DNA from: Desulfocapsa sp. | GTDB taxonomy: Bacteria; Desulfobacterota; Desulfobulbia; Desulfobulbales; Desulfocapsaceae | NCBI GenBank assembly: GCA_029935315.1 | Contig: JAOZKN010000009.1 | Location: forward strand, 1-40,826 | Direction of reading: 5' to 3' | DNA: 40,826 bases | In this document: positions 1 through 40,826 of the stretch, piece after piece | Layout: the number at the start of each line of letters is the position of its first letter | Position numbering within the stretch: position 1 is the first letter of the stretch | Position numbers and translations under genes: made by a program | The notes under the pieces: model-generated | What the model was told of the DNA's origin: nothing | What the model saw: the letters and a program-made list of their open reading frames with translations, nothing else | The model's database searches: none

Positions 1-2
1 CC

Positions 3-1052
3 TTTCCTAAAGTTACCAAAAAAGTACCGGCTGCTCTGGTTGCCATCGTATCAGTGGCATTACTGGTGATATTTACGGGGATAGATACCGCAACGGTACT
101 GTCATTTGTTCAGGCCAATGGCGGCAGTGGCATTGAGGCAGGACTTCCTGTTTTTAATGTGCCTGTTATTCCATTTAATCTTGAAACCCTGTTTTTTATC
201 GCTCCTTATGCTGCCATCATTGCTGCAATTGGCCTGATCGAATCATTGATGACCTTAAACCTTATTGACGGCTTGACCAATACACATGGGAATGCAAATA
301 AGGAAAGTATCGCCCAGGGAACAGCAAATATTGTTAACGGCTTTATGGGCGGTATGGGTGGCTGTGCAATGATCGGTCAAAGTATCATTAATATCAAATC
401 AGGCGGGCGCGGTCGCTTGTCTGGGATTGTGGCGGCATTATCCTTGCTCGTATTCATTCTGTTTGGATCGTCCTATATTGAGATGATCCCTATTGCTGCA
501 CTGGTCGGGCTGATGTTTATGGTGGTTGTTGGTACATTTGCCTGGAGTACCTTTAGTGTTATCGATCAAATTCCCCTGGCAGATGCCTTGGTGATTGTTC
601 TGGTTACGCTTTTAACCGTTACCTTTGATTTGGCCATAGCCGTTATTGCCGGGGTCATTGTTTCGGCCCTTGTCTTTGCCTGGGAGAATGCTCTGCGCAT
701 TAGGGCGAGGAAACATATTGATGAAAAAGGAGTGAAACATTACGAGATATTCGGTCCCCTTTTCTTTGGTTCCGCCCAGATGTTCACCAGTAAGTTTGAT
801 GTGGACAATGATCCTGAAGAGATAATTATCGACTTTAGGGAATCACGGGTTGCCGACCACTCCGGTATTGAAGCCATTAATCAACTTGCCAGAAAATACG
901 AGCAAGCAGGAAAGAAAATCTGTCTGTTTCACCTCAGTCCGGATTGTCGAAAATTAATTGATAGGGCTGAAAAACTCATCCGTGTCGATATTCTCGAGGA
1001 TCCGGAATACACGGTGGTTGTCCAGGGATTTGAGGATTATTCCGTCGACTAA
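3..1052 (+). CDS. SulP-family anion (sulfate) permease, C-terminal part
   Basis: This is the C-terminal 349 codons of a SulP/SLC26-type inner-membrane anion transporter; the 5' end lies outside the window and the frame is open to the window edge. The visible part begins in the transmembrane domain (PKVTKKVPAALVAI is a typical SulP segment), continues through several hydrophobic helices, and ends in a cytoplasmic STAS domain (roughly the last 110 residues, from HYEIFGPLFFGSA through IIIDFRESRVADHSG). SulP proteins import sulfate, bicarbonate or other anions; the substrate cannot be read from the fragment. In a likely sulfate reducer sulfate uptake is plausible, but grouping with NhaD, SLC13 and CLC transporters also fits pH or anion homeostasis. 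Family assignment is secure; substrate is inference. Confidence 0.93.
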   Translation, partial: FPKVTKKVPAALVAIVSVALLVIFTGIDTATVLSFVQANGGSGIEAGLPVFNVPVIPFNLETLFFIAPYAAIIAAIGLIESLMTLNLIDGLTNTHGNANKESIAQGTANIVNGFMGGMGGCAMIGQSIINIKSGGRGRLSGIVAALSLLVFILFGSSYIEMIPIAALVGLMFMVVVGTFAWSTFSVIDQIPLADALVIVLVTLLTVTFDLAIAVIAGVIVSALVFAWENALRIRARKHIDEKGVKHYEIFGPLFFGSAQMFTSKFDVDNDPEEIIIDFRESRVADHSGIEAINQLARKYEQAGKKICLFHLSPDCRKLIDRAEKLIRVDILEDPEYTVVVQGFEDYSVD

Positions 1053-1215
1053 GGACTCTAAAAAAAACTCAGCCTATACTGAAGCTGCTGTTCTAGTCTT
1101 GACCCTAAATTTTTTTAAAAAAAGTGAATAAGAATAATAAAAAAAACGACCACAAACATCGCAACATCAATTTCAAAATGAGATATACGCACTGTCTCTA
1201 TAAGTAATTGAAAAA

Positions 1216-1587
1216 ATGGATAATAAAAACAACTTCCCCTATCATTTTAAGAGTAGTGCCTGTAAAACATGTGGCGGCAAATGCTGCCGTGGCTTTGGCG
1301 GCTATGTCTGGGTTAGTCTCGAAGAGCTGGAAGCAATGGCAATCACCAGAAGAATGGAGCTGTCCCTGTTTGCCAGGCAATATCTACGGCAGGTTCAGGG
1401 CAGACTCTCCCTGCAGGAATTCGTTATAAACGGTGAGCATTTCTGCTGCTTTTTTGATCGCATTGATCGTCACTGTACGATCTATCAGAGCAGGCCCGAG
1501 CAGTGTCGAACATTTCCATTCTGGGATAAATTCAAGGAAGATCCCCGGGAGCTTTTTGCCGAGTGTCCTGGAGTTTCTTTGGAGTAA
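1216..1587 (+). CDS. YkgJ-family cysteine-cluster protein
   Basis: A 123-residue soluble protein of the YkgJ (zinc- or iron-chelating, UPF0153-like) cysteine-cluster family. The N-terminal CKTCGGKCCRGFGG motif, the middle CCFFD..CTIY motif and the CRTFPFW motif supply the conserved cysteines that probably bind metal or an Fe-S cluster. Length is normal for the family. The biochemical role of these proteins is not established. Transcription ends at the inverted repeat around 1662-1697. The ribosome-binding site is weak; the ATG at 1216 was chosen because homologous sequence begins shortly after it. Confidence 0.82.
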   Translation: MDNKNNFPYHFKSSACKTCGGKCCRGFGGYVWVSLEELEAMAITRRMELSLFARQYLRQVQGRLSLQEFVINGEHFCCFFDRIDRHCTIYQSRPEQCRTFPFWDKFKEDPRELFAECPGVSLE

Positions 1588-1654
1588 GCCATAGAGTGTG
1601 TGGCGTAGAAAACTTTTGGCTACGAGTATGGGCGTTTGACGGTAGCCTGCTGGG

Positions 1655-1707
1655 AAAAACAGATAGAGCAACCGACGATATAAGTGGCTGCTCTATCCGT
1701 TTTTTTT
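1655..1707. terminator. Bidirectional intrinsic terminator
   Basis: A perfect 9-bp inverted repeat, GATAGAGCA (1662-1670) and TGCTCTATC (1689-1697), separates two convergent genes. On the plus strand it is followed by a run of eight T residues; on the minus strand the arm is followed by TGTTTTT. It can therefore end both the YkgJ-like transcript and the UspA-like/91-residue transcript. Confidence 0.8.
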
Positions 1708-1732
1708 ACACAAGTACTCTTTTTCTCTTTTT

Positions 1733-2008
1733 TCAAACCTGCAAGCGTGGTCGCCTGGCCTGTTCCTTCCGTATCTGATCAATACGCTCAGCATCAGTGA
1801 GTGTTGGCTGACTGTTTTTATTTGCGGTTGTGTTCCAGTTCTCTCCCAGGAGATCAGATGGCTGGAAAAAACAGTACCAGTCTTCTCTCTTGGTCTGCTG
1901 ATTTCCTCTGTCGTATCGTCCTTTGCCGAAACGTTCATACGTTGTAGATACCAGGTGGATGCTGCCAATCAGTCCTACGGTTGCTGCAAAGAGTGTTAAG
2001 GGTTCCAT
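1733..2008 (-). CDS. Small hypothetical protein with N-terminal membrane segment
   Basis: A 91-residue protein of unknown function. The first 20 residues (MEPLTLFAATVGLIGSIHLV) form one hydrophobic helix, likely a membrane anchor; the rest is polar and basic, with an aromatic-rich patch (DWYCFFQPSDLLGENW) and a charged C-terminal tail. A good Shine-Dalgarno sequence, AAGGAG, lies 7 bases before the ATG. It starts only 32 bp after the UspA-like gene on the same strand and shares its terminator, so it is almost certainly the second gene of that sigma-54-driven operon. I do not recognise the family. Confidence 0.7.
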   Translation of the reverse strand: MEPLTLFAATVGLIGSIHLVSTTYERFGKGRYDRGNQQTKREDWYCFFQPSDLLGENWNTTANKNSQPTLTDAERIDQIRKEQARRPRLQV

Positions 2009-2040
2009 GATCGTGCTCCTTTCTATTAAGTAATAATGGA

Positions 2041-2595
2041 TTATAAACGTGAACAGTGAAGATCAAAAACAGGTACATGGGGACGTTTCTGGTCAGCATT
2101 GACCATTTCCCCTTCTGGCTTGCTCAAGACATAGCGAATTCCGGCATCAGCTGCACTTACACGGGCAATGACCTCTTCGGGGTTGTCGATATCCATGATA
2201 TGCTCAACTTTGATTCCCTGAGTTGTTGCCATGGCAATGAACTTTTCTGCATTTGTTCTGGCCATCTCCATAAAACGATCACTTTCCCGTATTTTTCTCT
2301 CACCTGAAAACTGCAGTGGTCGTTCTGTGATATCCAGGGCTATGATTTCACAGTCAAGCCGTTGGGCCATTTTGAGTGCATAATCTGTTACCTGTGGCAA
2401 GTAGTCACCGTCCTGCACCATAAGAACCTTTGTCGGGGCATTGTTCTGGTCAACCATCCTGCCCAAAGCTTCGGCTGCTGCAGAAGGACTTCCCGCTGCC
2501 ATAGCGCCCATGTCTACGCTTTGTTTCTTGACTTTTGTTACATCAACGCCTTTATTTTTCTTTATTGCCAAACCAAACCAGTCAGTGAATCCCAT
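2041..2595 (-). CDS. UspA-like universal stress domain protein
   Basis: A 184-residue cytoplasmic protein with one Usp-like alpha/beta domain from about residue 55 (TKVLMVQDGDYLPQVTDYAL... CEIIALDI) to about 165. The C-terminal half resembles Usp in order (helix KFIAMATTQGIKVEHI, then EEVIARVSAADAGIRYVLS), but I do not see the ATP-binding G-2x-G-9x-G(S/T) motif, so nucleotide binding is doubtful. The first 45 residues, with a basic segment and alanine-rich helix, are an extension. A strong AAGGAG site precedes the ATG. The gene has its own sigma-54 promoter at 2654-2669 and an upstream inverted repeat at 2764-2780, making it a likely target of the NtrC-type regulator at 11055. Family call is moderate; function is inferred. 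Confidence 0.7.
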   Translation of the reverse strand: MGFTDWFGLAIKKNKGVDVTKVKKQSVDMGAMAAGSPSAAAEALGRMVDQNNAPTKVLMVQDGDYLPQVTDYALKMAQRLDCEIIALDITERPLQFSGERKIRESDRFMEMARTNAEKFIAMATTQGIKVEHIMDIDNPEEVIARVSAADAGIRYVLSKPEGEMVNADQKRPHVPVFDLHCSRL

Positions 2596-2653
2596 GATGT
2601 TCTCCTTAGTGTTGTGGGTGAAGAGTTATTGATTTTCTTTCTGTTTGTATCAT

Positions 2654-2669
2654 TGCACGGGGCGTGCCA
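2654..2669 (-). promoter_or_regulatory. Sigma-54 promoter of the UspA-like operon
   Basis: On the minus strand the sequence TGGCACGCCCCGTGCA matches the sigma-54 consensus TGGCACG-N4-TTGCW with one mismatch in the -12 box and exactly 10 bp between the GG and GC pairs. The predicted start is near 2643, leaving a leader of about 48 bases that contains the AAGGAG site of the gene at 2595. Confidence 0.8.
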
Positions 2670-2763
2670 ATGCTGGAAATAATTTAAATTCATGCAATAT
2701 CAGTATTTTACTCGTGGTCTGGGGTGGGAGGTGTTGATTCTGGTGATGGGGCGATCTGTACCT

Positions 2764-2780
2764 TATTGCAGCTTGCAACA
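2764..2780. promoter_or_regulatory. Putative enhancer site (TGTTGC-N5-GCAACA type)
   Basis: TATTGC-agctt-GCAACA is a 17-bp inverted repeat with one mismatch from the consensus seen three more times upstream of the SLC13 gene. It lies about 120-140 bp upstream of the predicted sigma-54 transcription start, a usual enhancer position for an NtrC-family activator. Confidence 0.6.
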
Positions 2781-2901
2781 ATCCTTTTTGCCTATGGTGA
2801 GCGAAAAACAGTCATTTGGGAGGTGGAAAGAGTGCTTTCGTGTTGTAACTAGGAGAAAATATAGAATAAATAATTTTAGGGAGCTGGCAGGGTCATGGTG
2901 C

Positions 2902-2936
2902 TGTTGCATGATGAAACTGCGTAACAGAATGCAACA
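2902..2936. promoter_or_regulatory. Long inverted repeat with the same half-sites
   Basis: TGTTGCAT (2902-2909) and ATGCAACA (2929-2936) are perfect 8-bp inverted arms separated by 19 bases; a GTAACA lies between them. The arms carry the same TGTTGC/GCAACA half-sites as the putative enhancer elements, and the site is 260-290 bp upstream of the UspA-like promoter. It could be a second, wider-spaced binding site. The rest of the 2596-3050 gap holds no credible gene. Confidence 0.45.
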
Positions 2937-2977
2937 ACGACGATTTTGGGAAACTGGGTCAAAGGAGCTTCGCCATG

Positions 2978-3017
2978 AAAAAAGGCTCCTTGAAAGAAGA
3001 GAATCTTTCGCAGAGCC
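2978..3017 (-). terminator. Intrinsic terminator after REC-Lon
   Basis: Read on the minus strand, GGCTC pairs with GAGCC and an inner GAAAG pairs with CTTTC around a short loop, followed directly by TTTTTT. It sits 34 bp past the stop codon of the receiver-Lon gene and closes that operon. Confidence 0.8.
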
Positions 3018-3050
3018 TGATGAATTGAAACCCTTGGCGTACTACTGGTC

Positions 3051-5081
3051 TTACTGAAGGCTAAGCAGGTGGGGGATGGCTTCGTTCAGGGTATCAACGT
3101 AAACCAGTTCCAGTTGGCCGCTAACATCGTCACTGAATGAGGCAACATCTTCCTGGTTTTGTGCAGGCAGAACAACCTTGGTGCAGCCGGTGCGGACGGC
3201 AGCCAGGAGTTTTTCACGGACCCCACCCACCGGCAGCACCTTGCCGGTTAAGGTCATCTCACCGGTCAGCGAGACGGTACGGCGTACCGGGCAATCGGTG
3301 AGCAGGGAAATCAATGCAATAGCAATGGCCATACCGGCAGAGGGCCCATCTTTTGAAACCGCACCTGCAGGCAGATGGATATGGATATCGGAGTGATCGT
3401 AAAAGTCAGGAGCGATGCCAAGCTGTTCAGTATTGCTTCTGATATAACTGAGAGCTGTCTGGGCTGACTCCCGCAGTACTTCTCCCAGTGATCCGGTGAG
3501 AATGAGATTGGTGTTTCCCCGCATCTTCAGGGCTTCAATAAACATGATTCCACCGCCAAACCGGGTCCAGACCAGACTGGTAACGACCCCTGTTGTATCT
3601 TCGCCTTCGGCTGCTTCCTGTCGATACCTGCGCGGGCCAAGCAGTGAGGTGATTGCCGTCTCGTCTATATCGGGCAGGGATTTTGACTTATTCTGGAGAA
3701 CCTGGAGGGCGAGTTTACGGCAAATGTTTCCAATTTCCCGACTGAGCCCACGCACTCCTGATTCTCTGGTATATTCTACGATAAGTTTTGCAAAGGCTTT
3801 ATCTGTGATCTGTGGCTTGATATCACTCAAGCCATTGGCGGCTACCTGTTTAGGCAGAAGATGCTTTTGGGAAATAACCAGTTTTTCTTCTAAGGAATAA
3901 CTGGAGAAATCGATTATCTCCAGTCGATCCAATAAAGGGCCTGGCAGTTTACTGATGTCATTTGCCGTGGCAATAAAAAGGACGCTGGAAAGATCAAAGG
4001 GAAGATCAAGGAAATGATCGTTAAAGCTCCCGTTCTGCTCCGGATCAAGGACTTCCAGGAGAACAGAGGCCGGATCCCCGCGAAAATCCTGGCCAATCTT
4101 ATCGATCTCATCCAACATAATACAGGGATTGCGCACTCCGGCACGCTTGATTTCACTAATGATACGGCCCGGCATGGCACCAACATAGGTTCTTCGATGC
4201 CCCCGGATTTCAGCTTCGTCACGCAATCCAGCCATGGAGACCCGAATAAATTCCCGGCCTAAAGAAGTCGCCACAGATTTTCCTATTGAGGTCTTTCCAG
4301 TACCCGGAGGACCTGCAAAGCAGAGCACCGGTCCCTGGCTGATTTGCAGTTTCTTCTGTTTGTGGAGAATTTCCTCCACAGTCTCTTTGAGTTGGTCGAG
4401 CTGAACCGGTTTGGAGAGATAGTGGGTTGCACCCTTGCGCATGGCATCCACAGCATTGGCCACTGTTGCGTATCCGGTGACCATGATCACACTGGTTTCT
4501 GGAGAGGCTTTGCCGACCTTGTCGATCAGGGTGAGTCCATCCATCTTATCCATCTTCAGATCAGTGATCATCACATCAAAATGATCACTCTCTTCAACCT
4601 GTTGCAGGGCTTCTACACCATTGGAGGCAACCTGTACCGTATGACCCAGGCCCTCAAAGTAGATTCTAAGATTATTGCGGGCAACTTCCTCGTCATCAAC
4701 AATGAGTATTCTGGATTTTTGCTGAATTTTTAGACTCTTTGCCGCAAGGTATTCAAGAATTCGTGTCTTGACCGCCTCAAGTCCGTGATGGTGTGAGGCC
4801 ATAATGGTTTCAGCACGCTTGAGATCAAGCTTGTCTCTGGTTTCCTGAAACCACGGCATGGAGAGGAGCAGTTCGATATAGTTTACACCTATGGAGAATT
4901 CAGCAACAATTGGATCAATTTTCTGCAGGCGTCCCATTTCTGTTGCTACCTGACGGGAAACATAGAGTGGCAGGTCAGTATCTGCCACCCTGGCTTTCAG
5001 GTCATCAAGCTGCCGGGAACCATTCGTTTCTTCTCTTGCTGCGTTTATTGGTTTGCTTTCGCTTTTAGAAAAAAGACTCAT
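3051..5081 (-). CDS. Lon-type protease with an inserted receiver domain (REC-Lon)
   Basis: A 676-residue predicted ATP-dependent serine protease of the Lon family with a two-component receiver domain inside it. Order: short coiled N-terminal linker (1-120); receiver (123 to about 240) with acidic pair D129/D130, phospho-acceptor D174 in VMITDLKM, T202 and K224; AAA+ module with Walker A GPPGTGKTS (257-265) and Walker B IMLDEIDKIG; Lon protease domain with catalytic S581 (KDGPSAG) and K624 (VREK). The LON N-terminal substrate-binding domain is absent. Compared with the canonical Lon at 19222, the receiver is inserted exactly between the helix ending EYLA and the GPVLCFAGPPG strand leading into Walker A. 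All residues needed for phosphorylation, ATP hydrolysis and proteolysis are present. The start overlaps the stop of the upstream HTH gene as ATGA. I infer proteolysis gated by phosphorylation; substrates are unknown. Confidence 0.95.
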   Translation of the reverse strand: MSLFSKSESKPINAAREETNGSRQLDDLKARVADTDLPLYVSRQVATEMGRLQKIDPIVAEFSIGVNYIELLLSMPWFQETRDKLDLKRAETIMASHHHGLEAVKTRILEYLAAKSLKIQQKSRILIVDDEEVARNNLRIYFEGLGHTVQVASNGVEALQQVEESDHFDVMITDLKMDKMDGLTLIDKVGKASPETSVIMVTGYATVANAVDAMRKGATHYLSKPVQLDQLKETVEEILHKQKKLQISQGPVLCFAGPPGTGKTSIGKSVATSLGREFIRVSMAGLRDEAEIRGHRRTYVGAMPGRIISEIKRAGVRNPCIMLDEIDKIGQDFRGDPASVLLEVLDPEQNGSFNDHFLDLPFDLSSVLFIATANDISKLPGPLLDRLEIIDFSSYSLEEKLVISQKHLLPKQVAANGLSDIKPQITDKAFAKLIVEYTRESGVRGLSREIGNICRKLALQVLQNKSKSLPDIDETAITSLLGPRRYRQEAAEGEDTTGVVTSLVWTRFGGGIMFIEALKMRGNTNLILTGSLGEVLRESAQTALSYIRSNTEQLGIAPDFYDHSDIHIHLPAGAVSKDGPSAGMAIAIALISLLTDCPVRRTVSLTGEMTLTGKVLPVGGVREKLLAAVRTGCTKVVLPAQNQEDVASFSDDVSGQLELVYVDTLNEAIPHLLSLQ

Positions 5082-5419
5082 TTTGTTTTACAGTCATAGG
5101 GTTGAATAAGTATCTCTGCAGAAATATGCAGATACTTATTGAGATTACGAATCATACGTAGAGAAAGTGCTTGTCGTCGCTTCAGTATTGCGCATACATT
5201 ACCTGAGCTGCCGATATAAACTTTCAGGTCTTTGTTACGGAGGCCGCGCTGATGCATAATTTTTTTTAGATGCGTTATCGGGTCGGGCAGAACTTTTTTG
5301 GCGGCTGGTTTACTGGCACGGACAACAGAGATAACAGTGCTGTCCATATCTTCCCCCCCCATTCCAAATTCATTTGTCTCAAACTGTCCCATAAGCTCAG
5401 TGGGTAACCTGTATTCCAT
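5078..5419 (-). CDS. HigA-like (antitoxin-type) HTH protein
   Basis: A 113-residue protein whose C-terminal 65 residues form an XRE-type helix-turn-helix close to HigA antitoxins: DPITHLKKIMHQRGLRNKDL, VYIGSSGNVCAILKRRQALSLRMIRNL, then ISAEILIQ. The first 45 residues look flexible. HigA-like proteins bind DNA and, in toxin-antitoxin pairs, are degraded by Lon. No toxin gene is adjacent: upstream, 12 bp away, is nhaD, and downstream, overlapping by 4 bp (ATGA), is the REC-Lon protease. A GAGG site 8 bases before the ATG supports the start. It may be an orphan antitoxin-like regulator, a substrate of REC-Lon, or an adaptor; these are inferences. Confidence 0.8.
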   Translation of the reverse strand: MEYRLPTELMGQFETNEFGMGGEDMDSTVISVVRASKPAAKKVLPDPITHLKKIMHQRGLRNKDLKVYIGSSGNVCAILKRRQALSLRMIRNLNKYLHISAEILIQPYDCKTK

Positions 5420-5431
5420 GATGGTTCCTCG

Positions 5432-6850
5432 TTAAAACAGTTTACTGTTGATTAATATATGGCAATAGATACTTGCCCCGTAGCCGAGTGCTATAATCGG
5501 AGTCCATTTTAAATGGGCACCAAAGGTATAGGTTCCCCTTGCTGTTCCCATAAGAGCCACACCGGCGGCTGAGCCAATTGAAAGCAGACTGCCACCCACT
5601 CCAGCCGTCAGGGTGACCAGCAGCCATTGACCAAGAGACATGGAGGGATCCATGGTTAAGACAGCAAACATAACTGGTATATTATCAACAATGGCTGAAA
5701 GGATACCAACCAGAATATTGGCATTGGTGGCTCCCAGTCCGTCGTACATTTGATGGGAAACCAGGGCCAGATAACCAAATTGAGAAAGACCGCCAACACA
5801 GAGAATAACCCCATAGAAAAAGAGGAGGGTATCCCACTCGGCTCTGGCTACCCGCTTGAAGATGTCGAAGGGGTCATCCTGATCACTGATGGAAATTCCC
5901 AGAGGTTTATCGTACTCGTGGGAACGTTTTTCTTTTATTTTGATGTAATAGGAGAAAAAACCCAGGTAGGAGAGACCTAGCATCATGCCTGCAGCAGGGG
6001 GAAGATCGAGGAAGTTATGGAAGGAAACTGCGGTTACGATGGTCATGAGAAAGAGAAATATGATCCGTCTGGCACCGAATTTCATGGCGACATTCTCATC
6101 CACGGCCTCAGGTGTGTCTTTAGAGACAAAGAGACTCATGATGATTGCCGGTATCAGCCAGTTGAGCAGGGCAGGAACAAAGAGGTAAAAAAACTGGCCG
6201 AATGTGGCCTGGCCCTTTTGCCAGACCATAAGGGTGGTAATGTCGCCAAAAGGAGAGAAGGCTCCTCCTGCATTGGCCCCCACCACGATATTAATACAGG
6301 CCAGAGCGACAAATTTTTTATTGTTTGGGGCCACTGCCATAACCACAGCTCCCATGAGCAGTGCTGTTGTCAGGTTGTCAGCAAGGGGTGAGATAATAAA
6401 GGCCAGCAAGCCGGTGATCCAGAAAATTATGCGCAGGGAAAAGCCCCTTGAAACAAGTACGGATCGCAGGGCCTGGAATACATTTCGTTCATCCATGGAG
6501 TTGATGTAGGTCATGGCTGCAAGGAGAAAGAGCAGCAGTTCGGCGTATTCAGTAATATTATGTAGAATCGCATTGTGTGCTTCTTCTGCTGGAATACCTG
6601 CCATGCGGTAGCTGATGGCGAGAAGTACCCAGATAACTCCGGCAGCCATCATCACCGGTTTACTCTTGCGCAGGTGGGTCTGCTCTTCAAAAATAACCAG
6701 CACATAGGCAAGAACAAAAAGAGCCAGAGATGCGTAGCCAAGTGACGTTGCAGTCAGGCTTACTGCTGTTTCCCCACCTCCATGGCCTGAGGCAAATGCC
6801 ATACCTGCACCGCCAAGCAAGGTGATGCAGCAAAATAGTAAAGTTTTCAT
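5432..6850 (-). CDS. nhaD: NhaD-type Na+/H+ antiporter
   Basis: A 472-residue inner-membrane antiporter of the NhaD/IT superfamily, expelling Na+ (or Li+) in exchange for H+. It has the typical N-terminal signal-like helix with a short HGGGE periplasmic stretch, then about 12 hydrophobic segments, and family hallmarks such as NITEYAELLLFLLAAMTYI, SPLADNLTTALLMGAV, GANAGGAFSPFGDITTLMVW and VDNIPVMFAVL, whose Asp, Thr and Asn residues are typical of the transport site. Length is normal. It lies 118 bp after the SLC13 gene and 12 bp before the HigA-like gene on the same strand, so it is probably co-transcribed with the HTH protein and REC-Lon. This links the protease operon to Na+/pH homeostasis. 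Confidence 0.93.
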   Translation of the reverse strand: MKTLLFCCITLLGGAGMAFASGHGGGETAVSLTATSLGYASLALFVLAYVLVIFEEQTHLRKSKPVMMAAGVIWVLLAISYRMAGIPAEEAHNAILHNITEYAELLLFLLAAMTYINSMDERNVFQALRSVLVSRGFSLRIIFWITGLLAFIISPLADNLTTALLMGAVVMAVAPNNKKFVALACINIVVGANAGGAFSPFGDITTLMVWQKGQATFGQFFYLFVPALLNWLIPAIIMSLFVSKDTPEAVDENVAMKFGARRIIFLFLMTIVTAVSFHNFLDLPPAAGMMLGLSYLGFFSYYIKIKEKRSHEYDKPLGISISDQDDPFDIFKRVARAEWDTLLFFYGVILCVGGLSQFGYLALVSHQMYDGLGATNANILVGILSAIVDNIPVMFAVLTMDPSMSLGQWLLVTLTAGVGGSLLSIGSAAGVALMGTARGTYTFGAHLKWTPIIALGYGASIYCHILINSKLF

Positions 6851-6968
6851 TTTATTTATATCCTTATATTTGATAATTGCTAACTATTCGGTACCTCGCA
6901 CTCGAAAGCGGAGATGTATTCAAATAATGGCCGCCAAAATAAATAATCAGAAGCCATTGCTGTTCAAC

Positions 6969-8774
6969 TTATAGGCCATAAAAAAGAGCAATTGCGGCCA
7001 TCATGACCACCAGGTAGAGAATGGTCATTCCAGCACCGGCTCTGAAATAATCCTTTGTCTTGTAACCACCAGGGCGCATGATCAGCGCATTAACCTGATG
7101 GGTGGGCAGGACAAAGGTATTTGAGCAGGCAACTGCAACCACCAAAGCTGCTATACGGGGATCGGCTCCGGCAGCCCCTGCCATATTCATGGCCAGTGGA
7201 ACCATGAGGACTGTTGCGCCAACATTTGAGGCAACCAGAGTAAAGAACGAGGTCAGAATTGCAATCACCGTGAGTAGAACCAGCGGGGAGACGGTCCCTA
7301 TTGCGCCCATGATTGTCTGGGCAATAAGGTTTGCGGCCCCTGTTTTTTCAAAGGCAATCCCAAGAGGAATCAGACCTCCAAGGAGAAATACCGTCATCCA
7401 GTCAACAGACTCATAAGCCTCATCAATGGAAAGTACTTTTGTTAAAACCATACCCATGGCACCGGCAAGGAGGGCAATGGAAAGTTGCACATGAAAACCA
7501 AGGATCATAACAAGGGCAAGCACCAGACTTCCCACGGCGAATTTGATTTTATCACCGCGCAGAATTTCTCCCTGAACCTCTTCTGTAAAGGCAAGATCAG
7601 TGCGTTCTTTCAAATAATGGAAATTTTCCCAGGAGCCTTGCAGAAGCAGTGCGTCCCCTGCGTTGAGGGTCATCGTTGAAATATTACCAACATATGTTTT
7701 GTTCTGACGTTCCACTGCAAGGGGCATAACATTATTTTTCTTCCGAAAAGAATGAGAACGGAGGGTGCTGCCTACGAGTTCCGAACGCGGGGTGATGATT
7801 ACTTCCATGATCCCTGCATTGTTTGGTGAGAGACTTTCTGCAAAAACCTCAAGATCTGCCTTAATTGTCCAGCCAAAAGACTGAACCATCTTTGCAACGA
7901 GATCAGGTGGGCCTTCCACGGCTATGGTGTCTCCGGGGCCGATTTTATTAGCATAATCCGGAGTTGTTACAGATAGCCCGCTTTTGGCCTGGATTCCAAT
8001 TACAGTTGTAAAAAAGAGCGGTCTGATTTCAAGATCTTCAAGGGTCTGGGGACCTTCGAATGAATCAGGAACTTGAATTTCAAAAATTTCACCAATATCA
8101 TGGTAGGTTTTTTCAAGTTCGACGGACATTGGTCCGCTTCCACCTTCTTCACCTTTCCCGGTTGGGAGAATAAAACGACCGAATAAAACAAAATAAATAA
8201 GGGCAGCAACGATTAATGCCAGGCCTATTGGGGTGACAGAAAACAGACCAAAAGGTTCAACGTTCGGGTCAGAAATTTTCATCACATCATTCATAAGAAT
8301 AAGCGGACTTGATCCAATCAGGGTAATACAACCGCCAATGATAGCACAGAAGCCCATGGGCATGAGAATCCGGGAAACCGGAATGTTGGTTTGTCGACAG
8401 ATACGCTTGGCAGCAGGCATAAACAGGGCCGCGGCCCCAATGTTCTGCATAAAGCTGGAAATAAAAGCAACGGTACCTGAGATAAGGATCATGATCCTGC
8501 TCTCACTCTTGCCGGCAAACTTGAGGAGGACACGGGCCAGGGAGTTCATGGCCCCTGTCTTGTCCAGCCCTGCACCGATAATAATAACGGCAATAATTGA
8601 AACAACAGCGTTACTTGAAAGGCCGCTGATTGCTTCTTTCGGGGTAACCAGTCCCAAAAGGGGGAGAATGATCATCATGATGATGCCGACCACGTCGACA
8701 CGCACCCATTCAAAAATAAAGAGTAGAATTGCCAGGCACAAAACAGCCATGACTAAAATTATAGGGAGAGTCAT
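6969..8774 (-). CDS. SLC13/DASS-family permease with two RCK_C (TrkA-C) domains
   Basis: A 601-residue inner-membrane transporter. The N-terminal membrane half (1-200) includes SSNAVVSIIAVIIIGAGLDK and MQNIGAAALFMPA; two cytoplasmic RCK_C/TrkA-C modules follow (about 215-300 and 310-385, each a GD-x-I/L turn such as GPGDTIAVEG and NAGDALLLQG); the second membrane half carries ASNVGATVLMVPLAMN and SNTFVLPTHQVNALI. This layout is common in bacterial permeases annotated as SLC13 or sulfur-anion carriers, driven by Na+ or H+; the substrate (sulfate, thiosulfate, dicarboxylate or other) cannot be read. The AAGG site precedes the ATG. A sigma-54 promoter at 9077-9092 points at it across a leader of about 290 bases. 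Confidence 0.9.
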   Translation of the reverse strand: MTLPIILVMAVLCLAILLFIFEWVRVDVVGIIMMIILPLLGLVTPKEAISGLSSNAVVSIIAVIIIGAGLDKTGAMNSLARVLLKFAGKSESRIMILISGTVAFISSFMQNIGAAALFMPAAKRICRQTNIPVSRILMPMGFCAIIGGCITLIGSSPLILMNDVMKISDPNVEPFGLFSVTPIGLALIVAALIYFVLFGRFILPTGKGEEGGSGPMSVELEKTYHDIGEIFEIQVPDSFEGPQTLEDLEIRPLFFTTVIGIQAKSGLSVTTPDYANKIGPGDTIAVEGPPDLVAKMVQSFGWTIKADLEVFAESLSPNNAGIMEVIITPRSELVGSTLRSHSFRKKNNVMPLAVERQNKTYVGNISTMTLNAGDALLLQGSWENFHYLKERTDLAFTEEVQGEILRGDKIKFAVGSLVLALVMILGFHVQLSIALLAGAMGMVLTKVLSIDEAYESVDWMTVFLLGGLIPLGIAFEKTGAANLIAQTIMGAIGTVSPLVLLTVIAILTSFFTLVASNVGATVLMVPLAMNMAGAAGADPRIAALVVAVACSNTFVLPTHQVNALIMRPGGYKTKDYFRAGAGMTILYLVVMMAAIALFYGL

Positions 8775-8859
8775 TTTTTCCTTAATATCCTTTGTTGGTG
8801 TTATTGATGTCTGTTAACGAAAAGAACAGGACATCTTCTTACAAGTGAAAATCGTCGAA

Positions 8860-8967
8860 TCACATCTTTGCCAACAGGGATGGTGGGCCGGTTGCATAAT
8901 GACACACCGGTGTGGATGACTGTGAAGTACGTTTTTTCCCCTTTTCTTTTTTTATCTGCTGTTTCAT
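8860..8967 (-). CDS. Possible short leader ORF before the SLC13 gene
   Basis: Within the long predicted leader of the SLC13 transcript is a 35-codon ORF that starts with ATG behind a strong GGAGGAGGAG site. Its product is very basic at the start (MKQQIKKEKGKKRTSQ) and ends PPSLLAKM. The same frame is open to an ATG at 9021 with its own AGAGG site (53 codons). No family is recognised. It may be a leader peptide or chance; the Shine-Dalgarno sequence is the only support. Confidence 0.3.
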   Translation of the reverse strand: MKQQIKKEKGKKRTSQSSTPVCHYATGPPSLLAKM

Positions 8968-9076
8968 CCGTCTCCTCCTCCAAAAAAAAGACTGTTCAAT
9001 CTGTTGCCATTCAAGGTGCATAGTGCGTTTTCCTCTTCGCAGGCAAATTTGTTGTAAATAGTTTGTTGTTTCAAAT

Positions 9077-9092
9077 TGCAACCTGTATGCCG
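9077..9092 (-). promoter_or_regulatory. Sigma-54 promoter of the SLC13-nhaD-HTH-REC-Lon series
   Basis: On the minus strand CGGCATACAGGTTGCA fits the sigma-54 consensus: a -24 box CGGCAT, perfect -12 box TTGCA, and exactly 10 bp between GG and GC. The predicted start is near 9066, about 290 bases before the SLC13 ATG. Three TGTTGC/GCAACA inverted repeats lie 110-270 bp upstream. Confidence 0.7.
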
Positions 9093-9176
9093 TTTTGCAC
9101 CAGATCAAGTGAAAATTGTTTTCCAGGTCTGTTTGTGTTTGCAGGTTGAGAGAATAAATGGCGGAGAACGTACAGC

Positions 9177-9193
9177 CGTTGCAGGATGTAACA
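9177..9193. promoter_or_regulatory. Putative enhancer site 1 for the SLC13 promoter
   Basis: CGTTGC-aggat-GTAACA is a 17-bp repeat differing from TGTTGC-N5-GCAACA at two positions. It lies about 110-125 bp upstream of the predicted sigma-54 start at 9066. Confidence 0.5.
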
Positions 9194-9286
9194 GTTTCCC
9201 GGGAGATGAAAAGCGTATGCTTTAGAAACAGATCGGAGAAGTAGTGGGTAGCATAAGGGGGAGGATTCCCTCTTCACAGGCGGCAA

Positions 9287-9303
9287 TGTTGCACATCGCA
9301 ACA
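9287..9303. promoter_or_regulatory. Putative enhancer site 2 (perfect inverted repeat)
   Basis: TGTTGC-acatc-GCAACA is a perfect 17-bp inverted repeat, about 220-240 bp upstream of the predicted SLC13 transcription start. It lies in the gap between this operon and the divergent kinase gene. Confidence 0.65.
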
Positions 9304-9319
9304 TTGCAGGTTGCAACAT

Positions 9320-9337
9320 TGTTGCTTATATGCAACA
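9320..9337. promoter_or_regulatory. Putative enhancer site 3 (inverted repeat, 6-bp spacer)
   Basis: TGTTGC-ttatat-GCAACA has the same perfect 6-bp arms as site 2 with a spacer one base longer. A perfect palindrome GTTGCAAC (9310-9317) lies between sites 2 and 3, so this 50-bp stretch is saturated with the half-site. Confidence 0.6.
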
Positions 9338-9382
9338 CTCTGTGCGGGAGTATAAGAAAAGTACTGTTAAAGGAACTCGCCT

Positions 9383-9429
9383 TGTAATCAGCAAATACGC
9401 GAAAATCGCAAAGATTACATTTTATTTTT
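9383..9429 (+). terminator. Hairpin with T-rich tail upstream of the kinase gene
   Basis: TGTAATC (9383-9389) pairs with GATTACA (9413-9419), with an inner GCGA-aaa-TCGC hairpin, followed by TTTTATTTTTC. It resembles an intrinsic terminator or attenuator in the sense of the kinase gene, with no upstream gene on this strand to terminate. It may insulate the kinase from transcription out of the enhancer region. The rest of 9430-9592 contains only a possible -10 box (TACAAT near 9519). Confidence 0.45.
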
Positions 9430-9592
9430 CATTTGGTCTCAAATTTGCTTCCTGAAGAAAATGGAATGCATAATTATTTTTTAACTTTCGGTGACAAATG
9501 AATAAGCTCTTTTTTGATACAATAGAGGCCAGGGCAGGTAAGGCCTTCGTACTGGGTGGTTTTCCGGTTGGTCCGTGCGGGAGTGAGACACT

Positions 9593-11062
9593 ATGTTCTC
9601 TTTAAATTTGCGTCAGAAGATGATTGGTTGTTTTTGCCTGCACCTGCTTTTTTATATTGTCGTTGGGGTCAATTTTTTAAAAGATTTTGATATGTTCAAC
9701 GATGATGTCACGCTGCTGATGCATGCTGGTGATCTCAGCAATATTAGTCTTGAGATACGACGCTATGAAAAAAACTTTATTATCCGCCATGACAATGTCG
9801 ATTTCATCAGGGTTCTTGAATATATAGATGAAGCGCAGCAGCTTGTGCCCCAGGTTATTGAAGATTTAAAGATCATGCCGCAACCGACTCATCTTGAAGA
9901 TCTTACTGCTAAGCTGGCAGCGTATAAGGAAAACTTTAAGCATTTTAAAGAAGAATGTACTGGCCAGGATGCGGTTGTCTGCCCCTTGCGTGAAGAAGTA
10001 CGTAGTCTGGGACAGGATCTTGTGAACATCACCGAAGATCTGGTTCTTTTTGAACAAACCAAAATGACTATCTTTATCGAAAGATTCACTGCCCGGCTTA
10101 TAAAAACGGTCCTTTTTCTTGTGACCTTGTCCATTTTCACCATCACCCTTCTCTACACTTCAATTGTTAAACCCCTGAAGATGGTTGAAAATGCAGCAAT
10201 CGACGTTGCGAACGGGACTTTTTCACTATTGCCTGTTGATGAAAAAAAAGGTGAAGTGCGCAGTGTCCTTCGTGCCTTTAATAAAATGGTCACAGACCTG
10301 GAAGAACAACAGGATCAGCTTTTCCAGGCAAAAAAGCTCTCTTCGATTGGCACTTTGGCCTCGGGTACTGCCCATCAGATAAACAATCCGCTCAATAATA
10401 TTTCTACCTCCTGCCAACTGGCCCTTGCCGATATTGGTGATGATAAAGAGTCATTTGTTGTAAAGATGCTTGAGACCATCGATCAGGAAACACAGCGTGC
10501 CGGAGAAATTGTCAGAGGTTTATTGGAATTTTCCAGGGCACAGACGTTTTCGCCACAATCCTGTCAGCTTGAAGAGATTGTTCACAAAGTGAGGCGGCTC
10601 GTTGCCAGTGAAGTCCCGGCAGGCATCAGCATAGATACTGATATTCCAGAGGATGTACTCATTTATGTTGATGTGCAGAAAATGGTTGAAGCCCTGTTGA
10701 ATCTGACAATCAATGCAATCCAGTCCATCTCTGAGGTGCCAGGGAGTGTGTTTATCGGAGCAGAAAAAGATGCGGAAAAGAAGAATACTGTTATCACCGT
10801 GGCTGATTCAGGTACCGGGATTGAGCAGGAACACCTGGCCAAAATATTTGATCCGTTTTTTACTACAAAAAATGCTGAAAATGGAACCGGTCTGGGGCTG
10901 GCAGTTGTATACGGTATTATAAAAAAACAGAGTGGGTCAATCAGGGTAGAGTCAACAAAGGGGAAAGGAAGCAGCTTTGTTATAACTTTGCCGCTTTGGG
11001 TTGAATCCATTGAAACAGGGCTGGCTGGCAAGCATTCAATATCCGGGAAGAGCAATGTCTGA
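9593..11062 (+). CDS. Membrane sensor histidine kinase
   Basis: A 489-residue two-component kinase. TM1 spans about 9-29, a mostly helical periplasmic sensor about 30-168 (with C122 and C130 as possible metal or disulfide ligands), TM2 about 170-190, HAMP about 190-242, HisKA with phospho-acceptor H261 in GTAHQINNPLNNI, then HATPase_c with N box LLNLTINAIQSI, G1 DSGTGI, F box FDPFFTTK and G2 GTGLGLAVVYGII. The residue after H261 is Gln where HisKA kinases usually have Glu. The 3' end overlaps the response regulator start by 8 bp, so the two form a pair. The gene is divergent from the SLC13-REC-Lon series, its probable target. The sensed signal is unknown. Confidence 0.93.
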   Translation: MFSLNLRQKMIGCFCLHLLFYIVVGVNFLKDFDMFNDDVTLLMHAGDLSNISLEIRRYEKNFIIRHDNVDFIRVLEYIDEAQQLVPQVIEDLKIMPQPTHLEDLTAKLAAYKENFKHFKEECTGQDAVVCPLREEVRSLGQDLVNITEDLVLFEQTKMTIFIERFTARLIKTVLFLVTLSIFTITLLYTSIVKPLKMVENAAIDVANGTFSLLPVDEKKGEVRSVLRAFNKMVTDLEEQQDQLFQAKKLSSIGTLASGTAHQINNPLNNISTSCQLALADIGDDKESFVVKMLETIDQETQRAGEIVRGLLEFSRAQTFSPQSCQLEEIVHKVRRLVASEVPAGISIDTDIPEDVLIYVDVQKMVEALLNLTINAIQSISEVPGSVFIGAEKDAEKKNTVITVADSGTGIEQEHLAKIFDPFFTTKNAENGTGLGLAVVYGIIKKQSGSIRVESTKGKGSSFVITLPLWVESIETGLAGKHSISGKSNV

Positions 11063-12434
11063 CAAAAAAAATATCGCTATCCTACTGGTTGACGACGAAG
11101 AAATAAACGTCCAGAATGTCGGCCATTTCCTTGAGCACCAGGGGTTTCTTGTGACAACCGCGACAAGCGGCAACGAAGCCCTGGGCTTGCTTGCTCAGTC
11201 TCACTTTGATCTGGTGATAACGGATTTGAAAATGGGTGATGTTGATGGCGTTCAGGTTATGAAAAGCGCCAAGGAACTTCACCCTGAAATTGAAGTGATC
11301 ATTGTCACCGGTTATGCCACGGTCAACTCTGCTGTGGATGCCATGGCTCAGGGCGCATTTTATTATCTCCCCAAGCCGATTAAGCTCAAAGAACTGCACA
11401 CTCTGGTGCTGAGAGCCACAGAAAAAACACTGCTGCGGCGCGAGATCAGTCGCCTCAAACGGCGTATTGAGGCACAACGGGGGACAACTCAGTTTATTGG
11501 CCAGAACCCGGCTATTCTTGCTCTCAAAGATTCCATTGCTCATTTTGCCCAACTGAACTGTAATGTTCTGATTACTGGAGAAACCGGTACCGGTAAGGAG
11601 TTGGTGGCAAGAACAATTTATGAACTGAGCCCCCGAGCCGATAAGCGTTTCCTGCCCATCAACTGCGGAGCCATGAGCGAAGAGTTGATGGTTAATGAAC
11701 TGTTTGGTCATGAAAAAGATGCCTATACTGATGCTGGAGGACAGCGCAACGGGCTTCTGGAATCTGCCAATGGTGGGGTCGTTCTTTTTGACGAAATAGG
11801 GGAGATGGCGCTTAGCATGCAGGTGAAATTGTTACGGGTACTGCAGGAGAAAAAAATTATCCGTGTGGGGGGAACCAAAGAAATCCCCATTGATGTTCGT
11901 TTGCTGGCTGCCACCAACCGGGATCTCAAGGAAGAGGTGGAAAAAGGAACCTTTCGCCAGGATCTGTATTACCGCCTCAATGTAATCAATCTTCATATCC
12001 CGCCACTCAGGGAGAGAAAAGACGATATTCCCCTTTTGGTGAACTACTTTCTGGCCAAATTTTCCCAGCCCAATGGAACGAATAAAAATGTTTCCCCGGA
12101 AGCCCTTACCCGTTTACAGGATTACGATTACCCTGGTAATGCAAGAGAGCTTGAAAATATCATCGAACGCTCACTTGCCATTTGTGATGATAGTGAGATA
12201 CAGGCACATCACCTTCCGACAGATCTCTGCAAGAGCCAACCTTTCCACCTGCCAGGTATTCAAACAGACCGGGTAAACAAGAGCCTTGAGGAAAATGAAC
12301 GTGAATATATTCTCTCTGTCCTGAAAAGTGCTGACGGGAACAAGACAAAGGCTGCCAAAATTATAGGTATTGACAGAGTTTCCCTGTGGCGAAAACTGAA
12401 GAAATATGAAAAAAACGGAGTCGACGTGGGATAG
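11055..12434 (+). CDS. NtrC-family sigma-54-dependent response regulator
   Basis: A 459-residue regulator: receiver domain (about 5-120; phospho-acceptor D57 in VITDLKM, followed by VTGYATV and a PKP motif), AAA+ sigma-54 activation domain (Walker A GETGTGKE at 175-182, Walker B GGVVLFDEIGEM, arginine-finger region), and a Fis-type HTH at the C-terminus (NKTKAAKIIGIDRVSLWRKL). The loop that contacts sigma-54, normally GAFTGA, reads DAYTDA (222-227). The ATG at 11055 is chosen because it has a GGAAGAG site and gives the standard MSDKKNIAILLVDDEE start; the open frame extends 18 codons upstream inside the kinase gene. Its receiver closely resembles that of REC-Lon. It is the likely activator at the two sigma-54 promoters in this window. 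Confidence 0.93.
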   Translation: MSDKKNIAILLVDDEEINVQNVGHFLEHQGFLVTTATSGNEALGLLAQSHFDLVITDLKMGDVDGVQVMKSAKELHPEIEVIIVTGYATVNSAVDAMAQGAFYYLPKPIKLKELHTLVLRATEKTLLRREISRLKRRIEAQRGTTQFIGQNPAILALKDSIAHFAQLNCNVLITGETGTGKELVARTIYELSPRADKRFLPINCGAMSEELMVNELFGHEKDAYTDAGGQRNGLLESANGGVVLFDEIGEMALSMQVKLLRVLQEKKIIRVGGTKEIPIDVRLLAATNRDLKEEVEKGTFRQDLYYRLNVINLHIPPLRERKDDIPLLVNYFLAKFSQPNGTNKNVSPEALTRLQDYDYPGNARELENIIERSLAICDDSEIQAHHLPTDLCKSQPFHLPGIQTDRVNKSLEENEREYILSVLKSADGNKTKAAKIIGIDRVSLWRKLKKYEKNGVDVG

Positions 12435-12543
12435 GTGTTATCCTTTCAGCACTTACGTTAGTCAGCGGCATCACCAAAGAAATTTCCAGAACCATCTCCC
12501 GATAAGTTGTGTTAATACTGCAGGATCTCTTTATGAAATATAT

Positions 12544-12572
12544 TTGACAATCAATATTTTTCGTCTTATGTG
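12544..12572 (+). promoter_or_regulatory. Possible sigma-70-type promoter
   Basis: A perfect -35 box TTGACA is followed after 17 bases by a poor -10 box TATGTG. It lies in the 278-bp gap before the NifX-like gene, in which no other element was recognised. Confidence 0.35.
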
Positions 12573-12712
12573 TTGTGTATATGTCCGTAAAGGTGAGAAC
12601 AGAGAACGACCTTGGAAAAAGGTTCAACACGAAACTTACCGGTAAACGAGGTGTGAGGTAGGCAGCTATTCAATGCAGTCTGCCATAAGTAACTTTATTT
12701 GAGGGGAGAAAT

Positions 12713-13105
12713 ATGATGCATGTTCAGAGAGTTCTGCAGGTATGTGTTTTTGTCTTGTGTGCTGTTCTTGTCACTTGCGCTTCCGCGCAAAGCATGAAAA
12801 TAGCAGTTCCAGCGACAGCTGCTGAAAAAGATTCGACTATCAGTAAAGAAACCGGCAGGGCTCCATTCTTCCTTGTCTTTGACGAGAAGGGAGATTTTCT
12901 GGAAGCTCTTCGTAATCCTGCCAGGGAGCAGCCTGGTGGGATCAGTCGTACAGTTGTTGCTCTGTTGGTGGAGCACAATATTACCATGGTTGTTGCGGAA
13001 TCAATTGGTGATAAAATGAAACGAGCCCTGGGGGAGCACCAGATAGAGTTTGCAATCAGGACTGGTATAGCCGATGATACCGTTATGGCAATTATACAAA
13101 AGTAA
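12713..13105 (+). CDS. Exported NifX/NafY-fold (dinitrogenase FeMo-cofactor biosynthesis type) protein
   Basis: A 130-residue protein with a clear signal peptide (hydrophobic VLQVCVFVLCAVLVTCASAQ, cleavage near residue 26) followed by the small RNase H-like fold of the NifX/NafY/NifB-C family: MKIAVPATAAEKDSTISKETGRAPFF, then a GG motif, VVALLVEHNITMVVAESIG and KRALGEHQIEF. Cytoplasmic relatives bind iron-molybdenum cofactor or its precursors; an exported version is unusual and its ligand is unknown. A GAGGGGAG site precedes the first of two tandem ATGs. The CLC gene follows 47 bp later and is probably in the same operon. Confidence 0.82.
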   Translation: MMHVQRVLQVCVFVLCAVLVTCASAQSMKIAVPATAAEKDSTISKETGRAPFFLVFDEKGDFLEALRNPAREQPGGISRTVVALLVEHNITMVVAESIGDKMKRALGEHQIEFAIRTGIADDTVMAIIQK

Positions 13106-13152
13106 CCCATCGCCCAAGAGCGTTCACAGGTGTCTGAAAGGTTAACAACTCA

Positions 13153-14919
13153 ATGACGAACCGCAAGCCAGATCTGCGTACGATCCTTTTCCCCTTGCTA
13201 CTGGCTGTGATCATTGGTGGCCTGGCGGGTCTTGGAGCAGTTTTTTTTCGATGGCTTATCGAAATTGGAATTAATTTTTTCTGGGCAGGTGATGGTGGCT
13301 TTGTTAGCCAGTATGAGCAAGCACCGTACCTCTGGCGCTTTGTCATACCTGTGCTGGCCGGTTTTGTTCTCGGTCCTCTTCTCCATTTTGTCGCACCTGA
13401 AATTCGTGGCCCCGGAGTGCCTGAGGTTATGGCGGCTCTGGCCCATCGAGATGGTATTATCAGACACCGGGTCACTGTTGCTAAAAGTTTTGCCACAGCC
13501 ACTTTTATTGCCGCAGGATGTTCTGTGGGCCGGGAAGGGCCCATTGTACAAATAGGATCTTCCATCGGCTCATCATTATGCCAGCTCTTGCGTCTGGGGC
13601 CGGATCATCGTAAATTAGCAGTTGCCTGTGGTGCTGCTGCGGGTATTGCTGCAACCTTCCAGGCACCCATGGCCGGGACCCTTTTTGTGGTTGAGATTCT
13701 TCTTTTTGACCTGGAGGTCGCTTCACTCTCCAATATTGTTATTGCTGCTGTGACCGGCACCATGGTTTCCCGTTCCTTCTGGGTGGACGGTATATTGTTT
13801 CAGGCGCCTCAATTTGTTTTGGGACATCCGGCAGAACTTCTCGTCTATTTTGGTTTGGGCGTTATGGCGGGTTTGTTGAGTCTTTTGCTTATGGCTCTCA
13901 TCTTTGGCCTGAGCAAGGGCCTGGATCAATTGAAGGTGCCGGGATGGTTGTCCCCTGCTCTGGGGGGACTGGTTGTTGGTATCCTTGGGCTGTTTTACCC
14001 CAGGGCACTGGGGGTAGGCTATGAAGCGGTCACCCAGGTTTTGCAGGGTGAGTTTTTGTTTTCCACTGCCCTTATTCTGCTACTTGCAAAATTACTGGCC
14101 ACCAGTTCATGTATTGGTTCCGGGATGAGTGGCGGTGTGTTTGCACCGTCTCTTTTTTTGGGGGCTATGCTTGGAGCCATGTTTGGTAATTTTGCCCATC
14201 TTATCTGGCCCGATTCAACCATGCTTTCCAGTCATTTCGCCCTGGTAGGGATGGGAGCAGTGGTGGCAGGCACTACGCTCGCACCCATCACTGCAATTTT
14301 GACTATTTTTGAATTGACCTATAACTATGATATTATTCTGCCACTCATGGTGGCCTGTATTCCAAGTATTATTGTTGTTCGACTGCTGCACGGCTTCTCT
14401 ATTTATGAAACGAAGTTGCTCATGCAGGGTGTTCGCATTGTCAAGGGCCACGATGCCAACCGCCTGCGATCCTTGAAAATTCGTGACTATATTTGTACGG
14501 ATCACACTCTCCTGCCTGCACAGACACCCCTTGTCGATATTCTGGACCAGATGCTCAAGAGTTCTTTTCCCCATTTTATGATCAAGAACAGGCAGGGGGA
14601 ACTGGCTGGTATTCTCACCCTTCGAGACCTTCGGGCGTTTTTGAACAGGCCTGGTCCTGTGGACCCATCTATTACCGCCGGGGACCTGATGAAACGGGAG
14701 GTGATTACTGTTCACGAAAATGACAATCTGGAGGGAGCATTCCATCTGTTTAGCAACCATCATTTTTCATTTTTACCGGTTCTCTCAGAGGTTGACTCAG
14801 GGAAGGTTGTTGGCTGCCTTAAAAAAGACGATTTGATTACCGCGTATAATCAACATATTCTGAAGGATGATTATCAACTTGCCTCTAATCTTGTCTGTCG
14901 CCTACCCGTGAGAAAATAA
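13153..14919 (+). CDS. CLC-type anion channel/transporter with CBS pair
   Basis: A 588-residue CLC protein: membrane domain (about 10-430) followed by two CBS domains (about 445-575; SLKIRDYICTD and AGDLMKREVITV begin them). The gating glutamate E128 is present in GREGP, and the third selectivity motif appears as GSGMSGGVFAP. Two substitutions are informative. The first selectivity motif reads GPGVP (P87), not GSGIP. The position after E181 (VVEIL) is Ile, where H+-coupled CLC exchangers usually carry the proton glutamate. The first change is known from nitrate-preferring plant CLCs; the second is typical of channel-like CLCs. CBS domains often sense adenine nucleotides. Confidence 0.93.
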   Translation: MTNRKPDLRTILFPLLLAVIIGGLAGLGAVFFRWLIEIGINFFWAGDGGFVSQYEQAPYLWRFVIPVLAGFVLGPLLHFVAPEIRGPGVPEVMAALAHRDGIIRHRVTVAKSFATATFIAAGCSVGREGPIVQIGSSIGSSLCQLLRLGPDHRKLAVACGAAAGIAATFQAPMAGTLFVVEILLFDLEVASLSNIVIAAVTGTMVSRSFWVDGILFQAPQFVLGHPAELLVYFGLGVMAGLLSLLLMALIFGLSKGLDQLKVPGWLSPALGGLVVGILGLFYPRALGVGYEAVTQVLQGEFLFSTALILLLAKLLATSSCIGSGMSGGVFAPSLFLGAMLGAMFGNFAHLIWPDSTMLSSHFALVGMGAVVAGTTLAPITAILTIFELTYNYDIILPLMVACIPSIIVVRLLHGFSIYETKLLMQGVRIVKGHDANRLRSLKIRDYICTDHTLLPAQTPLVDILDQMLKSSFPHFMIKNRQGELAGILTLRDLRAFLNRPGPVDPSITAGDLMKREVITVHENDNLEGAFHLFSNHHFSFLPVLSEVDSGKVVGCLKKDDLITAYNQHILKDDYQLASNLVCRLPVRK

Positions 14920-15043
14920 AAGGCGTTTGCTGTACTGCTGTTTAAAAAAACAACTTTGTAGTAATATGGGGGATACACGAGGTGTCTTCGTCTGGTTTCT
15001 GGTCAGGTGAACAGGAAAAGGACGAACAGGAGTTTTTTTTCTT

Positions 15044-15769
15044 ATGCATTTCACTCGCTTTCTTATCATTTTGGTCGTTCTTGCACTGCTTCCTCTGCAA
15101 AGTCATGCCGAAGATATTACCGTTGTTACTGACATATGGGAAGATTATACCAATACGAATGGAACCGGGTTTTACCTTGATGTGTTAAGACAGGTGTTCC
15201 CTCCACCCGGGTACAAGCTGGTCATTCAATACGTGCCCTATAAACGTTCCCTGCACTTGGTTAAACAGGGTGTTGCCGATATTACGACAGGGGTAAACGC
15301 AGGTGATATGGAAGAAAAATTCCTGGCTTTGGAATTTGTAGAAAAAGATTCAGTTGATATGCTTGTCAAAAATGAACTGGCTGAAAACTGGCAAGGCCTT
15401 AAATCCCTTAAAGATAAAAATGTCGTGGCGAAAATCGGTTACAATTTTGGAAGTGTTTTCGAGGTTCCGGTACATTACGAAGAAAAAACGCAACTTCTTG
15501 GTATGATGAAAATGCTTGGGGCTGGTCGTGTTGATGCTGTCCTGGATTACAAAAGTGACATCAAAAAACTCTGGGACAAATCAGGCCTGGGTGACAACTA
15601 TAGCATTATCGAGAGGGTTATTGAGAAAAACGCCTATTACGCTTTTTCCGACAGGAATCCTGCCTTTAAGGAGCATTTCCTGAAGGTCTTTCCTCCGTTA
15701 GTGCAATCAGGAAAGATCCTCGAAATAGGCTTGCAATATGGGATTGAGGCAAGGGATCTTCCCCAATAA
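15044..15769 (+). CDS. Periplasmic solute-binding protein (SBP_bac_3-like)
   Basis: A 241-residue exported protein with signal peptide (residues 1-22, cleavage after QSHA) and a type-3 extracellular solute-binding fold: ITVVTDIWEDYTNTNGTGFYLDV at the start of lobe 1, YKRSLHLVKQGVADI, the crossover DKNVVAKIGYNFGSVF, and lobe 2 with GRVDAVLDYKSDI. No ABC permease or ATPase gene is adjacent, so it is an orphan; proteins of this type may feed a distant transporter or sense a ligand. Substrate not predictable. Confidence 0.82.
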   Translation: MHFTRFLIILVVLALLPLQSHAEDITVVTDIWEDYTNTNGTGFYLDVLRQVFPPPGYKLVIQYVPYKRSLHLVKQGVADITTGVNAGDMEEKFLALEFVEKDSVDMLVKNELAENWQGLKSLKDKNVVAKIGYNFGSVFEVPVHYEEKTQLLGMMKMLGAGRVDAVLDYKSDIKKLWDKSGLGDNYSIIERVIEKNAYYAFSDRNPAFKEHFLKVFPPLVQSGKILEIGLQYGIEARDLPQ

Positions 15770-15770
15770 T

Positions 15771-15806
15771 GTATGGCTGACTCCTGCAGCAATATGCCGG
15801 CCATAC
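15771..15806 (+). terminator. Possible terminator hairpin
   Basis: GTATGGC (15771-15777) and GCCATAC (15800-15806) form a 7-bp stem just after the solute-binding protein stop codon. The T-tract after it is weak (GTTATTT), so efficiency is uncertain. Confidence 0.35.
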
Positions 15807-15941
15807 GTTATTTCGACTTTCTTTGATTTACAGAGCGAATACCGTCTTCAAATGCGATTTGTATTTGTTGAAGTTGTTCTCTATATTCGGGTTTTGTATA
15901 CATAAAAAAATATCTTATTCATTTTAGCAGGGATGTTTGTC

Positions 15942-16562
15942 ATGTCGCCAGAAAGTGCAATATCATTTTTGTTCATTATTTTTATTTTTGCGATTACCCC
16001 GGGACCAGGAGTTTTTGCTCTTTTGGCGAGATCTTTAGCTTCCGGGGTTAAACCTTGTATTGGTCTTGCATTCGGTATGGCTGTAAGCGATGTCATCTAT
16101 CTGATTCTTGCGTGTTTTGGCCTTGCCGTCATTGCCGAACAGTGGGCCGGACTCTTTATGACTATCCGTTTTGCTGGTGCTCTCTATCTTTTTTATCTTG
16201 GCTGGAAGATGTGGAACGCATCTTCCGAACTCTCTTTGCAGAATGGCGCCGGTGATGTCACCTTCACTGCCGCCAAAGGTTTTTTCCAGGGGTTTTTGAT
16301 TTCAGCCTCCAATCCCAAAGTGATCTTCTTTTATATCGCCTTCCTGCCCACTATTATGGATCTTAACAGTCTGACGCCTTCTGACATCGCTCTGGCCTCT
16401 GCTATCACTCTCACAGGACTTATGATGGGTCTGATGACTGTGGTTGTCTGTGCTTCTTCTGCGAGGAGATTCTTTACTTCTCCAAAGGCGGTAAAGGGTC
16501 TTAACCGTACATCCGGAGGGATTATGATAGGAGCCGGTTCATATCTTGGCCTTCATGGGTGA
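15942..16562 (+). CDS. LysE/RhtB-family exporter
   Basis: A 206-residue inner-membrane exporter of the LysE/RhtB (amino acid or metabolite efflux) family. Hallmarks are the N-terminal ITPGPGVFALLARSL motif, GLAFGMAVSDVIYL, the conserved ALYLFYLGWKMW segment, GFLISASNPKVIFFY and about six membrane helices. The ATG at 15942 gives the usual MSPE-like start with AGGG 9 bases upstream; an in-frame ATG at 15933 is possible but sits directly on that site. Substrate unknown. It converges on the fumarase gene. Confidence 0.88.
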   Translation: MSPESAISFLFIIFIFAITPGPGVFALLARSLASGVKPCIGLAFGMAVSDVIYLILACFGLAVIAEQWAGLFMTIRFAGALYLFYLGWKMWNASSELSLQNGAGDVTFTAAKGFFQGFLISASNPKVIFFYIAFLPTIMDLNSLTPSDIALASAITLTGLMMGLMTVVVCASSARRFFTSPKAVKGLNRTSGGIMIGAGSYLGLHG

Positions 16563-16574
16563 CGTGAAGGCCAA
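16546..16574. terminator. Stem-loop between convergent genes
   Basis: TTGGCCTTCA (16546-16555) and TGAAGGCCAA (16565-16574) form a perfect 10-bp stem with a 9-base loop overlapping the stop codon of the LysE-like gene. There is no strong T-tract on either strand, but its place between convergent genes suggests a role in 3' end formation. Confidence 0.45.
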
Positions 16575-16648
16575 AAGTTTGCTGCCACCCCTGCCAACCC
16601 AAGACGAACAGAGGGAGTGTCAGCAACTGTAACAGTGGTTGGCAATTG

Positions 16649-18169
16649 TCAATTGCGGCTTCGATAGTCCCGTATTTTCTGGCTCCATGTGGCAGGGCCT
16701 GTTTTGTGGACAGACTCTCCCTGGCTGTCAACGGCAACTGTCACAGGCATATCTTCCACCTCAAATTCGTAGATGGCTTCCATGCCAAGGTCTGCAAAGG
16801 CAACAATCCGGGATTTTTTGATGGCTTTGGAAACCAGGTAGGCGGCACCACCCACGGCCATCAGGTAAACTGCTCCATGTTCTTTAATGGAGGCAATGGT
16901 TTTATCGCCACGCTCAGATTTTCCTATCATGCCAATGAGCCCTGTCTCCTCAAGCATCATATCGGTGTATTTATCCATGCGGGTGGAGGTGGTTGGTCCG
17001 GCAGGTCCCACTGCTTCACCTTTTATCGGATCTACCGGACCCACGTAGTAGATGAATTTTCCATTAAAATCAACACCATCGGGGAGTGGTTTGCCTTCGT
17101 TGAGCAGGCTTTGGATTCTGCGGTGGGCTGCATCACGGCCTGTGAGGATGGTGCCGTTGAGTAGCAGGGTCTCACCAGGTTTCCAGGAGGCAATTTCCTC
17201 TTTGCTGATGCCATCAAGTTGAACCCGTTTGACAGAATCTCCCATGTCCCATTCTATTGTGGGCCAGTCTTCAATGCGGGGCGGGGTAAAATGTGCCGGT
17301 CCGCTGCCGTCCAGAGTGAAGTGGATATGGCGGGTGGCTGCACAGTTTGGAATGATAGCAACGGGAAGTGAGGCTGCATGGGTGGGATAGTCGAGGATTT
17401 TAACATCCAGGGCCGTGGTGAGTCCGCCCAGTCCCTGTGCACCAATACCAAGTGCATTCACCTTCTCGTAAATTTCAAGACGTAATTCTTCAACTCTGTT
17501 TTCCGGCCCCTTTTCCTGCAGTTCCTGTATGTCAATGGGAGCCATCAACGATTCCTTGGCCAGCACCATGGCCTTGTCAACGGTGCCCCCAATGCCGATG
17601 CCGAGAATTCCGGGAGGACACCAGCCTGCACCCATGGTGGGAACTGTACGTACAACCCAGTCGACGATGGAGTCGCCGGGATTGAGTGTGGTAAAATGAC
17701 TTTTGTTTTCTGAACCACCACCTTTGGCGGCAATACGGATATCCACAGAGGATCCGGCAACCAGTTCTGTATAGATTACGGCCGGAGTATTATCTTTTGT
17801 GTTCAGTCGTGCACCTGCCGGGTCTGCTACAACCGAGGCGCGCAAAGGATTTTCCTTATTGGTATAGGCACGGCGTACTCCCTCATCAACCAGTTCCTGG
17901 ATGGGGGTGTTTGTGTCAAAGCGACACTCCATACCAATTTGTAAAAAGACAGTTACAATCCCTGTATCCTGGCATATGGGGCGTTGTCCCATGGCAGCCA
18001 TACGTGAATTAATAAGAATCTGGGCCATGGCATCTTTTGCCGCCCTGTTTTTTTCCTGTTCGTAGGCCCTGGTCATGGCACGGACAAAATCACGGGGATG
18101 AGTATAAGAAATGTACTGCAGACTTTCTGCTATGGAGTCAATGAAATCCTTGCTGCTGATAGTTGTCAT
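16649..18169 (-). CDS. fumA: Class I (Fe-S) fumarate hydratase
   Basis: A 506-residue oxygen-labile class I fumarase that interconverts fumarate and malate, with alpha and beta parts fused as in FumA/FumB. The N-terminal Fe-S domain (1 to about 300) carries cluster-ligand cysteines in RPICQDTGIVTVF, GAGWCPPGILGIGIGG and PNCAATRHIHF. The C-terminal domain contains GRDAAHRRI with the conserved His, IYYVGPVDP and GPTTSTRMDKYT. Length is typical of the fused form. It is expected in the TCA cycle or reductive succinate metabolism. It follows the beta-helix protein gene by 31 bp on the same strand. The fumA symbol reflects family, not proven orthology. Confidence 0.93.
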   Translation of the reverse strand: MTTISSKDFIDSIAESLQYISYTHPRDFVRAMTRAYEQEKNRAAKDAMAQILINSRMAAMGQRPICQDTGIVTVFLQIGMECRFDTNTPIQELVDEGVRRAYTNKENPLRASVVADPAGARLNTKDNTPAVIYTELVAGSSVDIRIAAKGGGSENKSHFTTLNPGDSIVDWVVRTVPTMGAGWCPPGILGIGIGGTVDKAMVLAKESLMAPIDIQELQEKGPENRVEELRLEIYEKVNALGIGAQGLGGLTTALDVKILDYPTHAASLPVAIIPNCAATRHIHFTLDGSGPAHFTPPRIEDWPTIEWDMGDSVKRVQLDGISKEEIASWKPGETLLLNGTILTGRDAAHRRIQSLLNEGKPLPDGVDFNGKFIYYVGPVDPIKGEAVGPAGPTTSTRMDKYTDMMLEETGLIGMIGKSERGDKTIASIKEHGAVYLMAVGGAAYLVSKAIKKSRIVAFADLGMEAIYEFEVEDMPVTVAVDSQGESVHKTGPATWSQKIRDYRSRN

Positions 18170-18200
18170 AGTCTTCTCTGTCTGGTGTTATGGATGGGAG

Positions 18201-19007
18201 TCAGCGTATAATGCTTCGTGGTTTATGATATCCGGATGGGGCCGTGGTATTGGGCATCAGGATTCCTCCTTTGCCGATGATGGTGCCGGGATTTGTCACG
18301 GAATTGCATCCACTCTGGGCACCATCACCAAGGATTGCACCGAACTTACGTCGTCCGGTATCAACCAGCCCATCTTCAGTGCAGATGGAGACATTGCCCC
18401 CTAAGAATTTAAGGTTAGCAAATTTAGTTCCTGCTCCGAGGTTGGCGTCCTGGCCCAGGATTGAATCGCCAAGATAGGCAAAGTGACCCGCCTTGGCATC
18501 ATTTAAGAAGATGGAGTGTTTCACCTCGGTTGTATGTCCCACAACACAACTTTTTCCGGTGAGACAATAGCCACGAAGATATGCTCCCTGGCGTACTTCT
18601 GTGCAATCACCTATGATTGCAGGCGACTTGATCAGTGATCCTCCTTCCACCAGAACGCCTGGGCCAATATCAATCTGCTGGCCAATGAGAATGGCACCAG
18701 CCATAATGACAGCTGCGCCAGTGAGTTCTTTGTTGTCTTTATTTCCTCTGACCGTAAGCTTCCCTTTTGTGGTGTCGCCATATTCTATGCTGTAGTCATC
18801 ACTGGAAAATATTTTTCCCTGATGTATAATGAGAGAATGGGGCAGAGGGACACCGTTCTGAAGCAAGTCGGGGTCAAAAGAGGGATACTTGTGGCTATCC
18901 ATATATGATTTCAGATTGTTCAGCGCTTCCCATACCGGTTTTTCTGTATCAAAAAGTCCCGGATGGGCAAAGTCGGAGAGGTCAAAAAAAGATTGTGCGG
19001 TCAGCAT
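18201..19007 (-). CDS. Left-handed beta-helix (hexapeptide) protein, GlmU-acyltransferase-like
   Basis: A 268-residue protein with many hexapeptide turns (IGQQIDIGPGVLVEGG, IIGDCTEVRQGAYLRG, CVVGHTTEVKHS, LGAGTKFANLKF, TIIGKGGILMPN), the left-handed beta-helix of sugar-nucleotide acyltransferases such as the C-terminal half of GlmU. A nucleotidyltransferase domain is missing; the N-terminal 80 residues are not recognised. The ATG at 19007 is preferred since GGAG lies 6 bases upstream; the frame extends to a TTG at 19034. It is likely co-transcribed with the fumarase gene. Acyl acceptor unknown. Confidence 0.78.
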   Translation of the reverse strand: MLTAQSFFDLSDFAHPGLFDTEKPVWEALNNLKSYMDSHKYPSFDPDLLQNGVPLPHSLIIHQGKIFSSDDYSIEYGDTTKGKLTVRGNKDNKELTGAAVIMAGAILIGQQIDIGPGVLVEGGSLIKSPAIIGDCTEVRQGAYLRGYCLTGKSCVVGHTTEVKHSIFLNDAKAGHFAYLGDSILGQDANLGAGTKFANLKFLGGNVSICTEDGLVDTGRRKFGAILGDGAQSGCNSVTNPGTIIGKGGILMPNTTAPSGYHKPRSIIR

Positions 19008-19122
19008 GTTGTGCTCCAGATTCAACGTTGTCAAATATTAGCAAAGATTGTGACAGTATGGAAGAAATGAGTGAAATGTTCAAGAAAAAATCAACGAAGT
19101 GAACATGATGCTGATTGCCGGC

Positions 19123-19151
19123 TTGACTTCAATATGTGCAATGTTTAACTT
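19123..19151 (+). promoter_or_regulatory. Possible promoter of lon
   Basis: TTGACT and TAACTT separated by 17 bases resemble a weak vegetative promoter 70 bp before the lon start. A heat-shock-type promoter could not be made out. Confidence 0.35.
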
Positions 19152-19178
19152 TTGGCATTCTTTCAAAACTAATTATTC

Positions 19179-19198
19179 AGCAAACGTTTAGGTTTGCT
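19179..19198 (+). promoter_or_regulatory. Leader hairpin before lon
   Basis: AGCAAAC (19179-19185) and GTTTGCT (19192-19198) form a 7-bp hairpin followed by TTTTCTAT, ending about 10 bases before the CGGAGG site of lon. It could act as an attenuator or modulate translation, or may be the end of an upstream transcript. Confidence 0.4.
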
Positions 19199-19221
19199 TT
19201 TCTATATTTCCGGAGGTTTTT

Positions 19222-21621
19222 GTGGAATTTAATGATTCTTTAGCAATGGGCATGGATGATTTTACCGATCATGAGGACATGGTTATTCCAAATGAATTGC
19301 CGATGATGGCAGTTCGGGATGTTGTTGTTTTCAATTATATGATTATCCCGCTTTTTGTGGGCCGGCCTAATTCTGTGGAAGCAGTCAATGCGGCTCTTGC
19401 TGGCGATAAGCTCTTAATGCTGCTCACTCAAAAGGATGCAACTGCGGACGATCCCGGACCGGAAGATTTGTATAATGTGGGCATGGTGTGCATGGTTATG
19501 CGTACCCTGAAACTACCCGATGGCAGATTGAAAGTTCTTGTTCAGGCGGTTTCCAAGGCCAAAGTGAAGAAGTATATCCACACGGAACCTTATAGCAAGG
19601 TGCGGATCAAAGTACTTCCGGAAGTAGAGAGCGAAAATAACGATGTGGCAACAGAGGCGCTGATGCGTACCGTGCGTGAGCAGACGGAAAAGATCATGTC
19701 TCTGCGTGGTATTCTTTCCGCTGATCTGATGATGATCATCAATAATATCGAAGATCCCGGTCGGCTTGCTGATCTTGTTGGTTCCAACCTGCGCCTGAAG
19801 ATCCCGGAATCTCAGGCGATTCTTGAAGAACAGGATCCGAATAAACGTTTGCAGCTGGTAAACGATCTACTCACCAAGGAACTTGAAGTCTCAACGGTTC
19901 AGGCAAAGATCCAGTCTGATGCCAAGGAAGAGATGTCCAAGTCTCAGCGCGAGTATTATCTTCGCGAGCAACTGCACGCCTTGCAGAAAGAACTTGGTGA
20001 CAGCGATGAGCGCGGGCAGGAAATTGATGATCTGCTGCGTAAGCTCAAAAAGACCAAGATGCCTAAAAAGGTGCGAAAAGAGGCAAAAAAGCAGATTGAA
20101 CGTATGGATATGATGCATCCGGATTCTTCCGAGGCCACCATTATCCGTACCTATATTGATTGGATTCTTGATGTGCCCTGGAAAAAGGGAACCAAAGACC
20201 GCCTGGATTTAAAGGCTGCCAAAGTTGTCCTTGATGATGATCACTTTGGTCTGGATAAGATCAAAGAACGTATTCTGGAATATCTGGCAGTACGCAAGCT
20301 TAACGCTGATACAAAAGGTCCCATTTTATGTTTTGTGGGACCTCCCGGTGTTGGAAAAACCTCCCTTGGCAAATCCATTGCCAGAGCCATGGGACGTAAA
20401 TTCTATCGCCTGTCCCTGGGCGGCATGCGGGATGAGGCAGAAATACGCGGGCATAGGCGTACCTATATTGGTGCCATGCCTGGAAGGATTTTACAGGGCT
20501 TGAAAATGGTGGAATCCAACAATCCTATTTTTATGATGGATGAGGTGGATAAGATCGGTTCCGATTATCGTGGTGACCCTTCTTCTGCGCTTCTGGAAGT
20601 CCTGGATCCGGAGCAGAATTTTGAGTTTTCCGATCACTATATGAACATGCCCTTTGATCTTTCCAAGGTTATGTTTATCACCACCGCCAACAGGATGGAC
20701 ACTATTCCCGGACCTCTCCTGGACAGAATGGAGATCATAGAACTTTCCGGATACACCCTGGAAGAAAAGGTGGTTATTGCCAGGAAATATCTGCTGCCGC
20801 GACAGATAAAAGAAAATGGAATCAAAGCAAGGCATATGCGTCTTAAAGATGATACCTTACAATATATCATCAGTCACTATACACACGAGGCCGGCCTGCG
20901 TAATCTGGAGCGGGAAATCGGAAAGGTTTGCCGTAAACTGGCGAGAAAAATAGCAGAAGGCGGGAAAGGTCCCTATGCAATTAACCGAAATACCCTGACC
21001 CGGTATCTGGGCCCGCCAAAAACTATACCGGAATCAGAGCTGGAAACCCTCCACCAGCCAGGGCTTGTAACAGGCCTTGCCTGGACAGAAGTTGGTGGTG
21101 AGATTCTGCAGATTGAAGTGAATTTTATGCCGGGAAAAGGCAAGATGCTGCTCACCGGACAACTTGGTGATGTGATGAAGGAATCGGTGCAGGCAGCACT
21201 CACCTATTGCCGAAGCCGTTGCGGTGATCTTGGTATAAAAGATGATTATTTTGATAAACATGATATTCATGTTCACGTGCCGGCTGGTGCTATTCCAAAG
21301 GACGGACCATCCGCAGGCATCACCATGGCAACTGCAATTTACTCTGCCATCAGTGGCAAGAAGGTGCAGAAACGATTGGCCATGACCGGTGAGGTGACCC
21401 TTCGCGGTCGGGTTCTTCCCATTGGTGGCCTGAAAGAAAAAGCTCTGGCTGCCGTTCGGGCCGGAATTAACAAGGTGATTATCCCGGCCCAGAACGAAAA
21501 GGACCTTGTGGAAATTCCTGCTGAGATCCGTAAGACCATGACATTTTATCCGGTGACGGATATGGATGAAGTCGTTCGTCTGGCCTTTGATGGTAGTAAA
21601 GCCACGAAAAAGAAAAAGTAA
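19222..21621 (+). CDS. lon: ATP-dependent protease Lon (canonical)
   Basis: A 799-residue Lon protease that degrades misfolded and regulatory proteins in the cytoplasm. Layout: LON N-terminal substrate-binding domain (about 25-220, starting [23 protein letters not shown]), coiled coil, AAA+ module with Walker [10 protein letters not shown] (from about 373) and Walker [12 protein letters not shown], and S16 protease domain with catalytic S697 (KDGPSAG) and K740 (LKEK). Length is standard. The GTG start is supported by CGGAGG 8 bases before it. mltG follows without a gap. It is the reference against which the receiver insertion of the second Lon in this window can be placed. Confidence 0.97.
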
Positions 21622-22656
21622 GTGATTGAAAATACGGTATCTGAAGCAAAAAGGATCGCCCCCGGGGTGGTCCTTTTTCTGTTGGTGATAGTTGTCTCTC
21701 TGGGGGGATGGTTTCTTCGGTTTGTGGTCACTGCTGCCAGCGGAGAAAAAACAGAGAGTGTTGCTGTTGTGATTGCGAAGGGCACAACGCTGCAGGGCAT
21801 TAATGTAAAGCTTGCTGAAGCTGCTCTTGTGGAAGAGGATATTCGCTTTTTGTTACTCGCCCGTTATCTGGGGGTGGCCACTCAATTACATGCCGGCGAA
21901 TTTGCCCTGCACCGTGGGCAGACGCCCACAGAGCTCCTGCAGGAACTGGCTACAGCAACACCCATCCAGCATCCGGTGACGATTCCTGAAGGTCTGGTTA
22001 TTGACAAGATTGCAGGAATATTTGCCGCAGGTGGCTGGTGTGATCGTGAAGAATTTAACAGGCTTGCCCGTGATGCCGAATTTTTAAAGAGTCTGGGCCT
22101 TGGGAAGCGTCCCACCCTGGAAGGCTACCTGTATCCCGATACCTATTACCTGACACGCGCAGCACACGATGCCGAAGATCTTATCCGCATGCAGGTGCGC
22201 CGTTTCTTTTCTATATGGGACGAACTTCCCAAAGAAAACAGCTCAGGGCTCTCTTCCTTTGAAGTACTGACCCTGGCCTCCATGGTTGAAAAAGAGGCAG
22301 GAAAAGCTGATGAGCGCCCTGTTATCGCAGGTGTCTTTATGAATCGTCTCGCCAGAGGCATGCGTCTGCAGTCTGATCCCACCGTTATGTACGGCATTGA
22401 AAACTTCTCAGGTCGTTTGAGTAAAACGGATCTGCGGACACCCACTCCCTATAATACCTATACTCTGAAGCGTCTTCCCGCGGGCCCCATTTGCAATCCT
22501 GGCAGGGAGTCCATGCATGGTGTATTGCATCCCGAAAAAACGGACTATCTGTATTTTGTTTCCAAGGGGAAAGGCAGGCATTACTTTTCCAAAAATCTTC
22601 GTGAGCACAACAAAGCTGTATACAAGTATTTGCGTGGTTCCAGAAAGAAAAAGTAA
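21622..22656 (+). CDS. mltG: Endolytic murein transglycosylase MltG
   Basis: A 344-residue inner-membrane enzyme that cleaves nascent peptidoglycan glycan strands (YceG/MltG family). One N-terminal membrane helix (about 13-35) is followed by a LysM-like periplasmic part and the YceG domain, with the family signature LASMVEKEAGKADERPVIAGVF, including the catalytic Glu in VEKEA, and LQSDPTVMYG, TPYNTYTLKRLPAGPICNPG. It begins with GTG immediately after the lon stop codon, so its translation may depend on lon. Length is typical. Confidence 0.94.
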   Translation: MIENTVSEAKRIAPGVVLFLLVIVVSLGGWFLRFVVTAASGEKTESVAVVIAKGTTLQGINVKLAEAALVEEDIRFLLLARYLGVATQLHAGEFALHRGQTPTELLQELATATPIQHPVTIPEGLVIDKIAGIFAAGGWCDREEFNRLARDAEFLKSLGLGKRPTLEGYLYPDTYYLTRAAHDAEDLIRMQVRRFFSIWDELPKENSSGLSSFEVLTLASMVEKEAGKADERPVIAGVFMNRLARGMRLQSDPTVMYGIENFSGRLSKTDLRTPTPYNTYTLKRLPAGPICNPGRESMHGVLHPEKTDYLYFVSKGKGRHYFSKNLREHNKAVYKYLRGSRKKK

Positions 22657-22662
22657 AAAGAA

Positions 22663-23880
22663 TCAGCTTGTCTGTGCACCTGTTTTATTTCGCTTGAGAA
22701 TTTTCAGGAAGTTTTTCACCAGATAGGGGTTGTAACGAGCCCCGTTATCCTTGAGCAGCATTTCACATATACGCGGCTCTGCACTGGGTTCACGGTACGA
22801 TCTGCTGCAGCGCATGGCGTCGTAGGTGTCTGCGATGGCAATCATCTGGCTGACGATATTTGTTGTCCAGGTTTTGCCGATATTCGGATAGCCGCCACCT
22901 CCATAACGAATATGATGTTCAAGGGCTGCCAGAACCGCCAGCTTTGGGGCGTCATCAATGGTGAGCAGGTAGGCTGCCCCTTTCACTGCATGTCCCATGA
23001 TGGCTTTCTGCTCTTCCTTACTGAGTGTTTCTTTTTTGTTTAACAGTTCTTCCGGGATAAATGTCTTCCCAATGTCATACAGTGTCGCGGCAATACCTAT
23101 TTCATGAAGGTGTTGATCTGTAAATCCCAGGGATTCGGCCTGTGCCAGTGTTAAAATACATACGTTTATACTGTGGGTGAAAGTGTATTCGTCACCGTCT
23201 TTAAGAGGCGTCAGGATGGAGAGCGGGTTCAGGCTCTTTGAAAAAAACGTAATAAAAGAAGACATGGTCTCTTGTACACCGTGAATTTCGAAGCCCTGTT
23301 TTTTGCGTACGGAAACGTAGAGCTCCTGAGCCATGCGCAACTGCTTTTCGGACAGAGATTTTAGTTTTGCTTCGACGGCAAGGGTTTGATCGCTGTTGCT
23401 TGCGGCCCCTTCCAGGGGATCCATTGATATGGGGGCAGCAGCGTCCTGCTGTTTGTCTTCTTTGAGGCCGAGTATCCCGCTGGAGATTCCGGGGCCGTTG
23501 TAGACCTCTGTTTTTCCGGGGCTGGCAAGGTCTGTGATAAATTTGTGCAGTTCTTTTAGCGTGACACCCTGCTTAAAGACTATATGGCTGATGTCTTTCT
23601 GTTGGAGAACAGTGGTAAAGAGTGCAAAATGTGCGGCCTCTTCTGCGCGGACAGCTTTATTGTTTATAATAATATCATCGTCAATGATGAGGAGAGTAAG
23701 TGTCTGAATAGTACGCAGTATCTTCTTGAGGTCCGTATATGCCTGAGCGATCATCTTCCTGGTTCGCTGGTTTTCTATGGTATACAGATGGCAGTTGCTG
23801 ATGCTGATCCGGAGCAGGAAAAGGGTATGGAATATCTGATCTCGTAGCTGTTTCTCTCTGTTTGCTTTTCCCTGAATCAT
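22663..23880 (-). CDS. HD-GYP-type protein with degenerate HD motif
   Basis: A 405-residue protein. The N-terminal domain (about 10-130) is shared with the upstream neighbour; a linker follows; the C-terminal half is an HD-GYP domain of the c-di-GMP phosphodiesterase type. The metal-binding HD dyad reads Y268-D269 (ATLYDIGK rather than LHDIGK), while other ligands (MGHAVKGAAYL, EHHIRYGGGGYP, IADTYDAM) remain. Activity is therefore doubtful or altered. The ATG at 23880 overlaps the upstream stop codon as ATGA; an in-frame ATG at 23925 would add 15 residues. It converges on mltG with only 6 bp between. Confidence 0.85.
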   Translation of the reverse strand: MIQGKANREKQLRDQIFHTLFLLRISISNCHLYTIENQRTRKMIAQAYTDLKKILRTIQTLTLLIIDDDIIINNKAVRAEEAAHFALFTTVLQQKDISHIVFKQGVTLKELHKFITDLASPGKTEVYNGPGISSGILGLKEDKQQDAAAPISMDPLEGAASNSDQTLAVEAKLKSLSEKQLRMAQELYVSVRKKQGFEIHGVQETMSSFITFFSKSLNPLSILTPLKDGDEYTFTHSINVCILTLAQAESLGFTDQHLHEIGIAATLYDIGKTFIPEELLNKKETLSKEEQKAIMGHAVKGAAYLLTIDDAPKLAVLAALEHHIRYGGGGYPNIGKTWTTNIVSQMIAIADTYDAMRCSRSYREPSAEPRICEMLLKDNGARYNPYLVKNFLKILKRNKTGAQTS

Positions 23881-26057
23881 TTTTTTATCTTTCTTCTCTG
23901 TTGTGAGTTGAGAATTGTGCTGCATATGGTGACAGTTTTTTCATCCTTTGTTTTACTGCCCTTGAGAAGGAGGCGTCTGCTGTCTTCGGGATGATAATCT
24001 TTTAATGAATAGAAGATGAGTCGTTTCATATCGGCTATTTCCTGACGCAGGAACAACCAATTGCCAAAGGCGAGTTTTTCCAGATGCGGCAATGCCTCGG
24101 GATCTCCGATATGCCCGAGTACCTGAATAAGCTGCCTGTTTTTTTCGATGGCTGCCCGGGTGACCAGTTTATGCTCAAGGAGTGCAGTAAGGGTTGTGAC
24201 ACAGGCTTTGGGACGGTAGGTGTCACAAAGCTCTAAGGCCATGTTTACCGTTGGCTCATTGTTTGCCTGCAGCATTGCATTTAAGGTGGCAGTTGCCTGC
24301 TGGTCGTGACTAGGGAGGAGAAGGCCTAAGACCCTGTTGCGAATGTCACTGTTCTCGTGATCGAGCAAGGGGTGGAGCAGGCGCACGGTTCCCTGTATGC
24401 CAAGATATTCAAGGAGCAGAAGCAGTTTGAGGGCATGAACGGGAGTCGCTTTCCTCAACAGGGGGAATAGTCTGGTGAGTGTCTCAACACGTGATGCTTT
24501 GAGGATTATCACCATGGGATCGTTTGCAGGTATTTTTGTTTTTATACAGTATATTGTCAGGATAGAATCAAGGGTTTCCGGGCCGAGCAGCAAGAGAAAA
24601 TCAATACCATCCTTTCTTTCTGTTGCCGTGGCATCCGGGAGGATGGAAAAAATGTAATCGATAAAATCCGGGGATGCGAGATCGCGGATACATTCCTGGG
24701 CAATGCCTTTCTGGATATCTGTTCTCTTGTCAGCGGCCTGTTGTTGAAGCTGCCTGACGATGGTTTGTAAAAGATCGAAGGCACCGTAATCGGGAAGCAA
24801 AAGGCTTAGTTCCATAAGCTTTCGCGCAAGTTTCTTGTATTCCTGGTCCTGGATGGTGGTGCCCATGAATATAAGTATGGCCTGGATAATTTTTTTGTCC
24901 AGTTGTGTCTCTTTCATGCTTTCCAGATGCTCTCCGAGGGGGAAGTCGGCAGGGGCAGTGGAGGGTGCGGAAGAGTGGCGGGACAGATGTTGCAGGCTGT
25001 CTTGATATGCAGGGCTCACTTGTTGGGTATAATTCTTCTCTTTGAGCAGGTTGCCCGTTTCGCATTGTCTGGTAATGGATGCTGGTGACGGCCTCTCTGT
25101 GGCAAAGTTCATGCCGGAGAGTTTGTGGATAAGATTGAGTAGTGCAGGTGATATTGTTGTCTGCTCCCTGTTGACTTGTTGCAGCATGTCGAGCACCACA
25201 GAATCAGAAAATTCGTCCAGTATTTTTTTCGTATTGCCTGTTCTCAGGTTCTTGTCGCACTGCTTGAGTGTTGTGTCGAAAAATTGCTTCCGGAGATCAG
25301 GGTTCAGGGATGAGAGGATCTGGCTGAGTTCCTGTCCGCCAAAAGAAGTTGCTGACTGCTGTTGTGTTGTCTGCTGCAGGAGCTGATCGAGCAAGCCGGA
25401 AAACTGTTGCAGGATCTGGGGGTGATTGCCCATCTCTTTATTGATTGTTGCTGCCAGAGTTTTTGGTGCTATTGGTTTGGTCTGGGGATCAGTCGTTGTG
25501 GCTCCGGCAAAATGTCCCAGCGTGCCGCCGGCCAGCTTTTGGGCAAAGGTCATCCAGGTCAGGGGAGCACCACTGTCCTCTCCAGTAACATTCCTGGCAA
25601 AGTAGGTGTAATCAATGAATTCCACCTGGAGATGGGGGATATTCAGGGAAGAGATGTCCTGGAGTCTATTTTCTCCGATGCCCTGCTGTTCAGGTAAAAT
25701 CCCAACCGTTTTCAGAAACAAAAAAAGAGAATGCTGGGTGATGCCCTCGGAAAATGAGATGGAAGCGATTTCGTGGCGGGTTAGAATTTTTGCAAAAGCA
25801 GCGCAGGCTTTGGAACCTTCTCCGACGGGAGAACCTGCGTAGGTGAACGTATCTCTGGCGATGCCAAAGCGTATGTTGTTCTTTTTGATAAGGGCTCGCG
25901 TCAGAGACTGATGGGCAGCTGCAAGTTTGGTTTGCAGCAGGTTGTGACCAGGTGGGTAGATTTGTATGTTTTTGAGTGCCAGATGAAAACGTGACAGAAT
26001 CTCAGTGTATTCCTGAGTTTGCTGTGCAGTCTTGCGGCTTGCAGTACTTGGGCTCAC
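23877..26057 (-). CDS. Large HEAT-like repeat protein, partner of the HD-GYP protein
   Basis: A protein of 726 residues from a GTG at 26057 (GGAG upstream), or 761 from an ATG at 26162 with a poor ribosome site. The N-terminal region (about 15-140) resembles that of the downstream HD-GYP protein (LALKNIQIYPPGHNLLQTKL, then FSEGITQHSLFLFLKTV). A Gln-rich middle follows, and the C-terminal third is helical with HEAT-like units such as ARLLHPLLDHE-type pairs and GDPEALPHLEKLAFGNW. No catalytic motif is visible. Four-base overlap (ATGA) with the HD-GYP gene indicates joint translation. Probably a cytoplasmic scaffold in signalling; function unknown. Confidence 0.72.
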   Translation of the reverse strand: MSPSTASRKTAQQTQEYTEILSRFHLALKNIQIYPPGHNLLQTKLAAAHQSLTRALIKKNNIRFGIARDTFTYAGSPVGEGSKACAAFAKILTRHEIASISFSEGITQHSLFLFLKTVGILPEQQGIGENRLQDISSLNIPHLQVEFIDYTYFARNVTGEDSGAPLTWMTFAQKLAGGTLGHFAGATTTDPQTKPIAPKTLAATINKEMGNHPQILQQFSGLLDQLLQQTTQQQSATSFGGQELSQILSSLNPDLRKQFFDTTLKQCDKNLRTGNTKKILDEFSDSVVLDMLQQVNREQTTISPALLNLIHKLSGMNFATERPSPASITRQCETGNLLKEKNYTQQVSPAYQDSLQHLSRHSSAPSTAPADFPLGEHLESMKETQLDKKIIQAILIFMGTTIQDQEYKKLARKLMELSLLLPDYGAFDLLQTIVRQLQQQAADKRTDIQKGIAQECIRDLASPDFIDYIFSILPDATATERKDGIDFLLLLGPETLDSILTIYCIKTKIPANDPMVIILKASRVETLTRLFPLLRKATPVHALKLLLLLEYLGIQGTVRLLHPLLDHENSDIRNRVLGLLLPSHDQQATATLNAMLQANNEPTVNMALELCDTYRPKACVTTLTALLEHKLVTRAAIEKNRQLIQVLGHIGDPEALPHLEKLAFGNWLFLRQEIADMKRLIFYSLKDYHPEDSRRLLLKGSKTKDEKTVTICSTILNSQQRRKIKK

Positions 26058-26347
26058 AGGGAGAACTCCACGTAGTATTATTCTGACAAACAGGGTAGAA
26101 GATTGCGCGAGCCATTCACGGTCAAAGCGGGTCGTCAATCCGTTTTCGAAGTATTGCAACATCTAACCGGAAAATACCTGAACTGATGGTAAATTGTACC
26201 AGCGTTTATTGGAAAATGGAAGGTCATTTCTGAAAACTCCGGATGGGGCTGTGCCATTTAGCAGAAGCAGTGTCATTGCTTGGATAAGAGCAGAGAATAT
26301 GGTAGAAGACTGTATTACTTCCTCTTTCATTTTTTTGTGAAATTTTT

Positions 26348-27985
26348 ATGAAAATAGCATTACTCCAGATCAATCCGATAATCGGCGATTTTTCCCATAA
26401 CAGTCAAAAGATCCTTGATGCCTGTGAGAAGGCTGCGGCTGCAGGCTGCAGGCTGATTATTTTTCCGGAACTTGTGCTTTCCGGCTATCCTCCCCATGAT
26501 CTTCTGGAACATTCTGCATTCCTCCGAGCTCACGATCAGGCCCTCGCTGCCCTTTGTGACAAATTGCCGGCCATTGATGTTTTGCTGGGTTGCATCGAAC
26601 AACGACAGACAGAAGGTAGTGGCAAGAAACTTTATAACAGCGCTTTTTTTATTCAGAATGGAACGGTTATGCGCAGGATTCGCAAACAGTTGCTGCCCAC
26701 CTATGATGTTTTTGATGAAAAACGCTGGTTTGAACCGGGGACACAGTCGGAAGTCCTTGAGTGGAAAGGAATTCGCTTTGGTATCACCATCTGTGAGGAT
26801 ATATGGCACTCTGAAATAGGAGAATACGACAGAGATCCGGTGGCTGACTTTTTTATGGACGGGAAACAAATTGACTGCCTGATAAATATTTCAGCATCTC
26901 CTTTTCAGCGAGATAAAGAATCCCTTCGTCACCGTTTATTTCAAACACTTTGCAGACGCTATACTGTTCCCCTGCTTTACGTGAATCAGGTTGGGGGGCA
27001 GGATTCTCTCCTTTTTGACGGGCGCAGTCTGGTGATGGGGAATGACGGGGAAATACAGGCAAAAGCCAGGGGCTTTGCTGAAGATATGCTGCTTGTGGAT
27101 ACGTCGAACTGGAGCGGAGTCATAAACAGTGCGCTGAAGGAAGACGGGGTAGCAGCCGTCTATGATGCCCTGGTTATGGGTATTCATGATTATGTGCGCA
27201 AGTGTGGCTTTCGTTCCGTTGTTCTTGGGCTTTCCGGTGGCATAGACTCGGCGCTGACTGCAGCGCTGGCCGTGGAGGCACTGGGGGCAGAAAATGTTCT
27301 TGGCGTGGCCTTGCCTTCACCGTACAGCTCCAGTGATTCCATGGAAGATGCCAGGGGGCTGGCAAATAATTTAGGTTTTGCATTTGAGGTGCTCCCCATA
27401 AGTGATCTGTTTGCAGGGTTTCAGGAAACACTGGAGCCCCTGTTTGGCGATATGCCGGAAGATATCACCGAGCAGAATCTGCAGGCACGTATCCGTGGTA
27501 ACCTGCTGATGGCACTGTCCAACAAGTTTGGTCACCTTCTTCTTTCCACCGGCAATAAAAGTGAAATGGCAGTGGGCTACTGCACGCTGTATGGTGATAT
27601 GAATGGCGGGCTGGCTGTTATTTCAGATGTCCCCAAGCAACTGGTGTACGAGCTGTCACGTTATATCAACCGGAACGAAGAAATCATTCCCCTGCGAACA
27701 ATCACCAAGGCTCCCACGGCAGAATTGAAGCCCGGACAGTGTGATCAGGATGATCTGCCCGCATATGAAATTCTTGATCAGATCCTTGAGCTGCATCTGG
27801 AAGAGCACCTTGGGGTACAGGAAATTACTGCGCGGGGCTTTGCAGAAGAGTTGGTCGCTGATGTACTGCGCAGGGTGCGTTTAAATGAGTATAAGCGAAA
27901 GCAGGCGCCCATGGGCTTGAAAGTGACCAGTAAAGCCTTTGGCTACGGACGCAGATATCCCAACGTGCAGAATTTCCAGAATTAG
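26348..27985 (+). CDS. nadE: Glutamine-dependent NAD+ synthetase
   Basis: A 545-residue fused enzyme that amidates nicotinic acid adenine dinucleotide to NAD+ using glutamine. The N-terminal nitrilase-type amidase domain (1 to about 250) has the Glu-Lys-Cys triad in FPELVLSGYP, RKQLLPTYDVFDE and ITICEDIW. The C-terminal synthetase domain contains the PP-loop GLSGGIDSALTAALA and LSTGNKSEMAVGY. Length is typical of the two-domain bacterial form. The ribosome-binding site is weak. The cytochrome gene begins 10 bp after its stop. Confidence 0.95.
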   Translation: MKIALLQINPIIGDFSHNSQKILDACEKAAAAGCRLIIFPELVLSGYPPHDLLEHSAFLRAHDQALAALCDKLPAIDVLLGCIEQRQTEGSGKKLYNSAFFIQNGTVMRRIRKQLLPTYDVFDEKRWFEPGTQSEVLEWKGIRFGITICEDIWHSEIGEYDRDPVADFFMDGKQIDCLINISASPFQRDKESLRHRLFQTLCRRYTVPLLYVNQVGGQDSLLFDGRSLVMGNDGEIQAKARGFAEDMLLVDTSNWSGVINSALKEDGVAAVYDALVMGIHDYVRKCGFRSVVLGLSGGIDSALTAALAVEALGAENVLGVALPSPYSSSDSMEDARGLANNLGFAFEVLPISDLFAGFQETLEPLFGDMPEDITEQNLQARIRGNLLMALSNKFGHLLLSTGNKSEMAVGYCTLYGDMNGGLAVISDVPKQLVYELSRYINRNEEIIPLRTITKAPTAELKPGQCDQDDLPAYEILDQILELHLEEHLGVQEITARGFAEELVADVLRRVRLNEYKRKQAPMGLKVTSKAFGYGRRYPNVQNFQN

Positions 27986-27995
27986 TATATGGCAG

Positions 27996-29753
27996 ATGAT
28001 GAAGCGAATAAATAAAAAAAATAAAAAGTCTGTCTTCCTGCTGCTGCTTATTCTTGTCGCTCTTCTGGCCATTGGTCGTGAACTGTCCATTAAACGGCCG
28101 GAACAGGTGTATGTTACCACCAGCGGCCGTATCGACATGTGTTTGTCCTGCCATACAAAGGAGAAACTTGATCCCGCCCATGATCCACGGGTGATAGGCT
28201 GTGCCTCTTGTCATCTTGGTGATCCCCTGGCCCTTGACGAGGAGACGGCTCATAAGGGCATGGTTATTAATCCCGGAGACTTGCGAGTTGTTGAGAAAAC
28301 CTGCGGTATTGAAGGCTGTCATCCAACGGATGTGAAAAAAGTGATGAATTCTCTTATGGCAACGAACAGGGGGATTATCGGAACCCTTCTTTACTACTGG
28401 GGGGAGACAGACTCCCAGGATACGGATCTCACCGTGAAGCAGCTTATGGACAGTGGAGAGACTTCTCTGGCCCTTGATTATTTCAGGAAACTCTGTGCCA
28501 CCTGTCACCTCTGGAAACAGAAGAATGATTTACCGGGTGCCCCTGATTTTTTCAATGAGAAGGGCGGGGGCTGTTCTGCCTGTCATTATCTCCTGCCGGA
28601 AGGAGACGAACGTCATGCTGTTGCCGGTTTTGACGATAATACAAAAGCTGAGAAGAAAAAGAGCCATCCCTTAATTATCAAGAAAGTGAGTGAGGAGAAC
28701 TGTATTCGCTGCCATAATCGTTCCGGGCGTATTGGTATCTCCTATACAGGTGTTTTTGAATCTGAGGGCTATGGAACTCCCTATGAACACGGGGGGATGA
28801 GCAGTAAGCAATTGCCGGGGCAGCGTTTTTATCTGGAGATTGCAGAAGATATTCATCATCTAAAAGAGATGGCCTGTATCGATTGTCATACCCGGAACGA
28901 GATCATGGGAGATGGTACCAGTTATGCGCATTATGAAGAGCAGCTGGAAATCAGTTGTGAAATGTGTCATTCTGCGAATCCGGGTACAAGCCGAAAGGGT
29001 GATGTCGTCACTAATATTTCTGAAAAGAACGGGAAATTTGTCATGACAGGACGGGTGAATGATAAAATTTACCCCCTGGCCACCCCTAAAAAAGATGTCT
29101 GCGAGATTGATTTTCATAAACGTGTTACCTGCGAGGCCTGTCACTCCACCTGGGTTCCGCAATGTTACGGTTGTCACGCAAAAAGGGATGCCTCGGAAAA
29201 GCATCTGGATAAACTGACTCTTACGGAAACAGCAGGTATGTGGGAAGAAGGGCGCTCCTATATCCGTTATGAAAAACCAATGCTTGCCCTGTGGAAAGAT
29301 GAAGTCGTGATCGTGACCCCGGGGTGTCAGGATATTGTGACCCTGATTGATGAAGAGGGGACAGTCGCAGGCGGCTTTAACCGTTTCACTATGGCAGCAA
29401 TCAATCCCCATACCACCCAGGCCAAGGGGCGAAGCTGCAGTGATTGTCATCAATCCACAAAGACAGTGGGGCTTGGAGAAGGCACTGTGTCCGTTGATGC
29501 AGACGGGAACTGGTCTTTTGCCTCCCTTGACCAGGGGGTGGAGACTCTTGTGGGGACGACGGTAGCTTTTGATGCCTTTGTGAATATCGATGGAGAGGCG
29601 TTGCAGCATGGTTCAAGACCGGACTTACGCCCCTTTAATAAAGAGGAGTTACAGCGCATTTTGCGTGTGGGGCTGTGTGTGGGGTGTCATGATACGTATG
29701 ATGATCCCATCTGGAAGGATTATAATCAGAAAATGGAATGTTCACGGCGCTAA
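27996..29753 (+). CDS. Membrane-anchored multiheme cytochrome c (12 candidate heme sites)
   Basis: A 585-residue protein with a short basic N-terminus, one hydrophobic helix (SVFLLLLILVALLAIG) acting as anchor or uncleaved signal, and a periplasmic part with eleven CXXCH motifs (such as CLSCH, CASCH, CATCH, CSACH, CIRCH, CIDCH, CEMCH, CEACH, CYGCH, CSDCH, CVGCH) plus one CX4CH (CGIEGCH). It is thus a candidate 11- or 12-heme electron carrier or reductase; additional histidines could be distal ligands. I do not recognise a characterised family. The ATG at 27996 (or next codon) is preferred; the open frame extends into nadE. Confidence 0.88.
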   Translation: MMKRINKKNKKSVFLLLLILVALLAIGRELSIKRPEQVYVTTSGRIDMCLSCHTKEKLDPAHDPRVIGCASCHLGDPLALDEETAHKGMVINPGDLRVVEKTCGIEGCHPTDVKKVMNSLMATNRGIIGTLLYYWGETDSQDTDLTVKQLMDSGETSLALDYFRKLCATCHLWKQKNDLPGAPDFFNEKGGGCSACHYLLPEGDERHAVAGFDDNTKAEKKKSHPLIIKKVSEENCIRCHNRSGRIGISYTGVFESEGYGTPYEHGGMSSKQLPGQRFYLEIAEDIHHLKEMACIDCHTRNEIMGDGTSYAHYEEQLEISCEMCHSANPGTSRKGDVVTNISEKNGKFVMTGRVNDKIYPLATPKKDVCEIDFHKRVTCEACHSTWVPQCYGCHAKRDASEKHLDKLTLTETAGMWEEGRSYIRYEKPMLALWKDEVVIVTPGCQDIVTLIDEEGTVAGGFNRFTMAAINPHTTQAKGRSCSDCHQSTKTVGLGEGTVSVDADGNWSFASLDQGVETLVGTTVAFDAFVNIDGEALQHGSRPDLRPFNKEELQRILRVGLCVGCHDTYDDPIWKDYNQKMECSRR

Positions 29754-29835
29754 AGAATCTGAGAAAAGCAGCTTGTACAACTGGTTTGTCGTTGCTGCCT
29801 TGTTGTGATCTGGAAAAAAATGCAAAGGGGATGTG

Positions 29836-30918
29836 ATGCAGAAGAAAAGATTTCGTGATGCGATTTTTACGGTAACAGAAGAGCATCGCTGTCCTATCTA
29901 TAATATTGGTGACGAATTAAAGGTCGAAAATATTTGTGCTGTGGTTCCCGAGGCGAAGTCTGTGTGCATGGTTCTTGTGGAAACGCTTATTGATATAACG
30001 ATAAAGAAAAGCAGCTTTACGAAGTTCGGTGCAAAAAATACTGCTTTTGATTGTGGTGGCTGCCAGGGGAAAATCACCTTTCAGTATAAACAGGAAAAAG
30101 GCTTTGCCACCGTGCAGATGAAACTCCTGTCAGAGGTCGAAAATCGAAGACGGAAACAGCATCTGGATAAATTTTTTGGCGTGCTGCGTGAGTTTCCGCT
30201 TTTTGAGTCACTGGACGATGATGCACTGCTCGATCTGGCCGATCTCCTTGAGCATAAAAAATACTCAAAAGATAAGGTCGTCCTTAAACAGGGAGATCCG
30301 GGAACGCATCTTTTTGTTCTTCTCTCCGGGAGTGTTGCTGTTGTCGCGGATGATGGTGAGCGGCTTGCTACGATGAGTCAGGGGGAGATATTTGGTGAAA
30401 TGAGCCTGCTCTCCGGTGAACCGGTTTCCTGCTCCATTCATTCCCTTACTGAAACAGAAGCTGCTCTTTTGAGCGTGAAGAATTTCAAATTTGTATTAAA
30501 AAAACACCCGGTACTGCAGCTTTTTCTTTTGAAGATGCTGGTGGATCGGGCACAGGCCATGGCGTTGCGCTCAGGTAATATTACTTCTGGTATGTCGGGG
30601 GAACTCAGTGAAATCGGTATGGTAGAGCTTTTTCAATTGATTAACTCCAGCCAGAAAACAGGGGTTATTGAGTTGTTACTCTCCGATGCAAAGGGTGGCG
30701 TTCTCTTTCGTGAAGGGGAAATTATTTATGCCAGTTATAAAAAACTTCGAAACAAGGAGGCACTTTTTGCCTTGCTGGCAAAGAAAGACGGACATTTCAC
30801 CTACACCAAAGGGATTCCGGCTGCTGCGGAAGCGACTCCGGTAATGGGTGGCTTTATGGGACTTATCATGGAAGCCGTACAGTTTATTGATGAGCAGGAG
30901 CACGGCGATCAGGAGTAG
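29836..30918 (+). CDS. Cyclic nucleotide-binding domain protein with DUF4388
   Basis: A 360-residue cytoplasmic protein. The N-terminal domain (1-95) has three dispersed cysteines and a CGGC motif (FDCGGCQGKITF) and is not recognised with certainty. A cNMP-binding domain follows (about 115-235: PLFESLDDDALLDLADLL, GTHLFVLLSGSVAVV, GEIFGEMSLLSGEPVS). The C-terminal part (about 250-340: GELSEIGMVELFQLINSSQKTGVIEL, FREGEIIYA) is a DUF4388/PATAN-type domain found in deltaproteobacterial signalling proteins. There is no DNA-binding domain. AAGGGG lies 5 bases before this ATG. It follows the cytochrome gene and may be co-transcribed. Confidence 0.87.
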   Translation: MQKKRFRDAIFTVTEEHRCPIYNIGDELKVENICAVVPEAKSVCMVLVETLIDITIKKSSFTKFGAKNTAFDCGGCQGKITFQYKQEKGFATVQMKLLSEVENRRRKQHLDKFFGVLREFPLFESLDDDALLDLADLLEHKKYSKDKVVLKQGDPGTHLFVLLSGSVAVVADDGERLATMSQGEIFGEMSLLSGEPVSCSIHSLTETEAALLSVKNFKFVLKKHPVLQLFLLKMLVDRAQAMALRSGNITSGMSGELSEIGMVELFQLINSSQKTGVIELLLSDAKGGVLFREGEIIYASYKKLRNKEALFALLAKKDGHFTYTKGIPAAAEATPVMGGFMGLIMEAVQFIDEQEHGDQE

Positions 30919-30933
30919 GCAGCTGGCAGAGAA

Positions 30934-32910
30934 TCATCGGCTTTGCCGTTTCCTCCGTTGTTCACTTTCAGGAAAGAGACTGCTGTCTGTGTGGGGCAGA
31001 AAGATTGAAGCCACGTAGTGATCTTTAAACTCTGCAACCTCTGAAAGTTCAAAACTTGTCATCTTCCGAACCACCTGTACCACATCCTTACGAATATGGT
31101 TGGAGAGTTCACTCATCCAGGCACCCATAAGGGAGCCATTTCCCACATAAATGATTTTGTCAGGATCGACTTCCGGGAGCAGGCCCACACTCATGGCACT
31201 GTCAAGGTCGATGTAGGAGCCAAAACCTCCCGCCAGGATAATCTGCTCCAGATCACTTACCTGCAGTCCAACCTGCTCAAGAAGGGTTGTTACTCCGGCA
31301 AAAATTGCGGCCTTGGCACGGATAAAATTCTCAATGTCCACCTCATTGAGCACGATATCATGGTCGGCTGCACACTCATCTTTCCAGGCCAGGACATATT
31401 CTCTGCCGCTTCTTCCTTCCCGGATGTGAGGGGACTCGATGTCATTGAATTTTCCGCTCTGATTCAGTACGCCATGTTCAAAAAGAGTGGCTACAATGAT
31501 AAGCAGTCCGGATCCGCAGATGCCAAGGGGTGCTTTGTCACCCTCTGTTATGTTCATTGGTTCCAGGGTTTCAGGGTTCAGGCTGAAATCAGAAATAGCA
31601 CCTTCTACTGCTCGCATGCCGTGGGTGATTCCGCCTCCTTCAAAAGCGGGGCCGGCAGAACAGGCCGCGCAGGCCAGCCACTCTTTGTTGCCAATGACAA
31701 TTTCCGCATTGGTTCCCACATCAATAAAGAGAGTGACTTTTTCCGTTCGATACATGCCCGATCCCATAACTCCCGCCACAATATCTCCTCCCACGTAACT
31801 TGAAATTGCGGGGTAGAGAAGGGCCACACAATGGGAGGGTAACTGCAGGTTGATATCAGTCGCACGCAGAGGCGGAAAAAAAGTGGAGACAGGTACGTAA
31901 GGGGATCGCCTGATGTTGTCTGGTTCCAGCTGCAGGAGGAGATGGGTCATGGTGGTATTGCCGGCGATGGTGATGGAGTTTATTTCATCTCTGGTTATTC
32001 TGCCATGTCCGCAATCCTCGGGAGGCATGGCTTTTTGTAACATGTTGCCGATAAGGCCATTAATCGAATCCGTTACCAATTCCTGCATCAGTGCCAGGCC
32101 CTTGGGCTTCTCCGCATAGATAATTCTTGCAATAACGTCTTCACCGTAGCTCATCTGGGGGTTGTAGGTGGATTCCTGTGCCAGGATCTTCCCGCTGCTG
32201 ATGTCGAGCAGCACTCCGTAAATGGTGGTGGTGCCAATATCTATGGCAATGCCAAAAGTTCTGTGATCCCATCTGCCCGGTTGAATATTGAGGATATTGC
32301 TTTTGGATTTGTCGTTTACGGGGAGTTCAAGGGTGACGGTAACGTTGAAATCCTTCTCTCTGAGAGCCCTGCGGATTTTTCGTAAGACGGGCAATCCGGT
32401 AACCATCCTGTGTTTGTTCAGCTGGTCACTGAGCCCCTGAATCAGGCGGCCTACATCTGCCCGGTTGTCATGGATCTCAGGTTTTGTCAGGGTGAGGAAA
32501 AGTTTTTCCACTGGAGGTGCGAAAATACCCTCCTGCCTGAGGTCGTCAATGTTAAAGACATGCATGCGGGCACGGTGTCGCAGGGGAATGTCGGTGCCAA
32601 GTCCCCCTTTCTGGCGTCCGGATTCCTCAGGAATACGAATGGTCACATCTTCATTGATATCACTGATACAGGCCTGTCGATAGCCTTGCTGATATTCTTC
32701 GTCGCTGAGTTTCTCGCTTTTGCCACCCGTTATATTCCCCTGTTCCAGTAGTACCCGGCATTTACCGCAGACGCCGGCGCCACCGCACGATGCATTTATA
32801 TGCAGTCCCGTTGTTCTTGCTGCAGCAAGAAGGGTTGTTCCTGCCTGTACCTCCGTTTTTTTATTTGAAGGGAGAAAAGTGACCGTGTAACTGTTTTGCT
32901 CTTTTGTCAT
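30934..32910 (-). CDS. RACo-like ferredoxin/ASKHA-domain ATPase (DUF4445 type)
   Basis: A 658-residue protein. The N-terminal [2Fe-2S] ferredoxin domain has cysteines 42, 48, 51 and 81 (CGGAGVCGKC, then QACIS). A linker is followed by an ASKHA-type ATPase domain (GIAIDIGTTTIYGVLLDISSG, YVGGDIVAGVMGSGM, FIDVGTNAEIVIG, ILAGGFGSYIDL). It matches reductive activators of corrinoid proteins (RACo, RamA group), which use ATP to drive low-potential electron transfer to an inactive Co(II) cofactor. No corrinoid protein or methyltransferase is near; the operon instead carries formate dehydrogenase and a diaphorase, with 4-bp overlap. Its target is unknown. Confidence 0.9.
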   Translation of the reverse strand: MTKEQNSYTVTFLPSNKKTEVQAGTTLLAAARTTGLHINASCGGAGVCGKCRVLLEQGNITGGKSEKLSDEEYQQGYRQACISDINEDVTIRIPEESGRQKGGLGTDIPLRHRARMHVFNIDDLRQEGIFAPPVEKLFLTLTKPEIHDNRADVGRLIQGLSDQLNKHRMVTGLPVLRKIRRALREKDFNVTVTLELPVNDKSKSNILNIQPGRWDHRTFGIAIDIGTTTIYGVLLDISSGKILAQESTYNPQMSYGEDVIARIIYAEKPKGLALMQELVTDSINGLIGNMLQKAMPPEDCGHGRITRDEINSITIAGNTTMTHLLLQLEPDNIRRSPYVPVSTFFPPLRATDINLQLPSHCVALLYPAISSYVGGDIVAGVMGSGMYRTEKVTLFIDVGTNAEIVIGNKEWLACAACSAGPAFEGGGITHGMRAVEGAISDFSLNPETLEPMNITEGDKAPLGICGSGLLIIVATLFEHGVLNQSGKFNDIESPHIREGRSGREYVLAWKDECAADHDIVLNEVDIENFIRAKAAIFAGVTTLLEQVGLQVSDLEQIILAGGFGSYIDLDSAMSVGLLPEVDPDKIIYVGNGSLMGAWMSELSNHIRKDVVQVVRKMTSFELSEVAEFKDHYVASIFLPHTDSSLFPESEQRRKRQSR

Positions 32911-33743
32911 GTGCCAAGCTCCATTACATCCATTGTTTGCAGTTGTTCAAGGCTGAATACCGGGCCGTCAACACAGACCAGTTTTCCATCCAGATGGCAG
33001 TGGCCGCAGGTGCCCATCCCACATTTCATGTGTCGCTCAAGGGTGGTGAAGATATCGTGGCTTGCGCAACCCATTTCTGTGAGTCGGGCAATGACAAAGC
33101 GAATCATAACGGGAGGGCCGCAGATGAGAGATTTTGTGTTTTTGGTGATCAGCTCCTTCTGGAGAAGTTCGGTTACCAGTCCTACGTTTGCATGCCAGCT
33201 GTCGTCTCCCGCATCAACTGTAAGCCTGCAATCGATCCCCTGTTCTTTCCAGGAGGAAATTGCTGTTGTAAAGGCTACTTCTGATGGACTCCTGCTCCCG
33301 TAAAGCAGAGTGATATTTGCCACGGCGTCTGCCTCAAGACCACTCTGGAAGAGGCAGTGATCGATAACACTTTTCAGTGGAGCCAGCCCGATCCCCCCAG
33401 CCACAAAGAGCATGTCACTGTTGGCAAAGTCGGCCATTGGGAAAGGCGTGCCAAAGGGGCCGCGGATGCCAACCTGTTCACCTGCTTTCATCTGATGCAT
33501 CGCGTTGGTCAACTCACCTGCATTGCGAATGGAAAGGTCAAAGAGAGGGAGTGCATTGGGCGCGGAAGAAATGGAAATAGCCGCTTCGCCGCAATGGGGG
33601 ACAGAGAGCATGCAAAACTGACCGGAACGAAAGGAGAAGGGGACTCTTTTGTTGATCAGCTCCAGGCGAAAAGTCGAAATCGTGTCGTTTTCCCGAATGA
33701 TTTCCCGGATAACCGCCGTTGCAGGAATAAAGTTTGTATTCAT
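32907..33743 (-). CDS. FAD/NAD(P)-binding oxidoreductase, hydrogenase gamma-subunit type
   Basis: A 278-residue flavoprotein of the ferredoxin-NADP reductase superfamily, like the gamma subunit of archaeal sulfhydrogenase and AsrB. FAD-binding part: SGQFCMLSVP and AAISISSAP; NAD(P)-binding part: FVAGGIGLAPLKSVI and LICGPPVMI; the C-terminus holds a [2Fe-2S] site with C241, C246, C249 and C257 (KCGMGTCGHCH). It would pass electrons between NAD(P)H and the beta subunit. Start and stop overlap the adjoining genes by 4 bp each. Confidence 0.92.
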   Translation of the reverse strand: MNTNFIPATAVIREIIRENDTISTFRLELINKRVPFSFRSGQFCMLSVPHCGEAAISISSAPNALPLFDLSIRNAGELTNAMHQMKAGEQVGIRGPFGTPFPMADFANSDMLFVAGGIGLAPLKSVIDHCLFQSGLEADAVANITLLYGSRSPSEVAFTTAISSWKEQGIDCRLTVDAGDDSWHANVGLVTELLQKELITKNTKSLICGPPVMIRFVIARLTEMGCASHDIFTTLERHMKCGMGTCGHCHLDGKLVCVDGPVFSLEQLQTMDVMELGT

Positions 33744-34786
33744 GATGCATCTCGCGTAAACATTTCAATAAAAGTCGTAATATCTACTCCGCCAAAACAG
33801 ATATCCACGCACCGGCCGCAACCGGTGCAGGATGCTTTCCCATGTTTCTGGTAATCATACTTCAGTTTATGGAGGAAGCGCTGCTTCAGGGCGTGGCGGG
33901 TTCTGTCGGTGGGGTTGTGATTCCCGGCCATTCGGGTGAAACCACTGCTGGTGCAGGCATCCCAGCTTCGGATCCGTGTGCCGTGGCTGTCGTCAATGGC
34001 CATGTCATCCACGGAAAAACAGGTGCAGGTGGGGCAGACATAGGCACAACCACCGCAGTCGTAGCAGCGACCGGCAAGTTTTTCCCAGATTGTTTCCGCT
34101 ACTTCTTCTTCCTGCAGTTTGTGGCAGGCGTGACTTACCTGAATGTTTCTGTTGAAGCGGCCCCGTGCCTCAAGGAAGAGCTGATAGCGGATTTTTTGAT
34201 CCTCTTCTTCCACTGTACGGAAAAAATAGTCCCATTTGTTAAGAAGATCCGCACCTTTTCGCCGCCCGGCAGCCACGTAGTACGAGCTGCCCAGGTCAAT
34301 AAACTGGAGATCATAGCCGTAATCAAGATAGGGGCCGCTGTTTGTGGCCTCGCAGAAGCAGTTTGCAAAAGGATCGTTGCAGCCGAGGGTGATGATTACT
34401 GAACGGTTGCGGCGATCGTAATAGCTTGCGTCTTTAGCGGGTTTGGAAAAGATAAGATCCATATAGAGAAGGGCTGTAAGGTCACAGGATCGCACGCCAA
34501 AATAGATCGTTTCCTTTGCCGCTTCAGGTGCTGTAAAATTGTAGCCTGTGGTATCCACCGAATAATGGGCCAGGATTTCCTGCTGCGGGAGAAAGAAGGA
34601 TTTGAGTGAATTCTGGGGCTGCCTGTCAAGATCGATTGTATCCCTGTCGATGTTGTTAATTTCGCTCAGCAGGGTGTCGCCGTGTTTGTTGGTTACCGGG
34701 GCAATAAGTCTGCTCTCTTTTTTGAGCTTACGCAGCAGAGGAATCAGCCGGTCTTTTTCAAGGATCATTTCCTGTAGATCAATCAT
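33740..34786 (-). CDS. 4Fe-4S dicluster protein, hydrogenase beta-subunit/AsrA type
   Basis: A 348-residue electron-transfer subunit of the sulfhydrogenase beta / anaerobic sulfite reductase A family. An N-terminal region contains YFGVRSCDLTALLYMD and GCNDPFANCFC. The C-terminal half has two ferredoxin-like cysteine groups, CYDCGGCAYVCPTC and CTGCGRCVDIC, for two [4Fe-4S] clusters. It overlaps the formate dehydrogenase gene by 8 bp and the gamma-subunit gene by 4 bp. In this operon it should link the formate dehydrogenase to the flavin subunit. Confidence 0.92.
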   Translation of the reverse strand: MIDLQEMILEKDRLIPLLRKLKKESRLIAPVTNKHGDTLLSEINNIDRDTIDLDRQPQNSLKSFFLPQQEILAHYSVDTTGYNFTAPEAAKETIYFGVRSCDLTALLYMDLIFSKPAKDASYYDRRNRSVIITLGCNDPFANCFCEATNSGPYLDYGYDLQFIDLGSSYYVAAGRRKGADLLNKWDYFFRTVEEEDQKIRYQLFLEARGRFNRNIQVSHACHKLQEEEVAETIWEKLAGRCYDCGGCAYVCPTCTCFSVDDMAIDDSHGTRIRSWDACTSSGFTRMAGNHNPTDRTRHALKQRFLHKLKYDYQKHGKASCTGCGRCVDICFGGVDITTFIEMFTRDAS

Positions 34787-36824
34787 GCTTCACCTTTTGT
34801 AGATTTACAGAACAGACCTTGAACTCCGGACATTTTGATTTTGGATCCATAACAGAGGTGGTGAGCTGATTAATGGGTACTTCAAAAAAATGAAAAGAGG
34901 AGAAGACCGTACCCGGTTGCACCCTGTCTGTGATTGTTATGGTGATGCGTACTTTTCCGCGTCTTGACAGGAGTTCAACCTTTTCTCCATCCTGCAGCTG
35001 CAAAGTCTTTGCATCCTGAGCATTTATCTCAAGGAGCGCTTCAGGATATTCACGGACCAGACGTTTGGAATTACGAGTCATGGTCGCAGTGTGGTAATGA
35101 TGGTATGAGCCCCTGCCGGTGACCAGGGTGTAAGGGTAGGTTCTGTCTGGCCGTTCAGCCGGTTCCTGGTGTCTGGTGATGGTGAACTGCCCCTTGCCCC
35201 GGGTAAAATAATACTTGTGCAGAAACTCGGTGCCTTCGTGATCCCGGTTCCAGCAGGGCCACTGCAGGCCGTGGCTCTGTTCCAGCCTGTCGTAATGCAT
35301 CCCGCCGTAAATGGGCGTGAGGAGGCTGATTTCTTCCATTATTTCATCGCTGGATTCAAAGTCCATGCCGGGGCAATCCAGACGTTTGCCAAGTTCCATG
35401 ATTATTTCGCTGTCAGGCCGGCAGTTAGCAATGGGGGGGATGGCCTGCCTGCAAAGCTGTACACGACGTTCAGAGTTGGTGATAGTTCCCCTTTTCTCAG
35501 CAAAGGATGCCGCGGGGAACACGACGTGGGCATGTTGCGCGGTTTCAGTGAGGAAGATGTCTGAGACAGCCAGGAAGTCCAGGTTCTCAAATGTTTCCTG
35601 TACCCGGCTCAGGTGCGGGTCGCTGATCAGTGGGTTTTCGCCCATGATAAACATGGCCCTGATGGCACCATCTTTTCCGGAATGCGTCATTTCAGTGAGG
35701 CTTAAGCCCGGCACTGCGGGGATCTCACGTTTCCAGACTGCTTGGAATCGATCTCGTATTGCACTGTCTGTAATGGCCTGGTAGCCGGGAAGTACTGCCG
35801 GAAGAGCTGCCATGTCGCAGGCACCCTGGACATTGTTCTGTCCACGCAGAGGGTCTACTCCACTGTGCTTTTTTTCCACATTGCCGGTGAGCATGGCAAG
35901 GTTGGCAACCGCCTGCACGTTGTCTGTGCCGCAACTGTGCTGGGTTACCCCCAGGCAATAACAGATAACAGACTTGCTGCTTCTGGCATAAATACATGCG
36001 GCTTCATGGATTTTTTTCAGCTCAATGCCGGTGGTGGCACTTAACTCATCAAGGTCAAGGCGATGGAGATAGTCACGGAGGGGGATGAAATTCTCTGTGC
36101 GCATGGAAATAAAAAGATCATCAGCCAGGTCCTCGTCAAGGATGATACGCATCATACAGTTGATGAGGGCAATATCTGTTCCGGGGCGTAAGTTCAGGTG
36201 GATATGGGCCTCTTTTGCCAGATCGGTACGTCGTGGGTCGATAACGATAAGTTTGGCGCCACCATCCACCGCTTCTAAAATATTACGTCCAATCTGGGGG
36301 TGGGTTTCTGTGGTGTTTGAGCCAGTGACCAGAAGGACGTCTGCACTCCCCAGTTCTTCGATGGAGTTTGTCATGGCTCCGGATCCAAAACTTGTGGCAA
36401 GACCTACCACCGTGGATGCGTGTCAGAGCCTGGCGCAGTGGTCAATGTTGTTGGTGCCCAGCCCTGCACGAGTGAATTTTTGGAGGAGATAGTTCTCTTC
36501 GTTGCTGCATTTGGCAGAAGCAAGCACTCCGATGGAATCGGGCCCTGATCGCTCCCTGCTTTTGTGGAGGGCATCTGCAGTAACGTCCAGAGCCTCATCC
36601 CAGCTCACTGGCAGCAGTTCACCATTTTTACGGAGTAAGGGCTCTCTCAGTCTGTTTCTGGAATGAATGAATTGGTGCAGATGCCAGCCCTTGGAACAGA
36701 GGTTTCCCCGGCTGATAGGGTGATTCCTGCTGGGGTATGAGCCTACAACACGATTGTTGTCAACACAGAGATACACCCCGCAGCCGCAGCCGCAGTAATT
36801 GCAGATGGTCATGACATTTTGCAT
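34779..36824 (-). CDS. fdhA: Selenocysteine formate dehydrogenase, catalytic subunit
   Basis: A 681-residue molybdopterin oxidoreductase read through an in-frame TGA (36425-36423), giving selenocysteine 134. Cysteines 8, 11, 15 and 43 (CNYCGCGC, NLCSKG) bind a [4Fe-4S] cluster. The context CARL-Sec-HASTVVGLATSFGSGAMTNS matches the Sec-His active site of FdhH. Later come the molybdopterin-binding parts (IVIDPRRTDLAKEA, MLTGNVEKKHSGVDPLRGQNNVQGA, LVTGRGSYHHYHT). There is no signal peptide, so it is cytoplasmic. Genome pipelines would split it into 133- and 543-residue ORFs. It heads a four-gene operon and overlaps the beta subunit gene by 8 bp. Likely reaction: formate and CO2 interconversion coupled to NAD(P) through the following subunits (inference). 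Confidence 0.95.
36383..36425 (-). promoter_or_regulatory. SECIS element following the UGA codon
   Basis: On the minus strand, 12 bases after the TGA, GTGGT and GCCAC (36410-36394) form a stem with loop AGGTCT, the same apical loop as in E. coli fdhF. A lower stem of ATCC with GGAT can close it. Position and loop fit recognition by SelB. Confidence 0.85.
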
Positions 36825-36953
36825 ATACGCCTCTTTTCTTCACGCCGGTTGTGCTTTCGTTTGCTTCTTTCAGCGTATGGGAAGAGGAGGTGGAAAGTCA
36901 AGTAAAGCTCATAACAGGTTGCTCTGATGCAGAAATATTTTTGAGTGAATCCT

Positions 36954-37150
36954 AAATAACACCTTTTTTTGGCAGTTATCAGGGCATCTCGCCTGCTTTT
37001 GGCGTGTAGTTTACCATAAATATTTTTTATATGTGAGTGGGTCGTGTGGTAACTGAGCTTGAGTGCAGTGGCGCAATGCAGCCAAAAATGATGGTCCAGC
37101 GAATTGAGAATTTCATTGGTAACGTATGGGGCTGAAGTTGTTGGCTCCCC
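36954..37150 (-). pseudogene. Remnant of a LuxR-type HTH regulator
   Basis: Translation of the minus strand gives a degenerate LuxR/FixJ C-terminal helix-turn-helix: LKLSYHTTHSHIKNIYGKLH, then AKSRRDALITAKK, matching the family's usual V-x-T-V-K-x-H-I-K-N-I-Y-x-K-L-x-x-x-S-R pattern. The part before it (NEILNSLDHHFWLHCATA) corresponds poorly to the first helices and no start codon or effector domain exists; a stop at 37151-37153 ends the open stretch. It is a decayed fragment lying upstream of the formate dehydrogenase gene. Promoter elements for that operon were not recognised in 36825-36950. Confidence 0.6.
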
Positions 37151-37257
37151 TTAAATTACAATTTTAAGAGAACCCTTTCAACGTAAATCCTCACGAATTG
37201 TCTGGGAGGATCATAGGGAGTTGTACCAATATTCGGGTTTACTCCACAGCAAGCTAA

Positions 37258-37320
37258 CCCATTGTATGCGCATAAAGTACCCAGTTACGAAACTGGACAT
37301 GCATTGTTTCCTGTGCTAAC
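37258..37320. repeat. Imperfect direct repeat, copy 1
   Basis: A 63-bp sequence matching 52 of 63 positions without gaps (counted by eye) to copy 2 at 40669-40731. The core CAGTTACGAAA is identical. In this copy CCAGTT-acga-AACTGG forms a small hairpin. The copies bracket the two secreted-protein genes. Confidence 0.7.
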
Positions 37321-37534
37321 TGTATCTTGGAGTAGTTCAAATGATTAGAAAGAGATAATTTGTTTTATGTTGAACAAACAGAAAGGAAGGCCAGACTACC
37401 ATGATCCGGCCATCGTTTCCTTTGTGCAATCCATTAGTGCCGGGTTTGTTGCCTTTCCGACAGGGATCCTGAAACAATTTTTCCCTATATTGGCAACTCC
37501 TGACGGCCCAACGTATAAACCAAGGAGAAAAGGT

Positions 37535-37618
37535 ATGAAATATTTATCGTGGTTTACCATCCTCTGCACAGCATTCTTTTGCTGCCTTGTCCCCATAAGC
37601 GCCTCTGCGAGCGGATGA
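37535..37618 (+). CDS. Signal-peptide-only short ORF (27 aa), possible gene remnant
   Basis: ATG at 37535 stands behind a good AAGGAG site and encodes a complete signal peptide (MKYLSWFTILCTAFFCCLVP, then an SASASG cleavage-type end) followed at once by a TGA. The frame is open upstream to 37367 but without a site. It looks like the beginning of a secreted-protein gene cut off by deletion or insertion; a genuine tiny exported peptide is less likely. The next gene has its own signal peptide. Confidence 0.45.
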   Translation: MKYLSWFTILCTAFFCCLVPISASASG

Positions 37619-37642
37619 ACCTGTTGCTAAGCCTGAAAGATC

Positions 37643-37657
37643 GCTCGCGGGGCGAGC
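37643..37657. repeat. GC-rich REP-like palindrome
   Basis: GCTCGC-ggg-GCGAGC is a perfect 6-bp hairpin with a 3-base loop, followed by TCCTGCAG. It lies directly after the signal-peptide-only ORF and resembles single REP-type units. No second copy was found in the window. Confidence 0.4.
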
Positions 37658-37727
37658 TCCTGCAGTTTCATTTTGCAGTTACCTGAGTTTCAATGGTAAT
37701 TAGGAAAATAAAAGGAAAGGAAAAACG

Positions 37728-38384
37728 ATGACTAAAATTCTATTTTATTGCTGCCTTATCACATGTCACTTCTTTTTGTCGACGGCCATTGCCGCTGACA
37801 AGGTGGTTGTGATTCCATTAAACAGTTCAAAAACGGCCAACCAGAGCTGCCTTCCTGGTAAATATGTCACCGGTTTCGATGCCAGGGGCGATATTATCTG
37901 CAAATATCCGTTAAAGTATATTTTTGTCTCATCGACCCCTTTCAGTGGAAGATTTGGCGGTTTCGAGGGGGCTGACACCTACTGTCAAACAATGGCAAAT
38001 TCAGTCCCCCTCGGAGGAGTGTTCAAGGCATGGGTCAGCACAAGTTCCAGTTCGCCTTCCGCTTACTTTATCAGGCATCGGGGCGACTATATCACACCAA
38101 CAGGTATCGTAGTCGCAAACGGATGGGACGATCTTACGGATGGCACTTTACAACACCCGATAAACATAACTGAAAGTGGGGGGCTGTATGAAGGTCTTGT
38201 CTGGACCGACACAGCAGTGAACGGAGGACAAGGCACACTAGACAATTGTTCGAACTGGACCACTAGTGACCCAAGTACCTATGCTACGGTTGGGAGCTCA
38301 AGTGTTACAAGTGGCTGGTGGACTCGGTATTTTACCACGTCTAGTTGCGACCACAACTATTCAATCTACTGCGTTCAACAGTAA
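37728..38384 (+). CDS. Secreted DUF1554-domain protein
   Basis: A 218-residue exported protein. A signal peptide (1-22, ending STAIAA) is followed by KVVVIPLNSSK and a short CLPGKYVTGFDARGDIICK segment, then a DUF1554-like domain (from about 62): FVSSTPFSGRFGGFEGADTYCQTMA, AWVSTSSSSPSAYF, NGWDDLTDGTLQHPINITESG, VWTDT and a C-terminal Cys pair. Such domains, related to the C-type-lectin fold, are known from Leptospira and diverse bacteria; their ligands are mostly unknown. An AAAGGAAAGG site precedes the ATG. It lies within the repeat-bracketed accessory patch. Confidence 0.8.
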   Translation: MTKILFYCCLITCHFFLSTAIAADKVVVIPLNSSKTANQSCLPGKYVTGFDARGDIICKYPLKYIFVSSTPFSGRFGGFEGADTYCQTMANSVPLGGVFKAWVSTSSSSPSAYFIRHRGDYITPTGIVVANGWDDLTDGTLQHPINITESGGLYEGLVWTDTAVNGGQGTLDNCSNWTTSDPSTYATVGSSSVTSGWWTRYFTTSSCDHNYSIYCVQQ

Positions 38385-38689
38385 AAATCAATAAGGGGCC
38401 TTTTAATGGGTAACCACTTTTAGCTTTTAATTTCTTGATTACCACTGAACCTCAGCTTCATTCTTTGGTAGTTTCCCGGAACCGCCGTGTTGCAGCAGGA
38501 TACAGTCAAACGTCCACGTTCGTACCTCACTGCGGGATTGTTTGCCAGTACCCCGCTGCAACCCTTGCTACTAGCAATATCAGAAGAAAAGTACCTGTTG
38601 TTAGCTGAGTTTGGGTGGTAATCAAATTTAATTTTGCATAACATAATGATATTAAATATTAATTACGTGTTGAGTGTTGAGGAGGGAGT
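38385..38689. other. Intergenic region, no gene recognised
   Basis: A 305-bp gap between the two secreted-protein genes. A minus-strand open frame (38420-38644, 74 codons) has no ribosome site and no recognisable family. No terminator with a clear T-tract and no attC-type core pair was found. Confidence 0.5.
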
Positions 38690-40201
38690 ATGACTGGAGT
38701 GAGATGGTGTTTTTTGGCTGTGATGATGGTGTGCCTTGGTGTGGGGCAGGTTGCTGAAGCATTTAGTGATTTGTATTTTACATCTATGAGTGTGTCAGAA
38801 GTGAGTTGGACGGCCAATCAGACTTACTCGGCGATCTCAGAAATAGGCAATAGAGGATTTGACCCTTCGGATGGGACACAGATGCATTACGTCTTCTCAA
38901 CAGCTTCCTCTATTCTTCCCACTGATGATAAGCTAGATTCGTTGCCTGATCCAATATTTGTGTCCCCTATTCTCTTTGGAAATTTGTCTCGTAAGGTCGC
39001 TACGGTCACAGCACCTGCACCAGCAACACTTACAACCTACTGGATTGGCGCTTGTGTTGTTCCACCTGCCAATGAGCATGAAACTTATTATCTAGATGAC
39101 TGTTCAGTTGGGGTGAAAGTCACGGTTTCCCCTCTACCGGAGGTACGTACTCGGTTTGTGACTGGTATTTACGCCAGGAGTGCTACGGGCAATGGAACTA
39201 TTGATGCATCCGGGTATGCCGATCCTGATCAACACGGTGTTTGCTGGAATACCACTGGGAATCCTGAACTTGTAACAGATAGTTGCTCAACTGACGGGCC
39301 TATATCGACAGGAATGTTTGCCAGCAATATTAACGCACTCATCCCTCACACAACTTATTACGTACAGGCTTACGCTACCAACAGCTCCGGAACAGCTTAC
39401 GGATCCCAGGTTTCTTTTACCACCCCGTCTGAGGTTCCTGTTCTGGAGACAGATGCAGTGAGCGACATAGAGAAAAACAGTGCCACCGGTAATGGGCGGA
39501 TTACCCAACTCGGCACCAGCAACCCAAGTCAGCACGGTACCTGCTGGAATACCAGTGGAAATCCTACTGTTGGGGACAGCTGTACCACCCAGGGAACCAC
39601 AACAACAGGTAGTTTCAGCAGTTCACTTAGTGGCCTGAAGACCAAAACAACCTACTACGCCCGGGCATATGCAACCAACGGCTCCGGGACAGGCTATGGT
39701 TCGCAGGTCTCATTTACCACGAATTCTTTTCCATGGGCTATGTTTATGCCGAGAAAAGTCGTGGAGTTGCCAGACCCGCAGTGGACAGTGATGACCGGAC
39801 TGTGCTGCACCCTGTCGAATATGACCCTCAGCATTACTCTTGAGGGAACCACAAAATCATCAACGACGACTCCCTGCCCGGTAAGCCCGACTGTAGAAGA
39901 TTCCGCAAATTCTACAGAAGGTACCAAGGACTTCAGGTATAGCGTGTCCAGTGGTTGTCTGAACGAAAGCGGGTCGTTTAGTTATACCTTCAGGAAGGGG
40001 AGAACCTACACATTTTTCACTTCTCTGGACGGCGGTCATGCAAAGATTGAGGTGTTGAATAGTCCTCTCACGGTAAATTCGGCCAAGGGGAAAGAGTCTG
40101 GGAATGTCGAAGTACTTCTTCTTGATCCTGAGACTGTGGCTGACAAAGAAGGCAGATACGGTGGTGGTCTGGATATTGTCGGGGAGTGTTTTACACCCTG
40201 A
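38690..40201 (+). CDS. Secreted protein with two FN3-like repeats
   Basis: A 503-residue exported protein. Signal peptide 1-24 (ending VAEA); N-terminal beta-rich domain (25-150) resembling CARDB-type adhesion modules; two tandem repeats of about 90 residues (about 158-245 and 253-343), each containing SATGNG, QHG-x-CWNT-x-GNP, TTYY-x-x-AYATN-x-SGT and YGSQVSFTT; then a C-terminal domain with CCTLSNMTLSITLEG and a Cys-rich part. The repeats match the fibronectin-III-like modules of bacterial surface proteins. A GAGGAGGG site precedes the ATG. Likely periplasmic or surface; no membrane anchor or sorting motif is seen. Confidence 0.8.
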   Translation: MTGVRWCFLAVMMVCLGVGQVAEAFSDLYFTSMSVSEVSWTANQTYSAISEIGNRGFDPSDGTQMHYVFSTASSILPTDDKLDSLPDPIFVSPILFGNLSRKVATVTAPAPATLTTYWIGACVVPPANEHETYYLDDCSVGVKVTVSPLPEVRTRFVTGIYARSATGNGTIDASGYADPDQHGVCWNTTGNPELVTDSCSTDGPISTGMFASNINALIPHTTYYVQAYATNSSGTAYGSQVSFTTPSEVPVLETDAVSDIEKNSATGNGRITQLGTSNPSQHGTCWNTSGNPTVGDSCTTQGTTTTGSFSSSLSGLKTKTTYYARAYATNGSGTGYGSQVSFTTNSFPWAMFMPRKVVELPDPQWTVMTGLCCTLSNMTLSITLEGTTKSSTTTPCPVSPTVEDSANSTEGTKDFRYSVSSGCLNESGSFSYTFRKGRTYTFFTSLDGGHAKIEVLNSPLTVNSAKGKESGNVEVLLLDPETVADKEGRYGGGLDIVGECFTP

Positions 40202-40668
40202 TCGTTATATCCTGTCATGCAGGTAGGCATTAGAAAAAGGCAGTTCGCCCCAAATAAAAGCGAATAACAGGCTTCGATTTTGACTATTCGGGAGCACCTG
40301 CCATTGATAAGGAAACTCTACCTGTAGAACTACGCAAAGGCCAACAGGATATTCCCCTGGTTTTAGTTCTGTGGACACCTATACTTAACTTGCATATCTC
40401 CACATGACGGGCGCCAAGTAAGGAAACAACCGGATTAGTTTCAAGTTTTGTGTTGACGGTTGCGGTGATCTTCTTTCGCGGGATTAGGGTATGCATATTT
40501 GAACAATACATTCAAATATACATAATGCCAGCAGGGGAAAGAATCTGAAGTAGCCTCCCTCTCCAAGTTACAAAACATTTTTACGTAGGAAAGACACCCA
40601 ATCCTCGCTCACTGGTGCAGTGGACCCATGCGGGGTTGCACTCTAGCTTTAGGAAAATAGGAACGATC
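40202..40668. other. Intergenic region, no gene recognised
   Basis: About 470 bp without a supported gene. A minus-strand open frame at 40284-40511 has no ribosome site and no family resemblance. The sequence is likely non-coding or decayed, ending at copy 2 of the direct repeat. Confidence 0.5.
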
Positions 40669-40731
40669 CCCATTGTATACCCAGAAAATACTCAGTTACG
40701 AAAATGTACATGCTTTGTTGCCTGTGTTATC
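40669..40731. repeat. Imperfect direct repeat, copy 2
   Basis: The second copy of the 63-bp repeat first seen at 37258-37320, in the same orientation. The hairpin of copy 1 is not kept in this copy. It lies 3.3 kb from copy 1. Confidence 0.7.
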
Positions 40732-40742
40732 TCCTTTAAAAA

Positions 40743-40760
40743 ACATACTTGTTAGTATGT
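40743..40760. repeat. Short hairpin near the window end
   Basis: ACATACT-tgtt-AGTATGT is a perfect 7-bp inverted repeat with a 4-base loop, 12 bp past repeat copy 2. It could be an operator or part of the repeat unit's end. Copy 1 has no equivalent. Confidence 0.4.
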
Positions 40761-40826
40761 AAACCGTTCACACGAATACCAAACAATTAAAAACACTCAT
40801 CCATTTTTTATAAATTCCAAACTAGA

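Follow-up and report, generated by a model that had tools for sequence, protein, structure and literature searches.

Background

The closest described system is that of the sulfate-reducing Desulfovibrio vulgaris, in which Rajeev et al. (2011, PMC3333781) reported a Lon protease within the response regulator DVU3303. DVU3303, the kinase DVU3304 and the sigma54 regulator DVU3305 were described as a three-component system (DVU3303-3305), and a phosphorylation-dependent protease activity was proposed for DVU3303 (PMC3333781). DVU3305 has been published to bind its own and the adjacent operon in D. vulgaris, and it was an activator of both operons in a study of the sigma54 regulome (PMC4641369). 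In a transposon study of D. vulgaris, DVU3303, DVU3304 and DVU3305 showed a cofitness above 0.9 and mutant phenotypes of the same sign in chlorate; the anion transporter DVU3299 was named as a target (PMC10102598). Our literature search on receiver-Lon proteins returned only the D. vulgaris work, and no biochemical test of phosphorylation changing the ATPase or protease activity of such a protein was found in it.

Here we describe REC-Lon, a Lon-type protease with an inserted receiver, encoded in a stretch of 40,826 nucleotides from Desulfocapsa sp. (hereafter the window). In the light of the D. vulgaris papers, REC-Lon adds a new member to a family already described, and the hypothesis at the centre of this work is therefore not new. 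Receiver and Lon were found in one protein, and the locus also contained a kinase and a sigma54 regulator. Judged by architecture and gene neighbourhood, REC-Lon is most likely the orthologue of DVU3303 in its Desulfocapsaceae form; loci from Solidesulfovibrio and the Desulfovibrio group (L032, L033 and L039 among them) served as stand-ins for the DVU3303 sequence.

Domain organisation and insertion site

The gene and its inserted domain were located as follows.

3051..5081, minus strand: REC-Lon protease P0001, 676 aa (open reading frame, Pfam, alignment and structure model)
4377..4709, minus strand: inserted receiver domain, aa 125-235, with the phospho-acceptor D174 (Pfam PF00072, 5.7e-28)

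The exact open reading frame was 3051-5081 on the minus strand; the preliminary description, made from the DNA letters, had given no strand. The protein consisted of a Lon helical segment (about residues 23-118), the receiver (Response_reg, 125-235), an AAA+ domain (AAA, 253-390), a lid (Lon_lid, 415-467) and the protease domain (Lon_C, 472-673, 1.1e-75). Response_reg, AAA and Lon_C, the three families for which that description had proposed a search, were thus all present. It had also read the protein as a Lon-type AAA+ protease lacking the LON substrate-binding domain, and the Pfam scan of P0001 agreed, as LON_substr_bdg (PF02190) was not found. In the canonical Lon of the window (19222-21621), Pfam detected LON_substr_bdg (2.5e-49) and all Lon domains, and no receiver. 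REC-Lon scored above the TIGR00763 cut-off and carried the LonA/S16 features, an AAA+ domain with Walker A and B motifs and a Lon_C domain with a Ser-Lys dyad. It is Lon-derived and not a canonical LonA, having no N-terminal LON domain. The receiver held the acidic pair D129/D130, the phospho-acceptor D174, T202 and K224; every one of these residue numbers had been given correctly beforehand, as had those of the catalytic S581/K624, and the Walker motifs were intact.

Four Lon-type proteases were observed in the genome: the canonical Lon, REC-Lon, and the products of G000:C21:5302-6600 and G000:C221:4772-6028 (L083, L084).

Pairwise alignment with the canonical Lon placed the receiver between ...ILEYLAAKSLKIQQK and GPVLCFAGPPGTGKT, which bears out the insertion just before Walker A, at the hinge between N-terminal region and ATPase, put forward in the preliminary description. 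Two blocks were aligned, residues 23-126 with 266-369 of the canonical Lon (36% identity) and 228-669 with 344-785 (49%). These blocks overlap on the canonical side because alpha5 of the receiver (LDQLKETVEEILHKQKK) itself resembles the Lon helix preceding the Walker A strand. In the AlphaFold model the receiver was complete; its alpha5 spanned 228-245, and six residues separated this helix from the Walker A strand (252-256). In the PDB fold comparison, residues 121-246 of the model matched the receiver 3crn_B (Z 24.3, rmsd 1.0) and the Lon part matched 6v11_C (Z 33); for the modelled structure, this comparison only confirms the Lon and receiver folds. The confidence of the AAA+ part (pLDDT about 50-66) was too low for the packing of the domains to be read from the model.

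Conservation and phylogeny

Scanning genome contigs, we recovered about 49 loci that share the architecture of REC-Lon; most belonged to Desulfobulbaceae/Desulfocapsaceae or Desulfovibrio-group assemblies, and a few to others. In an alignment of 47 sequences, D129, D130, D174, T202, K224, Walker A, Walker B and S581 were invariant, and K624 was a lysine in 46, the remaining sequence having an alignment gap at this position. The junctions of the insertion fell at one common position in 46 orthologues, so the survey of homologues for a kept insertion site, proposed together with the domain search, was positive. Because 46 orthologues share the site and the key residues are invariant, the architecture is neither an assembly artefact nor a matter of chance. 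An assembly that joined two genes, or a degenerate fusion without function, would have to recur with identical junctions in many independent assemblies, including isolates, while keeping catalytic and receiver residues invariant apart from one alignment gap; we found nothing in favour of this explanation and give it practically no weight.

In the wider alignment, all 34 members carried Response_reg, AAA, Lon_lid and Lon_C, and the LON substrate-binding domain was absent among the listed families for every one of the 34 scanned. A full-length REC-Lon match was obtained in 34 of 297 genomes drawn evenly from the same phylum, and REC-Lon is therefore an accessory system, not a core one. In a tree of the ATPase-protease part, the REC-Lons formed one clade against the canonical Lons (split support 0.999), which is consistent with one insertion event, on a limited sampling of canonical Lons. 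Two loci, L021 and L043, were considered as Lons without a receiver in this tree and were rejected; their reading frames begin within the receiver, which makes them truncated or frameshifted REC-Lons.

The loss of the LON domain also admits another role for the receiver. It might serve mainly to dock or recognise substrate, taking over from the missing N-domain, in the manner of RssB or CpdR, which are receiver-type adaptors for ClpXP; phosphorylation would then alter binding and not turnover. The absence of the substrate-binding domain from P0001 and from the families listed for all 34 members fits such a role. RssB and CpdR models were also among the NCBIfam receiver matches, although this only reflects the common receiver fold. 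The insertion, however, lies at the ATPase hinge, whereas Lon binds substrate at its N-terminus, and we regard docking as unlikely.

Gene neighbourhood, kinase and regulator

The genes surrounding REC-Lon were annotated as follows.

2041..2595, minus strand: Usp-like protein P0004, likely regulon member (PF00582, E 0.0018, below the Pfam cut-off)
5432..6850, minus strand: NhaD Na+/H+ antiporter P0005, conserved neighbour (NF038006, 1.4e-179)
6969..8774, minus strand: DASS/CitMHS-type anion transporter with TrkA_C, P0006, likely regulon member (domain matches; cf. DVU3299)
9593..11062, plus strand: membrane sensor histidine kinase P0007, probable cognate kinase and DVU3304 equivalent (HisKA, HAMP, HATPase_c)
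11001..12434, plus strand: NtrC-type sigma54 response regulator P0008, DVU3305 equivalent (Response_reg, Sigma54_activat, HTH_8)

The window contains a complete three-component gene set of REC-Lon, kinase and sigma54 regulator, which is new here. The gene order in the window and its relatives was NtrC< HK< DASS> NhaD> HTH> REC-Lon> Usp>, and the Usp-like gene followed REC-Lon in most loci of the Desulfocapsa lineage. In other families, kinase and regulator adjoined REC-Lon, and some loci ran REC-Lon> HK> NtrC>. Counting loci of at least 14 kb, and taking as NtrC-type regulator a protein at least 47% identical to P0008, we found both kinase and regulator in 31 of 34 REC-Lon loci, the other three having no nearby NtrC partner. 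The same pairing occurred in 0 of 18 canonical-Lon loci of at least 14 kb, an imperfect control that came largely from other phyla. The output at the level of protein degradation suggested in the preliminary description was a sound inference, given a kinase and a second regulator as neighbours in 31 of 34 loci; the idea itself had been published before.

Among the receivers encoded in the genome, the one most similar to the inserted receiver was that of P0008 (44%, E 2.5e-24); the second-best reached 38%. Outside the lineage of the window, the kinase-contact helix alpha1 was nearly common to the two (DDEEIARxNLEHVLKKEGY versus DDExIARENLxHxL..xGY). Specificity between kinases and receivers provides a general basis for reading one kinase from similar alpha1 helices, and the near likeness of these helices suggests, at the level of sequence, that one kinase serves both receivers.

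Throughout the close lineage of the window, the sigma54-contact loop of P0008 was DAYTDA (NAYTDA in L012 and L013) and not GAFTGA; more distant orthologues retained GAFTGA-like loops. L007, L009, L012 and L013 carried a second kinase/NtrC pair beside the first, with 32-33% identity to P0007 and 44-45% to P0008, and in these four loci the transporter genes were missing from their usual place between kinase and REC-Lon.

Shared palindrome and possible promoter elements

The palindrome TGTTGC-N5-GCAACA was common to the upstream regions of REC-Lon loci. Allowing at most one mismatch, 78 sites were found in 77 REC-Lon loci (864 kb), with 0 in the reversed sequence and 1 in 31 canonical-Lon loci (421 kb); 44 of 77 sites lay within 400 bp upstream of REC-Lon. 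The elements in the window were as follows.

2655..2669, minus strand: possible, weak sigma54 -24/-12 element TGGCACGCCCCGTGC, upstream of the Usp-like gene
2764..2780, no strand: one-mismatch palindrome copy TATTGCAGCTTGCAACA, upstream of the Usp-like gene
9287..9303, no strand: exact palindrome copy TGTTGCACATCGCAACA, in the promoter region from which the transporter and kinase genes diverge

The natural reading of this pattern is that P0008 binds the palindrome, which we report here as a putative operator of these loci. A pattern search of the genome gave only two exact copies. The second (C170:27472) was rejected as a regulon site; it lies inside a coding frame resembling deoxycytidylate deaminase, and no further regulon member was therefore inferred from it. 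The scan of the window for sigma54 -24/-12 elements gave 60 matches against 48 expected, which is near chance; we therefore list, with caution, just the one match that precedes the Usp-like gene. Upstream of the same gene, at 2902-2940, GTTGCA-N21-TGCAAC half-sites with a wider spacing than the palindrome were observed; they recurred in 15 of 24 Usp upstream regions.

The conserved grouping of the three genes, and the palindrome that precedes REC-Lon in many families, fit an autoregulated loop. REC-Lon could accordingly form a negative feedback arm whose phosphorylated form degrades P0008 or the kinase and so ends the response. The phenotypes in D. vulgaris speak against it: mutants of DVU3303, DVU3304 and DVU3305 behaved alike, their cofitness exceeding 0.9 and their phenotypes agreeing in sign in chlorate (PMC10102598). 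If the protease destroyed the regulator, its loss should have the opposite effect to loss of the regulator itself, unless polar effects arise from insertions in the first gene. By our own reasoning, part of this cofitness could reflect operon polarity if DVU3303 is the first gene. On balance we consider feedback improbable, more so than docking.

A small gene upstream of REC-Lon

5078..5419, minus strand: P0003, an HTH-like protein of 113 aa; the end of its gene and the start codon of REC-Lon share 4 bases (ATGA)

In the Desulfocapsa lineage, the position of P0003 immediately before REC-Lon was conserved, with a gap of -4 to 208 bases. No Pfam family scored above its cut-off for this protein; there was only a weak HTH_26 match (E 0.068), a PF02120 match being dismissed as chance. 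Judged by eye, P0003 was reminiscent of HigA-type antitoxins, a class with known Lon substrates. It is a possible candidate for a dedicated substrate of REC-Lon.

Proposed mechanism

We favour a branched three-component stress system, in which one kinase has a transcriptional and a proteolytic output and the latter is a receiver-gated Lon; this general scheme is judged fairly probable. The membrane kinase P0007 would autophosphorylate upon a signal and, as we infer, hand the phosphate to two receivers, that of P0008 and that of REC-Lon (D174). Phosphorylated P0008 would then drive transcription of the transporters, the Usp-like gene and the system itself via the TGTTGC-N5-GCAACA sites. Phosphorylation of REC-Lon would shift the alpha4-beta5-alpha5 face of its receiver. 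This shift may be relayed to the AAA+ ring, because alpha5 (228-245) passes almost without a break to the Walker A strand (252-256), and would presumably start or raise the unfolding and degradation of a particular substrate. In the window, REC-Lon is not in one operon with kinase and regulator, which is a caveat on the branched pathway, as are the three long loci with no NtrC partner nearby and the possible share of polarity in the D. vulgaris cofitness. We put at about even chances the more specific version, in which Lon is gated directly by phosphorylation of the receiver at the ATPase hinge and the same kinase drives both outputs in parallel, possibly with a dedicated substrate such as P0003.

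Significance

Regulated proteolysis in two-component systems is usually indirect, with receiver-type adaptors such as RssB and CpdR bringing substrates to ClpXP. REC-Lon has receiver and protease in one chain, conserved across much of a phylum, so that direct phospho-gating of Lon can be tested on a single purified protein. The conserved locus and the palindrome point to the likely kinase and regulon beyond D. vulgaris. Architecture and proposal are already published; a demonstrated gating mechanism would be new, if true. REC-Lon is thus an attractive and directly testable system, yet no discovery of a new kind.

Comparison with known systems

Compared with canonical LonA (the copy at 19222-21621 and the E. 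coli, Y. pestis and B. subtilis structures), REC-Lon showed the same AAA+, lid and S16 protease domains, with 49% identity to the canonical Lon over the ATPase-protease part. It differed in having no LON substrate-binding domain and in the inserted receiver that separates the helical segment from the Walker A strand. With NtrC-type regulators it shared a receiver of the same type, whose alpha5 leads into an AAA+ domain. Unlike these regulators, it had no DNA-binding domain, and its output is proteolysis by a Lon AAA+ and Ser-Lys protease instead of sigma54 activation.

The DVU3303 system resembled the present locus most closely: a Lon-containing response regulator lies beside a histidine kinase and a sigma54 regulator, and the regulon includes Usp-type proteins and an anion transporter. 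The arrangement differed, as here REC-Lon sits with the transporter, HTH and Usp genes, whereas the kinase and regulator are divergent and about 6-8 kb away.

Follow-up and report, generated by a model that had tools for sequence, protein, structure and literature searches.

HD-GYP proteins without an intact HD dyad are already known, PA2572, DvhD and VC1087 among them. In PmGH from Persephonella marina (PDB 4mcw) the exchange H221A, which removes the first histidine of the dyad, essentially abolished activity; the H-site lies close to H221, a crystal monomer with iron in the G-site only had captured unhydrolysed c-di-GMP, and proteins with Tyr or Phe at the position of E185 form a subgroup predicted to be binuclear (PMC4159591). 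The same source describes Bd1817 from Bdellovibrio bacteriovorus (PDB 3tm8) as unconventional for an HD-GYP protein and as having no phosphodiesterase activity. The HD-GYP motif is given as HHExxDGxxGYP in PMC3774798.

PA2572 from Pseudomonas aeruginosa, a YN-GYP protein, was reported not to hydrolyse c-di-GMP but to have a regulatory role (PMC3774798, PMC3411652), and VC1087 and VCA0895 from Vibrio cholerae, likewise without an intact HD motif, to show no activity either in vivo or in vitro (PMC4212101). According to the latter paper ECA3548, which also has no intact dyad, is reported inactive, and VCA0681 is active despite having no residue that matches D308 of PmGH. DvhD from the sulfate reducer Desulfovibrio vulgaris (PDB 9rbz, 9rc0), also without an intact dyad, binds c-di-GMP, the phosphate of which is contacted by K582, and is reported to show no metal density at the site and no hydrolysis (PMC13090378). 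Here we describe an HD-GYP protein from Desulfocapsa sp. in which only the first histidine of the dyad is exchanged, for tyrosine. Its gene lies in the window, by which we mean the whole stretch of 40,826 nucleotides that was analysed.

The gene and the active site of its product

The gene (22663..23880, minus strand) encodes a protein of 405 amino acids that belongs to the family by its match to Pfam HD_5 (PF13487; 1e-18, 68.1 bits against a curated cut-off of 27.2) and also matches HD (PF01966; 2.2e-08). An N-terminal domain (residues 1-135, 23476..23880, minus strand; hhalign, AlphaFold), to which we return below, precedes the HD-GYP domain (residues approximately 225-400, 22681..23208, minus strand). 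Because the start codon (ATG, 23880-23878) shares the sequence ATGA with the stop codon of the preceding gene and a Met occurs at about this position in several orthologs, this start is likelier than the in-frame ATG further upstream (23925-23923), which would give 420 amino acids and place the site at Y283/D284; the numbering Y268/D269 fits the shorter form.

The original prediction of an HD-GYP protein lacking the first His of the HD dyad was correct: in the motif ATLYDIGK on the minus strand Y268 (TAT, 23077..23079) takes the place of H221 of PmGH and is followed by the retained dyad aspartate D269 (GAC, 23074..23076; D222 of PmGH). The dyad is thus Tyr-Asp, as it is in six orthologs. The interval assigned to it, 23077-23085, does contain the Tyr codon; it translates as T266-L267-Y268 and leaves the Asp codon just outside.

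The remaining residues of the site were assigned by alignment to PmGH, their roles being taken from PMC4159591. Retained as metal ligands by homology are H236 (PmGH H189; 23173..23175), H297 (H250; 22990..22992), H322-H323 (H276-H277; 22912..22917) and D351 (D305; 22828..22830), all on the minus strand, as are the codons that follow. Also retained are D230 (D183, second shell; 23191..23193), K272 (K225; 23065..23067), the GYP motif at residues 330-332 (22885..22893) and R360 (R314 of PmGH, R650 of DvhD; 22801..22803), by homology a c-di-GMP contact; D354 corresponds to D308, Y331 to Y285 and Y232 to E185 of PmGH. Sequence and alignment therefore bear out the earlier statement that HH, GYP and the distal Asp (D351) had been kept. 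PmGH has eight metal ligands, of which seven are found in the relatives with an HD dyad and six in the window protein, since E185 is replaced by Tyr (as in the HD relatives) and H221 by Tyr. Y232 at the position of E185 fits the Y/F subgroup predicted to hold two metals.

Compared with HHExxDGxxGYP the window protein reads HHIRYGGGGYP, in which HH and GYP agree and the full motif is not present: Ile replaces the Glu of HHE, and Gly replaces the Asp of DGxGYP. The position of this Glu (22909-22911 in the window) is occupied by Ile, Leu or Met in 103 and by Glu in three of 113 family members (defined by more than 150 bits) and by Glu in 14 of 20 more distant HD-GYP proteins, both counts being among the matches listed.

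An AlphaFold model of the whole protein (mean pLDDT 87) predicts the HD-GYP fold, its structural neighbours (VIA-align) being Bd1817 (3tmb_B, 221 residues; Z 24.8), DvhD with c-di-GMP (19.4), PmGH (19.2) and PA4781 (18.6); a common fold does not show a common function. When the side chains of DvhD that contact c-di-GMP were mapped by hand, six of the seven that could be placed were found to be kept in the window protein, namely as Y232, L286, Y331, M356, R360 and Y362 (Phe in L016), the exception being K582 of DvhD, which is Q291; E668 of DvhD was not placeable. These contacts say nothing specific about the proteins with tyrosine, because the HD relatives keep them too.

Single origin of the tyrosine

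The alignment of orthologs, by which the original prediction was to be checked, showed the same tyrosine in other genomes of the genus. An ortholog (E 1e-40 or better) is present in 17 of 20 genus genomes, G003, G014 and G017 being without one, and position 268 is readable in 16, since one ortholog (L030) is a fragment that does not include it; the residue is Tyr in seven (L001, L009, L010, L011, L012, L016, L023; hereafter YD) and His in nine. The Tyr codon is TAT in six genomes and TAC in one. An apparent stop codon in the ortholog match L018 turned out to be the gene's own end.

In a maximum-likelihood tree of 30 sequences the seven YD rows form one clade with a support of 100/99, which became 100/98 when the trait column was taken out together with the rows L024 (long) and L023 (partial). 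His was therefore changed to Tyr once, and since the clade is nested among HD rows the direction was from His to Tyr. As judged from the tree, a single origin of the tyrosine in the ancestor of one Desulfocapsa-group clade is shown.

Among the matches listed, the 113 family members (distinct HD-GYP open reading frames) comprise 106 with HD and seven with YD and the 20 more distant HD-GYP frames are all HD, counts to be read with caution as to sampling, since the search that yielded L069-L148 used two patterns, one of which restricted position 268 to His or Tyr. Within the same listed matches the equivalents of H189, D222, K225, H250, H276 and H277 are present in 113 of 113 members and those of D305, D308 and R314 in all 112 readable ones; the D183 equivalent is Asp in 105 of 113 and the E185 equivalent is Tyr in 112 of 113. 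Outside the genus a strong ortholog (E <1e-100) was found only in G037 when up to seven candidates per genome were scored in 242 genomes of the order. The genome of the window contains seven further HD-GYP matches to the window protein, all of them HD.

DNA patterns, which detect a given motif and spacing only, were also used. Y-D-I-G-K followed at 120-150 nt by H-H occurs in 10 of 242 order genomes, seven of which are the YD clade. The wider YD pattern (I, V or M after YD) was found in 29 of 395 phylum genomes, and the HD form of the wider pattern in 227 of 242 order genomes; the comparison within the order is uneven, the YD pattern being slightly narrower and the HD pattern wider. Seven of the 37 loci obtained with the two YD patterns fit the HD-GYP profile (E 0.01) and all seven are the YD clade, so that among these loci YD was not found elsewhere in HD-GYP proteins. 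In G010 an open frame of 66 amino acids (G010:C11:30005-30181, plus strand), 69% identical to residues 326-384 of the HD-GYP protein (420-aa numbering), lies about 12 kb from the intact YD gene of that genome and looks like a partial duplicate.

The alignment of the HD domain has 175 columns, its 23 HD rows (nine from the genus, 14 from outside) being without gaps. Thirty-six columns are invariant in the HD rows; among them position 268 alone is altered in all seven YD rows, 33 of the other 35 are unaltered in all seven, and two differ in one sequence each. All 13 active-site positions are invariant in the YD clade, whereas of all 175 columns 92 are (hypergeometric 1.5e-4), and the remaining metal ligands together with the K225/D183 pair (E185 apart) are the same in 7/7 YD sequences. 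In the HD region dN/dS was 0.02-0.08 for the four YD pairs from which a ratio was obtained (L010/L011, L010/L023, L011/L023, L009/L012; L001-L009 formed no ratio) and 0.05-0.10 for six HD pairs, values that are rough because dS was saturated for some pairs (NG86 dS >2 for some YD pairs). That position 268 changed alone and the rest of the site was kept therefore indicates a specific change in a site under selection rather than decay; by these sequence comparisons the YD site is shown to be still under purifying selection.

No residue is common to the YD clade and the nine HD members of the genus at positions 268, 273, 277, 291, 296, 311, 358 and 393. Residue 273, directly after the site Lys, has changed from I, V or M (L or M in the outgroups) to T, G or S in the YD clade. 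Residue 291, which in the mapping by hand falls on K582 of DvhD, is Arg in seven of the nine HD genus members and Gln in the YD clade, an exchange that could mean altered binding. Because all these changes share one branch, they are not independent evidence of compensation.

The HEAT partner and the neighbourhood

Directly upstream on the same strand lies a gene (23877..26162, minus strand) for a protein of 761 amino acids with an N-terminal domain as in the HD-GYP protein and HEAT-type repeats (HEAT_2, 1.9e-07); the two reading frames overlap by 4 nt at its stop codon and the start codon of the HD-GYP gene. BLASTP of the HD-GYP protein against its HEAT neighbour gave nothing significant (best E 3.5), and the comparison of the two N-terminal regions by hhalign gave a probability of 99.4 and an E value of 1.1e-21 over 116 columns (HD-domain control 0.35). 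Because the profiles match, the two proteins carry the same N-terminal domain. Modelled alone (AlphaFold, mean pLDDT 93), this domain had no Foldseek match in the PDB at E <=0.001 (best 0.32) and a VIA-align Z of at most 6.1, which does not imply a new fold.

The HEAT partner lies beside the HD-GYP gene in 11 of the 12 other genus genomes searched (of 19) and in five of the six YD ones; in the one exception, G007, the HD-GYP gene is cut by the start of the contig. Among the matches listed, a HEAT homolog is adjacent, by the rule of the script, in 43 of the 53 named homologs for which 600 nt or more of upstream sequence is available. Two of the ten misses (L080 and L084) do have a HEAT homolog, the open frame having been drawn too long, and in L091 the HD-GYP gene, which stands behind a HEAT homolog, is split over two frames; the remaining misses are four Gemmatimonadetes, one Methylomirabilota, one unnamed bacterium and L115 (Desulfobacteraceae). 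A two-gene module of HEAT and HD-GYP proteins with a common N-terminal domain thus recurs from Desulfocapsa to Geobacter-type and Nitrospirota genomes (L069-L117), and each Geobacter-type and Nitrospirota pair that was read has the HD dyad. A limited open-access search (HEAT repeat/HD-GYP/Geobacter; Desulfocapsa/HD-GYP) found no literature on a HEAT-paired HD-GYP subfamily, for which the HEAT protein with the common N-terminal domain is a candidate output protein.

The gene pair stands tail to tail with mltG, which is preceded by lon. The genome has 11 GGDEF and four PilZ matches, and c-di-GMP signalling in the host is plausible.

Three other genes of the window deserve mention. The first (3051-5081, minus strand) encodes a protein of 676 amino acids with receiver, AAA, Lon lid and Lon protease domains in one chain, which makes it a Lon-like protease that carries its own response-regulator domain. 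The second (27939-29753, plus strand) encodes a multihaem cytochrome resembling ExtM of selenite/tellurite reduction operons, with a score (290.5 bits) that is far under the 800-bit cut-off. In the product of the third (29833-30918, plus strand) a cyclic-nucleotide-binding domain and DUF4388 are joined.

Receptor or enzyme with an altered metal site

The original prediction had left the choice between a c-di-GMP-binding, non-hydrolysing receptor and an enzyme with altered metal site, and sequence alone does not divide the two. The receptor has precedents, since PA2572, DvhD, VC1087 and VCA0895, none with an intact dyad, are reported as inactive. The altered metal site stays alive because, unlike in DvhD, the one precedent compared with it residue by residue, one ligand was lost and the others were kept under strong purifying selection.

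We propose, giving it about an even chance of being right, that the protein is a switch that binds c-di-GMP with little or no hydrolysis and has kept part of its metal centre. From the comparisons made here we infer a protein of normal fold that would hold metal through the remaining six of its relatives' seven ligands and whose usual cleft would bind c-di-GMP or a similar cyclic dinucleotide; hydrolysis would be weak or absent after H268Y, and the bound ligand would control a switch whose output would pass via the N-terminal domain and contact with the HEAT partner from the overlapping gene. Against this proposal it can be said that H236, D351, K272 and D230 are all kept, so that the site looks like a working catalytic centre, and that, by analogy with DvhD, a protein that only binds could do without some of the metal ligands.

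The main rival, which we regard as possible if rather unlikely, is an active phosphodiesterase with an altered metal centre, in which Y268 would ligate the metal or its place would be taken by water, with a changed rate, metal or redox preference and with c-di-GMP or another cyclic dinucleotide as substrate. The seven YD sequences agree in every other ligand and in the K225/D183 pair, their dN/dS is as low as that of the HD relatives, and positions including 273 (from bulky aliphatic to T, G or S) and 291 were altered together with H268Y, although these changes, lying on one branch, may be unrelated to the site. The activity of VCA0681 in spite of its missing match to D308 speaks in favour of this reading; the near complete inactivity of PmGH H221A and the reported inactivity of the natural proteins without an intact dyad (PA2572, DvhD, VC1087, VCA0895 and ECA3548) speak against it (PMC4212101, PMC4159591, PMC13090378, PMC3774798 and PMC3411652).

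With respect to the exchange itself, activity may survive H268Y, Tyr being a possible metal ligand. In other phosphohydrolases, such as the purple acid phosphatases, Tyr can ligate metal. That Y268 forms a metal-phenolate bond, and that the phosphodiesterase was not turned off but retuned in metal choice, redox response or substrate by the change of CAY to TAY together with those at 273 and 291, we consider improbable. The HD and YD sister proteins in one genus make this idea directly testable.

Equally doubtful is a metal-free receptor of the DvhD kind, in which the loss of the single His would empty the metal site and binding would depend on Y331, R360 and their neighbours only. DvhD itself, which is reported to bind c-di-GMP with neither metal density nor hydrolysis (PMC13090378), and the retention here of six of the seven contacts that could be placed are consistent with it; DvhD has, however, lost most ligands, whereas here six remain, invariant over seven diverged sequences, which would be unexpected without metal. 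Relaxed or neutral loss, by which an enzyme no longer needed in the clade would be decaying with Tyr as the first sign, is very improbable: the window copy does have the longest end branch of the clade (0.55-0.58), and two of the seven YD sequences have no Asp in DGxGYP (Gly in the window, Ala in L011; Asn is common there in the outgroups), but the YD pairs have the low dN/dS given above, 33 of 35 other family-invariant columns are unaltered in all seven, and the partner gene is kept. A sequencing or assembly error, conceivable in a draft genome of 257 contigs, is ruled out by the same Tyr in seven separate genomes with two different codons, and we give it practically no weight.

Under the name YD-GYP no paper was found in the open-access literature searched, and new, as far as searched, is a Tyr-Asp version in which one ligand is lost and the rest are fixed, in one clade of a genus that otherwise has His. 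Within this genus, closely related species differ in whether this gene of the pair encodes HD or YD, and the site is otherwise kept. Such matched natural pairs bear on the question whether removing one ligand suffices to convert a c-di-GMP hydrolase to a receptor, or whether Tyr can take over from His.

PmGH has the same fold, its E185 and H221 both being Tyr in the window protein. Bd1817, the highest structural match, is without the GYP Tyr; the window protein has an intact GYP and is without the dyad His. PA2572 resembles the window protein in having Tyr first in the dyad and GYP kept. To judge by its label YN, the Asp is also altered in PA2572, which moreover has an N-terminal receiver, whereas the window protein keeps the Asp and has no receiver domain by Pfam.

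With DvhD, likewise from a sulfate reducer, the window protein has in common the fold, the Tyr of GYP, the Arg and the Tyr by which DvhD holds c-di-GMP, and a Tyr where PmGH has E185. In DvhD, SQ stands in place of HD and MN in place of HH, and the distal Asp is missing as well (PMC13090378), whereas the window protein has lost one of its relatives' seven ligands. DvhD carries periplasmic dCache and cytoplasmic PAS domains, in place of which the window protein has an unnamed N-terminal domain and a HEAT partner.
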